Positions 1-49,204 of a DNA stretch of 49,204 nt are shown one piece after another; the first letter of the stretch is position 1; every line of letters begins with the position of its first letter. This DNA comes from SAR202 cluster bacterium (lineage in GTDB: Bacteria > Chloroflexota > Dehalococcoidia > Lucifugimonadales > UBA6952), in NCBI GenBank assembly GCA_009392515.1, contig VFGE01000028.1, positions 1-49,204 of the forward strand, written 5' to 3'. Position numbers and translations under genes: made by a program. The notes beneath the pieces are model-generated. The model was given only the letters and a program-made list of their open reading frames with translations, did not search any database and was not told the origin of the DNA.

Positions 1-211
1 TATTTTTCTTCAGTAATTTCCCACATTGAATTGCGATCAATGCCTCGAAACCAATCCAAAGTAAATAATACGGGATTATCATAAGATTTCGAGGAGTAAT
101 TCCTTCATCTAATCCTACATTTCGTATTATTTTTAATATGAGATTTATTGAATGGAATGACACTAAGAACCATGCGAAGATTCTTATTAAATGAATAGTA
201 GTACGTTTCAT
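1..211 (-). CDS. Small membrane protein, 3' end outside window
   Basis: The minus strand is open from an ATG at 211 to the left edge, giving 70 codons with no stop inside the window. The visible part begins MKRTTIHLIRIFAWFLV and has two hydrophobic stretches, roughly residues 8-27 and 43-60, separated by a short polar segment containing DEG. It is probably an integral membrane protein with a positively charged N-terminus. It starts 7 bases after the stop of the large lipoprotein gene, and an AGGA lies about 12 bases upstream inside that gene, so the two are probably co-transcribed. I do not recognise the family. Confidence 0.6.
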   Translation of the reverse strand, partial: MKRTTIHLIRIFAWFLVSFHSINLILKIIRNVGLDEGITPRNLMIIPYYLLWIGFEALIAIQCGKLLKKN

Positions 212-218
212 AGTTTAA

Positions 219-2564
219 TTATTGTCCTTCGAAAGTTGTGTAGGCGGCTTCAGTAGAACCAGTATTTGCAACAACAATAACTCCGATAGAATTATTACCA
301 AAACTATTACCTCCGGCATTGTTGCTATTGCTACAAGAATACTGTAAAGATCCTCTTGATTGGATGTAATAAGTTCCAGGATCACTAGGTGCAGTAAAAC
401 TGAAATTCTTTGTTACATTCCCTCCACCATAAGTTCCCCCACTCCTAAGACATGTATTATGAACATCTTGAACTCGTAAGTAGAATTGAACTATACATCC
501 TGGACAATATCCACTTGTATGGGTGTATGTTAAGTTACTACTAACATTAACAGTTGAACCAGGAGTAACAATAGCATACGGCTTTCCTGTACTATTGATA
601 TTTAAGTTTGTCCAGTTTAATGTGCGACCTGCATAGCCATGAGAATGAGTTAATTCGTTATAAGCTACTGTTTGTCCAGGATTAATAATATTTATTTGTG
701 GAATAAATATATTTTGTGTTCCCATAAGGTTGTCGTTATTATCCTTATAAGTTCCATCTGGATAGTAGGTTTTAGTAAGTGTTTGATTATTGTTTAAAGG
801 TGATACTATTTGTGCTTTTTGCCAGATATATGTACCAGTTTTAGGTGTTGAAATACTCGCATTACAGGTAAGTTCGTGTTCGTTAATTTGTAATGTTTCA
901 CCACTAGAAGTATCTTTAAAATCAACAATAAGCCAAGGTGATCCAAGATTATATGTTCCAGAAATATCACATCCTACTAAGTTTAAAAATCCGTCTTTTA
1001 TCCCAGTAACTGTACCGCTATTACGATTAGTGTTGTCGTAAGAACTATTAAACGTCACTGAAAAAATATTAGCGTAATCTTCAGGACTTGGTTCAGGTGC
1101 CGGAGTAGGAGTTGGAGTAGGTGTCGGCGTGGGAGTAGGAGTAGGAGTGGGTGTAGGCGTAGGTGTAGGTGTCACAATTGGTGTTGGAGTTGGGGCAGCA
1201 AAATCAAAATATAAGTGTTCTGCAGTTATCTCATGGTTAATAATTTTATTAGTGGGATCGTCGATATTTTGATCAACTTTTCCTGTGTTCCAATATGTTG
1301 AACGAATGTTGTTATTATCTTTAAGATTTACACGGTCCCATAAGTAATATCCTGCCTGATTCCAGAAATCACCTTCTACGTTTAAAGCTATTTTGCAGCT
1401 TAACATTGCTTTATTATCTCTAATTACATTACTAAATCCAAAGCATGAAAAACTGGTTTCTTGGGTATCTCTTATAAACCAAACGCTCGCTTCTTTAACC
1501 CCATTAAGGTTAGGTTCAATTCCTATTTCTATTGAAATTGCCCGTTCATTATTTGATATATTCAAATTGTTGAGCACTGGTCCGAGTATTGGAGCAGGTG
1601 TTGGAGTAGGTGTAGGTAAAGGTAAAGGCGTAGGAGTAGGGGTAGGTTTAGGAGCAGGAGTAGGAGTAGGAGTAGGAGTAGCTGAAACAGGAGTCGTGGT
1701 TAGTTTTCCAGCGACTTGTGTAGAAGTTGTTTCAGGTGTAGGAGTAGGAGTTATATCAAGAGTTTTTGTAGGTGTAGGGACAGCAACTGTTTCTGTACTT
1801 GTTATAGCATTTAGGTTATTTGTGGTACTAATTATCGAATTTGACGTAGTCGTACCTATTGTTAAATCAGGTTTTTCATAATAAGTTTTGAGCGTTGAAT
1901 AATTATTGTCTATTTCATTTAATAATTCTGGATTTAATTCAGAAACTATAATTGTTGGGTTATCTCCAGCAGTAGCTCCAGTAACAATACCAATTAATTG
2001 ACCACATAAATCGAATACTGATCCTCCATTAAAGTCTTCTGAGATTGCAGTTTGGGAAGAAAATACGTGAGTGTTTATACCAGTAAGATTGGAGCGAGTA
2101 GATTGGTATGAAGCGTTAATAGTGCTATATGGTCCATTGAATATATATGAGCTTGTAATAGCACTTTCGTTTTGGATTGGGATAGAGTTTTTTGTTACAA
2201 TTCCAGTTAAACTCGATGGAATTTCAGTTTCAATAATACCTATATTTGCTGATGGGTAAACTTTAGCATTGATACCTTCGGATACAAAACCCCCATAGAA
2301 ATGAACAAAGAGATCTGAGTTTGATGAGATTTTTTCAGCGATATTATTTGCACTTGTAACTATGAAGTTTGTATCTTTTATTAAAACGCCTGTTATGTAT
2401 CCGACGTCTTTAACTTCAATGCTTACCATTGCAGGTTGTACATACCATTTAGGGTCTTCAATAATTGCACAGTCGTTGGGTTCTACATCATTATTTGATT
2501 GGCATCCAATCAAAAGAATTAAGCTTATTAATATTGGTGTTAATTGTATCTTTTTTATAGTCAT
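219..2564 (-). CDS. Lipoprotein with inactive trypsin-like domain and Thr-Pro linkers
   Basis: 781 residues. The N-terminus is a lipoprotein signal with the lipobox ending LIGC (Cys21), so the protein should be anchored outside the cytoplasmic membrane. Residues about 40-215 resemble a DegP/S1C trypsin-like fold: a VT-S-A segment near 69-72, a strand NIGIIE near 107, and FNGGSVFDLCGQLIGI near 178-193, which aligns with GNSGGPLF...G..GI. At the His, Asp and Ser positions there are Asn73, Asn107 and Asn179, so proteolysis is not expected. Two Thr-Pro-rich linkers (about 295-325 and 460-495) separate a middle and a C-terminal domain, both beta-rich with several Cys. The C-terminal domain (about 630-775) may bind a ligand. 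The architecture suggests a surface binding protein; the ligand is unknown. Confidence 0.75.
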   Translation of the reverse strand: MTIKKIQLTPILISLILLIGCQSNNDVEPNDCAIIEDPKWYVQPAMVSIEVKDVGYITGVLIKDTNFIVTSANNIAEKISSNSDLFVHFYGGFVSEGINAKVYPSANIGIIETEIPSSLTGIVTKNSIPIQNESAITSSYIFNGPYSTINASYQSTRSNLTGINTHVFSSQTAISEDFNGGSVFDLCGQLIGIVTGATAGDNPTIIVSELNPELLNEIDNNYSTLKTYYEKPDLTIGTTTSNSIISTTNNLNAITSTETVAVPTPTKTLDITPTPTPETTSTQVAGKLTTTPVSATPTPTPTPAPKPTPTPTPLPLPTPTPTPAPILGPVLNNLNISNNERAISIEIGIEPNLNGVKEASVWFIRDTQETSFSCFGFSNVIRDNKAMLSCKIALNVEGDFWNQAGYYLWDRVNLKDNNNIRSTYWNTGKVDQNIDDPTNKIINHEITAEHLYFDFAAPTPTPIVTPTPTPTPTPTPTPTPTPTPTPTPAPEPSPEDYANIFSVTFNSSYDNTNRNSGTVTGIKDGFLNLVGCDISGTYNLGSPWLIVDFKDTSSGETLQINEHELTCNASISTPKTGTYIWQKAQIVSPLNNNQTLTKTYYPDGTYKDNNDNLMGTQNIFIPQINIINPGQTVAYNELTHSHGYAGRTLNWTNLNINSTGKPYAIVTPGSTVNVSSNLTYTHTSGYCPGCIVQFYLRVQDVHNTCLRSGGTYGGGNVTKNFSFTAPSDPGTYYIQSRGSLQYSCSNSNNAGGNSFGNNSIGVIVVANTGSTEAAYTTFEGQ
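1096..1198 (-). repeat. Hexanucleotide repeat encoding Thr-Pro linker 2
   Basis: Imperfect tandem units of six bases (GGAGTA, GGTGTA or GGCGTA on the plus strand) encode alternating Thr and Pro on the minus strand, inside the large lipoprotein gene. Such repeats are prone to length change by slippage, but every six-base step keeps the reading frame. Confidence 0.85.
1590..1680 (-). repeat. Hexanucleotide repeat encoding Thr-Pro linker 1
   Basis: A second run of the same kind of six-base unit, interrupted by variants that give Ala, Lys and Leu. It encodes the linker between the trypsin-like domain and the middle domain of the large lipoprotein. A short third run lies near 1735-1750. Confidence 0.8.
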
Positions 2565-2628
2565 TTATAGATATTTACTAATAGTTTAGATAAGAAGATT
2601 TTAAACTCATAAAATCATAATTACAAAT

Positions 2629-3015
2629 TTAGTTAATAATCGGAGATCCATGGTGATGTACTAGATACCATTGGTTTTCCACTCTACGGAAAATATTTGT
2701 AGCTTCTACTCTACCTTCATTAACTTTCCCATTAACTACTGAGCGTAGAGATTCAGTACAAACAATCCATCCCCATTCCCCTTCAATTGTAATAGAAGAT
2801 TCGATTATGGTGAATTGCATTACCATAGTATTGTTAAATATGTTTATCCAGCTTTGGAGTATTTCTTTTCTTCCTTGAATTAAGGGCCATCCTGGATGGA
2901 TGCAGGTAACTGCTAACTCTTTATCCCATAATTCATTCATTTCCTCTATATCAAATAATTCGAATGCTCGATAAAATCTTGTATTTGCTTCTATTAATGA
3001 ATCAGTTGTTTCCAT
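2629..3015 (-). CDS. SnoaL/NTF2-like fold protein
   Basis: 128 residues with the SnoaL-like (nuclear transport factor 2 superfamily) pattern: an N-terminal helix (NTRFYRAFELFDIEEMNELWD), CIHPGWPLIQGRKEILQSW in the middle, and late strands ending in NQWYLVHHHGSP. Members of this subgroup are small cone-shaped proteins that bind or act on small molecules, often as dimers; many have no assigned reaction. There is no signal peptide, so it is probably cytoplasmic, unlike its exported neighbours. Its start lies 14 bases inside the end of the upstream gene, indicating translational coupling. The fold is fairly sure and the function unknown. Confidence 0.75.
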   Translation of the reverse strand: METTDSLIEANTRFYRAFELFDIEEMNELWDKELAVTCIHPGWPLIQGRKEILQSWINIFNNTMVMQFTIIESSITIEGEWGWIVCTESLRSVVNGKVNEGRVEATNIFRRVENQWYLVHHHGSPIIN

Positions 3016-3868
3016 TTTTATTACCTTTATATTTGTACGTTATTAGAACTATTACAACAATTAATATTATGGATGAAAAAACTGAAATTAGAGTAGATAT
3101 ATTTATTCTGTTTTCTGAAATGTTTGTATTGTCTATCTGTTCTATAAACAAATCCTGTGTTTTTGTGGTTGACTGAATTTCTTCAGCTGATTGTATTGGT
3201 TTATTTTCATTTAATTCTTCGTGTGTAGGAGTTGGTTTGCTTTCATTTAGTTCCTGGGGTGTAGAAGTCGGTTCATTTATATATATAGGATTAATATACC
3301 AAGCTATTTGTGCTGATGAGTTAAAATATTCGGTATTCCCCGATGCATATACCGATGAGAAAATTTCTTTAGATCCTACAGAAAATACATATCTTAATAC
3401 ACCATTAGATTTTAAGGTAACTTTGATTGTAGAACCATTTTGTAAGGTTTCTTGATGTGAAATCACTCTAATTAGGTTCATTTGACTATAGGGTTCATAG
3501 AATGTACTTCGTATATTAGCTTTGTATAATTCCTTAATAGATTCTTGTTGGTTTTCAGAATTTGATAATTTTTCGATTGAAAGTTCAGGAAGATAATTTT
3601 CTTTAATTTGATTTTCAGGTTCTTGATCTGGTATTAAAATGCTAAATTTCAGTATATTGTCAGAAAAATTATTGAGATTGAATATTATTTCTTCATCTGT
3701 AGACTCAAATTCTCCATAAAATGCATGAGATACAGATGCGTCACTTAAATCAATGGTTGTTATATCTGTGGTTGATTTAATTATTTTAAATGGTTGATGT
3801 GCGTAGATTTTATTTGTTTGTAAAATAAAAACCACTAATATTAATAAAATTACCCATAGATACTTCAA
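3002..3868 (-). CDS. Exported protein with C-terminal membrane anchor
   Basis: Unrecognised family, 288 residues from a TTG at 3868. It has a signal peptide (KYLWVILLILVVFIL, probable cleavage after IYA), a beta-rich ectodomain of about 170 residues, a Thr/Pro/Glu-rich stalk (about 200-235, with ELNESKPTPTHEELNE), one membrane helix near 255-277 and a Lys-rich tail. The topology is extracytoplasmic domain, stalk, anchor. Start choice is open: TTG has no ribosome site, whereas an in-frame ATT at 3892 sits 6 bases after GAGG and would add eight residues. The end overlaps the SnoaL-like gene by 14 bases. It probably acts at the cell surface with the neighbouring lipoproteins. Confidence 0.6.
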   Translation of the reverse strand: MKYLWVILLILVVFILQTNKIYAHQPFKIIKSTTDITTIDLSDASVSHAFYGEFESTDEEIIFNLNNFSDNILKFSILIPDQEPENQIKENYLPELSIEKLSNSENQQESIKELYKANIRSTFYEPYSQMNLIRVISHQETLQNGSTIKVTLKSNGVLRYVFSVGSKEIFSSVYASGNTEYFNSSAQIAWYINPIYINEPTSTPQELNESKPTPTHEELNENKPIQSAEEIQSTTKTQDLFIEQIDNTNISENRINISTLISVFSSIILIVVIVLITYKYKGNKNGNN

Positions 3869-3904
3869 TGATTTTAAGTTTATTGCTGTAATATTTCACC
3901 TCTT

Positions 3905-4108
3905 TTAATATACCAATGCAGGATATTTATCATGTCTTGCAATTTGGTCTTCTTTCCATAGTTTTGCATCATCTTTTGGAACGTTGGGATCTATTGTTTC
4001 ATCAACTTTTTTGTTGGTAATAGTTTGATCTGAGACTTCTTCATCACAACTATTAGTACAAGCTATAAGCAATATTAGAAAAATTAATATAACAATTAAC
4101 TTTTTAAT
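3905..4108 (-). CDS. Small lipoprotein with apparent ATT start
   Basis: A 67-residue protein read from ATT at 4108 to TAA at 3905. It begins (M)KKLIVILIFLILLIAC, a textbook lipoprotein signal with lipobox LIAC (Cys17), followed by a short acidic mature part ending KYPALVY. No ATG, GTG or TTG can serve: an in-frame TGA lies two codons upstream of the ATT, and the next TTG falls inside the hydrophobic core. A strong ribosome site, GAGG, lies 6 bases before the ATT and overlaps the stop codon of the MFS gene upstream (TGAGGTGAAAAATT), which suggests coupled translation. The family is unknown. Confidence in the coding call rests on the intact signal peptide and frame. Confidence 0.6.
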   Translation of the reverse strand: MKKLIVILIFLILLIACTNSCDEEVSDQTITNKKVDETIDPNVPKDDAKLWKEDQIARHDKYPALVY

Positions 4109-4116
4109 TTTTCACC

Positions 4117-5562
4117 TCAACTATTATTCATAGATTTCGGTTCTCCACGTATAATCGAAATTATTGCGGATACATACATTATAAAACCAGCGATAGTAAA
4201 TGAGTTTTTCATTCCACTTATAAATGATAACTTAATACCATTATCTGATGAATCAGTAATATTTGAAAGATTTGGCTCAAAGTTTAATTGTGTCATTGTA
4301 ATTACGACAATAGTTGTTGCTATTGCGATACCGGATAAACTTGCAGTTGCCCTAATCAAATTCATAAATCCTGATCCAATACCAAAGTGAGAACTGTCAA
4401 TAGAATTCATAATTGCACTATTATTTGGAGACATAAATATTCCTGCTCCACATCCTTGCAGTGTCAATCCTAGTAAAATAGCAGTAATACTTGAATTTAT
4501 ATTGAGATACGCAAGGAATATCAAGGCTGAACCACTAATAGCCATACCAAATGCAGTTAGCCATTTAGTTCCAATTTTATCGGATAATTGACCACTAAAT
4601 GGCCCAATAATAGCCATCGAAAGTGCACCTGGAGCAAGCAATACACCCACGGTGGTGGTTGTGAATCCCATTATTTGAATTAAATAGAATGGCATAAGAA
4701 ATCCCGAAAATGACATACTTAAAAATGCTAAGAATCTAGTAGTAACGCTCAGAGAAAAAGTTTTGATTTTAAAGAAATTTAAATCTAATAATGGATCTTT
4801 AGTAGTTTTTTCTTGCCAAATAAATAAGAAAAATAGCAACAGGCAAAGAAAAATGCCGCTACTAATATATAGTGAAGTCCAGCCTTCTTGGTTTCCAAAT
4901 GTTATGACTAGAAGGAAAATTAGAAGAGTTGCAGTAGATAAAAAACCACCTCTCCAGTCAAATGAAAATGCACCTGTAATTTGATTCGGTTGTATATTGA
5001 GTTCTTTATTTCTAAATATGATAAGTGCAATAATTATACCTAACCCACAAAGGATGACGTTAAATATAAACAAAGCTCGCCAATTGTAAATATTTGTTAA
5101 ATATCCACCTATAAGAGGCCCTGCTATAGCACTGAATCCAATTATAGACATATATAATCCCATTGCTTTACCTCGTTGTTTTCGTCCGAAAACATCGGCA
5201 ATCATAGCCATACCATTTGCTTCGATTGATGCTCCACCAAAACCTGCTATAACCTTTGCAATTAATATAACTGAATAGGTAGTCGCAATACTTCCAATAA
5301 TTCCTCCAAGCATCAAGGTGATAAGGCCAGTCAGAAATATTGGTTTTCTACCGATTTTATCAGCTATTTTCCCTAAGGGCATAAATAAAGCACAAACTGT
5401 TAATATATATGCCAACATTATCCATTGTGCATGAGGTAAGCTTAATTCAAAATGATCTGTAACTTTGGGTACGAGAATTTGTGCTGAAGTTTGTTCAGTC
5501 ACACTGGCAAAAACTCCAAAAGCAATGGCAAAAAACCCTAGCCATTTTATATCTAATTTCAT
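4117..5562 (-). CDS. MFS drug:H+ antiporter, DHA2 (EmrB/QacA) type
   Basis: 481 residues, hydrophobic throughout with about 14 predicted membrane helices, the size and pattern of DHA2 antiporters. Motif A is visible after helix 2 (GKIADKIGRKPIF), and a motif-C-like segment (GFSAIAGPLIGGYLT) follows in helix 5. The family exports lipophilic compounds or toxic metabolites in exchange for protons; the substrate cannot be read from sequence. It is the last transporter of the block and lies 26 bases downstream of the beta-lactamase-like gene. Its stop codon overlaps the ribosome site of the small lipoprotein gene. Confidence 0.85.
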   Translation of the reverse strand: MKLDIKWLGFFAIAFGVFASVTEQTSAQILVPKVTDHFELSLPHAQWIMLAYILTVCALFMPLGKIADKIGRKPIFLTGLITLMLGGIIGSIATTYSVILIAKVIAGFGGASIEANGMAMIADVFGRKQRGKAMGLYMSIIGFSAIAGPLIGGYLTNIYNWRALFIFNVILCGLGIIIALIIFRNKELNIQPNQITGAFSFDWRGGFLSTATLLIFLLVITFGNQEGWTSLYISSGIFLCLLLFFLFIWQEKTTKDPLLDLNFFKIKTFSLSVTTRFLAFLSMSFSGFLMPFYLIQIMGFTTTTVGVLLAPGALSMAIIGPFSGQLSDKIGTKWLTAFGMAISGSALIFLAYLNINSSITAILLGLTLQGCGAGIFMSPNNSAIMNSIDSSHFGIGSGFMNLIRATASLSGIAIATTIVVITMTQLNFEPNLSNITDSSDNGIKLSFISGMKNSFTIAGFIMYVSAIISIIRGEPKSMNNS

Positions 5563-5588
5563 TGATTTTCTTTCTGGATTTTTGTACT

Positions 5589-6434
5589 TTACAATGGAAT
5601 AGTAGTGGGTAGTCCTAAACCAAATTCATTTGTTTGATCTAAAGTCAGCATGAACTTATGTGCAGTTTTTGCTAATTCGATTACAAAGGATTCCTGGGAA
5701 AGGGAGTCGGTAATTCCATAATTAGACATTATAGAAATAGCATATGGATTATTAGGTAAATATACAATCCCAACATCGCATCTAACTTTATCCATACCCC
5801 CTGGCTTGTTTGCTATTTTCGTATTTGGCCCAATAGCTTTATTCAGATATGCTGATTTTGGTTTACTCATAATATTTAACACATTGTTAGCAACTTTAGG
5901 AGATGGTTTTTTTTGATACAATAATTCCATCATTTTAGTTAATTCGTTAGGAGTAGAAATATTTTCCTCTCCTCGATTAATTGCATCTGGATCCATCATT
6001 TTACGTCCGAGTTTTGTTTTAGACAGTCCTAGATCTTTTATAAGATTATTTGTTTCTTGCATTCCTGCTAGATCTATACACATATTCGTCGCAGTATTGT
6101 CTGAGACAAGCATCATCAAAATGGCGATATCTAAAATTGTAAATTCTGGTTCATTTTCCAAAAAATGTATAACTCCACTCCCGGCTCCATACATATCTTG
6201 TGTGAATCTCACTCGTTTTGCTAAATCTATTGTTCCTTTATCTTCTAAGGTAAATAGTTGAGTTAATATATGTATTTTAATAGAAGACGCTGTTGGGAAT
6301 ACATCGTCTCCATTAATAGATATCGTTTTATTATTATTTAGACACCTTATAGACAATCCTGCAACACCTTCGAATTGGTTTATTATATTATCCAATGTAC
6401 TTTCTAGATTGCTCCAAAGTAAATTTGTAGTCAT
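5589..6434 (-). CDS. Class A beta-lactamase-like serine hydrolase
   Basis: 281 residues of the beta-lactamase2/penicillin-binding superfamily. The three active-site elements are present: S50-S-I-K53 (SxxK nucleophile and base), S111-D-N113 (SDN loop) and K210-P-G212 (the KTG-like triad). A GEENISTP segment (about 155-162) matches the end of the omega-loop region, but a clear class A ExxLN motif is not seen. No signal peptide is visible, which is unusual because true beta-lactamases are exported. It could be a cytoplasmic esterase, amidase or peptidase instead. It is flanked by an alpha/beta hydrolase (14 bases upstream) and an MFS exporter. Confidence 0.8.
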   Translation of the reverse strand: MTTNLLWSNLESTLDNIINQFEGVAGLSIRCLNNNKTISINGDDVFPTASSIKIHILTQLFTLEDKGTIDLAKRVRFTQDMYGAGSGVIHFLENEPEFTILDIAILMMLVSDNTATNMCIDLAGMQETNNLIKDLGLSKTKLGRKMMDPDAINRGEENISTPNELTKMMELLYQKKPSPKVANNVLNIMSKPKSAYLNKAIGPNTKIANKPGGMDKVRCDVGIVYLPNNPYAISIMSNYGITDSLSQESFVIELAKTAHKFMLTLDQTNEFGLGLPTTIPL

Positions 6435-6448
6435 TGTGTATTCTCTCT

Positions 6449-7177
6449 TTAATTTATAACTTCTATATTTTTACAAAATTCTAGTACAAGTTTCCTAAAT
6501 TCAGCTTGTTTGTGTTTATACACACCATGTTCAGAATCTTGAAAAATTTCTGTACGAGAATTTGGTAGATTTCTTCCTAGAATAATAGATCCTCCAGCTC
6601 CTGCTATTGAATCTTGCCCCCCACCGACTATCAGTGCCGGGCATTTTATTTCTTTTAACCTAGGTGTATAAGGGTGTTCTCTTAGACCAGCCGTTGCACG
6701 AGCTTGTGCTAGAAATGAATCCATATGTTCAGGTTTGATTTTTCTAATTCCTTTACCAACTCTGGATTCTTCACTTTGTTTATACCAGTTTTCAGAGGCT
6801 GTAACGTTTACTTCGCTAGAACTAGAATCAATTATTATTGCAGAACACATATCCTGATAATCTAATGCAAATTGTTGAACAACTATTCCACCCCAAGAAA
6901 CTCCATGAAGAACTACTTTTGTTACATTGAGATGATTTAATAATCGTGCTAAATCATTTGCATATAGAGGTACAGAATATTTTGTAGCTTGTGAAGACTC
7001 TCCTAACCCTCGATTATCCCATGTGATTACACGATCAAAATATTTTTCCCAAAAGCTGAATTCTTCTATGAAAGGTTTCCCACTTTGGCCAATACCATGA
7101 CAATGTACAAATGCAAAGGAGCCTTTCCCAGTTTCTTCATAATGGATGGAAACATCATCTAAGTCTAAGTTTGGCAT
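6449..7177 (-). CDS. Alpha/beta hydrolase
   Basis: 242 residues with the complete alpha/beta hydrolase layout: oxyanion region HCHGIGQSG (about 25-33), the WDNRGLGES turn (53-61), nucleophile elbow G-V-S94-W-G-G, acid Asp189 in IVGGGQDS, and His217 in SEHGVYKH. The family hydrolyses esters, lactones, amides or C-C bonds. No signal peptide is present. It sits between an MFS transporter (15 bases) and the beta-lactamase-like hydrolase (14 bases), so import or export followed by hydrolysis of one compound is plausible. The substrate is unknown. Confidence 0.85.
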   Translation of the reverse strand: MPNLDLDDVSIHYEETGKGSFAFVHCHGIGQSGKPFIEEFSFWEKYFDRVITWDNRGLGESSQATKYSVPLYANDLARLLNHLNVTKVVLHGVSWGGIVVQQFALDYQDMCSAIIIDSSSSEVNVTASENWYKQSEESRVGKGIRKIKPEHMDSFLAQARATAGLREHPYTPRLKEIKCPALIVGGGQDSIAGAGGSIILGRNLPNSRTEIFQDSEHGVYKHKQAEFRKLVLEFCKNIEVIN

Positions 7178-7192
7178 TGTTTCAACATTCTT

Positions 7193-8362
7193 TCACTGTA
7201 TTTTTATATTTTTACTCAGAATAATTACTAATAAACTTACTATTGAAATACCTATCATACTAATATTTAAACTATAATTATCAGCAATAAATCCAAACAA
7301 AATTGGTGCAATAGCAACCCCAACTTCAGTACTTGTATAGTAAATACCGTATGCTTTTCCCCGTGTTTCTGAATTTGTAATTTGTGCAACTATTCCGTAA
7401 AGAACAGAAGAAGTTCCATTTAATCCTATACCTAAAAGAAATACTAATACTGTGCCAATAGGGATATTGGTAATAAGTATTATCGGGAGTAGAATACTAA
7501 CTACTATTTTTGTGGCAAAAATTATAGAGAAAGCATTATATCGGTCACTCAACCATCCTGAAGAGAATTTTCCTATAGCTCCTCCACTATATAATATCGT
7601 AAATATTAGTGTAGTACGGAGTGTACTCATACCTTTTGAAATAAATAAAAATGGTATAAACGTTAGTGTTGCTGTTCGAATCATTGAGTCAATAAATCCT
7701 GCCGCCATGAGTACTACAAATTGTGAATCAATTACAGGGGGCAAATTTGATGTTTTAGTTTTAGTTGGAGTTTGTTTACCATTTGCACTACTAGGTGATC
7801 TTGATATTGATAAGCTCATTAATAAACTTCCAATTACCACTATTATGCCTGTAATACCTACAAACAATAGACACTTTTGCCACCCAAAAGAAACGACTAA
7901 TATTGCGACAATAATTGGTGCAATTATTTTCCCAAGATCGCCCGAGAAATTTAATATACCGATAGAAGTAAATAGTGATTTTGTGTCTGAGCCTCTAGAA
8001 ACAAATCTTGCCCCAACAGGATGTTGAATTCCACCACCTATTCCCGTTATAAATGACATACCTAGAAACATTACATTTGTAGTTGCAAAGCTCATTAATA
8101 TGACACCGATGCCAACCCATATATTAGCACCCCCAATAAGCCAAAATTCACTTATACGGTCAGAAACAATACCTGCTGGTAGTTGTGTTAATGCAGCACC
8201 CAAGTCGAATACGGTTTTGATAAGACCAGTTTGAGTATAATTTAGTTGGTATGTTATGGCTATGTATGGCAACAAAGGATACATAATCGCAAAATATAGA
8301 TCACTTATAATATGGTTACTACAAGAAAAAGCTAATATTTTATTTGTTTTATTTTTTAACAT
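7193..8362 (-). CDS. MFS transporter, 12-helix type
   Basis: 389 residues with about 12 predicted membrane helices. An MFS motif A-like segment follows helix 2 (PAGIVSDRISEFWLIGG), and its repeat in the second half is GKFSSGWLSDRYNAFS. The segment FITGIGGGIQHPVGARFVSRG resembles MFS proteins of the NNP/oxalate/fosmidomycin-resistance type, but the substrate is open. It differs in size and sequence from the two DHA2 proteins nearby, so these are not recent duplicates. It lies between EamA (32 bases) and the alpha/beta hydrolase (15 bases) in one run. Confidence 0.8.
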   Translation of the reverse strand: MLKNKTNKILAFSCSNHIISDLYFAIMYPLLPYIAITYQLNYTQTGLIKTVFDLGAALTQLPAGIVSDRISEFWLIGGANIWVGIGVILMSFATTNVMFLGMSFITGIGGGIQHPVGARFVSRGSDTKSLFTSIGILNFSGDLGKIIAPIIVAILVVSFGWQKCLLFVGITGIIVVIGSLLMSLSISRSPSSANGKQTPTKTKTSNLPPVIDSQFVVLMAAGFIDSMIRTATLTFIPFLFISKGMSTLRTTLIFTILYSGGAIGKFSSGWLSDRYNAFSIIFATKIVVSILLPIILITNIPIGTVLVFLLGIGLNGTSSVLYGIVAQITNSETRGKAYGIYYTSTEVGVAIAPILFGFIADNYSLNISMIGISIVSLLVIILSKNIKIQ

Positions 8363-8394
8363 TCAGATAAGTTAATCTATATTGAAATAAATGT

Positions 8395-9303
8395 CTATGA
8401 ATTAGTGCTATATATCAAAATAACAATACTGGCAATAATTAAAAATATAGAAAAGATTTCAGTGCGACTAATTCCTTCTTTAAATATTCTCTGAGTGACC
8501 AATATCGAGAATAGTAACTCTACTTGTCCAACAGTTTTTACGTATGCTGCTTGTGTCAAAGCAAAGGCTGTAAACCAAGCAATCGATCCAATTGCACTTG
8601 TAACACCCACTAATAAAGAACGTTTCCAGTAGAATAAGATTCCATTAAACATTGATCTGTTTTTATATGTAATCCATATACCAAGTTGAAATATATTAAG
8701 GATTAATATAACAAGTAGTGTTAAGGCAGCATTAGTTAAGGGGATGTCATGATTGAGTATAAGAATGGCTTCACGAATAAGTAATGCATCAAAAGCGAAC
8801 GATGCTCCAGATGTTATGCCAATAAATACAGACTTGTTGTTTAAACCAGTTAGTAGTGATTTTAGTTCTATGTTTTGTTGTGAAGACGACATAATCACCA
8901 CACCTAACATACCTAAAATTACAGCTATACTACTTAGGATGTTGAGATATTCTTGAAAGAAAATTGCTCCAAATATGGCAACTTGTATTGCTTCGGTTTT
9001 GGTATAGGCAGTACTTACAGCAAAATTCCGATGAGAGAACAGCGAAACTAGTAATATTGTTCCAATAATTTGAAATAATCCCGCAAATAAACAATAAACA
9101 ATAAATTTTTGATTTATTGATGGAAATTCAAAACCGCTATTATGTAGCACAACTACATAGATGATTACAATAGGAAATCCAAATATAAAGCGTATCCATG
9201 TTATAACCTCAGCAGATAGAAATTTAGTTAATGATTTTTGGATACTTGTACGAATAGTTTGCATTAATGCTGCAAAAATAGTGATAAAAACCCAAGTAGA
9301 CAT
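8395..9303 (-). CDS. EamA/DMT-family transporter
   Basis: 302 residues with about ten hydrophobic helices arranged as two repeats of five, the pattern of the drug/metabolite transporter superfamily. Motifs include AVSTAYTKTEAIQVAIFGAIFFQE at the end of repeat 1 and QAAYVKTVGQVELLFSILVTQRIFKE in repeat 2, where EamA domains typically carry a conserved Pro/Glu-rich hairpin. Members export or import amino acids, sugars or other metabolites. It begins one base after the stop of the 147-residue hypothetical gene, which argues for tight coupling between them. Confidence 0.85.
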   Translation of the reverse strand: MSTWVFITIFAALMQTIRTSIQKSLTKFLSAEVITWIRFIFGFPIVIIYVVVLHNSGFEFPSINQKFIVYCLFAGLFQIIGTILLVSLFSHRNFAVSTAYTKTEAIQVAIFGAIFFQEYLNILSSIAVILGMLGVVIMSSSQQNIELKSLLTGLNNKSVFIGITSGASFAFDALLIREAILILNHDIPLTNAALTLLVILILNIFQLGIWITYKNRSMFNGILFYWKRSLLVGVTSAIGSIAWFTAFALTQAAYVKTVGQVELLFSILVTQRIFKEGISRTEIFSIFLIIASIVILIYSTNS

Positions 9304-9304
9304 T

Positions 9305-9748
9305 TTATGCTAATCTTAATTCAGGAATTTCTATTCCAATTTGTGGTATCGAAAGTGTAGTACTTTTTATTGCATCGACAATATCTTGAGATAATGGTTT
9401 AACGAGTTTGTAAAATCCGTCTTCAAAATTATCTCGCATAATTATATCCATTGAGATTAATTTAGCTATCTGAGTTCCGATTACTACTTGGTATTGACCA
9501 TTAGGAATATTAAAATTCGTAAACCATTCATGGTAAATGCTACCCCAAGTTTCACTTCCAATTTCAGAAGATAAGGCAATATCAATTCCACTTGGATAGC
9601 TGCCTTCAGAAAATCGCTTAAATACTGCGTTGAAAATATCGTCTCGTGATTTTACTTGTCTTGGTTGATCAGGATCGTAATGTATCCATGACGCTAAGAT
9701 ACAGCAATCAATTAATGCAGTTGGTGGTATAGTATTCTTATCATCCAT
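9305..9748 (-). CDS. Conserved-looking protein of unknown function
   Basis: 147 residues, soluble, with no signal or membrane segment. I do not recognise the family. It contains many acidic and aromatic residues, a central WGSIYHEWFTNFNIPNGQYQV and a C-terminal PQIGIEIPELRL. Mixed alpha/beta structure is likely. The ATG at 9748 follows GGGGCAAGTA, a modest ribosome site. The gene ends one base before eamA, so it may act with that transporter or simply share its transcript. Confidence 0.6.
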   Translation of the reverse strand: MDDKNTIPPTALIDCCILASWIHYDPDQPRQVKSRDDIFNAVFKRFSEGSYPSGIDIALSSEIGSETWGSIYHEWFTNFNIPNGQYQVVIGTQIAKLISMDIIMRDNFEDGFYKLVKPLSQDIVDAIKSTTLSIPQIGIEIPELRLA

Positions 9749-9816
9749 TACTTGCCCCTATAGCTTTTTCTTTTTTTCTTCTCGATTGTCGCATTTCCTT
9801 TAAGATTTGCCAAACA

Positions 9817-11301
9817 CTAATTAATGTTAATTTGGGTTTTTTTCAACCCAATCCAAGCAATTAACGAAGAGATAACACCTAGAATCATAAGTATTGAACC
9901 TAATATATACGATATTTGAAAAGCATACATAAATGATTCAATAGAATCCCTAGTTGAAGATGCATATATAAGGTCTACATCAGGTGAATTGGATTGATAT
10001 AAAAAGGTGAAAAACCAACCGATGAGCGTAACTGCAGTTACGCTACCAAATGCTCTAGATATAGCGGATATAGCTCCGCCAGTACCTAAAGAATTTGACG
10101 ACATGTTACCCATAATTAAACTTAAATTTGCACTTTGGAAAAGGCCTATACCAGATCCAACAATAATCATCCTAATACCTATTTCTACTAATGAAGATTC
10201 CGGAGATAATATGCTATATGATAATAGGCCTAAACTCACAATACATAGTCCTGCAACACTAGTAATTCCAGAGCCATATTTATCAGAAAAATATCCACCG
10301 ATTGGAGAACATAACGATATTGAAATTGCGTTTAGTAATAGAAATATTCCTAAAATTATTGATGATGCGGAAATTATTTCTGCTACAAAAAAAGGAAGTA
10401 TAAATAAATTAACAAAAGATCCCATATATAAAAATAGGTTTGCAAAAAAACCACCCAAAACAATAGGATTATTAATTAATGTAAATTCAATTAAGGGATT
10501 ATTTAGTGATATTTGTCTTCTAATAAATAATATTATTGAACCTATTGATATTACTGAAGTAGAAAGAGTTGGTATTTGAATCCAGCCGATATTTGTCCCT
10601 AAATTTAAAAATAATACTGCAGATATAATACCAATGAATATTAATATTGCTCCAATCCAATCGAAATCAGTTGTTCTGTGGGTTTTTTGAAGGTTTGATG
10701 TGTTATAGGTTTTAATTACAATCAATGATCCAATAATACATAACACACAGATTGGTATCCTGCCTAAAAATATCCATTGCCAAGGTAAAAATTCTAGAAT
10801 TACACCAGCAAATACTGTACCAAAAATCATGCCTAAACTTCCTATGCCTGCCATAATCCCAAGAGCTCTACCTCTATAAGATGATGGAAATAACGATGTT
10901 GCTAAAGCAGGGGCGATAGACAATATAGCGGAATTGCCAAATGCTTGTAATATACGAAATCCTAGAACAGTATTTATTGTAGGAGAAAGTCCAATAGATA
11001 CCATTGCAATTGTGTATACTATTAATCCGAAAATAAACACGTTTTTTAATCCAAACGCGTCTCCGGCACTTCCCATTGGTAATTGTAAAGCTACAGTAGT
11101 CCCAAGGTAAAAAATTATCATAAAATAGGTGATGTTAGGAGAAACAGTGAAAAATTCTGAAATATTTGGTAGGGCGACATTCACACTTATATCTAAAGCA
11201 CTTAGAAACATACCAGAACCAACCAGAATAAGTTGGATCCATTGAGTTCTACTTATTGAATCCGCAGAATTTATTTCATTCTTGTTGAGTTTATAGATCA
11301 A
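9817..11301 (-). CDS. MFS antiporter, DHA2-like, 14 helices
   Basis: 494 residues and about 14 membrane helices. It has the DHA2 features: SGMFLSALDISVNVALPNI in helix 1, LPMGSAGDAFGLKNVF as a divergent motif A, and GSLGMIFGTVFAGVILEF as motif C. Motif A lacks the usual Arg-Lys pair (here LKN). Role: proton-coupled efflux of an unknown small molecule. The start is a TTG at 11301 without a clear ribosome site, so the true start may lie slightly downstream. It follows the carboxymuconolactone-decarboxylase-like gene by 12 bases. Confidence 0.82.
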   Translation of the reverse strand: MIYKLNKNEINSADSISRTQWIQLILVGSGMFLSALDISVNVALPNISEFFTVSPNITYFMIIFYLGTTVALQLPMGSAGDAFGLKNVFIFGLIVYTIAMVSIGLSPTINTVLGFRILQAFGNSAILSIAPALATSLFPSSYRGRALGIMAGIGSLGMIFGTVFAGVILEFLPWQWIFLGRIPICVLCIIGSLIVIKTYNTSNLQKTHRTTDFDWIGAILIFIGIISAVLFLNLGTNIGWIQIPTLSTSVISIGSIILFIRRQISLNNPLIEFTLINNPIVLGGFFANLFLYMGSFVNLFILPFFVAEIISASSIILGIFLLLNAISISLCSPIGGYFSDKYGSGITSVAGLCIVSLGLLSYSILSPESSLVEIGIRMIIVGSGIGLFQSANLSLIMGNMSSNSLGTGGAISAISRAFGSVTAVTLIGWFFTFLYQSNSPDVDLIYASSTRDSIESFMYAFQISYILGSILMILGVISSLIAWIGLKKTQININ

Positions 11302-11313
11302 GATTATTATTTA

Positions 11314-11865
11314 TTATGTATTAAGTAAGGGATTAACCCCATCTTCTAAGTCTACTTCTAAAGCATTAATGGATAAGCACAGCATATTGTAATATCCAAT
11401 AATTGCTATCAAATCTATAAGTGCTTTTTGGCCTAATAAATGTTCTACTGCACTATAGGTTGCATTAGATATTTTGGTATTTTCTAATAATTCTTTTGTG
11501 AATTGTACAAATACGCCTTCTTTAGGAAGTAATTTACGTGGTGGAATATTGTTTTGTATAGTTTCAATTACTTCTTCTCTTATACCCGCTTCTCTAGCGG
11601 AAGCAACATGATGAGTCCAGACATATTCACAGTTTTGAATTTTAGATATAGTTAGAGTTATTATTTCCCTGATTTCAGAATTAATTGTAGAAGATACATA
11701 TCTGAGTTCTTCTCCTAATGAAGCAATTTTGGTTGCAATTTCTGGGCTATTCAATAAAGCTTTAAATGGTCGGGCAACATGTCCTCGATATTTAGCTATT
11801 TCATCATAGAATTGTTGTTTGTCCTGAGGTATTTGATCTTTTTCTAAAATATCCACTCTGGGCAT
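11314..11865 (-). CDS. Carboxymuconolactone decarboxylase-like (AhpD fold) protein
   Basis: 183 residues, all-helical, with the CMD core: LRYVSSTINSEIREIITLTISKIQNCEYVWTHHVASAREAGIREEVIETI. In peroxidase-type AhpD proteins this region carries CxxC next to a His; here it is C-E-Y-V-W-T-H-H with a single Cys, the pattern of the CMD-like subgroup linked to decarboxylation or unknown reactions. It lies 23 bases after the amidohydrolase and 12 bases before an MFS exporter, which suggests one catabolic or detoxifying unit. The substrate is unknown. Confidence 0.8.
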   Translation of the reverse strand: MPRVDILEKDQIPQDKQQFYDEIAKYRGHVARPFKALLNSPEIATKIASLGEELRYVSSTINSEIREIITLTISKIQNCEYVWTHHVASAREAGIREEVIETIQNNIPPRKLLPKEGVFVQFTKELLENTKISNATYSAVEHLLGQKALIDLIAIIGYYNMLCLSINALEVDLEDGVNPLLNT

Positions 11866-11888
11866 AGTTTTCCTCCAATTAAATTATT

Positions 11889-13217
11889 CTAGTTATTCCA
11901 CGCTTTTTTAGCGATTTGATTAGCTTCTTTAATTATATATTCTTCATCTAAATTAAGAATTTTATGGTTTTTCATGATCCATTTACCATCTACCATAACT
12001 GACTCAACATCTTGTATTTGTCCCATATGAACCCAGTTAGAAACAACGTCCGTTTGAGGTATCATATGAGGTTGAAAGGTATTAACTATAATTAAATCAG
12101 CTTTATTCCCTTTGGCGATAAATCCTGCATCATTAATTCCTAAAGATTGGTAACCATTTTGTGTTGCCCATTTATATACTTCATTTGGATTAGGATTTCT
12201 ACCATCCATAATTCGTACACGTTCCATAAATAATCCAGTTCTCATAACTTCGATCATATTTTCGTCCATATTATCTGAACCCATAGCAATATTGCACCCG
12301 TATTCCTCTAAATCTTTTATATTAGGGCTCAATCCTCTTCTAGCAGCGATAGACGAATTAAATGATACTGACGATTTAAACTTGCCTAATATTTGCTCTT
12401 CTTTTTTTGTCATACATCTACAGTGGGCAGCTACAAGTTTACTTGTTAAAAAGTTATTTTGTTCTAAATATTCGGTAGGGGTTGTACCAAAATTATCTTT
12501 AATGTTTTGTACCTCTCCCCATAATTGATTTAAGTGGATTGTTGACAGAATATCTAGTTTTTCTTGAAGTATTCTTAATTCTTGCAATGACTTTGGAGAA
12601 TTCATATCAGGTGCATGTGCTGCAAGTGCTACAGTAACCCTTGATTGATCATATCCATTCCATTTTGTGTGTAAATCGATAATTCGTTCTATGCCATCCT
12701 CTAATTTTTGCTGATCAGATTCAAATTTACCTGGCTCTCCAATACTGCCAGACACTCTATCAGACATTTGCTCTGCTAAAACTAAACGTAGCCCAGTTTT
12801 TTGAAGTTCATTTGCATAGTTCATAATTCCTTGTGCAACTTCCATTGTGATTGTGGTCCCAGATTTTATTGCTTCTATAGCACCTAGTAAAACCATAATT
12901 TGTTGTTCTTCTGTAGAAATTTTTGGGAGAGATCTTCTTGGAGGACCAGGAAATGGGGGTGTATTAGCATATGATTCATTTTCAAAAACTCCTCGGGCTA
13001 ATGTTAGATTTAAATGCGTGTGGCAATTCGCAAATCCTGAAAAAACTGCTCTGTTAGTCGCATCTATTATAGTCGAATCAGGATACTGTTTTAGGACTTC
13101 AGTATTTGGCAAGATATCAAGAATAATGTCATTTTCAATAACGATAGAATGATTTTCTAAAACTGAAATCATATTAGTATTCATTATAATCTTTCCATTT
13201 TGTATAGCTGTTTTCAT
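11889..13217 (-). CDS. Metal-dependent amidohydrolase (AtzA/TrzN/SAH-deaminase type)
   Basis: 442 residues of the amidohydrolase superfamily subgroup that includes 5-methylthioadenosine/SAH deaminases, chlorohydrolases and cytosine-deaminase-like enzymes. Visible elements: N-terminal composite sandwich, metal motif H-T-H in FANCHTHLNLT, the TIHLNQLWGEV strand with a metal or substrate His, VAAHCRCM with a further His, and MGSDNMDE with the catalytic Asp. The C-terminal segment NKADLIIVNTFQPHMIP is the usual closing strand. It probably removes an amino, chloro or other group from a ring. The neighbouring CMD-like protein and transporters point to an imported N-heterocycle or nucleoside, which is inference. 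Confidence 0.83.
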   Translation of the reverse strand: MKTAIQNGKIIMNTNMISVLENHSIVIENDIILDILPNTEVLKQYPDSTIIDATNRAVFSGFANCHTHLNLTLARGVFENESYANTPPFPGPPRRSLPKISTEEQQIMVLLGAIEAIKSGTTITMEVAQGIMNYANELQKTGLRLVLAEQMSDRVSGSIGEPGKFESDQQKLEDGIERIIDLHTKWNGYDQSRVTVALAAHAPDMNSPKSLQELRILQEKLDILSTIHLNQLWGEVQNIKDNFGTTPTEYLEQNNFLTSKLVAAHCRCMTKKEEQILGKFKSSVSFNSSIAARRGLSPNIKDLEEYGCNIAMGSDNMDENMIEVMRTGLFMERVRIMDGRNPNPNEVYKWATQNGYQSLGINDAGFIAKGNKADLIIVNTFQPHMIPQTDVVSNWVHMGQIQDVESVMVDGKWIMKNHKILNLDEEYIIKEANQIAKKAWNN

Positions 13218-13244
13218 ATTTTTCTCCAGTAGTTATTAATTGTC

Positions 13245-14399
13245 TTAGTTTTTAAAACCTAGTAGTTTTATATCTTTTATGATTCCTTTTGATTGAATAA
13301 GAACTTTAAAGTCGCCATAATCATCTGGATCAATGAGGGTTTTCATAGCTATACGACTCAATTCTTTTCTTGCATATGATAATTCTTTTGTATCAAGTGA
13401 ATCTAAATAAGAATAAAAACCTAGATTTTCTAAAAATCTACGCTGTAATGTATATCCTTGTGTTGTAAAACCTTGTTTTTCTCCAGCTTTCATAAGTGAT
13501 GTGAAGTCGACAAATGATGTAATGTCTTGAGAACCAATATTTTGGTATGGATTGTTAGTATATTGATGTTGATTGTAGCACATTAGAGTACCACTACTAT
13601 ATTTTGATGAATAGAGATCTTTTGATAATTCACCGTAGTCAATTGATAGTGTAAAACCTCGATCCAAAGTTTCAAAAACTTCTGCCATCCAAGAATCAAT
13701 GCCTAAATTTATTTCACCCCGGTATCCTTCTGGTAAATCAAGATTTAATGATGTTAAACGATTAGAAATTAATGGACTGGATGGTATATCTAAAATTTCA
13801 GTAAATCCTTTATCTGAATTTGTTACATATATCTCTTTTACTAATCCATCTTGTATAACAAATTGATGAAAAGGAAAATTATCTACTAATTCATTACAAA
13901 GAATACATCCAGTTATGTTTTTAAAAGGGGTAACTCCTTCTGCTTTTACTCGATTAATTCCCCACGTTATTTCTCTTTTATTAGGTCGACTATTTTGAGC
14001 TTTTCCATCCCAGCCAAGTGATTCTTCTAATGAATTTGGCCACCAGGGTTCGTAATCTGTAGCTACATATTGTAATGCGTCAGAAAGGCCAGAGTCTAGT
14101 AGCTGAATTTCGTCTACAATAGATCTCGCTAGAGCTCCGTCTCCAGAGCCCACTTCAATAACTTGGAAAGTAGAAGGGGAATCAAGAATTTCCCACATTT
14201 GGTTTAGTTGCTTTGCAATGAGTGTTCCAAATACTGGATGACTTGTTGGAGAAGTTCCAAATTCTGTATTAATTCTGTTCGCACGAGTAGAGTAAAAGCC
14301 TCCTTTGGGGGAGTAAAGACAAATTTGCATAAACTGAGAAAACGTTATCGGTCCGTTTTGTTGAATAAGAGCTCGGATTTCTTCTTCAACATTTTTCAC
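13245..14399 (-). CDS. MidA/NDUFAF7-like protein methyltransferase
   Basis: 384 residues of the COG1565 family (MidA, NDUFAF7), SAM-dependent arginine methyltransferases; the mitochondrial member methylates a complex I subunit. Visible: ITFSQFMQICLYSPKGGFYS near the N-terminus, the SAM motif IEVGSGDGALARSI, and ILCNELVDNFPFHQF, typical of the family. The start is GTG at 14399, supported by GAGG six bases upstream and an in-frame TGA two codons before. That ribosome site overlaps the stop of the small membrane gene upstream. No complex I genes are in the window, so the target is not evident. Confidence 0.88.
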   Translation of the reverse strand: MKNVEEEIRALIQQNGPITFSQFMQICLYSPKGGFYSTRANRINTEFGTSPTSHPVFGTLIAKQLNQMWEILDSPSTFQVIEVGSGDGALARSIVDEIQLLDSGLSDALQYVATDYEPWWPNSLEESLGWDGKAQNSRPNKREITWGINRVKAEGVTPFKNITGCILCNELVDNFPFHQFVIQDGLVKEIYVTNSDKGFTEILDIPSSPLISNRLTSLNLDLPEGYRGEINLGIDSWMAEVFETLDRGFTLSIDYGELSKDLYSSKYSSGTLMCYNQHQYTNNPYQNIGSQDITSFVDFTSLMKAGEKQGFTTQGYTLQRRFLENLGFYSYLDSLDTKELSYARKELSRIAMKTLIDPDDYGDFKVLIQSKGIIKDIKLLGFKN

Positions 14400-14402
14400 A
14401 CA

Positions 14403-14579
14403 TCACCTCTGATTTTTGAACTCTAATCCATATCTGGCACTTATCCAACCAGCTCCCATAGCACCTATTATGGCAATTAAGTAATTTTCTCCATTAAATA
14501 ATAGATTGGTTACCAGTATAGCAATAATCGTAGCAATACTCATACTTAATACATATGTAAGAAAAATTCTTAACTTCAT
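14403..14579 (-). CDS. 58-residue membrane protein coupled to MidA
   Basis: Reads MKLRIFLTYVLSMSIATIIA onward and ends GLEFKNQR at TGA 14403. Two hydrophobic helices (about residues 5-27 and 34-48) are joined by NGEN; the second contains a Gly-rich IIGAMGAGW. Its last codons overlap the AGAGGTGA ribosome site of the MidA-like gene, so its translation probably drives the next gene. A GAG lies about 6 bases before its ATG. It starts 25 bases from the umuDC dyad and is divergent from umuD. The family is not recognised, but the frame, coupling and hydrophobic pattern support a real gene. Confidence 0.6.
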   Translation of the reverse strand: MKLRIFLTYVLSMSIATIIAILVTNLLFNGENYLIAIIGAMGAGWISARYGLEFKNQR

Positions 14580-14593
14580 AATTTACTCGTATA

Positions 14594-14622
14594 TTGATTT
14601 TTTGAATAATGTACACTATTCT
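14594..14622 (+). promoter_or_regulatory. umuDC promoter with embedded dyad (candidate LexA operator)
   Basis: A -35-like TTGATT (14594-14599) and a -10-like TATTCT (14617-14622) are 17 bases apart. The 18-base dyad GAATAATGTACACTATTC (14604-14621) fills the spacer and enters the -10. Its two halves are perfect inverted copies except for one base pair. A repressor bound there would block polymerase. UmuD/UmuC genes are normally SOS-controlled, so LexA is the obvious candidate, although the dyad does not match the E. coli or Bacillus LexA consensus. Confidence 0.55.
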
Positions 14623-14655
14623 ATTATTATATATATTATAGCTAAGGATACCAAA

Positions 14656-15171
14656 ATGCCACGAGGTGGATCAAGGATTGGAGCTGGTAGACCTAAAGGT
14701 CAAGGTAAATATAAAGAATCAACCAGACCTGTTCGAATACCTGAAAGTATGATTCAAGAAATATTAGAATATGTTGAAACGAATGGTTATAACTTGCCTT
14801 TATATGCCAGTGCAGTACAAGCTGGATTTCCTTCTCCTGCTGATGATTACCTTGAAGGTAATTTAGATTTAAATAAACACCTTATTAAGCATCCGACTGC
14901 TACATTTTTTGTAAGAGCTGCAGGCCAATCCATGATTAAATCAGGTATTCACCATGGTGATATTTTAGTAGTTGATCGAAGCCTGGAGGCAAAAAATGGG
15001 AAAATTGTTATAGCAGCAATAGATGGGCAACTAACGGTAAAGAGGTTGAAAAAATCATCTCAAGGAACCTATCTTGTACCTGAAAATGATGATTATGAAC
15101 CTATCAAAATTGAAGAAAATAATGATGTGGTAATTTGGGGTGTAGTAACTAATGTATTGCATCAGGTATAG
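14656..15171 (+). CDS. umuD: UmuD-type self-cleaving SOS protein
   Basis: 171 residues from the ATG at 14656 (AAGGA about 8 bases upstream). The C-terminal half is a peptidase S24/LexA fold: cleavage site A56-G57 in VQAGFPSPADDYLE, nucleophile Ser92 in AGQSMIKSGIHHGD, and general base Lys129 in LTVKRLK. In the family, RecA filament triggers self-cleavage and the product joins UmuC to form the translesion polymerase. An N-terminal extension of about 45 residues starts PRGGSRIGAGRPKG, a basic arm seen in some UmuD variants and absent from E. coli UmuD. It lies 5 bases before umuC. Confidence 0.92.
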   Translation: MPRGGSRIGAGRPKGQGKYKESTRPVRIPESMIQEILEYVETNGYNLPLYASAVQAGFPSPADDYLEGNLDLNKHLIKHPTATFFVRAAGQSMIKSGIHHGDILVVDRSLEAKNGKIVIAAIDGQLTVKRLKKSSQGTYLVPENDDYEPIKIEENNDVVIWGVVTNVLHQV

Positions 15172-15176
15172 AAATT

Positions 15177-16439
15177 ATGAGTATATTTGCATTAGTCGAC
15201 TGCAATAATTTTTATGCATCTTGTGAACGAGTTTTTAATCCTGATTTGATAGGGAAACCAATTGTTGTTCTTTCTAATAATGATGGATGTGTTATTGCAC
15301 GCTCTAATGAAGCAAAAGAACTTGGTATACCTATGGGGGCTCCTTATTATCAATATAAATCATTTATAGAGAAAAATAATGTCAAAGTATTTTCTTCTAA
15401 TTATCAGTTTTATGGCGATATGTCACAACGTGTTATGAGGTCATTAAGTATGATGCTACCCAATCAAGATTTAGAAATCTATTCGATTGATGAGGCATTT
15501 TTACGTTTAGACGGATTTGTAAAACGGGATTTATTTGAATGGGCGATTGAAGTAAGAAGTAGCATTCTTAAATGGACAGGAATACCCACATCTATTGGTA
15601 TAGCTTCTACAAAAACACTTTGTAAAATTGCTAATCATGTTGCAAAAAAACAGACTCAAAACGGTGTGTTTGATTTACGAGATATAGATTTGCAAGAATA
15701 TATTATCTCAGATTTACCTGTGGAAGAATTATGGGGTATATCTCGTAGATGGGGCGAGAAATTACGAGCTCTAGGTATATCTACAGCACTGCAATTAAAA
15801 AATGCCGACCCAAAGTTTATACAGAAAAAATTAAGTGTTGTAGTGGAGAGAATAGTATATGAACTTCATGGAATATCTTGTCTTGATTTAGAAAAACAAA
15901 TGCCCAAAAAGTCTATTATATCTTCTAAATCTTTTGGGAATTTACTTTATGAATTAAAACCAATAGAACAGGCATTATCTACTTATACAGCGCGAGCTTG
16001 TGAAAAAATGCGACAACAAGGCAGTAAAGCTAATGGTCTATACATTTTTTTACAAACTAACCCTTTTAGAGATGATCTACCTCAGTATAGAAATAGTTTG
16101 AAGTTTAACTTTGAATTACCTACATCTGACACAACTGTTATTATCCAGATTGCCAAAACATTATTAAAAAAAATATATATATCTGGGTATCACTATCATA
16201 AATGTGGAATTATGTTATTCAATTTGGTTTCAGAACAGTATCAACAGGGACACTTTTTTACTTCTTATGATCCATCTCGAGATAGTTTAATGAAATCAAT
16301 AGATAGAATTAATGAGTTTATGGGGCGAGATACAATATTTTATGCAGCTCAAGGAGTTAAACAAAATTGGAAGATGCGACGAAACAATCTTTCCCCGCGA
16401 TATACCACAAATTGGGAAGAACTCGTGAAAGTATATTAG
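15177..16439 (+). CDS. umuC: DNA polymerase V catalytic subunit UmuC
   Basis: 420 residues, the normal length for UmuC of the Y-family polymerases, which copy damaged DNA at low fidelity. Catalytic acidic residues are present: Asp8 in ALVDCNNFYASCERVF and Asp105-Glu106 in YSIDEAF. A helix-hairpin-helix segment (ELWGISRRWGEKLRALGI) and a little-finger region follow, and the C-terminus carries the UmuC-specific NWKMRRNNLSPRYTT, where contact with the sliding clamp and UmuD is expected. It is co-transcribed with umuD from the dyad-controlled promoter. Confidence 0.95.
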   Translation: MSIFALVDCNNFYASCERVFNPDLIGKPIVVLSNNDGCVIARSNEAKELGIPMGAPYYQYKSFIEKNNVKVFSSNYQFYGDMSQRVMRSLSMMLPNQDLEIYSIDEAFLRLDGFVKRDLFEWAIEVRSSILKWTGIPTSIGIASTKTLCKIANHVAKKQTQNGVFDLRDIDLQEYIISDLPVEELWGISRRWGEKLRALGISTALQLKNADPKFIQKKLSVVVERIVYELHGISCLDLEKQMPKKSIISSKSFGNLLYELKPIEQALSTYTARACEKMRQQGSKANGLYIFLQTNPFRDDLPQYRNSLKFNFELPTSDTTVIIQIAKTLLKKIYISGYHYHKCGIMLFNLVSEQYQQGHFFTSYDPSRDSLMKSIDRINEFMGRDTIFYAAQGVKQNWKMRRNNLSPRYTTNWEELVKVY

Positions 16440-16460
16440 CATCTAATACTGAAAATCATA

Positions 16461-16466
16461 TATAAT
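16461..16466 (+). promoter_or_regulatory. Candidate -10 of hemH
   Basis: A perfect TATAAT lies 29 bases before the hemH ATG and 21 bases after the umuC stop. No convincing -35 is seen, so this is a weak call in AT-rich sequence. Confidence 0.3.
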
Positions 16467-16494
16467 GTTGAGATATGACTTATATATATAAAGG

Positions 16495-17538
16495 ATGCTT
16501 GAACACGTGACTAGTGCGAAAATTGGCTGTTTATTGATGAATATTGGAACTCCATCAGAACCTACTGTATCAGGCTTAAGAACCTACCTTAAGGAATTTT
16601 TATCTGACCCTGATGTAGTTGATACTAATCCGATTTTACGATGGATTATTGTCAATTTGCTTGTTGTTCCTTTTAGACCCCAAAAAGTATTGCCACAATA
16701 TCAAAGCGTTTGGATGGATGAAGGATCTCCTTTACTTGTTTACACCCAAAAATTCGTAAAAAAAATTACAGAGAAAAACACTGATATTATATTTGATATA
16801 GGTATGAGGTATGGCACACCATCTATAGAGCAAGGACTCAAAAATTTGGTAGAAGCCAATGTCGAAAAAATTATATTGTGCCCAATGTTCCCACAGTATG
16901 CTCAAGCGACGTCAGGGTCTTGTATAAAAAGAGCTATTGAAGTGATTGAACATGAAGATATCAATATTCCTTATGAAATTAATTCATATTTTTATGATGA
17001 AGATTTTTTAATTAATTGTTTAGCTGAAACAATTAAAAATTCAACAGCATATCATGAAAGCGAATTTCTTCTCTTTAGTTTTCATGGTTTACCAGAACGA
17101 CAAATTAAAAAAATGGATACTTCTAACAACCATTGTTTAGTTCAGGAGAACTGTTGTGAAATTGAGTGTGAGTTTAATCAGTTGTGTTATAAGCGCCATT
17201 GTTATGAAACAGTGCAAAGAGTAGTTGATAAAGCAGATTTAAAAAAACCTTTTGATATAGCATTTCAAAGTCGATTTGGTATTGATCCCTGGATTAAACC
17301 TAACACTACAGATATTATTGAAGCATTACCTAAAAAAGGTATAAAGAATATTTCAGTTATTTGCCCTGCGTTTACTTTCGATTGTTTGGAAACTCTTGAG
17401 GAAATAGCTATTAGAAATCAAGAATACTTTATTGATGCAGGTGGAGAAAGTCTAACATTAATACCCGCTTTAAATGATAACGATAATTGGGTTAATGAAT
17501 TTTATAACTATATATATCAGAAGTTTGCTAGAGTATGA
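16495..17538 (+). CDS. hemH: Ferrochelatase with Cys-rich insert
   Basis: 347 residues. Ferrochelatase inserts Fe2+ into a porphyrin at the end of heme synthesis. Seen: GCLLMNIGTP near the start, PMFPQYAQATSGS (131-142), the catalytic His197 in SFHGLPE, and DCLETLEE (296-303) with the conserved acidic residues. Between 214 and 236 there are six Cys in 23 residues (NHCLVQENCC...ECEFNQLCYKRHC). Some bacterial ferrochelatases carry an internal Cys cluster that holds a [2Fe-2S] centre, and this insert fits that type. The ATG at 16495 touches AAGG directly; a GTG at 16507 is an alternative start. No other heme gene is in the window. Confidence 0.93.
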   Translation: MLEHVTSAKIGCLLMNIGTPSEPTVSGLRTYLKEFLSDPDVVDTNPILRWIIVNLLVVPFRPQKVLPQYQSVWMDEGSPLLVYTQKFVKKITEKNTDIIFDIGMRYGTPSIEQGLKNLVEANVEKIILCPMFPQYAQATSGSCIKRAIEVIEHEDINIPYEINSYFYDEDFLINCLAETIKNSTAYHESEFLLFSFHGLPERQIKKMDTSNNHCLVQENCCEIECEFNQLCYKRHCYETVQRVVDKADLKKPFDIAFQSRFGIDPWIKPNTTDIIEALPKKGIKNISVICPAFTFDCLETLEEIAIRNQEYFIDAGGESLTLIPALNDNDNWVNEFYNYIYQKFARV

Positions 17539-17547
17539 GAGGTAATT

Positions 17548-17931
17548 ATGAATAATGAAGAATATAAAAATAAATTAACACCCGCTCAATATGAAGTAAC
17601 AAGAAACAAAGCAACTGAACCACCATTTACAGGCGAATATTTACATAATAAAGAAGATGGTACTTATCTTTGTGTTTGTTGTGCTAATCCATTATTTTCA
17701 TCTGATACAAAGTATGATTCAGGTTGTGGATGGCCAAGTTTTTGGGACGCTATGGATTCTGAGCAAATAAAGGAAGAAGTAGATACTTCACATGGCATGG
17801 TAAGAGTTGAAATAACATGTGTAAAATGTGATGCTCATTTAGGGCATGTATTTCCAGATGGACCAGCGCCAACCGGTTTAAGATATTGTATCAATTCCGT
17901 TTCTTTGGATTTTAAAAGTTCTTCTGAATAG
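17548..17931 (+). CDS. msrB: Peptide methionine-R-sulfoxide reductase
   Basis: 127 residues, a single MsrB domain that repairs methionine-R-sulfoxide in oxidised proteins. Two CxxC zinc pairs are visible (CVCC near 47-50 and CVKC near 94-97). [10 protein letters not shown] and [20 protein letters not shown] carry the substrate pocket and the catalytic Cys (RYC). A good ribosome site (AGAGG) precedes the ATG. It follows hemH by 9 bases and converges with a small minus-strand gene. Confidence 0.95.
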
Positions 17932-17933
17932 TA

Positions 17934-18095
17934 TCATCCTTCAGGCCCGTCCCATTTATATTTTGTTGGACGACCGAGTTTCCCGTATTCAGTTTTATTT
18001 TCTTCAGGAGATATATTAGCAATTTCATTTTTCAGAGAAATCTTATTATCTTTTTGCTTGGTATGATTTTGGTTTAGTTTTTTATTTTTTTTCAT
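17934..18095 (-). CDS. Small basic protein, 53 residues
   Basis: Reads MKKNKKLNQNHTKQKDNKIS at the start and ends TEYGKLGRPTKYKWDGPEG at TGA 17934. The N-terminal half is Lys/Asn-rich and low complexity. The C-terminal EYGKLGRPTKYKWDGPEG is ordered in composition and looks like a conserved motif, though I cannot name a family. It converges with msrB with two bases between stops. Codon use fits the region, and the complete frame with an ATG favours a real gene, but no strong ribosome site is visible. Confidence 0.5.
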   Translation of the reverse strand: MKKNKKLNQNHTKQKDNKISLKNEIANISPEENKTEYGKLGRPTKYKWDGPEG

Positions 18096-18149
18096 GGTAT
18101 GATTTCCTTTACATTAATATATCACAAGAATCTTGAGGATAGTAATAAT

Positions 18150-18371
18150 ATGACTATTTATGATCCAAAGTTTTGGCGTTGGCAAGTAGAGGAAAGGCTT
18201 GCAGTTTTAAAACAAGAATTCAAATTAATGCGTTCAGATGATCCATCTAGAGGAGATTTGCAAAAGAGAATTGGTATGCTTGAGAATGAACTAAAACAGA
18301 TAGACAAAGAGGATGAAGAACATGGAACGCAGTGGTATGATGAAGAGACAGGCGCTGCCGCTGATATGTAA
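18150..18371 (+). CDS. Small coiled-coil protein, 73 residues
   Basis: From the ATG at 18150 (GAGGAT upstream) the protein begins MTIYDPKFWRWQVEERLAVL and is mostly one or two charged helices with heptad-like spacing (about 10-55), ending in an acidic tail EETGAAADM. An upstream in-frame ATG at 18099 would add 17 residues but has no ribosome site. It is soluble with no known motif. It leads a plus-strand run and is followed after 19 bases by the 249-residue unknown gene. Confidence 0.6.
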   Translation: MTIYDPKFWRWQVEERLAVLKQEFKLMRSDDPSRGDLQKRIGMLENELKQIDKEDEEHGTQWYDEETGAAADM

Positions 18372-18390
18372 CTTTATAAGGTGTTAGTAA

Positions 18391-19140
18391 ATGACAAATA
18401 TAATTGAAAAATTTGACAAAATCACCAAAACTGCTTCACGGAGTTTGGGTTTTAAAATTACCAAAGATGAAGATAAAAATCCTTCATCAATAATTATGGT
18501 TTCTACAAAAACAGTTACAAAACAATCAGTAAGTTCTTTTAAAAAAATCAATCCTGATGCATTGATTATTTATTCTGAAGATTTACCAAAACCAAAAGCT
18601 CAATTGTTAAAGGATTTTTCTTGGGGTATCAGTATTAATTCTTTGACAATTCAGAAAGCTGAGAAAACCCTTAAAAATAAACCTGAATTTATCATGTTCG
18701 GAGTTGAGAATTCATCAATAGAACCACTTGAAGAAGGATCAATCGGAAGATTTTTATTTGTAGAAAATGATATTACTGAATTGTATGTAAAAAATTTAGA
18801 AGATTTACCAATAGATGTAGTTGTTACATCACTTCCTGATGAGCCTAATATTACACTAAATACTCTTGTTGTCTTATCAAACATAAGAAACTATATCACT
18901 AAATATTTCTTTATTGAATCGAGTAAGAAATTAACAACTAGAGAATTACAAGAATTAAGAGAAATTGGTATTGATGGTTTTATTTTTAATGAATCTATTG
19001 GTACAAAAGAAATATTAGAATTAAAAGAAAATATACTTAAATTGCCTGATAAGAAAAACAAAAATACTAGTAAAAATAATGATCGAATATCTTTTTCTGT
19101 AGACAATGTTGATATAGAAAATGAAGATGATGACGAATAG
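18391..19140 (+). CDS. Unknown protein, possibly barrel-like, upstream of tyrA
   Basis: 249 residues, soluble. Short hydrophobic strands alternate with helices (SSIIMVST, DALIIYSED, WGISINS, PEFIMFG, GRFLFVEND, IDVVVTSLP, ITKYFFIES, GIDGFIF), a beta/alpha rhythm that recalls a TIM-barrel. It has no motif I can assign to an enzyme. The last 35 residues are low complexity and acidic (KNKNTSKNN... and ENEDDDE). AAGGTG lies before the ATG. It sits 32 bases before the better tyrA start. The function is not recognised. Confidence 0.55.
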   Translation: MTNIIEKFDKITKTASRSLGFKITKDEDKNPSSIIMVSTKTVTKQSVSSFKKINPDALIIYSEDLPKPKAQLLKDFSWGISINSLTIQKAEKTLKNKPEFIMFGVENSSIEPLEEGSIGRFLFVENDITELYVKNLEDLPIDVVVTSLPDEPNITLNTLVVLSNIRNYITKYFFIESSKKLTTRELQELREIGIDGFIFNESIGTKEILELKENILKLPDKKNKNTSKNNDRISFSVDNVDIENEDDDE

Positions 19141-19172
19141 TATCAAATATTCTTTTAGAAATGGGGTTTTCC

Positions 19173-20246
19173 ATGGATAAAATAGCAATAATTGGATTGG
19201 GTTTAATAGGTGGGTCTATAGGACTTGCCCTAAAATCTGGTAAACGTTCTGATATAGAGATTTGGGGATACGATCAAGATAATGCCGTTGGAAACAAAGC
19301 AAAAAAAGTTGGTGCAATCGATAAATCTGTATGGAATTTACCAGATGCAGTTAAAGAAGCCAAAATCGTAATAATTACTACACCTGTTTTGTCGGTACGA
19401 CAAATTATGGAAGATATTGCAGAACATTTATCACCTGGAGCTATTGTTACTGATACTGGAAGTACAAAAAGAGTGATTATGGATTGGGCAGATGAATATT
19501 TACCAGAAAATGTTCATTTTGTAGGTGGTCATCCCATGGCTGGACGTGAAACTTCTGGTATTGGAAGTGCTGACGGTACTCTTTATAAAGGATGTCGCTA
19601 TGTAGTGATTCCGCATGCTAAAGCTGATCAAAAAGCTGTAGATTCTATTATTTCAATGATTGAATATATTGGTGCTAAACCCTATTTTATGGACCCTCAA
19701 GAACACGATAGTTATGTTGGGGCGGTTAGCCATCTACCAATGATGTTATCCAAAGCACTTATATTATCTACAAGTCAAAGTCCTTCTTGGAGAGAAATCG
19801 CTAAACTTGCATCAACAGGATATAAAGATATTTCTAGATTAGCTTCAGGTAGTCCAATTATGCATTTAGATATAGCTTTAACAAATAAAGATTCAATTAT
19901 TTATTGGATAGATCGCGCTACTGAACAACTACAAAATATAAAAATGTTAATTGAAAAAACTGATGTTGAAGACATAGATGAAAAAGAAGAATCTATGGAC
20001 GAATTATTAGATACATTTTTAGAAGCATTGCATTCCCGAGAAAGTTGGCTTTATAGATATGAAGCTGGGGAAGATTTTGACGATTTAGGCAACAACCCAA
20101 CTCAACCTGATCTTCCAACCTCTAGTGATCAAATAGCTGATATGTTGTTTGGAGGTAGACTAAGGGAAAGATATCAAAAAATGTTTGAAGTTACATCAAA
20201 ACAATTAATAGATAATCAGAAGAAAAACAGGCGATGGAGTAGATGA
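19173..20246 (+). CDS. tyrA: Prephenate/arogenate dehydrogenase
   Basis: 357 residues from the ATG at 19173, where the dinucleotide-binding strand DKIAIIGLGLIGGSIG begins at once; an ATG at 19161 would add four residues. It makes 4-hydroxyphenylpyruvate or tyrosine from prephenate/arogenate with NAD(P)+. Visible: Rossmann GLGLIGGS, TDTGSTKRVI, the substrate-site GGHPMAGRETSG, and the helical domain AVSHLPMMLS. No ACT regulatory domain is evident; the C-terminal 70 residues are a charged helical extension. aroA begins one base after its stop, so the two form an operon. Confidence 0.93.
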   Translation: MDKIAIIGLGLIGGSIGLALKSGKRSDIEIWGYDQDNAVGNKAKKVGAIDKSVWNLPDAVKEAKIVIITTPVLSVRQIMEDIAEHLSPGAIVTDTGSTKRVIMDWADEYLPENVHFVGGHPMAGRETSGIGSADGTLYKGCRYVVIPHAKADQKAVDSIISMIEYIGAKPYFMDPQEHDSYVGAVSHLPMMLSKALILSTSQSPSWREIAKLASTGYKDISRLASGSPIMHLDIALTNKDSIIYWIDRATEQLQNIKMLIEKTDVEDIDEKEESMDELLDTFLEALHSRESWLYRYEAGEDFDDLGNNPTQPDLPTSSDQIADMLFGGRLRERYQKMFEVTSKQLIDNQKKNRRWSR

Positions 20247-20247
20247 T

Positions 20248-21558
20248 ATGGAGATGGTTGTCGGTAAATCTTCTCAGATACAAGGAGAACTATATTTACC
20301 TGGAGATAAATCAATATCCCATCGATCAGTAATATTTAATTCTATATCAAATGGTACTGCTAAAATAACTAATATTTCTCTTGGGCAAGATTGTATTTCT
20401 ACTATTAATATTATGAGAAATATGGGAGTAGAGATTGATCTCAACGAACAAGATACGACTACTCTTATTATAAAAGGGGTTGGTAGAACGGGACTAAGAG
20501 AACCAAATATAGTTTTAGATGCAGGTAATTCTGGCACCACAATGAGGCTCATCTCAGGACTATTGTCCGCCCAACCATTTTTTTCTGTACTAACAGGAGA
20601 TGATTCTCTGCGTTCTAGGCCAATGGGTAGAATAATTTTACCTTTGAAACAGATGGGTGCAAATATATTAGGGAGAGATGGAAATACTAAAGCTCCGTTT
20701 GCAATATACGGTTCAGAGTTAGAAGGGATTGAATATACTATGCCTGTGGCTAGTGCACAATTAAAATCGTGTTTAATATTAGCTGCAATTAATAGTGTGG
20801 GCAAAACGATTTTGCATCAACCAGCTCTTTCTAGAGATCATACAGAGAAAATGCTAGGGAATATGGGCGTTAATATACAAAATGATGGATTGAAATTAAC
20901 AATAGAACCATTTACTGGTGAATTTAAAAGTATAGATGTAAATGTCCCTGCAGATATAAGTTCTGCAGCTTTTTGGATTGTTGCTGGTTTATGTCATCAG
21001 CAAGGAAAGATTACTTTGAAAAATGTAGGAATTAATCCTTCTAGATCTGGCATTTTAGATGTTATGTCTGAAATGGGTGGGAATATATATGTAAAAAATG
21101 CAACTATTGTTGCAGGAGAAGAAGTTGCAGATATTGTAGTAGAACCAAGTGAATTACAAGGTATCGAAATTAGTGGGGATATTATTCCAAGATTAATAGA
21201 TGAAATTCCTATAATTGCTTTAGCTGCTTGTTTTGCTAAAGGAAAAACAGTTATAAGAGACGCATCTGATGCACGGAATAAGGAAAGTGATCGATTATCC
21301 ATTACAGTTAGTGAATTATCAAAATTTGGTGCTGATATTGAAGAGACTGTAGATGGTATTATTATTAATGGTGTTGGTAGTTTAAGCGGTACAATTTGTG
21401 AATCATTTAACGATCATCGTATAGCAATGATGGAAGCTATAGCTGCTATTTTATCACAGGGTAAAACAACTATAAAAAATAGTGAATGTGTTGCAATTTC
21501 TTATCCGCAATTCTGGGATGATTTGAGTAATTTAACAGGAGACCACTACGATGCCTGA
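20248..21558 (+). CDS. aroA: 3-phosphoshikimate 1-carboxyvinyltransferase (EPSP synthase)
   Basis: 436 residues. It joins shikimate-3-phosphate and PEP, the sixth step of the shikimate pathway. Seen: PGDKSISHRSVIF (substrate Lys, Ser, Arg), LDAGNSGTTMRL, PFRS-equivalent SLRSRPMGRII, IPRLIDEIPIIALAA with the catalytic Asp, RDASDARNKESDR and FNDHRIAM. In the glyphosate-related N-A-G-T/T-M-R-L region this enzyme reads NSGTTMRL. It is one base after tyrA and overlaps gmk by 8 bases. Confidence 0.96.
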   Translation: MEMVVGKSSQIQGELYLPGDKSISHRSVIFNSISNGTAKITNISLGQDCISTINIMRNMGVEIDLNEQDTTTLIIKGVGRTGLREPNIVLDAGNSGTTMRLISGLLSAQPFFSVLTGDDSLRSRPMGRIILPLKQMGANILGRDGNTKAPFAIYGSELEGIEYTMPVASAQLKSCLILAAINSVGKTILHQPALSRDHTEKMLGNMGVNIQNDGLKLTIEPFTGEFKSIDVNVPADISSAAFWIVAGLCHQQGKITLKNVGINPSRSGILDVMSEMGGNIYVKNATIVAGEEVADIVVEPSELQGIEISGDIIPRLIDEIPIIALAACFAKGKTVIRDASDARNKESDRLSITVSELSKFGADIEETVDGIIINGVGSLSGTICESFNDHRIAMMEAIAAILSQGKTTIKNSECVAISYPQFWDDLSNLTGDHYDA

Positions 21559-22111
21559 TACAAAACTTTTTGTTATTTCAGGGCCTTCTGGTGTGGGTAA
21601 AGATACAATAATTAATCATTTAAAGTCTCGAGATAAGAATTGGTATTTTGTAGTTACAGCTACAACTAGATCTATACGAGAAGGTGAAAGAGATGGTAAA
21701 GATTACCTATTTCTTACAGATGATCAATTTCAGGCAATGTTAGATCGAGACCAATTTATAGAAAATGCAGAAGTTTATGGGAATAGGTATGGAGTACCTA
21801 GTTCGCAATTTGATATAGCAAAATATTCTAACCGCCATGCAATATTAAAAATCGATGTGCAGGGCGCTTTAACAATTAAATCAAAATTTGATGATGCTAT
21901 TTTGATATTTGTTCAACCAGAGAGTATTGATCAATTAATTTCTCGTTTAACTACAAGAAATTCAGAAAATCAAACTGAATTAAAATCAAGAATATCAAAA
22001 GCTTCTTATGAAATGGATCAAATTGAACATTTTGATTATATTGTTACCAATAATGATAATGAAATTTTAGAATCAGTAGAGATGATTGATAAAATTATTT
22101 CTTCACATTGA
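21551..22111 (+). CDS. gmk: Guanylate kinase
   Basis: 186 residues, typical length. It phosphorylates GMP/dGMP to GDP/dGDP with ATP. P-loop GPSGVGKDT (about 10-18), the GMP-binding region TATTRSIREGERDGKDYLF, and EVYGNRYGVP are conserved, as is ILKIDVQGA. The C-terminal lid carries RLTTRNSE. The start lies inside the end of aroA (8-base overlap), so translation is coupled to the aromatic genes although the function is nucleotide metabolism. Confidence 0.96.
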   Translation: MPDTKLFVISGPSGVGKDTIINHLKSRDKNWYFVVTATTRSIREGERDGKDYLFLTDDQFQAMLDRDQFIENAEVYGNRYGVPSSQFDIAKYSNRHAILKIDVQGALTIKSKFDDAILIFVQPESIDQLISRLTTRNSENQTELKSRISKASYEMDQIEHFDYIVTNNDNEILESVEMIDKIISSH

Positions 22112-22143
22112 TCTACCTGCTATGATGTTATTTTGGAGGTAAT

Positions 22144-22425
22144 ATGGCAATTGATAAAGAAACAGTTGAGTATGTATCTAGGTTGGCTAAAATCAGACTC
22201 GATGAAAAAGAATTAGGTGAATATACCAATCAACTAGATGATATTTTAGATCATATTAAAGTTTTAGAAGGTGTTGATACCAAAGGTGTTGAACCTCAGT
22301 ACGGGATTTTACAAACAGTTATGCGCGAAGATAGAATAGCTGAATCTTTAGAACAGTCCCAAGTTTTACAAAATGCTCCTGATGTTGAGGGCGAATATAT
22401 TAAGGTCAAGCCAGTATTAGAATAA
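22144..22425 (+). CDS. gatC: Asp-tRNA(Asn)/Glu-tRNA(Gln) amidotransferase subunit C
   Basis: 93 residues with the GatC pattern VEYVSRLAKIRLDEKEL, NQLDDILDHIKVLEGVDT and the C-terminal VMREDRIAES...LQNAPDVEGEYIKVKPVLE. GatC stabilises GatA and bridges it to GatB in the enzyme that amidates mischarged tRNA. A strong GGAGG ribosome site is 8 bases before the ATG. It precedes gatA by 24 bases. gatB is not in the window. Confidence 0.95.
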   Translation: MAIDKETVEYVSRLAKIRLDEKELGEYTNQLDDILDHIKVLEGVDTKGVEPQYGILQTVMREDRIAESLEQSQVLQNAPDVEGEYIKVKPVLE

Positions 22426-22449
22426 TTAATAACTTGAAAGATTAAAAAT

Positions 22450-23916
22450 ATGGATTTAGAACTACAAAAGATGACGATTAATAGTGCGCGAAAATTACTT
22501 GATGAAGGGTCTATTTCTTCCAAGGAATTAACACAACTATATCTTGATCGAATAGGAAACACAGAAAATCTTATTCAGAGCTATGTGACAGTAGATGGCG
22601 AAAAAGCTTTAAAACAAGCTGAAACTGCTGATGAGATTATTAAATCTGGAAAAGCATCATATTTAACAGGTATTCCTTTACAGATTAAAGATAATATGTG
22701 TACAAAGGATACGTTGACAACGTGTTCTTCAAAAATGCTTGAAAATTTTATCCCTCCATATGACGCAACTGTTGTAAAGAAATTGAGAGATGAAAATGCA
22801 GTTTTTCTTGGCAAAGGAAATTTAGATGAATTTGCTATGGGTTCATCTACAGAAAACTCTGCATTCAATACAACAAAAAATCCTTGGGATATTACAAAAG
22901 TCCCAGGCGGGAGTAGTGGGGGGCCGGCCGCAGCTGTTGCAGCATCTCAAGCCATAGCTTCTCTTGGATCAGACACCGGAGGATCGATTAGACAACCAGC
23001 ATCTTTATGCGGGGTTGTTGGCCTGAAACCTACATATGGTCTAGTTAGTAGATTTGGGCTTATAGCATTTGCATCCTCACTTGATCAAATTGGACCAATA
23101 ACCAAAGATGTTACGGATTGTTCAATACTTCTCAATTCTATAGTTGGTAATGATATAAATGACTCAACTTCTTTGAAGTATGATTCTCCTGACTATTTGA
23201 ACAATTTATCTGATGATATTTCTAATCTAAAAATAGGTGTTCCAAAAGAGTATTTTGTATCTGGTATAGATAATAAAGTTCGAGAATCTGTTGAAACAGC
23301 AATTAAACAATTGGAATCTCTTGGAGCAAAGGTTGATCGGGAAGTTTCTTTACCCTCAAGCGAGTTGGCATTAGCTGTATATTATATTATTGCCCCATCA
23401 GAGTGTTCTTCCAATCTATCAAGGTTTGATGGAGTAAAGTATGGTTTTCGATATAAAGATGGGAACTCTATGTGGGAAGAATTAGAAGTTACGCGTCAAT
23501 TAGGATTTGGACCAGAAGTGAAACGAAGAATCATGTTGGGTACCTATAGTTTATCTTCAGGATATTATGACGAATATTATTTAAAGGCTCAAAAAGTAAG
23601 GACTGTAATTATTAATGAATTTGAAGAAACTTTTAAAAAATATGATTTATTAGTAACTCCTACATCTCCTACCACTGCGTTTGGTGTAGGTGAAAGAACC
23701 GATAATCCACTTCAAATGTATTTAAGTGATGTTTGTACTGTCCCCGTTAATATTGCTGGGCTTCCTGCAATATCTATACCTTGTGGATTTTCTGATGGAT
23801 TACCAATTGGTTTGCAAATTATTGGGCCAAGGTTTAGCGAACAAAATATTTTAAATCTTGCATATGCTTTCGAACAAAATACTGAATGGCATAAATATAA
23901 TCCAAGGATCGAGTAA
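22450..23916 (+). CDS. gatA: Asp/Glu-tRNA amidotransferase subunit A
   Basis: 488 residues of the amidase-signature family. It releases ammonia from glutamine for transamidation of Glu-tRNA(Gln) or Asp-tRNA(Asn). The catalytic triad is visible: Lys in PLQIKDNM (about 79), cis-Ser in [15 protein letters not shown], and nucleophile Ser in [29 protein letters not shown] and [13 protein letters not shown] are GatA-type. The presence of GatCA suggests that the organism lacks at least one of GlnRS or AsnRS, an inference from the family. Confidence 0.96.
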
Positions 23917-23919
23917 ATT

Positions 23920-24189
23920 ATGTTCATGTTAGTAAAGATTGAATTACAGAATTTCAGTTTGTGGAAGTCAATTTGGGATAAAGAAAAGGCTGTACGAGAG
24001 TCGTATGGATGTGTCAGTGAAAAAATATTTCGTAACTCAGTATCAGATAAAGAAGTATTTATATTAACAGAATGGGAAGATATTGAAGATGCTCAAGAGT
24101 TTGGTATGTCTGATGATTTACGAAAGTCTTTAGGGAAGTCAGGAGGACTTGGACGACCAGAGGTTTCTTTCATAGACGAGATTTCCTAA
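23920..24189 (+). CDS. Small dimeric alpha/beta-barrel protein (ABM-like)
   Basis: 89 residues with the ferredoxin-like arrangement of antibiotic-biosynthesis-monooxygenase-type proteins: first strand MLVKIELQNFSLWKSIWD, a helix, FRNSVSDKEVFILTEWEDIEDAQEFGMS in the middle, and a last strand PEVSFIDEIS. Such proteins form dimers; many are of unknown function. The initiator may be ATG 23920 or the second Met at 23926. It starts 3 bases after gatA and converges with the phosphatase gene. Confidence 0.65.
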   Translation: MFMLVKIELQNFSLWKSIWDKEKAVRESYGCVSEKIFRNSVSDKEVFILTEWEDIEDAQEFGMSDDLRKSLGKSGGLGRPEVSFIDEIS

Positions 24190-24195
24190 TACTCT

Positions 24196-25002
24196 TTACT
24201 GATACCATTTTTCATTTTCTGTCATTTTGAGAAATATATTTAGTAATTCTTCACTAGAACATAATAAACCCTTAGTAAGAAGATTAGCTTGTTTTAATGT
24301 TGCTTTATCAAGGGTAATTCCGTTGCTTTCTGTTACCAATAATAATCCTGCAGCTATATCCCAAGGTGAAAGAGAATGATGTAAAAATATATCGATTCGC
24401 CCAGAAGCAGCATATGCCATTCCTAACGCTGCTGAGCCAAATACTCTTAAGCATTGCATGGTAGGAAAAAGATTTTCAATAAGTTTGAAAGCATGTATAG
24501 CTTTATCATCTATGCGACCTATATCTAGTCCAATTATAAAATCTCCTGGATTTGTTTTTGTGCTAACTTGCATTGATTCTCCATTAAGAGTAGCTCCTTG
24601 ATTGGATTGAGAAAAAAATAGCTCGTCTCGTATTGGATCATATATTGACCCAACAACTGGGTTGTTACCTTGAACTAAACCGATTGATACACAAAAATGC
24701 GGTATACCTGCTGCAAAATTTCTTGTACCATCAATGGGGTCAATAACCCATCGTAATTCATCGGATATTATATTACCGCCATATTCTTCACCAAGAATTT
24801 CAATGTCAGGAAAATATTGCCCCAATCTTTCTCGAATTAAAGTTTCTGAAGCTAGATCTATATTTGTAACTGGGTCTGATGGGCTCTTAAAGGATATTTG
24901 TTTTGTAGTATAAAATCCCTCTTTAACTAATTCCCCAGCTTCTTTAATTATAGATGTAAGAATTGGTTGGATTTCAGTGTCATTCATGTTATTAAAAATC
25001 AA
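24196..25002 (-). CDS. Inositol monophosphatase family protein
   Basis: 268 residues of the SuhB/IMPase family, Mg2+-dependent phosphatases acting on inositol-1-phosphate, histidinol phosphate, PAP or similar. Metal motifs: D-P-V-T-N-I-D (about 43-49), GEEYGG (first Glu region), WVIDPIDGTRNF with the two metal Asp, and SPWDIAAGLLLVTESNG with the late Asp. Start is TTG at 25002, supported by AAGGAA nine bases upstream; an ATG at 24987 is the alternative. The specific substrate cannot be decided here. Confidence 0.9.
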   Translation of the reverse strand: MIFNNMNDTEIQPILTSIIKEAGELVKEGFYTTKQISFKSPSDPVTNIDLASETLIRERLGQYFPDIEILGEEYGGNIISDELRWVIDPIDGTRNFAAGIPHFCVSIGLVQGNNPVVGSIYDPIRDELFFSQSNQGATLNGESMQVSTKTNPGDFIIGLDIGRIDDKAIHAFKLIENLFPTMQCLRVFGSAALGMAYAASGRIDIFLHHSLSPWDIAAGLLLVTESNGITLDKATLKQANLLTKGLLCSSEELLNIFLKMTENEKWYQ

Positions 25003-25506
25003 TATAATGTTCCTTTAATATTATTAAATTTCTGTAGAAATATTACTTCGTATAACTATACTTAGTATATAGAATAACATTGTTTAATATCTGTTTTGTA
25101 ATAAAAAGTGTAACTCACAAATATTTATTGTCGTGCTTTTGGGGATTTATAATACCTGTTGTTCTTTTTTTACAGCAATTAAGATTGTTTGATACATATA
25201 TAAGATTATTTCTCTAAATATGTTTTTTGAAGAGAAATTGTCTAATTCTATATATTTATACTAATTCTAAGCTATTGGCCTTGACGGTTATACCTATGTA
25301 GAAATCGCCTAAAATCGACGAGAAACAATTTTTAGTATTAAATTCTTGTATCTCAACAAGGTTTGATTTTGACATACATTCCTGACGATTTCGTTTTGTC
25401 AGAATACATACCTTTTTAAGATAAATTTTCCTATTTTTATAAATGATGCAGTCTGGTTAGTTTTAATTGTCGTTATTTATTACTTGTATACAAATATTAA
25501 CTTAGT
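25003..25506. other. Gene-poor stretch of about 500 bases
   Basis: I see no convincing coding frame, tRNA or known structured RNA here. The sequence is AT-rich, with one less AT-rich patch at about 25275-25410. Within it, CTGACGA (25382-25388) and TTGTCAG (25396-25402) can form a 7-base-pair stem with one G-U pair and a 7-base loop. No T-run follows, so it is not a typical terminator. It lies between two minus-strand genes and may hold the phosphatase promoter. Confidence 0.5.
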
Positions 25507-25674
25507 TTAATTGATAACTTTTAAGATAAATTGAATTAGTCCGTACACTATGAATACAATGCATAGTGATATTGGTATGGTAAATACTAATCCGCTTCCA
25601 CCCTCTAGTGAATCACTTTTCATCCATAAAAATATTCCAATTATGACTCCCAGAATTGTTAACTCTACTAGCAA
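25507..25674 (-). CDS. Two-helix membrane protein, 55 residues
   Basis: Reads from TTG 25674 (AAGG eight bases upstream) to TAA 25507. Two hydrophobic helices (about 3-17 and 28-51) flank the polar turn MKSDSLEGGSG, and the second helix ends IVYGLIQFILKVIN. It starts 13 bases after the stop of the ribbon-helix-helix gene and is probably co-transcribed with it. I do not recognise the family. A regulator paired with a tiny membrane protein could be a toxin/antitoxin-like or sensing pair, but nothing in the sequence proves it. Confidence 0.55.
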   Translation of the reverse strand: MLVELTILGVIIGIFLWMKSDSLEGGSGLVFTIPISLCIVFIVYGLIQFILKVIN

Positions 25675-25687
25675 ATTAATTTCCTTA

Positions 25688-26365
25688 TTAGAATTTTAGT
25701 TTTGTTAATTTTAAATCTTTGTGTGGAGGTAGAGTTAAAATAGATTCAACCAACTTCCAATCATCACCAGTAAGTCTTTTAAGTAATTGAAATACACCAG
25801 GTTCAGGAGATTTTATTATTCTATCTTTTACTAATTGTTTAATTCTGTTATCGAAAAATCGTTCAAATTGAGAGTGTCGTACTTCTGGGTTTCTTCCAAA
25901 AGACTTGAATATATTAAACCAACCTTTGGATAGATAAGTTATACTGCCTTTTTTAAGTTGTTCCCTAGTCTTTTCAACCGTACCACCACTAATGTATTTA
26001 AGTTGGATTAGTAAACATGAATCAAGTATGGCAGTGGATGGCCTATTAGAATCCTTCGATTTTATTTTAGGATTGATAATATGTTTATTTACTAGTCGTA
26101 AAATTGTATCTTCTGTACTTTTAGTTATAAGATCCTTATTTGATTTCCATATATTTTCGTCATATTTATCGATAATGTATTGTTCCCAATCAAATTTATT
26201 TAAAACAGTTTCTTTTTCTTGTTTAAGAATGTATTTATCCATGAATTCAGTTAATTCATCTACCACATCAATAATGCACTTATCTTGTATTTCTGCTATT
26301 ATTTTTAGTCGTTCATGTGTGCTAGACCTTAGTCTTAATACAGCATATTTCTTATCTGTTTCCAT
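25688..26365 (-). CDS. Ribbon-helix-helix protein with unknown C-terminal domain
   Basis: 225 residues. The first 45 (YAVLRLRSSTHERLKIIAEIQDKCIIDVVDELTEFM) fit an Arc/CopG/MetJ-type ribbon-helix-helix: a short basic strand followed by two helices. The rest (about 60-225) is helical and basic, with GWFNIFKSFGRNPEVRHSQFERFF and TGDDWKLVESIL, unrecognised. Ribbon-helix-helix proteins dimerise and bind palindromes, often in their own promoter; a 16-base dyad lies 13 bases upstream of this start. Function as a local transcription regulator is likely but not shown. Confidence 0.65.
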   Translation of the reverse strand: METDKKYAVLRLRSSTHERLKIIAEIQDKCIIDVVDELTEFMDKYILKQEKETVLNKFDWEQYIIDKYDENIWKSNKDLITKSTEDTILRLVNKHIINPKIKSKDSNRPSTAILDSCLLIQLKYISGGTVEKTREQLKKGSITYLSKGWFNIFKSFGRNPEVRHSQFERFFDNRIKQLVKDRIIKSPEPGVFQLLKRLTGDDWKLVESILTLPPHKDLKLTKLKF

Positions 26366-26377
26366 GTCATTATTTTA

Positions 26378-26393
26378 ATAATGTATACAATAT
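26378..26393 (-). promoter_or_regulatory. Dyad upstream of the ribbon-helix-helix gene
   Basis: ATAATGTATACAATAT is a 16-base palindrome with one mismatched pair around TGTATACA, 13 bases before the start codon at 26365. Its place suits an autoregulatory operator. In such AT-rich DNA chance palindromes are common, so the call is tentative. Confidence 0.35.
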
Positions 26394-26549
26394 ATTTAAA
26401 CATTAAATCAATATATTAATTTCCAATTTCTGTATAAAAACCTTTCTGTAAAATAAATAGTAGCAATAGTAAGTACTAAACCCTATAATAACGTTACTTT
26501 ATTTATTATTGAAAAATAATGACGGAATCATTCATTAAGGAGGATTACT

Positions 26550-27065
26550 TTGATTAGAGAATTCCAAGGAAAAAAACCTAAGATTCATCCTACAGCATTT
26601 GTTAGTGAGTTTGCATATGTTATTGGTGACGTTGAAATTGATGAATATACCATGATTTTACCTGGAGTTATAATTCGTGGGGATAGTGGGAAAATTAAAA
26701 TTGGTAAGAGAACAAATATTCAAGATAACAGTGTAGTTCATTCTGATGCAGACTCTTGGATAGGTGATGATTCTACAATTGGGCATGGAGTTGTATGGCA
26801 TGGAAGAATTCTATCTAATAATTGTTTAGTTGGGAATGGCGCCGTAGTAAATGATGGAGTTGAAGTAGGAGAATTATCAATAATAGCAGCGGGTTCAGTT
26901 GTTCTTGAAGAGGCAAGAATCCCTGAAAAGACTATTGTAACAGGTATACCTGGCAAACCTCGTGGGGAAACATCTGAAAAACATCATGAATTAATAAAAA
27001 GAACTGCATCACATTACACTCAAAGAGGCAAAAACTATAAAGCAGAAGGTGGATTAGAAGGATAA
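26550..27065 (+). CDS. Gamma-class carbonic anhydrase-like hexapeptide protein
   Basis: 171 residues with a left-handed beta-helix built from hexapeptide repeats (IGDVEIDEYTMILPGVIIRGD, IGKRTNIQDNSVVH, IGDDSTIGHGVVWHG). The three zinc/iron-ligand His of gamma carbonic anhydrases are all present: His64, His79 and His84. Start is TTG at 26550, backed by a strong AAGGAGGA 9 bases upstream. It would act as a cytosolic trimer in CO2/bicarbonate conversion, although some members (YrdA/CaiE/PaaY) act on other substrates. It converges with argS. Confidence 0.9.
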   Translation: MIREFQGKKPKIHPTAFVSEFAYVIGDVEIDEYTMILPGVIIRGDSGKIKIGKRTNIQDNSVVHSDADSWIGDDSTIGHGVVWHGRILSNNCLVGNGAVVNDGVEVGELSIIAAGSVVLEEARIPEKTIVTGIPGKPRGETSEKHHELIKRTASHYTQRGKNYKAEGGLEG

Positions 27066-27076
27066 CTATATAGTTA

Positions 27077-28735
27077 TTACATTGATTCAGGTTTAGACAT
27101 TCCCATTAAATCTAAACACTTACCTATAACTATAATAAATCCCTCTACGAGCTTTACCCGAGCACTGGTGATTTCTTTGCTTTGACTTTCATCAATAACT
27201 CTGCAATTTTGATAGAAGAGATGGAATAATGTAGCTAGCTCTAATGAGTATTTTGCAAGATGATGTGTTTCATAACGATCAGCAGCAATTTGGATAATTT
27301 CTGTTAGTTCAGAGAACTTTTTAAGCAAATTTATTTCATGCTCGTTTTCTAGTAGCGTAAAATTACCATCATTCAACGTAATGTTTCCTTCTTTTACAGA
27401 TTTTAGGATCGAGAATGCACGAGCATGGGCATATTGAATGTAAAATACAGGATTCTCTGAAGATTTTTTTTGTGCAAGATCAATATCAAAATCCATATGA
27501 CTATCTGGTGATCTTGAAATAAAAAAGTATCTGCACGCATCAGGCCCAACTTCTTGAACTAACTCATTTGTTGTAATTATAGTTCCTGCTCTTTTTGAAG
27601 CACGAACTTTATCTTCACCTTGTTTAAGACTTACTAATTGATAAAGCAGGATACTCAGTTTGGTACGATCTATTCCTATAGCTTCCAATGCAGATTTTAA
27701 TCGCGATATATGACCGTGGTGGTCTGCTCCCCAAATATCGATTACTTTGTCATAGTTTCTTACAAGGAATTTGTTCCTATGATATGCAATGTCAGTAGCA
27801 TAATATGTTGGTTCAAGATTGGTACGAATTAATACATGATCTTTTTCTTCTCCAAAGTCTGATGCTTTAAACCAGACTGCATTATTTTTTGTAAATGATA
27901 GTTGATTTGTTTCAAATTGATTCATAGTGTCATTAAATTCTCCGCTGGTAAATAAAGATTTTTCGGAAAACCAGTTATCAAATTCGACATTAAGATTTAA
28001 AAGATCTGATCGTATATTTGAAAGCATTTTGTTTAAAGCTATAGGTTTAATTTCGGCTTCATTTAATGTTTGAGTATTGTTTTCATCATGTATTTCTTGT
28101 GCAATTCCTTCAATATAATCTCCCATATATCCATTTTCTGGCATTGGGTATTCTTTTCCATTAAGAATGGAATATTTTGAATATACTGACTTAACAAATA
28201 AATCGATTTGATTTCCAGCATCATTAATATAATATTCTTTTGAAACCATATCTCCAGATGCTTGAATTATGCTTGCGAGGCTACTGCCTAGCACAGCTCC
28301 TCTGGCATGCCCAACATGTAAAGGGCCTGTTGGGTTAACGCTTACGAATTCTAATTGGATTTTTATTGGATTTGTTTTTATGATATTTCCATATTTATTA
28401 CCTGATTTCAAGATTTCGTTTAGGTGGTTTTGTACCCATTCTTGGCTTAAGTAGAAGTTTATAAACCCAGGAGGAGCAACTATGATTTTTTCAAAAACTG
28501 TATTGGTTTTTTCATTATCTAAATTTGTTGTTAATGCATTTGCGATTTCTAAAGGATTGGTTTTTAATATCTTAGTAAGTTTTAGAGGTAAACTTACTGC
28601 AAAATCTCCATTATCTGTGTTCTGTGGTCGTTCAACCTCAATTTGACCGACATCAAATATTGGTAATGTTCCATTTTTATGACAAGTGTTAATACTTTCT
28701 GAAATTAACTCTTTTATATAGTCTCTAATTAACAT
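27077..28735 (-). CDS. argS: Arginyl-tRNA synthetase
   Basis: 552 residues, class I synthetase, normal length. It charges tRNA(Arg) with arginine. Signature sequences: VSVNPTGPLHVGHARGAVLG (HIGH motif), DHHGHISRLKSALEAIG, and VRASKRAGTIIT in place of KMSKS, as in many ArgRS. The N-terminal Add-1 domain and the C-terminal DALR helix bundle (ILKSVKEGN to the end) are intact. It is divergent from aroC, with 104 bases between starts. A TATAAT at 28769-28764 on the minus strand may be its -10. Confidence 0.96.
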   Translation of the reverse strand: MLIRDYIKELISESINTCHKNGTLPIFDVGQIEVERPQNTDNGDFAVSLPLKLTKILKTNPLEIANALTTNLDNEKTNTVFEKIIVAPPGFINFYLSQEWVQNHLNEILKSGNKYGNIIKTNPIKIQLEFVSVNPTGPLHVGHARGAVLGSSLASIIQASGDMVSKEYYINDAGNQIDLFVKSVYSKYSILNGKEYPMPENGYMGDYIEGIAQEIHDENNTQTLNEAEIKPIALNKMLSNIRSDLLNLNVEFDNWFSEKSLFTSGEFNDTMNQFETNQLSFTKNNAVWFKASDFGEEKDHVLIRTNLEPTYYATDIAYHRNKFLVRNYDKVIDIWGADHHGHISRLKSALEAIGIDRTKLSILLYQLVSLKQGEDKVRASKRAGTIITTNELVQEVGPDACRYFFISRSPDSHMDFDIDLAQKKSSENPVFYIQYAHARAFSILKSVKEGNITLNDGNFTLLENEHEINLLKKFSELTEIIQIAADRYETHHLAKYSLELATLFHLFYQNCRVIDESQSKEITSARVKLVEGFIIVIGKCLDLMGMSKPESM

Positions 28736-28790
28736 AATATTGTTATCAATTATTAAAATATTAATTATATACGAAAAATTATTTTTTGTT

Positions 28791-28799
28791 TGGTATAAT
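28791..28799 (+). promoter_or_regulatory. Extended -10 promoter of aroC
   Basis: TGGTATAAT, an extended -10 (TGN followed by the perfect TATAAT at 28794-28799), lies 40 bases before the aroC ATG. No clear -35 is seen, which is common for extended -10 promoters. Confidence 0.5.
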
Positions 28800-28839
28800 G
28801 AAAAGCCTGTAAAGAAGTTTATATTAGGAGAATAAAAAT

Positions 28840-30081
28840 ATGTTTCGATTTTTAACTGCTGGAGAATCTCATGGTAAAGGTTTAACAGTGATAGTAGAAG
28901 GATTGCCGGCAGGCATTCCTGTTAGTGAAAAATATATTGCTGCTGACATGGCAAGACGACAAGTTGGATATGGCCGTGGAGGTAGAATGAAGATCGAAAC
29001 AGATTTTGCTGAAATTTTATCAGGAGTTCGGCATGGTCTTACAATGGGTAGTCCTGTAGCAATGTGGATCGAGAACCGAGATTGGTCTACAGGAACAGGA
29101 CCAGATGGGGTTAATTGGACTGATGAAATGAGCATAAATCCTACTGATGTTGAATATCAAAAGCTCACCAAACTTAGACCAGGTCATGCCGATACTGCAG
29201 GAACACTTAAATATCATCAAGATGATGCTCGAAACATATTAGAAAGATCAAGTGCCAGAGAAAGTGCTGCTAGAGTTGCTGCTGGTTCAATAGCAAAAAG
29301 ATTTTTAGAAGAATTCGATATTGAAGTTCATTCTCATGTAACTTGTATTGGTGGTGTTCATTCAAATTATATGGGTGAATTAGATTGGGATTTACTAGAA
29401 CAAGCACCATTTCATCAAGAAAATCCAGAGGGCTCCAAGCTTGCAGCAGTGAGATGTTTTGATCCTGAAAAAGCCTCTGAAATGATTGAAACTATCGATC
29501 GTGCAAGGGCTAATGGAGATAGTGCAGGAGGAATAATTCAAATTGTTGCAACGGGTTTACCAATAGGTTTAGGGACTCATATACAATGGGATAGAAAAAT
29601 CACCACTAAACTTGCTGGGGCTGTTATGAGCATTAATGCTGTAAAAGGAGTTGAGTTTGGTGCTGGATTTAGCCAGGCAGATCTTTTTGGTTCACAAGTC
29701 CATGATGTGATTTTACCAAAAAGTAAATGGAATAAAGATAATAATAAACCAGGGTATGGTGCATGGTCTAGAAAAACTAATAATGCTGGTGGTGTGGAAG
29801 GCGGTATGAGTAATGGCGAACCATTAGTTATTAATGCTATAGTAAAGCCGATAGCAACAATAATTAATGGACTAGAAACAGTGGATTTACATACTGGAGA
29901 CTTTGTCGACAAAGCTCATTTTGAACGTAGCGATATAACTTTTGTTCCTACTTGTGCAGTTATTGGTGAAGCTATGGTTGCATGTGTAATTGCAGAAAGT
30001 ATGCTTGAAAAATTTGGTGGAGATCATTTAGATGAAACCAGAAGGAACTATCATTCTTATCTTGATACAATTACACCCTAA
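28840..30081 (+). CDS. aroC: Chorismate synthase
   Basis: 413 residues, somewhat longer than the usual 350-390. It removes phosphate from EPSP to give chorismate using reduced FMN. Seen: FRFLTAGESHGKGLTVIVEGLPAG at the N-terminus, RRQVGYGRGGRMKIE, RPGHADTAGTLKY, SARESAARVAAGSIAK, NNAGGVEGGMSNGEPL and the late RSDITFVPTCAVIGEAMVA. The ATG follows TTAGGAGAA. It is separate from tyrA-aroA, so aromatic genes occur in two places within 10 kb. Its last four bases overlap the convergent CoA-transferase gene. Confidence 0.97.
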   Translation: MFRFLTAGESHGKGLTVIVEGLPAGIPVSEKYIAADMARRQVGYGRGGRMKIETDFAEILSGVRHGLTMGSPVAMWIENRDWSTGTGPDGVNWTDEMSINPTDVEYQKLTKLRPGHADTAGTLKYHQDDARNILERSSARESAARVAAGSIAKRFLEEFDIEVHSHVTCIGGVHSNYMGELDWDLLEQAPFHQENPEGSKLAAVRCFDPEKASEMIETIDRARANGDSAGGIIQIVATGLPIGLGTHIQWDRKITTKLAGAVMSINAVKGVEFGAGFSQADLFGSQVHDVILPKSKWNKDNNKPGYGAWSRKTNNAGGVEGGMSNGEPLVINAIVKPIATIINGLETVDLHTGDFVDKAHFERSDITFVPTCAVIGEAMVACVIAESMLEKFGGDHLDETRRNYHSYLDTITP

Positions 30082-31247
30082 TAAATGATTTGTTCTTCAA
30101 CCATTTTATCAATAGTGCTTTGTTCAATACCCAAAAGTTTGTTTAGGATATAGTTATTATTGGCTCCAAGTTCAGGCGCAGGAGTTATCTTTGTTTCAGG
30201 AGCATTATTCAGTGTCCAAGGAACATTGGGGAGTTTAATGCCCTTAAAGTCTTTATGAATGTAGTCACTGACAAAATTTCTATCCAAATGATGTTTATTT
30301 TGTATAACTTCTAAACTATCCATTGATGCACCACACATAATACCATTTGCCTGTAGTTTTTCCATTAGGTCAAACTTATCAAATTGTTTTGTCCAGTTTG
30401 AAATTAACTGTGTTAATTTCGCCCTATTTTCGATTCTTTTTTCATTGGAATTATATTTATTCAATTCAGAGATTTGTGATATTTCACAAAATTTAGTCCA
30501 GTCTTCATCATTTTCTATGACTAGAGCAATCCAGGAGTCGAATCCATTACATGGAAAAAGGTCATGAATACCGACATTTGACTCAAAATTTCCATCTCTT
30601 TCAATAATTTTGTTGTTCATAAAAAAATTCATCAAGGATTCTTGTAATAATGTGGTATTTGCTTCTGCCATCGAAAAATCAACATACTGTCCTAATCCTG
30701 TTCTATATCTTCCGGATAGACAACTAGCTACTAGGAATGTTTGCATCATTCCAGTTAATGGGTCTGCCCAAACGCCGCCAATCATAGGTGGTTTTTCAGG
30801 TATCCCTGTTTGATAACTCCACCCGGTGAAGCATTGGAGTAATGTACCATAAGCGACATGGTCTTTATCAGGCCCCGAGTGTCCAAGACCTGAAGAAGAA
30901 ACCATAATTAGGTTTGGGTTATCTTTCTTAATATCTTCATATCCAAGCCCTATACGTTCAATTACACCACTGGCATAATTTTCTACAAGAACATCACTGA
31001 TTGATATAAGCTTTTTAGCAATATCTACACCTTCTTCAGTACGTAGATTAAGACTTAAAGAAGTCTTGGATTGATTTAAAAAATGGAAGTTTCCACCACC
31101 ACCTACTCTTGTAGGGTCTGGTCTTCTGTGACTTTCTATTTTTATTATTTCTGCACCCATCATGCCTAGCATTCTCGTGCATGTTGGCCCAGCAATGATC
31201 CAACTAAAGTCTATTACTCGTATGCCTTCTAATGGTAATTTATTCAT
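30078..31247 (-). CDS. CaiB/BaiF-type class III CoA-transferase
   Basis: 389 residues from the ATG at 31247; a TTG at 31268 would add seven residues. Class III transferases move CoA between carboxylic acids through an aspartyl-CoA intermediate. Signatures: LPLEGIRVIDFSWIIAGPTCTRMLGMMGAEIIKIE at the start, NLRTEEG, VLVENYASGVIERIGLGYEDI, SSSGLGHSGPDK, and VWADPLTGMMQTF, where the nucleophilic Asp is expected. The C-terminal NNAPETKITPAPELGANN is family-typical. The acyl group is unknown. A second, distinct member lies at 36.6 kb. Confidence 0.88.
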   Translation of the reverse strand: MNKLPLEGIRVIDFSWIIAGPTCTRMLGMMGAEIIKIESHRRPDPTRVGGGGNFHFLNQSKTSLSLNLRTEEGVDIAKKLISISDVLVENYASGVIERIGLGYEDIKKDNPNLIMVSSSGLGHSGPDKDHVAYGTLLQCFTGWSYQTGIPEKPPMIGGVWADPLTGMMQTFLVASCLSGRYRTGLGQYVDFSMAEANTTLLQESLMNFFMNNKIIERDGNFESNVGIHDLFPCNGFDSWIALVIENDEDWTKFCEISQISELNKYNSNEKRIENRAKLTQLISNWTKQFDKFDLMEKLQANGIMCGASMDSLEVIQNKHHLDRNFVSDYIHKDFKGIKLPNVPWTLNNAPETKITPAPELGANNNYILNKLLGIEQSTIDKMVEEQIIY

Positions 31248-31375
31248 AAAAGTGATTCTAAAATGCAATTTACATAATGTTAAGTAGTTATTAATATTTT
31301 TTGTGTTGTGTTTTGCATAATTATTAACTATAAAGGTAAAAACACGATAGAACTATAAGAATAGGAGAAGACGTA

Positions 31376-33019
31376 GTGTTAGGCCGTTTAAGTAATTTTC
31401 CACAAGAACAGCGAAAAATTATCCGTGGTTGGTGCTTATATGACTGGGGTAACTCAGCTTTTTCTACAAGTATAATGGTGGCTATTTTACCTCCATACTT
31501 TGTTGCTATATTTAAAGAAGCCTACCCACAGGGTCTTGATTTTGGCCCGTTTACTTTTACAGCAAGTTCTATATGGGCATTAGCGATAGCTTTAGCAACT
31601 GCTGTTATTGCTTTCTCAAGCCCTATTCTTGGAGCAATTTCAGATACGAGGAAAATAAAGAAAAAAGTTCTGGTTATTTATACTTATATAGGGTGTTTTG
31701 CAACTCTTCTTTTATTCTTTTCTGCATATACTGGGTACGAATGGGCGTGGTTGTTAATGTGTGCAACTTTAGCAAATGCAGGCTTTCTTGGCGCATGGGT
31801 TTTTTATAATGCATTACTTCCTAAAATTGTTGCAGAGGAATCGATAGATTATGTAAGTAGTTTAGGTTTTGCGTATGGGTATATAGGAGGAGGATTACTT
31901 TTAGCAATTCATTTGGTGGCAATCATATATTTTGAATCATCAGATTTTGTTATAAGACTATCTATGGCATCAGTTGCTGTTTGGTGGTATGTGTCAGCAT
32001 TAATCACTTTTAAGAATGTTCCTGAACCAGAAGTTGATTCTATATATGAGAATGAAAAAATGACTGTACCCGAGGCATTTATGCAAGTTATAGGTACTTT
32101 GAAAAAAGTTTCAAAATTCCGAACTGTATTTTTGTATCTTATAGCATATCTTATTTTTAATGATGCTATACAAACGATTATTAGCGTTGCTGGGGCATTT
32201 GGACCTGATGTTTTGGGAGTAACCCTGCAAATTAATATGGTAACAATATTAATTATTCAATTTATAGCTGCACCTGGTGCGATGGCATTTGGCGTATTTG
32301 CAAAAAAAATCGGCTCTCAAAAAGCGCTATTAATAGCTTTGCTTGGATGGGCTTTTATTGTAGTAATTGCTCTTGGATTTGCACCATTAACCCCTGAAAA
32401 TAAATCTGACTATGATATACAAATAAAAAGTCTAAATGATTCAAAATATGAAATTATTACAATACCTAGCTCAATAGAAAAACCAATAAAAGCTTTTGAC
32501 GTTTTAGAAAATTATAGTGTTGGGGATCAGTTAGACCAAAATAATGTGAAAGAAATAAAGAAAATTGTTTTGGATGAAAATTTGTCTCCTTATTCTTTAT
32601 ATATTGATGGTGGAGCTGAAGCAATTTCTGGAATTGGTGGCTCACACAAATCAATTTTGAATGATTCTCTTTCAGTATGGCCCAAATTGATGAGAAGTAT
32701 TTTATGGGAACCTTTAGGTATCAGTGTTTCATTGCAGTGGATATTTTTAGGGGTATTTGTTGGATTTGTTATGGGAGGAAGTCAGGCATTAGCTAGAAGT
32801 CTTTTTGCGGTAATAATACCTAAAGAACAATCAGGGGAGTTTTTTGGATTTTTTGGATTCGTAGGTCGATTTTCTGCAACAATAGGTCCAATTTTATATG
32901 GTATTGTTGCAGGTTTAATAGATCCAAGGTTTGGGGTGTTCTCTCTATTAATTATATTACTAGTCGGGACATTTATGCTTTGGAGAATCAAGTTAGATAA
33001 TGTTTTGAGTAGAAATTAA
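31376..33019 (+). CDS. UMF1/Atg22-type MFS transporter with large loop
   Basis: 547 residues. The opening IIRGWCLYDWGNSAFSTSIMVAILPPYF is the hallmark of the UMF1 (vacuole effluxer Atg22-like) family. About 12 helices are predicted, with motif-like PILGAISDTRKIKKK after helix 2 and GGSQALARSLFAVIIPKEQSGEFFGFF in the second half. Between about residues 338 and 445 lies a hydrophilic insert (from LTPENKSDYD to the SVWPKLMRSI region) that makes the protein about 100 residues longer than usual. Start is GTG at 31376 after AGGAGA. Eukaryotic relatives release amino acids; the substrate here is unknown. Confidence 0.85.
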   Translation: MLGRLSNFPQEQRKIIRGWCLYDWGNSAFSTSIMVAILPPYFVAIFKEAYPQGLDFGPFTFTASSIWALAIALATAVIAFSSPILGAISDTRKIKKKVLVIYTYIGCFATLLLFFSAYTGYEWAWLLMCATLANAGFLGAWVFYNALLPKIVAEESIDYVSSLGFAYGYIGGGLLLAIHLVAIIYFESSDFVIRLSMASVAVWWYVSALITFKNVPEPEVDSIYENEKMTVPEAFMQVIGTLKKVSKFRTVFLYLIAYLIFNDAIQTIISVAGAFGPDVLGVTLQINMVTILIIQFIAAPGAMAFGVFAKKIGSQKALLIALLGWAFIVVIALGFAPLTPENKSDYDIQIKSLNDSKYEIITIPSSIEKPIKAFDVLENYSVGDQLDQNNVKEIKKIVLDENLSPYSLYIDGGAEAISGIGGSHKSILNDSLSVWPKLMRSILWEPLGISVSLQWIFLGVFVGFVMGGSQALARSLFAVIIPKEQSGEFFGFFGFVGRFSATIGPILYGIVAGLIDPRFGVFSLLIILLVGTFMLWRIKLDNVLSRN

Positions 33020-33480
33020 TTTTCTTTTACCCAGTCAATGATTTCTTTTGCATGCCCTTCCGGACTTACCTTTGGCCAAATATTAGATATATAGCCATTT
33101 TCGTCAATTGCAAAAGTTGTTCTTAAAATTCCAACTATAATCTTACCTTGGCGTTCTCTTTCACCCCATGCTCCGTATGTTTTTGCAAGTTCTGCGCCAG
33201 GGTCAGCTAATAAAGGAAAGTTTAAACCGAATTTATTGGTAAATTGTTGGTGAGATTCTTCATCATCTGGACTAACACCAAGTACTGTAACATTTAATTT
33301 TTGTAATTCCTCATTAGAGTCTCTAAATTCGCATGCTTCTATGGTGCAACCAGGAGTATCGTCTTTTGGGTAGAAATATAGGATAGTTTTATTTCCCTTC
33401 AAGGAGTCAAGGGAAATGTTCGACCCGTCTGTTGATTTTAAATTAAAATCAGGTGCTTTATCTCCTAAATTCAATACCAT
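33016..33480 (-). CDS. bcp: Thioredoxin-dependent peroxiredoxin, Bcp/PrxQ type
   Basis: 154 residues. It reduces peroxides using thioredoxin. The peroxidatic and resolving Cys are five apart in TPGCTIEACEFRD, the PrxQ arrangement. Other family positions: LGDKAPDFNLKSTDGS, KTILYFYPKDDTPGCT and GVSPDDEESHQQFTNKFGLNFPLLADP. Four bases overlap the end of the convergent MFS gene. A second peroxiredoxin lies 23 bases upstream in the same direction, so both are probably expressed together as peroxide defence. Confidence 0.93.
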   Translation of the reverse strand: MVLNLGDKAPDFNLKSTDGSNISLDSLKGNKTILYFYPKDDTPGCTIEACEFRDSNEELQKLNVTVLGVSPDDEESHQQFTNKFGLNFPLLADPGAELAKTYGAWGERERQGKIIVGILRTTFAIDENGYISNIWPKVSPEGHAKEIIDWVKEN

Positions 33481-33503
33481 ACCATACCCCCGTAGAAACT
33501 AAT

Positions 33504-33971
33504 TTATATTTGGCTAACTGCGTTTTTTATTTCATCAAAGTCGGGTTGTTCTGGTGGGGCAACTGCAACTTTATATCGTATTGTACCTTCAGAATCTATA
33601 ACAAATACAGCTCTCATTGAAGTCGTATATCCAGGCATTCCTGCAAAGTCGTTTACCGCAATCCCATAGTCTTCAATAGTCTTTCTAGAGTAGTCGCTAA
33701 GAAAAGGGAAATTTAAATTATTTTCGTTTACAAATGCGTTTTGCGCAAAAAAGGAATCTACACTTATTCCATAGACTTGTGCTCCAAGGTTATTATACTC
33801 AGAAAGTGCATCCCTAAATGTACAAGCTTCTTGTTGGCAACCACCTGTAAAAGCTCCTGGGAAAAATGCTAAAACTGTTGTTTTACCTTTTATATCTGCA
33901 AGAGTTACAGGTTGTCGTTCATTATTAATTAATGTTAATTCTGGGGCTGGTTGTCCTACTTCAGCTGACAT
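33504..33971 (-). CDS. Peroxiredoxin, AhpC/TSA family
   Basis: 155 residues with the thioredoxin-fold peroxiredoxin core: VGQPAPELTLINNERQPVTL, VLAFFPGAFTGGCQQEACTFRDAL with the peroxidatic Cys in the GGC position, and YGISVDSFFAQNAFVNENNLNFPFLSD. A second Cys lies five residues later. It resembles AhpE/PrxQ-like proteins more than typical 2-Cys Prx. AGGAGG precedes the ATG at 33971. It forms a tandem pair with the Bcp-type gene. Confidence 0.9.
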   Translation of the reverse strand: MSAEVGQPAPELTLINNERQPVTLADIKGKTTVLAFFPGAFTGGCQQEACTFRDALSEYNNLGAQVYGISVDSFFAQNAFVNENNLNFPFLSDYSRKTIEDYGIAVNDFAGMPGYTTSMRAVFVIDSEGTIRYKVAVAPPEQPDFDEIKNAVSQI

Positions 33972-34132
33972 ATATCCTCCTTGTTTGGATGAGTTAAGAA
34001 ATTGTTAATATTTAATAGTTTTAGCATTGTAACAAATTAATTTTTTTCTTTCTAGGCTTTTTATAGATGTAAGTTCGTTATACAATTAAGGTGATTTTAA
34101 ACCATAAGTATTCATAAATCGTGGAGTATGTC

Positions 34133-35218
34133 GTGAATGAATTAATGAGCAAAATGGGATCTATAGGACAGTCACTTTGGTTAGATAATTTAAGTAGAGA
34201 TATTATTGAATCTGGTGAATTAAAATCACTATTGGATTTAGGAATTACTGGCATTACTTCCAATCCGAGTATTTTTGAAAATTCACTCGCAAGTGATTCA
34301 TACGATAAGCAGATAAATGACATACTTGATAAAAGTGATACCTTTAAGGTGTATGAAGATTTAGTGTGTAAAGATATTAGTGATGCGGCTGATATTTTAC
34401 TTCCAATTTTTAATGAAACTCATGGTGAAGATGGATATGTTTCATTAGAAGTAAGCCCACTCATTGGATATGATACAAAAGCTACTATTCAGGAAGCAAA
34501 GTATTTATTTAATAGACTTAATAAACCTAATGTACTTATTAAGGTACCTGCGACTAGTGAAGGGATATTAGCAATTGAAGAACTTATTTTTGAAGGAGTA
34601 AACATTAATGTAACTTTGATTTTTTCTGTAGAACAATATAAAAATGTTCAAAACGCCTATATTAATGGACTTAAAAGGAGAATTGAAAAAGGTCAGGATG
34701 TAGATCACATCTACTCTGTTGCTTCATTTTTTATAAGTAGGATTGATACAGCAATAGATACAATACTTAATAATTCTAAATATGATACAAGTCATCTTCT
34801 AGGGGAAATTGCTATTGCTAATGCTAAGGTTGCATATGATGAATTTGATAAAACGTTTTCTTCAGAGGACTTTATGAGTGAAAATATGAAAGGTTCTAGG
34901 GTGCAAAGATTATTATGGGGTAGCACAAGTGCCAAAAACCCTAATTATAGTGATTTAGTATACGTTGATTCACTAATTGGTAATTTTACTATCAATACTA
35001 TGCCGCAAATTACCTTTGAAGCATTTATAGATCATGGTAAAGCTGACAACACAATCCAAACAGGGTTAGAGCAAGCGAAGAATAGCTTGAATCAGTTGTC
35101 AGACTTTAACATTAATCTTAACGAAATAACGGATAAGTTACTTGTTGACGGTGTTAGACAATTTGCTAACTCTTTCACAAACCTTTTAAGTGCTTTAGAA
35201 CTTAAATTAGGAGTGTAG
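34133..35218 (+). CDS. tal: Transaldolase
   Basis: 361 residues from the GTG at 34133, chosen because GGAG lies 6 bases before it; a GTG at 34121 would add four residues. It belongs to the longer transaldolase class of actinobacterial/cyanobacterial type (about 360-370 residues). It transfers dihydroxyacetone units between sugar phosphates in the non-oxidative pentose phosphate pathway. Visible: GITGITSNPSIFE, VSLEVSPLI, the Schiff-base Lys in NVLIKVPAT, INVTLIFSVEQY, SVASFFISRID and QRLLWGSTSAKNPNYSD. No other pentose-phosphate genes are adjacent. Confidence 0.94.
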   Translation: MNELMSKMGSIGQSLWLDNLSRDIIESGELKSLLDLGITGITSNPSIFENSLASDSYDKQINDILDKSDTFKVYEDLVCKDISDAADILLPIFNETHGEDGYVSLEVSPLIGYDTKATIQEAKYLFNRLNKPNVLIKVPATSEGILAIEELIFEGVNINVTLIFSVEQYKNVQNAYINGLKRRIEKGQDVDHIYSVASFFISRIDTAIDTILNNSKYDTSHLLGEIAIANAKVAYDEFDKTFSSEDFMSENMKGSRVQRLLWGSTSAKNPNYSDLVYVDSLIGNFTINTMPQITFEAFIDHGKADNTIQTGLEQAKNSLNQLSDFNINLNEITDKLLVDGVRQFANSFTNLLSALELKLGV

Positions 35219-35234
35219 AAGTAGTTAATTGAGT

Positions 35235-36440
35235 TTAATTATCTGCACCATCCGCAACATAAGCTCTTTCACCATGGTCACTCACATCTAATCCTTGATC
35301 TTCTTCAGACTCTTCTGATCGTAATCCTAAGCCTGGAATTATATCTAATATCTTGAGAAGGATTAGGCTGACTACTAAAGAATAGACAATAGTTACTATT
35401 ACAAGTATAAAGTTTTCTACTAATAGTGTGGATGAACCTTCAATTAAGCCTTCTGTTCCACCAATAGCTTTTTCAGCAAAAATTCCAGTTGCTATTACAC
35501 CAATAATTCCTCCAATACCGTGAACAGCAAAAACATCTAATGCATCATCCAAGTTAACTTTATTTTTAAAGTAGACTGCATAAAACGTTACAATTCCAGT
35601 AATTACACCTATGATTAAGGCAGAATCTACCCCTACGAATCCAGAAGCCGGTGTAATAGTTGCTAACCCTGCAATCGCACCTGTAGCAGCGCCTACACCA
35701 CTAACTTTTCCACCATGATTCATTCCTAGTATTACCCATACAACCATAGCTGTTGCTGCAGCAGTATTAGTGACTAGAAAAGCGCTAACTGCTTGGCCAT
35801 TTGCTGCTAAGCCTGATCCAGCATTAAAACCAAACCAACCAAACCAGAGCATTGATGCTCCTAGAATTACAAATGGTACATTATGAGGTTCTATACCTTG
35901 TTCAATATTTCTTCTTCTTCCGACTAATGCAGCTGCTGCAATGGCTGCCATACCTGCATTAATGTGAACGACTGCTCCACCAGCAAAATCTAAAGCTCCT
36001 CTTTTAAGTAACCACCCATCTGATGCCCATACCCAGTGAGCTATTGGTGCATATACTATAGTTACCCATAAAATTAGGAATACTAAGTAGGTCTTAAATT
36101 TAAATCTTTCACAAAATGCACCAGTAATAAGCGCAGGTGTGATAATTGCAAACATCATTTGAAAAATAGCAAATACTTGGTCGTCAGGTGTATCAACCCC
36201 ATTAAGTGCAAAGTTTGAAAGTGATCCTATGAATGCATTGCCGCCTTCACCAAAGGCAAGAGAGTAACCCCATAAAACCCAAACTACACTAATGACTCCT
36301 AATGAAATAAAAGAATACATTACTGTAGAGATAACATTCTTTCCTCGAACTAAACCTCCATAAAAGAAAGCTAAACCAGGTGTCATAAACAACACTAATG
36401 CTGATGCCATCAACATCCAGGCAATTGAACCAGAATCCAT
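35235..36440 (-). CDS. amt: Ammonium transporter
   Basis: 401 residues and about 11 helices of the Amt/MEP/Rh family. It moves ammonium/ammonia across the membrane as a trimer. Family segments: MTPGLAFFYGGLVRGKN, the FCERFKFKTYL turn, WVWASDGWL, DFAGGAVVHINAGMAAI with the first pore His, GASMLWFGWFGFNAGS, and VHGIGGIIGVIATGIFA with the second His. The C-terminal tail carries GLGLRSEESEEDQGLDVSDHGERAY, the usual GlnK-responsive end. No glnK gene is next to it. AGGAGGG precedes the ATG. Confidence 0.95.
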   Translation of the reverse strand: MDSGSIAWMLMASALVLFMTPGLAFFYGGLVRGKNVISTVMYSFISLGVISVVWVLWGYSLAFGEGGNAFIGSLSNFALNGVDTPDDQVFAIFQMMFAIITPALITGAFCERFKFKTYLVFLILWVTIVYAPIAHWVWASDGWLLKRGALDFAGGAVVHINAGMAAIAAAALVGRRRNIEQGIEPHNVPFVILGASMLWFGWFGFNAGSGLAANGQAVSAFLVTNTAAATAMVVWVILGMNHGGKVSGVGAATGAIAGLATITPASGFVGVDSALIIGVITGIVTFYAVYFKNKVNLDDALDVFAVHGIGGIIGVIATGIFAEKAIGGTEGLIEGSSTLLVENFILVIVTIVYSLVVSLILLKILDIIPGLGLRSEESEEDQGLDVSDHGERAYVADGADN

Positions 36441-36499
36441 AAATCCCTCCTAATCCCCATTTTAATTTTCAAAAAAAACATTAGGATTCAATCTATAGA

Positions 36500-36516
36500 A
36501 AGAATGTTAAATTCTT
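36500..36516. promoter_or_regulatory. Inverted repeat upstream of amt
   Basis: AAGAATGTTAAATTCTT is a 6-base-pair perfect inverted repeat around a 5-base centre, 60 bases before the amt start codon. It could be an operator for a nitrogen-responsive regulator. AT-rich context makes chance occurrence possible. Confidence 0.25.
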
Positions 36517-36567
36517 GTTACAAATAAGTTATATGTATGTAAAGCTCTCAGTTGGTTTAAAATTCAT

Positions 36568-37740
36568 TTAGCTAAGATTTAAAATAGTTTTGTTATGTTG
36601 TCCAAGAGTAGGTGCGGGGCCTTTTATTTCGAGTGTAGCTTGTGATAATTTATACGGAAAACCAGTATAAGGAAAAACTCCTGCAATAGGATGGTCGATT
36701 TTCTGATAAAATTCTCGGCTGTTTAATTGTTTAGACTTATATAAATCGGCTGCAGTATTTACTGGGAAAGCTGGTACATGTGCATCTTGGCATGCACGAT
36801 AGATGTCTTCTTTTTTTCTTGTACAAGTCCATTCTGAAAGCAATTTTTCAAGATCGACCCAGTTTGTTTGCCTTGATTTTCTAGTATCATATTCGGGTTT
36901 TAAAGACCATTCAGGGTTGCCAATAATTTTTAACCAAGCTTCCCATTGGTGATCTTCTCTTGGCGAAATTGTGATATATCCATCAATAGTAGGGAGCATT
37001 GCAACAATAGCTCCAACCTTTCTATCACTTGCTTTTCTTGATTGACGCTTTTTTGAAAAAGCTGCGTCAGCTAATGGTCCTTGAGGCATCATTGTGATAG
37101 ATTCTAGTTTTGAAATATCTATATGAGTACCTTGTGAATTTTGTAATTGACTAAAGACTGAAATCATTGTGGCGGTTGCAGCGGATAAACCAGAAACAAA
37201 TTCAGATTGGTGTCCACCAGCTCGTATTGGGGGTTCCTGATTTGGGTCTTCCACAGAGCTAGCAATTATATGAGCATAACTACTCATGTGAAAAAGAATT
37301 AAATCATTAGCTTTATAATCTTTATAAGGACCACTTAAACCAAATGGAGTAATTGTGGTAATTATCAATTTAGGAAACATTTTTGTTAATTTATCATAAT
37401 CAAATTTAAAGTTTGAATTGAGCTGATATGATTGATCTTCAATTAAAACATCCGTGGTTTCCAAAAGGGTATATAAAGATTTAATATGCTCCTCATCATC
37501 AAAGTCTAAAGTAATACCAATTTTACTCGTGTTTAATGAGAGAAAAAGGCCACTTTTCTCTAGGTTTCTAATATCGTTAGGGAAAGGGCCTATTTGTCTA
37601 GCTATATCTCCTTCTTTGGGTTCGATTTTTATCACATTAGCGCCTAAATCAGCAAGTAATTTTGATGCAAAAGGAGCGGCAATATGTTGCCCTATTTCAA
37701 TTACCTTTAATTCTTCTAATAATTTAGGATCCTTATTCAA
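36568..37740 (-). CDS. CaiB/BaiF-type CoA-transferase, second copy
   Basis: 390 residues. The N-terminal LKVIEIGQHIAAPFASKLLADLGANVIKIEPKEGDIARQIGPF is the class III CoA-transferase signature; GVTLDFDDEE-like and LIITTITPFGLSGPYKDYKANDL follow. The usual catalytic-Asp region is less clear than in the 30 kb copy. The two copies differ widely in sequence, so they are not recent duplicates. It starts 5 bases after the crotonase gene, suggesting one acyl-CoA pathway in which a substrate is activated by CoA transfer and then hydrated. The substrate is unknown. Confidence 0.87.
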   Translation of the reverse strand: MNKDPKLLEELKVIEIGQHIAAPFASKLLADLGANVIKIEPKEGDIARQIGPFPNDIRNLEKSGLFLSLNTSKIGITLDFDDEEHIKSLYTLLETTDVLIEDQSYQLNSNFKFDYDKLTKMFPKLIITTITPFGLSGPYKDYKANDLILFHMSSYAHIIASSVEDPNQEPPIRAGGHQSEFVSGLSAATATMISVFSQLQNSQGTHIDISKLESITMMPQGPLADAAFSKKRQSRKASDRKVGAIVAMLPTIDGYITISPREDHQWEAWLKIIGNPEWSLKPEYDTRKSRQTNWVDLEKLLSEWTCTRKKEDIYRACQDAHVPAFPVNTAADLYKSKQLNSREFYQKIDHPIAGVFPYTGFPYKLSQATLEIKGPAPTLGQHNKTILNLS

Positions 37741-37745
37741 ATTCT

Positions 37746-38549
37746 CTATTGTCCTTTAAATTCTGGTTTTCGTTTTTCTGAAAATGCGAGTCTTCCTTCA
37801 GCATGGTCCTCGGATTGTCTAGCAAAAACTTGAGCTATACCTTGGTAATCAAAAGCAGTATCTAGGTCTTTATTCCATCCTTTATAGATAGCTGATTTAG
37901 TTAATCCTATCGATCTTGTTGGACCATTAGCTAATCTTTTTGCAAATGTTAAAGTTTCTTCTTCTAGTTTATCGTCTGGAACAATTTTATTAATTAATCC
38001 AAGTCTTTCTGCTCGTTCAGCATTTATTGAATCTCCAGTAAATGCTAACTCTAAAGTCAAGCCTATACCTATGTGATAATGCAATTGATTTGCACCAGTA
38101 GCTTGTGCCCATTTAATGAATGGGATAGCCATATCTAAAGTGTCTGATGCTATACGTATATCTGTACCCATTGCAAGATTAAATCCACCACCATGGGCGT
38201 GTCCTCTAAGACTTCCAATAATTGGTTTTGCAAGACGCCTCATTGCATTGACTACTAAAGTCCAACGGTTTGCACCAAATGTATAGTGTTTAACTTCATC
38301 TGGTCCGGTTTCTCTGGGGAATTTATCATTTTCCATTCCTTTTAGATCATCTCCTGCGCAAAATGAGCGTCCAGTACCAGTGAGAATGATACATCTCACA
38401 TCATCATCCATTTCACAATCATTTAATGCGTCGAGAAATTCGTATCCAAGTTCAATGTTAATTGCATTTAGTCTTTCAGGTCTATTTAAAGTAATAGTTG
38501 CAATTGATTCAGATTTTTCTAAAGTTATGGTGTTATATTTATTAGCCAT
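37746..38549 (-). CDS. Enoyl-CoA hydratase/isomerase family protein
   Basis: 267 residues of the crotonase family. Visible: IATITLNRPERLNAIN, SFCAGDDLKGME (first oxyanion-hole NH), RRLAKPIIGSLRGHAHGGGFNLAMGTDIRIAS (second oxyanion hole), and the C-terminal EDHAEGRLAFSEKRKPEFKGQ. The usual catalytic Glu pair of true hydratases is not obvious (the second-Glu region reads IPFIKWAQATGANQ), so it may be an isomerase, hydrolase or other crotonase. It is in one unit with the CoA-transferase downstream. Confidence 0.88.
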   Translation of the reverse strand: MANKYNTITLEKSESIATITLNRPERLNAINIELGYEFLDALNDCEMDDDVRCIILTGTGRSFCAGDDLKGMENDKFPRETGPDEVKHYTFGANRWTLVVNAMRRLAKPIIGSLRGHAHGGGFNLAMGTDIRIASDTLDMAIPFIKWAQATGANQLHYHIGIGLTLELAFTGDSINAERAERLGLINKIVPDDKLEEETLTFAKRLANGPTRSIGLTKSAIYKGWNKDLDTAFDYQGIAQVFARQSEDHAEGRLAFSEKRKPEFKGQ

Positions 38550-38618
38550 ATTACTCCTATCGATTCTAAATTTTTGTCACTTTAGCATAAAATCATCCTA
38601 TTTCGAACCCGTAAATGC

Positions 38619-38669
38619 AAAAAACCAACACATATCCTTTTAGTTTCAAACGATAGTGTTGGTTTTTTT
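38619..38669. terminator. Terminator-like hairpin between divergent crotonase genes
   Basis: AACCAACAC and GTGTTGGTT form a stem with A-runs on one side and T-runs on the other (38619-38631 and 38656-38669), with a 24-base loop. The symmetry lets it work as a rho-independent terminator on both strands. It lies upstream of both flanking genes rather than behind either, so it may end a short transcript or act as a leader hairpin. Confidence 0.5.
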
Positions 38670-38810
38670 CTATGTATAATTGCTATATTTTAATTAAATT
38701 GCGTTCTTACTGTACTAAAGTATACTGATTTTGTTTCCGATTTACTTAATTTTTTTTTATTCTATTTATGCAAATAAGTTAGTTTATTCTCGCAATAAGT
38801 AGGAGGGATT

Positions 38811-39668
38811 ATGAATACCGAATATATTCATGTTGAAGAAAATGATGGTGTTTTATTTATAAAAATGGATGATCCAAAAACAAGAAATGCTTTGGGCTCT
38901 GACATGTCAGATGAAATTAATGATCAATTAGATAGACTTGAATCTGATCCTTCATTACGTGTATTAGTTTTATCTGGCGAGGATCCCTCTTTTTGTTCTG
39001 GTGCTAATGTACGTAATTTTAATAAAAATATTGAAGAGCGTGAAAAGAAGGCAGAAGAAAACCCTAATGTTGAGGATAGTATTTCTGCATGGGAACGCAT
39101 GGAAGCGGTGTATGCTAACAAAACAGAAGACAGAGACCGGTTACGCTTCTTGCCTTTAAGATTACATAATTTACAAAAACCATCTATTGCAATGGTGAAT
39201 GGATATGCTATGGGGATAGGCATGGGAATGGCTATTTCGTGTGATATTCGAATCGCATCCGATAAAGCTAGCTTTTCAGAAGCTTTTATCCGAAATGGAT
39301 TAATTCCTGCTGATGGATCATGTTGGCAATTACCTAGAATGATTGGACTTGGTAATACCCTATTACTTCAATATTTAGGTGACCTTATTCCTGCCGATAA
39401 AGCATTTCAACTTGGATTAGTAAACGAAGTGGTGGAACATGACAAATTACTTGATACCACTATGGAATTAGCAAAAAGAATTGCTCAAGGCCCAACATAT
39501 TCAATGTCATTAATTAAGTATTTGGTCCAAAAATCTTTATATACTAATCTTGAAGATAGCCTAAAGGTTGCTACCGTCGCACAAAATATTGCAAGGGGTA
39601 CTGAGGATCATAAGGAAGGTGTTAGGGCATTTTTGGAGAAAAGGAAACCTAATTTCAAAGGTCGCTAG
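38811..39668 (+). CDS. Enoyl-CoA hydratase/isomerase family protein, second copy
   Basis: 285 residues of the crotonase family. Visible: VLFIKMDDPKTRNALGSDM, SFCSGANVRNF, LQKPSIAMVNGYAMGIGMGMAISCDIRIASDKASFSEAFIRNGLIPADGSCWQLPR (oxyanion hole and a Glu at the second catalytic position, SEAF), and the C-terminal EGVRAFLEKRKPNFKGR. A roughly 25-residue charged insert (EEREKKAEENPNVEDS) follows the first oxyanion loop. GTAGGAGGG precedes the ATG. It is divergent from the other crotonase, and their C-termini are alike. Confidence 0.88.
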   Translation: MNTEYIHVEENDGVLFIKMDDPKTRNALGSDMSDEINDQLDRLESDPSLRVLVLSGEDPSFCSGANVRNFNKNIEEREKKAEENPNVEDSISAWERMEAVYANKTEDRDRLRFLPLRLHNLQKPSIAMVNGYAMGIGMGMAISCDIRIASDKASFSEAFIRNGLIPADGSCWQLPRMIGLGNTLLLQYLGDLIPADKAFQLGLVNEVVEHDKLLDTTMELAKRIAQGPTYSMSLIKYLVQKSLYTNLEDSLKVATVAQNIARGTEDHKEGVRAFLEKRKPNFKGR

Positions 39669-39674
39669 ACTTAA

Positions 39675-39911
39675 TTAGAATATATATTCACTTAAATTTG
39701 AAAAAGGCTTTGTGAGTCTTTGTAAGGTATTATTTTTGATTAATAAGACTTGATCTGCATATCTTTCAACCATGTCTAAATCGTGACTAGCTAGCAATAT
39801 ACCAATATTATTACGTGAAATATCCTTTAACATATTGAAAAATATTTTTCTGGTTTGGTAATCAAGATTACTTAGTGATTCATCTAATAATATAAATTCG
39901 TATAGACTAAG
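39675..39911 (-). pseudogene. 3' remnant of an ABC transporter ATPase gene
   Basis: The minus strand from about 39911 to TAA 39675 reads YEFILLDESLSNLDYQTRKI, then ISRNNIGILLASHDLDMVERYADQVLLI. These are the Walker B strand with its Glu-like position, the D-loop (SLSNLD) and the H-loop His of an ABC ATPase. The P-loop, Q-loop and LSGGQ signature are absent; an in-frame stop lies just upstream and the PHP gene follows immediately. The N-terminal two thirds is therefore gone. The reading frame of the remnant is still open for about 79 codons, suggesting a fairly recent loss. Confidence 0.8.
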
Positions 39912-39946
39912 TTATTTATTTGCCAAGGTTTAAAAAGCTTTTTTGA

Positions 39947-40771
39947 CTATTTTTTTGTTAATTCTATTAATTTATTAACTGATTCTATAGGTGGGCCAAG
40001 AGTTCCAGGTAGCTTTTCAGTTTTAGTTTTAATACCATGATAATCACTTCCTCCACACGGTATAAGGTTATATTTTGATGCAATATTTTTTAATCCATTA
40101 ATAGTGTTGGTGTCATAGTTGGCATAGAAAACCTCTATTCCTTTTAAACCAGATTTAATTAGACTGGGCAATAGTTGATGAAGGTTTTTTATATAACCAG
40201 GATGAGCTAGAACAGGTATTCCTTCATATTGAAGAATAGTTTTTATTGCATCATATACATTAAGCCTAAATCTCTCAATATAGGCTATACCATTTCTTCC
40301 GATATATTTGTCAAAAGCTTCTTGGAATGTTGCTATAGATTTTATTTCTAACATTGCTTTTGCTATGTGGGGTCTACCAACAGCACCGTATCCTGCAAGT
40401 TCTTCAACACGCGACCATTGGATATTAATACCAATATCATTCAGTTTTTCAACCATTATTTTTGCACGTTCTACACGGTTATTACGGCATTCAATTAGTA
40501 ATTTTTGTAAGTCTTTATTTTTATAATCAATAAAATAACCTAGAATGTGTATTTCGCCCTCATCGGTATCTGTATTAAGCTCTATTCCAGGTATTATAGT
40601 TAAATTCTTACCTTGCGAGGCAAGCATTGCTTCATCAATTCCATCTGTACAATCATGATCTGTTATAGCAATAATGCCCAGATTGTTTTTTAGTGCTAAT
40701 TCTACTAATTTATCAGGCGTAAGCGCACCATCGGAATAGGTTGTATGGAGATGTAGATCTACATTCACCAT
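39947..40771 (-). CDS. PHP-domain phosphoesterase
   Basis: 274 residues of the polymerase-and-histidinol-phosphatase family, close to 3',5'-nucleoside bisphosphate phosphatase/RNase AM (YciV-type). Metal-binding motifs: D-L-H7-L-H9-T, GIIAITDHDCTDG, IPGIELN with the bridging Glu, VLAHPGYI and GGSDYHG. It is a soluble enzyme that removes phosphate from nucleotides or short RNA, or 5' nucleotides from rRNA precursors. It follows rny by 33 bases, so two RNA-turnover enzymes may share an operon. Confidence 0.88.
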   Translation of the reverse strand: MVNVDLHLHTTYSDGALTPDKLVELALKNNLGIIAITDHDCTDGIDEAMLASQGKNLTIIPGIELNTDTDEGEIHILGYFIDYKNKDLQKLLIECRNNRVERAKIMVEKLNDIGINIQWSRVEELAGYGAVGRPHIAKAMLEIKSIATFQEAFDKYIGRNGIAYIERFRLNVYDAIKTILQYEGIPVLAHPGYIKNLHQLLPSLIKSGLKGIEVFYANYDTNTINGLKNIASKYNLIPCGGSDYHGIKTKTEKLPGTLGPPIESVNKLIELTKK

Positions 40772-40804
40772 AGGTAAACAAATCCTTTCAAACTGTACGT
40801 GAAA

Positions 40805-42334
40805 TTATGTTGCAATTTCTACGTTACGTGTTTCTCTGATTACAGTTACTTTAATTTGTCCTGGATAAGCTAAGGTATCTTGTATTTTATTTGCAACATC
40901 TCGAGCTAATTTTGCAGCAGAAGTATCGTCAACAGTATCTGGTTGTACCACTATTCGAATTTCTCTACCTGCCTGTATTGCAAAACTTCTCTCAATACCA
41001 GGAAATTCATTTGCTACTGCTTCTAGAGCCTCAAGTCGTTTTACATAGTGTTCTAAAGTATCTTTTCTAGAACCAGGTCTTGCTGCACTAACTGCATCCG
41101 CTGCTGCAACAATGAAGGCTTCAATAGATCCCATATCTTCATCATGATGTTCCATAATTGCACGCCATATTGGTTCAGATATTCCATGTTTTTGAGCAAC
41201 ATCAGCACCTATTTCTGCGTGCGTACCTTCAACTTCGTGAGTCAAAGCTTTACCAATATCGTGCAGAAGTCCACCTGCTTTGGCAACTTCAATATTAGCA
41301 CCGAGTTCAGCAGCAAGCATACCTGCTATATTTGAAACCTCAATACTGTGTTGAAGTATATTTTCGCCATAACTATATCGATACTTTAAGCGACCAATTA
41401 GGCGAATTAATTCAGAGTTCATTCCTCTAACTCTTGTTTCAAAAACAGCTCTCTCACCTTCTTGCCAAATAATTTCATCAAGCTCTTCTTGAGCTTTTTC
41501 TACAATATCTTCAATTCTAGCTGGATGGATTCTACCATCTGCAACTAAGTTGGTAAGTGCTATTTTTGCAACTTCACGCCGTATTGGATCGAAACAAGAA
41601 ACACTAACTGCTTCTGGAGTGTCATCAATTATTAAATCTACCCCTGTTGCTGCTTCTATTGCACGAATATTTCTACCTTCACGTCCAATTAATCGACCTT
41701 TCATTTCATCATTTGGAAGTTTAACAGTAGAAGTACTATTTTCTGATACAACATCTGAGGCTAACCTGTGTATTGCTAAAGTTAATACACGTTTGGCTTG
41801 GTTATTCGCATCATTTTTGTATTCGTTTTCTAAATCTCTATAGCGCTTAGCTAATTCAAATTTGATGTCTTCTTCAGCTTTTTTCATTAAGGCATTTTTA
41901 GCATCGGAGATTGATACACCAGCAATTATTTCAAGTTGCTTTACTTCTTTTTCCTTAATCTCCTCTAATTCTGCTCTTGATTCATCAAGTAAATTTTGCT
42001 TTCTATCTAATTCAGCTTCTATTTGGCGATGACGTTGCTGTGTACTTTCATTCTTTTGGGAAATTTGTTCTTCCCTTTGGTTTAATCTTCTTTCTGTACG
42101 ATTAAGATCTGAGCGTCTATCGCGTAATTCTTTTTCAGATGTACTGCGAATGTTTAGTGCTTCCTCTTTTGCTTGAAGTACAATTTTTCGTTTGTTTTCT
42201 TCAGCTTCTTCTATAACACTAATTGCTTTTAAACGAGCTTGCGTTACACCTCTACGATTCAAGATAAACTGAACCGTTGCTGCTAAAATAATTCCTACTA
42301 CTAAAGCCGAGAAGACGGGAATTAATGTTTCCAT
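40805..42334 (-). CDS. rny: Ribonuclease Y
   Basis: 509 residues. The membrane-anchored endoribonuclease starts mRNA decay in many bacteria that lack RNase E. In order: an N-terminal membrane helix (about 4-26), a long charged coiled coil (about 35-200), a KH domain with GRLIGREGRNIRAIEAATGVD, and an HD domain with HSIEVSNIAGMLAAELG and GGLLHDIGKALTHE (His-Asp pair). The C-terminus is the usual PGQIKVTVIRETRNVE. A promoter with TTGACA lies 55 bases upstream. Confidence 0.96.
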   Translation of the reverse strand: METLIPVFSALVVGIILAATVQFILNRRGVTQARLKAISVIEEAEENKRKIVLQAKEEALNIRSTSEKELRDRRSDLNRTERRLNQREEQISQKNESTQQRHRQIEAELDRKQNLLDESRAELEEIKEKEVKQLEIIAGVSISDAKNALMKKAEEDIKFELAKRYRDLENEYKNDANNQAKRVLTLAIHRLASDVVSENSTSTVKLPNDEMKGRLIGREGRNIRAIEAATGVDLIIDDTPEAVSVSCFDPIRREVAKIALTNLVADGRIHPARIEDIVEKAQEELDEIIWQEGERAVFETRVRGMNSELIRLIGRLKYRYSYGENILQHSIEVSNIAGMLAAELGANIEVAKAGGLLHDIGKALTHEVEGTHAEIGADVAQKHGISEPIWRAIMEHHDEDMGSIEAFIVAAADAVSAARPGSRKDTLEHYVKRLEALEAVANEFPGIERSFAIQAGREIRIVVQPDTVDDTSAAKLARDVANKIQDTLAYPGQIKVTVIRETRNVEIAT

Positions 42335-42388
42335 AGATCCGTCCTTTCGATTAAAGGGCTCGCATATATTAACAAACCACTTTAGTTA

Positions 42389-42417
42389 AATGTAAACTTC
42401 TATGGTGTCACTGTCAA
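42389..42417 (-). promoter_or_regulatory. rny promoter
   Basis: On the minus strand a perfect -35 TTGACA (42417-42412) is followed after exactly 17 bases by TACATT (42394-42389), four of six matches to the -10. The rny ATG lies 55 bases further on. Confidence 0.6.
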
Positions 42418-42496
42418 GTATAGGCTATATAAATAGATATATTCTTTAATTATTAAATGCTAAACTGATTTACGATATATAAAGTACTAAAAAATA

Positions 42497-43561
42497 ATGA
42501 ATAGAAAATCTTTTGATAATATTGATAATGTTTTCTCAAATCCTCCTGAATGCTTCGATAAATTTAGACTCATCGTAGATCAAGGGTTATTTGATTGTAT
42601 TGGCCCATTTAGTAACGAATTAAAAAAAACAATGGGTTATCATCTAGGTTTTAATGATCAAGATGGCAATTTATTAGATAAGCGTTCAGCCGGTAAATCT
42701 TTGAGGCCTACTTTAAGTTTACTGGTATGTGAATCATTAACTAGTGACTACTTACCAGTTTTATATTCAGCTCTTGCAATCGAACTGATTCATAACTTTT
42801 CATTAATTCATGACGATATTCAAGATAGAGATACAGAGCGTAGACATCAAAAAACAGTCTGGACTTTGTGGGGGGAACCTAGAGCATTATGGATTGGGAA
42901 TACAATGCGTTCTCTAGCTGATTCTACTCAATCAAATATTGAGCTAGATTCTACTATTATGTTGAAGGCTGCTGAACTTTTATCCCAAGCTTCTATGGAA
43001 ATGATTGAAGGGCAATTTATGGACGTAGAGTATGAAAAAAGATTACATGTTACCTCGGATGAATATTTGTTAATGATTTCCAGAAAAACTGGGGCTCTGA
43101 TTAGATGTGCTTCAGAACTTGGTGCTCTTCATTCTTTAAATGACGAATATATAACAACAAAATTTAGAGATTTCGGATCACATCTAGGTAGGGCTTTTCA
43201 AATTCGTGATGATGTTTTAGGTATTTGGGGAGATACGAAAATTACCGGAAAGCCTGTTGGGAGCGATATATTACGAAAGAAAAAAACATATCCAATTTTA
43301 TTAGCATTAGATGTTGCAAATGAGGTAGATAATCCAGAATTAGCAAGTTTAATGTTTCAATCTGAGATTTCAGATTTAGAAATGGATAAAATTATTACAA
43401 TAATGAGTGATTATGAAGTTTTTGAAAAATCTCAAAATATGATTGAATATCACTCAGAATTAGCTCTTGAATGTATTAATAGTGTTAAAGACTCACTATC
43501 AAAATGGGGTTATAATCAATTATGTCATTTAACAAATTACTTAGCATATAGACTATCCTAA
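42497..43561 (+). CDS. Trans-isoprenyl diphosphate synthase
   Basis: 354 residues, all-helical polyprenyl synthetase fold. It condenses IPP with allylic diphosphates to give farnesyl, geranylgeranyl or longer diphosphates. First aspartate-rich motif: LIHDDIQDRDTERR (DDxxD), with the second in FQIRDDVLGIWGDTKITGKPVGSD. GKSLRPTLSLL carries the substrate-binding Arg. The product length is uncertain, but its position directly before hpnCDE suggests it supplies farnesyl diphosphate for squalene. The ATG has no strong ribosome site. It is divergent from rny. Confidence 0.9.
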   Translation: MNRKSFDNIDNVFSNPPECFDKFRLIVDQGLFDCIGPFSNELKKTMGYHLGFNDQDGNLLDKRSAGKSLRPTLSLLVCESLTSDYLPVLYSALAIELIHNFSLIHDDIQDRDTERRHQKTVWTLWGEPRALWIGNTMRSLADSTQSNIELDSTIMLKAAELLSQASMEMIEGQFMDVEYEKRLHVTSDEYLLMISRKTGALIRCASELGALHSLNDEYITTKFRDFGSHLGRAFQIRDDVLGIWGDTKITGKPVGSDILRKKKTYPILLALDVANEVDNPELASLMFQSEISDLEMDKIITIMSDYEVFEKSQNMIEYHSELALECINSVKDSLSKWGYNQLCHLTNYLAYRLS

Positions 43562-43581
43562 TAGAGGTAAATGGTGTTATT

Positions 43582-44472
43582 TTGAAGAGAAAGCAATTAG
43601 TAGATTTAGCTTTCCAATATTGTGAATCTTTGGCGAAAAGTAACTATGAAAACTTTTTTATTGGAACATTATTCTTACCTAGAAAAATAATTAAACATTT
43701 TCATTCAATTTATGCTTATTGTCGTATGATTGATGATTTTGGGGATAAATTTTCTGGGGAATCGAATAATTTCCTCGATTACGCTGAAGAGCAATTAAAT
43801 TTATGTTATCGAGGTAAACCTGATTCATTAAGTTTTCATGCTCTGTATAAAACAATTTGTGAATTTGATATACCAATAAAACCTTTCCAAGATCTGATAG
43901 AAGCCAACAGAATAGACCAGAATAAAAAAAGATATAATACTTTTGCAGATCTTTTATTGTATTGTGAAAAATCTGCAAACCCTGTCGGACATCTTGTTTT
44001 ATATATTTTGGGTTTTATTGAAGATAAATGTTTTGAACTGTCTGATTTAACTTGTACAGCATTACAGCTCACAAATTTTTGGCAAGATGTTCAAGAAGAT
44101 TACATTTTAAGAGATCGTATATATATTCCCTTAGAAGATATGAAAAATTTCAACTATAATGAACAACAATTATGGAATCGCGAGTATAACCAAAGCTTTG
44201 TAAATCTAATGCAATTTCAGATTGATAGAACATCAGGTTATTTTTCAGAGGGATTAAAGTTACTAGATTATATTTCGGGTAAGCCAAAAATTGAAATTGC
44301 TATGTTTAATCTTGGGGGTCTAGGTGTTTTGGAAAAGATTAAGAAAAGAAAGTACAATGTTTTTTTAGGCAGACCAAAATTAAGTCACATAGATAAAACA
44401 GGGCTTTTATTAAAATCAGTTTTGATTTCAAATCGGTTAGGATATAAATTATTTGGACACATTAGGCATTAG
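43582..44472 (+). CDS. hpnC: Squalene synthase HpnC (hydroxysqualene synthase-type)
   Basis: 296 residues of the trans-isoprenyl head-to-head synthase family. The aspartate motifs are AYCRMIDDFGDKF and LTNFWQDVQEDYILRDRIYIP. In the HpnCDE pathway, HpnD forms presqualene diphosphate, HpnC converts it to hydroxysqualene, and HpnE reduces that to squalene. Being first in order and carrying the NFWQDV motif suggest HpnC, as in known hpnCDE clusters. Start is TTG 43582, with AGAGG about 14 bases upstream, further than usual. It overlaps hpnD by 20 bases. Confidence 0.85.
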   Translation: MKRKQLVDLAFQYCESLAKSNYENFFIGTLFLPRKIIKHFHSIYAYCRMIDDFGDKFSGESNNFLDYAEEQLNLCYRGKPDSLSFHALYKTICEFDIPIKPFQDLIEANRIDQNKKRYNTFADLLLYCEKSANPVGHLVLYILGFIEDKCFELSDLTCTALQLTNFWQDVQEDYILRDRIYIPLEDMKNFNYNEQQLWNREYNQSFVNLMQFQIDRTSGYFSEGLKLLDYISGKPKIEIAMFNLGGLGVLEKIKKRKYNVFLGRPKLSHIDKTGLLLKSVLISNRLGYKLFGHIRH

Positions 44473-45346
44473 TGATATACAACTAGAATATGCTTATGAT
44501 TATTGTGAACAGATCACAAAAGAAGAGGCTAGAAATTTTTATTATGCCTTTATTACTTTACCAATGCGAAAAAAAAGAGCGATATACACTGCGTATGCTT
44601 TTTGTAGACGATGTGATGATGCTGTAGATAATAGTGAATCTACAAATGAAAAAAAACGTTTGTTAGATGAAATTGAAAATAATTTAAAATCTGGAATAAA
44701 TTTAGATAAGTCAATTCTCGAAAATAACCCGATAATTTTAGCAACTTGTGCCATAATTGAAGATTATAATATTCCCCAACAGTATTTTTTTGATGTAATC
44801 GAAGGCGTAAGAATGGATATTGAATTTACAACATTTGATTCTTTTGATGAAGTTAAAGAATATTGCTATAAAGTTGCCAGTGTTATTGGTTTAATTTGTA
44901 TAAAAATATTTGGATATACAAATCCTAAAGCAGTCGAATATGCAATTGATTTCGGTTTAGCAATGCAATTAACCAACATATTAAGAGATATTCTAGATGA
45001 CTTAAATGAAAACAGATGTTATTTAGCTTATGAAGAAATGGAAAAATTTAATTATTCAATAAAGCTATTAACAGAATCTTTGTATAATGAAGATTTTATA
45101 CAATTAATGAAATTTGAAGTTGATAGAGCTAAAAGATATTTTGAATCAGGATCAAGGTTACTCCCTCTTGTAGATATAGATTCACGTATTTGTTTGGTAA
45201 TCTTATCAAAAATATATAGCAAAATTTTAAAAAAAATTGAGAAGTCTAATTATAATATTTTTCAAACAAATTATAGATTGAACACATTTGAAAAGTTATC
45301 CATTATGGGATTTGCATGGTTGAGATACAAAATAACCAAGAAATAA
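44453..45346 (+). CDS. hpnD: Presqualene diphosphate synthase HpnD
   Basis: 297 residues, the same fold as the preceding gene. Aspartate motifs: AFCRRCDDAVDN and LTNILRDILDDLNENRCYLAYEEM. The RDILDD form of the second motif is typical of HpnD and phytoene synthases. SRNFYYAF-like sequence near the N-terminus reads EEARNFYYAFITLP. Start is TTG 44453, 20 bases inside hpnC with AGGA ten bases upstream. It could alternatively be a phytoene synthase, but the second synthase and HpnE-like gene next to it favour squalene synthesis. Confidence 0.85.
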   Translation: MDTLGISDIQLEYAYDYCEQITKEEARNFYYAFITLPMRKKRAIYTAYAFCRRCDDAVDNSESTNEKKRLLDEIENNLKSGINLDKSILENNPIILATCAIIEDYNIPQQYFFDVIEGVRMDIEFTTFDSFDEVKEYCYKVASVIGLICIKIFGYTNPKAVEYAIDFGLAMQLTNILRDILDDLNENRCYLAYEEMEKFNYSIKLLTESLYNEDFIQLMKFEVDRAKRYFESGSRLLPLVDIDSRICLVILSKIYSKILKKIEKSNYNIFQTNYRLNTFEKLSIMGFAWLRYKITKK

Positions 45347-46680
45347 AAAAAAATAATGCCATAGTAATTGGGGGAGGTATCGCTGGGATATATAGTGCCA
45401 TTTTATTACAAGAAAAGGGCTATATAGTTTCATTGATTGAACAGAGAAAATTTTTAGGTGGTCGAACTTATTCGGTTAAAAAATCTTTAAAACCTCAATA
45501 TGATAATGGGCAACATTTACTCATGGGTTGTTATCGAAATTTATTACAGTTTTTCAAAAAAATTGGAAGCTTATCTGAAATACATTTTCAAGATTCATTT
45601 AGTGTAAAAATCATTGATAGAACAGGAAAGATTGGAATTATTCGCGATACAAAATTTCTTCCATTCGGATTGATTCTATTAGTTTCACTATTAAAATATC
45701 CGTATATAGGATTTCAAGAAAAATTGAGCGCAATATTTACATTAGTAAAAATGAAATTCATAAATAGAAAAAATCCTAAGTATCAAAGTTTTTCTTTTTC
45801 CGAATGGTTAGAACATAATGGGCAATCTAAAAATGTAATCGAAAAATTTTGGGATTTAGTCATATTGCCAACATTGAATGATCATGTTTCTAAAGTAAGT
45901 GCAGATATGGGTTTAATGGTTTTTCAAGAATCAGTTTTACGAGGAAATCGTTACGTAAAATTAGGATTCCCGAAAGGTACCCTAGATGAAATTATATCTA
46001 TTCCAGGCAAAGAATTTATTGAAAATAAGGGTGGAACTATATACGTGGGCAATGGTGTCATGAAATTATTCTATAAAGATAACAAAATTACCAATATCGA
46101 ATTAAAAGACGGGACAAAATTATCTGCAGATGTAATCATAAGCGCAGTACCTTCAAATTCTCTTTACAAGATTCTTCCAGAAGAATTACAATCGGATAAA
46201 TTTTTTAACAGATTACCCCAAATAGAACATTCTTCAATTGTTAATATTTATATTTGGTTAAATACAAGAATAATGAACGATCAATTTATTAATGTTATTG
46301 ATAGTCCCTTACAGTGGATTTTTAATAAATCATCACAAGATAATCAATATCAATTACTTGATATTTCAATAAGTGACGGTAAGGATTTATTGCAAAAAAC
46401 AACAGCAGATATAATTGATTTAATCTTTAAAGAATTAAAATCTATTTTCCCAGAATTTGATGTTAAATTTGTTGAAAAATATAAAATAATTAAAGAAAGA
46501 AAAGCTACATTTAGATGTACTCCTAATACTAAGAAATACCGCTTGACTAATATTTCCCCTATAGATAATTTGTATATTGCTGGCGATTGGGTTGATACTG
46601 GATGGCCATCTACAATGGAGAGTGCGGCTATAAGTGCTTATAACGTAGTTAATGTGATTGAGACTAATAATAAACAGTAA
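45316..46680 (+). CDS. hpnE: Hydroxysqualene dehydroxylase HpnE
   Basis: 454 residues of the FAD-dependent amine-oxidase/phytoene-desaturase superfamily. FAD-binding GGGIAGIYSAILLQEKGYIVSLIEQRKFLGGRTYS is intact at the N-terminus, with YDNGQHLLMGCY next, and the C-terminal flavin site IDNLYIAGDWVDTGWPSTMESA. HpnE reduces hydroxysqualene to squalene. It starts 31 bases inside hpnD. No squalene cyclase gene is in the window, so the end use of squalene (hopanoid, carotenoid-like or free) cannot be told. Confidence 0.87.
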   Translation: MVEIQNNQEIKKNNAIVIGGGIAGIYSAILLQEKGYIVSLIEQRKFLGGRTYSVKKSLKPQYDNGQHLLMGCYRNLLQFFKKIGSLSEIHFQDSFSVKIIDRTGKIGIIRDTKFLPFGLILLVSLLKYPYIGFQEKLSAIFTLVKMKFINRKNPKYQSFSFSEWLEHNGQSKNVIEKFWDLVILPTLNDHVSKVSADMGLMVFQESVLRGNRYVKLGFPKGTLDEIISIPGKEFIENKGGTIYVGNGVMKLFYKDNKITNIELKDGTKLSADVIISAVPSNSLYKILPEELQSDKFFNRLPQIEHSSIVNIYIWLNTRIMNDQFINVIDSPLQWIFNKSSQDNQYQLLDISISDGKDLLQKTTADIIDLIFKELKSIFPEFDVKFVEKYKIIKERKATFRCTPNTKKYRLTNISPIDNLYIAGDWVDTGWPSTMESAAISAYNVVNVIETNNKQ

Positions 46681-46701
46681 AAAGTATTCTTAGGAGAAAT
46701 T

Positions 46702-47421
46702 ATGAAACCAAAAGAATGGGATTTATCGGGTAAAAATGCACTTGTTACAGCAGGAGGCGATTTTATTTCTAATGCTGCAATTGTAGCATTAGAAGAAGCT
46801 GGTGCAAATGTATGTGTTCTTAATTTTGATTCTCATAGTTCTAGCGGTAATAATATATTTTTCTCTGAGAGAAATAATCGTAAATCATTATTAGAATCTT
46901 TAGATAAAATTGAAAAAGAATTTGGGAATATAAACATTTTAGTTAATTGTGCACAAAGTGTATTGGGTAAACCGTTTGTGGATACAACTGATAGTGAACT
47001 TAATTTTTTACTTGATACAAATATTAGGAACACCTTATTGGTAATTCAAGAGGTTGGCAAAAAAATGTTAAATCACGAATACGGGAGAATTATAAATGTT
47101 ATTTCTGCATTAGCACAAATAGGTTTAAAGAATGCAGTTTTATACTCTGCAACACAAGCTGCTATTGAACAAATTACCAAATCATTGTCTTTAGAATGGG
47201 CTTTAGAAAACATAAGAATTAATTCTATTGCGATGGGATGGTTTAAAGATCAGATAACAGACGAAGCACAGAAACAAAATTTATCTAAATATATTCCACT
47301 AAGAAGATTAGGAGAATCAGAAGAAATAGGACCATTATTGGTCTATTTAGCTTCTGAATTTAGCGATTTTGTTACCGGCCAGACAATTTTTGTAGATGGT
47401 GGCGCAGCATCACACGCATAA
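46702..47421 (+). CDS. SDR-fold protein with degenerate active site
   Basis: 239 residues with the short-chain dehydrogenase fold from end to end: LSGKNALVTAGG, INILVNCAQ, GRIINVISALAQIGL, VLYSATQAAIEQITKSLSLEWALENIRINSIAMGW and FVTGQTIFVDGGAA. The cofactor loop TGxxxGxG reads T16-A-G-G-D-F-I-S, so its key glycines are lost. NNAG reads N-C-A-Q. Catalytic Tyr148 remains, but the Lys four residues later is Gln152. It is therefore unlikely to be a normal oxidoreductase and may be a binding or scaffold protein. It follows hpnE by 21 bases with AGGAG upstream, in the same operon. Confidence 0.8.
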   Translation: MKPKEWDLSGKNALVTAGGDFISNAAIVALEEAGANVCVLNFDSHSSSGNNIFFSERNNRKSLLESLDKIEKEFGNINILVNCAQSVLGKPFVDTTDSELNFLLDTNIRNTLLVIQEVGKKMLNHEYGRIINVISALAQIGLKNAVLYSATQAAIEQITKSLSLEWALENIRINSIAMGWFKDQITDEAQKQNLSKYIPLRRLGESEEIGPLLVYLASEFSDFVTGQTIFVDGGAASHA

Positions 47422-47422
47422 A

Positions 47423-47692
47423 TTACATAGTAAATATTAGTGCAATTAAAATTCCGAAAGTAATCATACTAGTTATACTAATCCGTATGATCTCGCGTTT
47501 GTATGGAAGGGTGTTTTGATTTGGGATTTTTGTTGTTTTAGATTTTAAGATATTAGTGGATTCTGTATTTGATTTTATTGGTTCACTTGTTGTAATTGGT
47601 TTGCTTTCTTCTACCGAAACACTTTTCCCCGGTCCAACGTTAGGTACTTTAACTCTATTTTTTCTTGTTTTAGTTTTTGGTTTATTTGCCAT
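47423..47692 (-). CDS. Small basic protein with C-terminal membrane helix
   Basis: 89 residues from ATG 47692; a TTG at 47704 would add four. The first 65 residues are Lys/Thr/Ser-rich, low complexity and probably disordered and cytoplasmic. The last 20 (ISITSMITFGILIALIFTM) form one membrane helix, a tail-anchored topology. No family is recognised. It converges with the SDR gene and follows xerC/D in the same direction with a gap of 79 bases. Confidence 0.55.
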   Translation of the reverse strand: MANKPKTKTRKNRVKVPNVGPGKSVSVEESKPITTSEPIKSNTESTNILKSKTTKIPNQNTLPYKREIIRISITSMITFGILIALIFTM

Positions 47693-47771
47693 TTTATTTT
47701 TCAAACACTATTTTTGATTAGTTTCACATTTAAAACTATAGAATAATACCAAAGTTTGTCAACAACAAACA

Positions 47772-48668
47772 CTATCGTTGAAATGATTTATCATAAATTT
47801 CAAGAAGTTTATTATCATTAAGATGTGTGTATATTTGTGTTGTAGATATATTTGAATGTCCTAATAGATCTTGTACATTTCTTAGACTTGCACCTCCTTC
47901 GAGTAGGTGGGTTGCAAAACTATGACGTAATGTATGTGGGGAAAATGATTTTATTTTTGTTGCGTGTACAATCTCTTTTGTTAATAGCCAAATTGACTGT
48001 CTAGTTAATTTCGCACCTCGTGAATTAACGAAAACAGTTTTCATATCACTAGATTTTTTTCTGGTAAGTTTAGGTCTAACGAAATTTATATAGTTAGACA
48101 ATAGTGTTGAAATTGACGAATACATGGGCACCATTCTTTGTTTTGATCCCTTACCAGTACAACGTAGGTGTTGTTGTTCGATACTAATATCATTTAAATT
48201 AAGATTGATAAGTTCGGAAACTCTCATACCTGTAGCATATAATAGTTCAATCATGATTAAATTTCTTACACCTATTAGTGAGGTATCATTTTTTAAGTAA
48301 TCTAATATAGAAAGAATATTATCTATACTTAAGGTATTAGGTATAGATAATCCTTTTCGTGGAGTTTTAATATTTTTTGTTACATTTTCGAATAAAATTC
48401 CCTCTTCTTCTAAATAACTGACAAATGATTTAATTGATGCAATTTTTCTTGAAATGGTTGTAGCAGCATATTGTTTTTTCTGCATTATTTTTATATATAG
48501 ATTTATGTTTTCACGGGTTATTACCTTGATAAAATTAATTGAATCATTGTTTTTATCGATTGAATTAAAGAATTGGTTTAGATCATTTCGGTACGCAGCT
48601 GTAGTATTTATAGATAGACCTAGATCAATCATTAGGTACTGAAGAAATTGTTCTATTCTTATATCCAT
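47772..48668 (-). CDS. Tyrosine recombinase XerC/XerD
   Basis: 298 residues, the standard Xer length, from ATG 48668 (AAGGG seven bases upstream); further in-frame upstream sequence is not protein-like. Xer recombinases resolve chromosome dimers at dif. Catalytic residues are all present: Arg149 (ATGMRVSEL), Lys173 (TGKGSKQR), His246 and Arg249 (HTLRHSFATH), His271 (LLGHSNIS) and nucleophile Tyr280 (QIYTHLN). The N-terminal SAM-like core-binding domain is complete. It is a housekeeping type rather than a phage integrase. It cannot be told whether it is XerC, XerD or a single-protein XerH/S-like system. Confidence 0.92.
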   Translation of the reverse strand: MDIRIEQFLQYLMIDLGLSINTTAAYRNDLNQFFNSIDKNNDSINFIKVITRENINLYIKIMQKKQYAATTISRKIASIKSFVSYLEEEGILFENVTKNIKTPRKGLSIPNTLSIDNILSILDYLKNDTSLIGVRNLIMIELLYATGMRVSELINLNLNDISIEQQHLRCTGKGSKQRMVPMYSSISTLLSNYINFVRPKLTRKKSSDMKTVFVNSRGAKLTRQSIWLLTKEIVHATKIKSFSPHTLRHSFATHLLEGGASLRNVQDLLGHSNISTTQIYTHLNDNKLLEIYDKSFQR

Positions 48669-48797
48669 AGCAATTCCCTTAAGTTTATTACATTTCATGA
48701 TACCATGATGATTACATCTATGGAATGAAAGGGTTTTAAGAATTTGTTGACACAATTACATAACACTTTTAGAATTCTTTCTTTGGAGGTATAAATT

Positions 48798-49204
48798 ATG
48801 ACAATAGGAATAGATCCATTTATATTTCGGGATCCAATAGTATTGAGTTGGCATGGATTCTTTACTTTTGTTGGTGTTGGTCTAGCAATCTACTTAATTG
48901 ATCGATGGTCTTCAAAGGAAGAAATCGACAGCGATGTGATTTATTCTGTAGCTTTGTGGGTTATTATTGGCGGAATATTAGGTGCCAGGTTAGTTCACGT
49001 TATTGATAGATGGGATTATTATCAAGATAACTTGAGTCATATATATCAAGTATGGCGTGGTGGCATTGCTATATATGGTGCTTTAATTTTTGGTACTTTA
49101 TCTGGCCTTAGTAATATTTTTATACGTAAATATCTTGGCTTTGTTTATGCAGGTCAAAAACAAATTTGGCTTAAAAACCTTGTTGGAGAAAAAATAGCTA
49201 AAGG
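48798..49204 (+). CDS. lgt: Prolipoprotein diacylglyceryl transferase, 5' part
   Basis: 135 codons to the right edge, incomplete. Lgt attaches diacylglycerol to the lipobox Cys of prolipoproteins, the first step in their maturation. Visible: IVLSWHGFFTFVGVGLAIYL (helix 1 with the conserved His), IIGGILGARLVHVIDRWDYY and VWRGGIAIYGALIFG, all signature Lgt segments. A strong GGAGG lies eight bases before the ATG. It is divergent from xerC/D. It would process the lipoproteins seen at the left end of the window. Confidence 0.93.
   Translation, partial: MTIGIDPFIFRDPIVLSWHGFFTFVGVGLAIYLIDRWSSKEEIDSDVIYSVALWVIIGGILGARLVHVIDRWDYYQDNLSHIYQVWRGGIAIYGALIFGTLSGLSNIFIRKYLGFVYAGQKQIWLKNLVGEKIAK

Follow-up and report, generated by a model that had tools for sequence, protein, structure and literature searches.

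The window (the whole stretch of 49,204 nt of DNA that was analysed) contains a gene for a modular lipoprotein with an S1C (HtrA-type) domain that is almost certainly non-catalytic. Judged by its sequence, this domain is an S1C pseudoprotease: the predicted fold is maintained, the catalytic triad is lost, and the domain is retained under selection. As a clear-cut example, it shows an HtrA domain that was inactivated completely and is nevertheless held by strong purifying selection; the host is a marine bacterium of small genome size that appears to be uncultured. The region from 1900 to 2564 that was described in the first-pass annotation corresponds to residues 1–221 of the 781-aa open reading frame. 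The features of the gene are as follows.

219–2564, minus strand: lipoprotein gene, 781 aa, ATG start (open reading frame)
2502–2564, minus strand: predicted signal sequence and lipobox LIG-C21 (read by eye from the sequence)
1920–2471, minus strand: predicted dead S1C/HtrA-type domain, residues about 32–215 (Pfam, hhalign, HtrA-guided AF2)
2469–2471, minus strand: Cys32, first of the Cys pair of the dead family (invariant in 7 of 7 family rows)
2346–2348, minus strand: Asn73 (AAT) at the position of the catalytic His57 (hhalign, MAFFT, L-INS-i)
2244–2246, minus strand: Asn107 (AAT) at the position of the catalytic Asp102 (hhalign, MAFFT, L-INS-i)
2034–2036, minus strand: Asp177 replacing Gly193 of the oxyanion hole (alignment)
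2028–2030, minus strand: Asn179 (AAT) at the position of the catalytic Ser195 (hhalign, MAFFT, L-INS-i)
2004–2006, minus strand: Cys187, second of the pair, in the turn that follows the strand of the Ser loop (invariant in 7 of 7 family rows)
1584–1919, minus strand: first linker, Ser/Thr- and Thr-Pro-rich, residues 216–327 (sequence; dN/dS)
1200–1583, minus strand: second domain with Cys374 and Cys390, possibly Ig-like (sub-threshold DUF7035 match; even Cys count)
1074–1199, minus strand: second Thr-Pro linker, residues 456–497 (sequence)
645–1073, minus strand: third domain with Cys532 and Cys567 (sequence)
222–644, minus strand: fourth, C-terminal domain with Cys687, Cys690, Cys705 and Cys744 (orthologue identity)

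The window belongs to a 1.55-Mb assembly that is 98% complete, and has a G+C content of about 33%. By its lipobox (LIG-C21) the 781-aa protein is a predicted bacterial lipoprotein; a hydrophobic stretch precedes the lipobox, and the identical arrangement was read by eye in both orthologues. These orthologues (784 and 786 aa, overall identity 87–88%) were found in a Dehalococcoidia MAG from Station ALOHA (JAKUQA010000013) and in Anaerolineales bacterium UBA832, both Chloroflexota, by scanning the collection with the C-terminal domain. The second domain of an orthologue reached 25.5 bits against DUF7035, below the cut-off of 27, and the third domain has a possible, weak similarity to the second (hhalign, E 0.06). 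For the C-terminal domain, no relatives were found in 57 other genomes of the order, a plasmid search gave no match, and a PDB search gave no convincing match. The number of Cys residues is even in every domain. The initial description of a modular surface lipoprotein with Thr-Pro linkers and Cys-bearing domains is supported.

That the N-terminal part contains a trypsin-like S1C domain, as first proposed from the sequence, is borne out by several comparisons. Residues 58–193 matched the whole Pfam model Trypsin_2 (2–144 of 144) with an E value of 4.2e-5 and 24.7 bits, just below the curated cut-off of 27.6 bits. When the three orthologues were compared by hhalign to 13 HtrA domains drawn from the same order and class, the E value was 1.9e-7 over 153 columns. 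A relative from another family of the order (genome G049) clears the Trypsin_2 cut-off with 38.8 bits and matches the lipoprotein with an E value of 3.7e-14, providing a transitive link to S1C. A profile of the dead family matched HTRA1, HTRA2, DegQ and MamO in the PDB at E values of 2e-4 to 2e-3. Structure prediction by AF2 with an HtrA-rich alignment resulted in a model with pTM 0.76 and pLDDT 74.8, a value that needed HtrA rows from viral contigs in the alignment. With this model Foldseek retrieved DegP and HTRA1 at E values of about 1e-9, and superposition on HtrA structures (VIA), a check put forward in the first-pass annotation, gave Z 18–19 and an rmsd of about 3 Å over about 177 residues. 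The fold support from AF2 is non-independent because the alignment contained HtrAs; the three orthologues alone led to an unusable model (pLDDT 29.6). By the profile matches, residues about 32–215 are a homologue of the S1/S1C chymotrypsin fold, and the match is far beyond chance.

In three separate alignments (hhalign, MAFFT and L-INS-i) Asn73, Asn107 and Asn179 fall into the columns of the catalytic His, Asp and Ser, in agreement with the original assignment. All 31 HtrA rows used for comparison read H/D/G/S; as these rows were partly chosen by their GNSGG motif, they provide an alignment check and not a survey. A PDZ domain was not detected in the lipoprotein (no Pfam match at E up to 10). 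Lacking the triad and the oxyanion Gly, and with no PDZ domain detected, the protein is predicted not to be an active HtrA/Deg protease. It has in common with DegP/HtrA the fold and the conserved strands around the three catalytic positions, but differs from these proteases by the absence of triad, Gly193 and PDZ domain and by an extra Cys pair. It is extremely improbable that the domain is still a hydrolase that uses non-standard residues. Beyond the kept fold no point supports this idea, while all three triad residues and Gly193 are gone. Furthermore, residues 22–221 contain 2 His, of which H88 is not in the His57 column and H166 is replaced by Tyr in UBA832.

A decaying pseudogene in an AT-rich genome could also lose its triad. 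An open frame of 781–786 aa is however present in three species, and the substitution pattern speaks against decay. The dead S1C domain is 85–86% identical in the two orthologues (94–96% for the C-terminal domain), and N73, N107 and N179 are kept in both of these, which come from other species. Values of dN/dS for the dead domain are 0.09–0.12 over dS 0.38–0.67, and the distal domains have values about as low. For the first linker, comparison of the window gene to the two orthologues gave dN/dS of 0.35–0.57. Since dN/dS is about 0.1 in the domain and 0.35–0.57 in the linker, the dead domain very likely is kept for a real function, and the low dN/dS together with the intact orthologues refutes the pseudogene, to which we assign a negligible probability. 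The earlier view that the fold is kept without catalysis under selection was thus correct, and this selection is purifying.

The lipoprotein is a member of a small family of dead S1C proteins, whose common traits are, by alignment, the loss of catalysis and the pair C32/C187. None of 31 HtrA rows has Cys in either of these two columns. The same genome encodes one normal HtrA (GNSGG and His motifs read) on another contig (C26) than the lipoprotein. It also encodes two paralogues of the lipoprotein that are dead as well, are anchored to the membrane and share its Cys pair. The first paralogue (own226; L006:3978-4655(+)) is a transmembrane-anchored protein of 225 aa with R84/N118/E187 at the triad positions. 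It consists of little besides the dead S1C domain and is kept in genome G001 with dN/dS of 0.12. The second is a 476-aa lipoprotein with R106/G136/E211, where the assignment of the Asp position is uncertain. Orthologues of both paralogues occur in G001, and their triad residues are unchanged. The family member in G049 (L020:4535-5920(-)) is an S1C lipoprotein with TPR repeats after the domain and the same Cys pair. Its triad positions read K100/D130 and an Asn before GG; this Asn was placed by the GG motif, and the last segment of the alignment is gapped. A fourth protein (476-aa lipoprotein on contig C20; L008:4120-5550(-)) has a partial, sub-threshold S1C match (E 0.11); the DLAII strand is present, the GNSGG loop is absent, and by eye the Cys pair is absent as well.

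Among 250 genomes of the order the Cys-paired family was found in G000, G001 and G049 only, and UBA832 adds one genome. The orthologue group with three Asn and the Cys pair was found in three genomes only. No other clear Cys-paired member was found in samples of the class and of the phylum (about 400 genomes each), and no relative of the dead family was found in viral contigs. Inspection of the homologues at the three positions, as the first reading had proposed, revealed no intact triad in the family, and intermediates with an intact triad and the Cys pair were absent from the 250 genomes of the order and from the class and phylum samples (about 400 each). In the tree the dead rows are on one side of a branch (90/81). 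A single origin of the dead family is not established by this tree, and the inner branching order is left unresolved because the branches are very long. The other readable matches were ordinary HtrAs, with one exception in another family of the order: a 626-aa S1C lipoprotein (L029:1267-3147(+)) reads NHQVI at His, GLAVL at Asp and LNGAPL in the Ser loop. This protein has no Cys pair and keeps a PDZ-like region; its sequence motifs, altered at His and Ser, suggest that catalysis was lost here once more and independently.

Loss of all three catalytic residues to the same amino acid had been taken as a sign of selection, and this part of the first-pass annotation is not supported. In the dead family the triad columns outside the orthologue group read R/N/E and R/G/E (paralogues) and K/D/N (G049), and the triad was lost differently in these proteins. 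In each of the three orthologues the codon AAT is used for all three Asn. A single base change turns a His (CAY), Asp (GAY) or Ser (AGY) codon into one for Asn (AAY). At the composition of the domain, the chance of three Asn is about 0.0005 and that of any identical triple about 0.007 (about 0.7%); these figures stand before counting the number of dead domains that were examined. The invariance of the Asn residues in the orthologues has little weight, because about 85% of the domain positions are identical there. Selection for Asn as such was rejected on the basis of the paralogue triads and of the one-base codon distance in an AT-rich genome. The triple Asn is probably not special: as far as the alignments tell, catalytic death is family-wide, and the triple Asn is particular to the orthologue group of the lipoprotein.

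Considering the reported roles of other S1C domains, our favoured reading is that the domain serves as a binding module (receptor, adhesin or scaffold) of a modular surface lipoprotein, and we consider this moderately probable. The lipid anchor would hold the S1C barrel just outside the cytoplasmic membrane, and a C32–C187 disulfide could link the second barrel and the N-terminal segment. The barrel would offer a preformed cleft and a rigid surface; through the old cleft or the barrel surface it may bind, without cutting, either a partner or a peptide, protein or polysaccharide ligand. The Thr-Pro linkers would carry the two Cys-bearing domains and the Cys-rich C-terminal domain outwards. The presence of VKOR would support disulfide formation, and VKOR was not found in the genome. 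The gene neighbours of the lipoprotein are uninformative for function, and the data also agree with a role that is structural or regulatory only.

In Clostridium thermocellum, the S1C protease-like domain of RsgI9 is reported to bind cellulose (PMC12203970). The S1C-NTF2 ectodomain of RsgI9 (PDB 7sjy) was matched by Foldseek with an E value of 7.8e-9, together with a weak sequence match (E 0.01). Like the lipoprotein, RsgI9 is a modular protein of the cell envelope that exposes an S1C protease-like domain at the surface. Unlike it, RsgI9 is an anti-sigma factor that spans the membrane and has an NTF2-like domain fused to S1C; the protein described here is a lipoprotein that combines S1C with Thr-Pro linkers and different domains. 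An RsgI-type anti-sigma factor was also considered for the window protein and rejected: a signal peptide is at its start, and a fusion of a cytoplasmic anti-sigma domain and a transmembrane helix is absent. If the binding reading is true, the HtrA barrel would be used for recognition at the cell surface, in line with the report on RsgI9.

A second known system is MamO of Magnetospirillum magneticum, in which a non-catalytic HtrA domain binds metal and activates MamE (PMC4794232). Together with RsgI9 it sets a precedent for non-catalytic use of the fold. Its protease domain (PDB 5hm9, 5hma) was matched by the dead-family profile (E 0.002) and by Foldseek. Both proteins have an acidic residue at position 193 (Glu223 in MamO, Asp177 here), and in MamO the Glu at this position sterically blocks the active conformation (PMC4794232). 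MamO is likewise an HtrA-derived pseudoprotease kept for non-catalytic roles, but it retains His116 and Asp149 and has Thr for Ser, while all three residues are lost here. It also differs by metal binding through surface His and by a TauE transporter domain, where the lipoprotein has other modules. By analogy, the dead domain could associate with the active HtrA (contig C26) or with the dead paralogues and control or present substrates, with no external ligand involved. One active HtrA and several dead S1C proteins occur in the same genome, and MamO activates proteolysis by MamE without a triad of its own. However, the genes for the dead proteins do not adjoin the HtrA gene, which is on another contig, a common PDZ domain or partner was not detected, and the distal domains on Thr-Pro linkers indicate surface exposure. 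We therefore regard such a regulator as unlikely.

The barrel could also be inert, acting as a stable base or spacer at the membrane for the distal domains. The strong conservation of the C-terminal domains (94–96% identity for the last one) is consistent with this, and the extra Cys pair could just stabilise the barrel. But the dN/dS of the domain is as low as that of the distal domains, beyond the apparent need of a spacer, and the 225-aa paralogue has hardly anything for a spacer to carry, which makes an inert module quite improbable. A more far-reaching version of the binding reading considers the Cys-paired set, made up of three paralogues per species in two species of a single marine genus of Chloroflexota, plus the TPR-fused relative from another family of the order. 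These presumably disulfide-stapled S1C pseudoproteases might be lineage-specific surface ligand receptors, in which the triad sites were rebuilt in each paralogue (NNN, R/N/E, R/G/E) for specificity; this proposal is speculative, and we give it a low probability.

A survey of 91 prokaryotic genomes catalogued 966 serine proteases, 42 of them as putatively inactive homologues (PMC2605481). Since inactive bacterial S1 homologues are already catalogued, the general view is unchanged by our data. Retired proteases are known, with MamO and RsgI9 published; the lipoprotein is a further case, with a lineage-specific Cys pair and architecture and with paralogues that lost catalysis in different ways.

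Some observations concern the surroundings of the gene. In the comparison of G001 and UBA832 (L056, L057), the three distal domains of the lipoprotein gene have dS of 0.01–0.03 and the dead domain has dS of 0.38; this mosaic points to recombination within the gene. The genes at 2800–9900 of the window, upstream of the lipoprotein gene, have 94–100% nucleotide identity to G001 (L019/L056 comparison), versus 77–96% for the lipoprotein gene (region 219–2800) and dS of 0.8–1.6 for the unlinked paralogues. The pattern looks like DNA exchanged recently between species, the breakpoint being located a short way upstream of the lipoprotein gene. A SnoaL/NTF2-like gene (2629–3015, minus strand) is located upstream of the lipoprotein gene at a distance of about 65 bp and is collinear with UBA832 in the alignment. 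We do not press it as a parallel to the S1C-NTF2 arrangement of RsgI9: SnoaL-like genes are common, the product has no signal peptide, and the closeness of the two genes may be coincidence. The next gene (3002–3868, minus strand) overlaps the SnoaL-like gene by 14 bases and is kept in G001. Its product of 288 aa has a signal sequence and a C-terminal transmembrane helix; no family was matched convincingly. At 42497–46680 (plus strand) there are, in this order, genes like those for a polyprenyl synthase, two squalene/phytoene synthases and an amine oxidase (named from sequence), a set resembling a putative cluster for hopanoid or carotenoid precursors.
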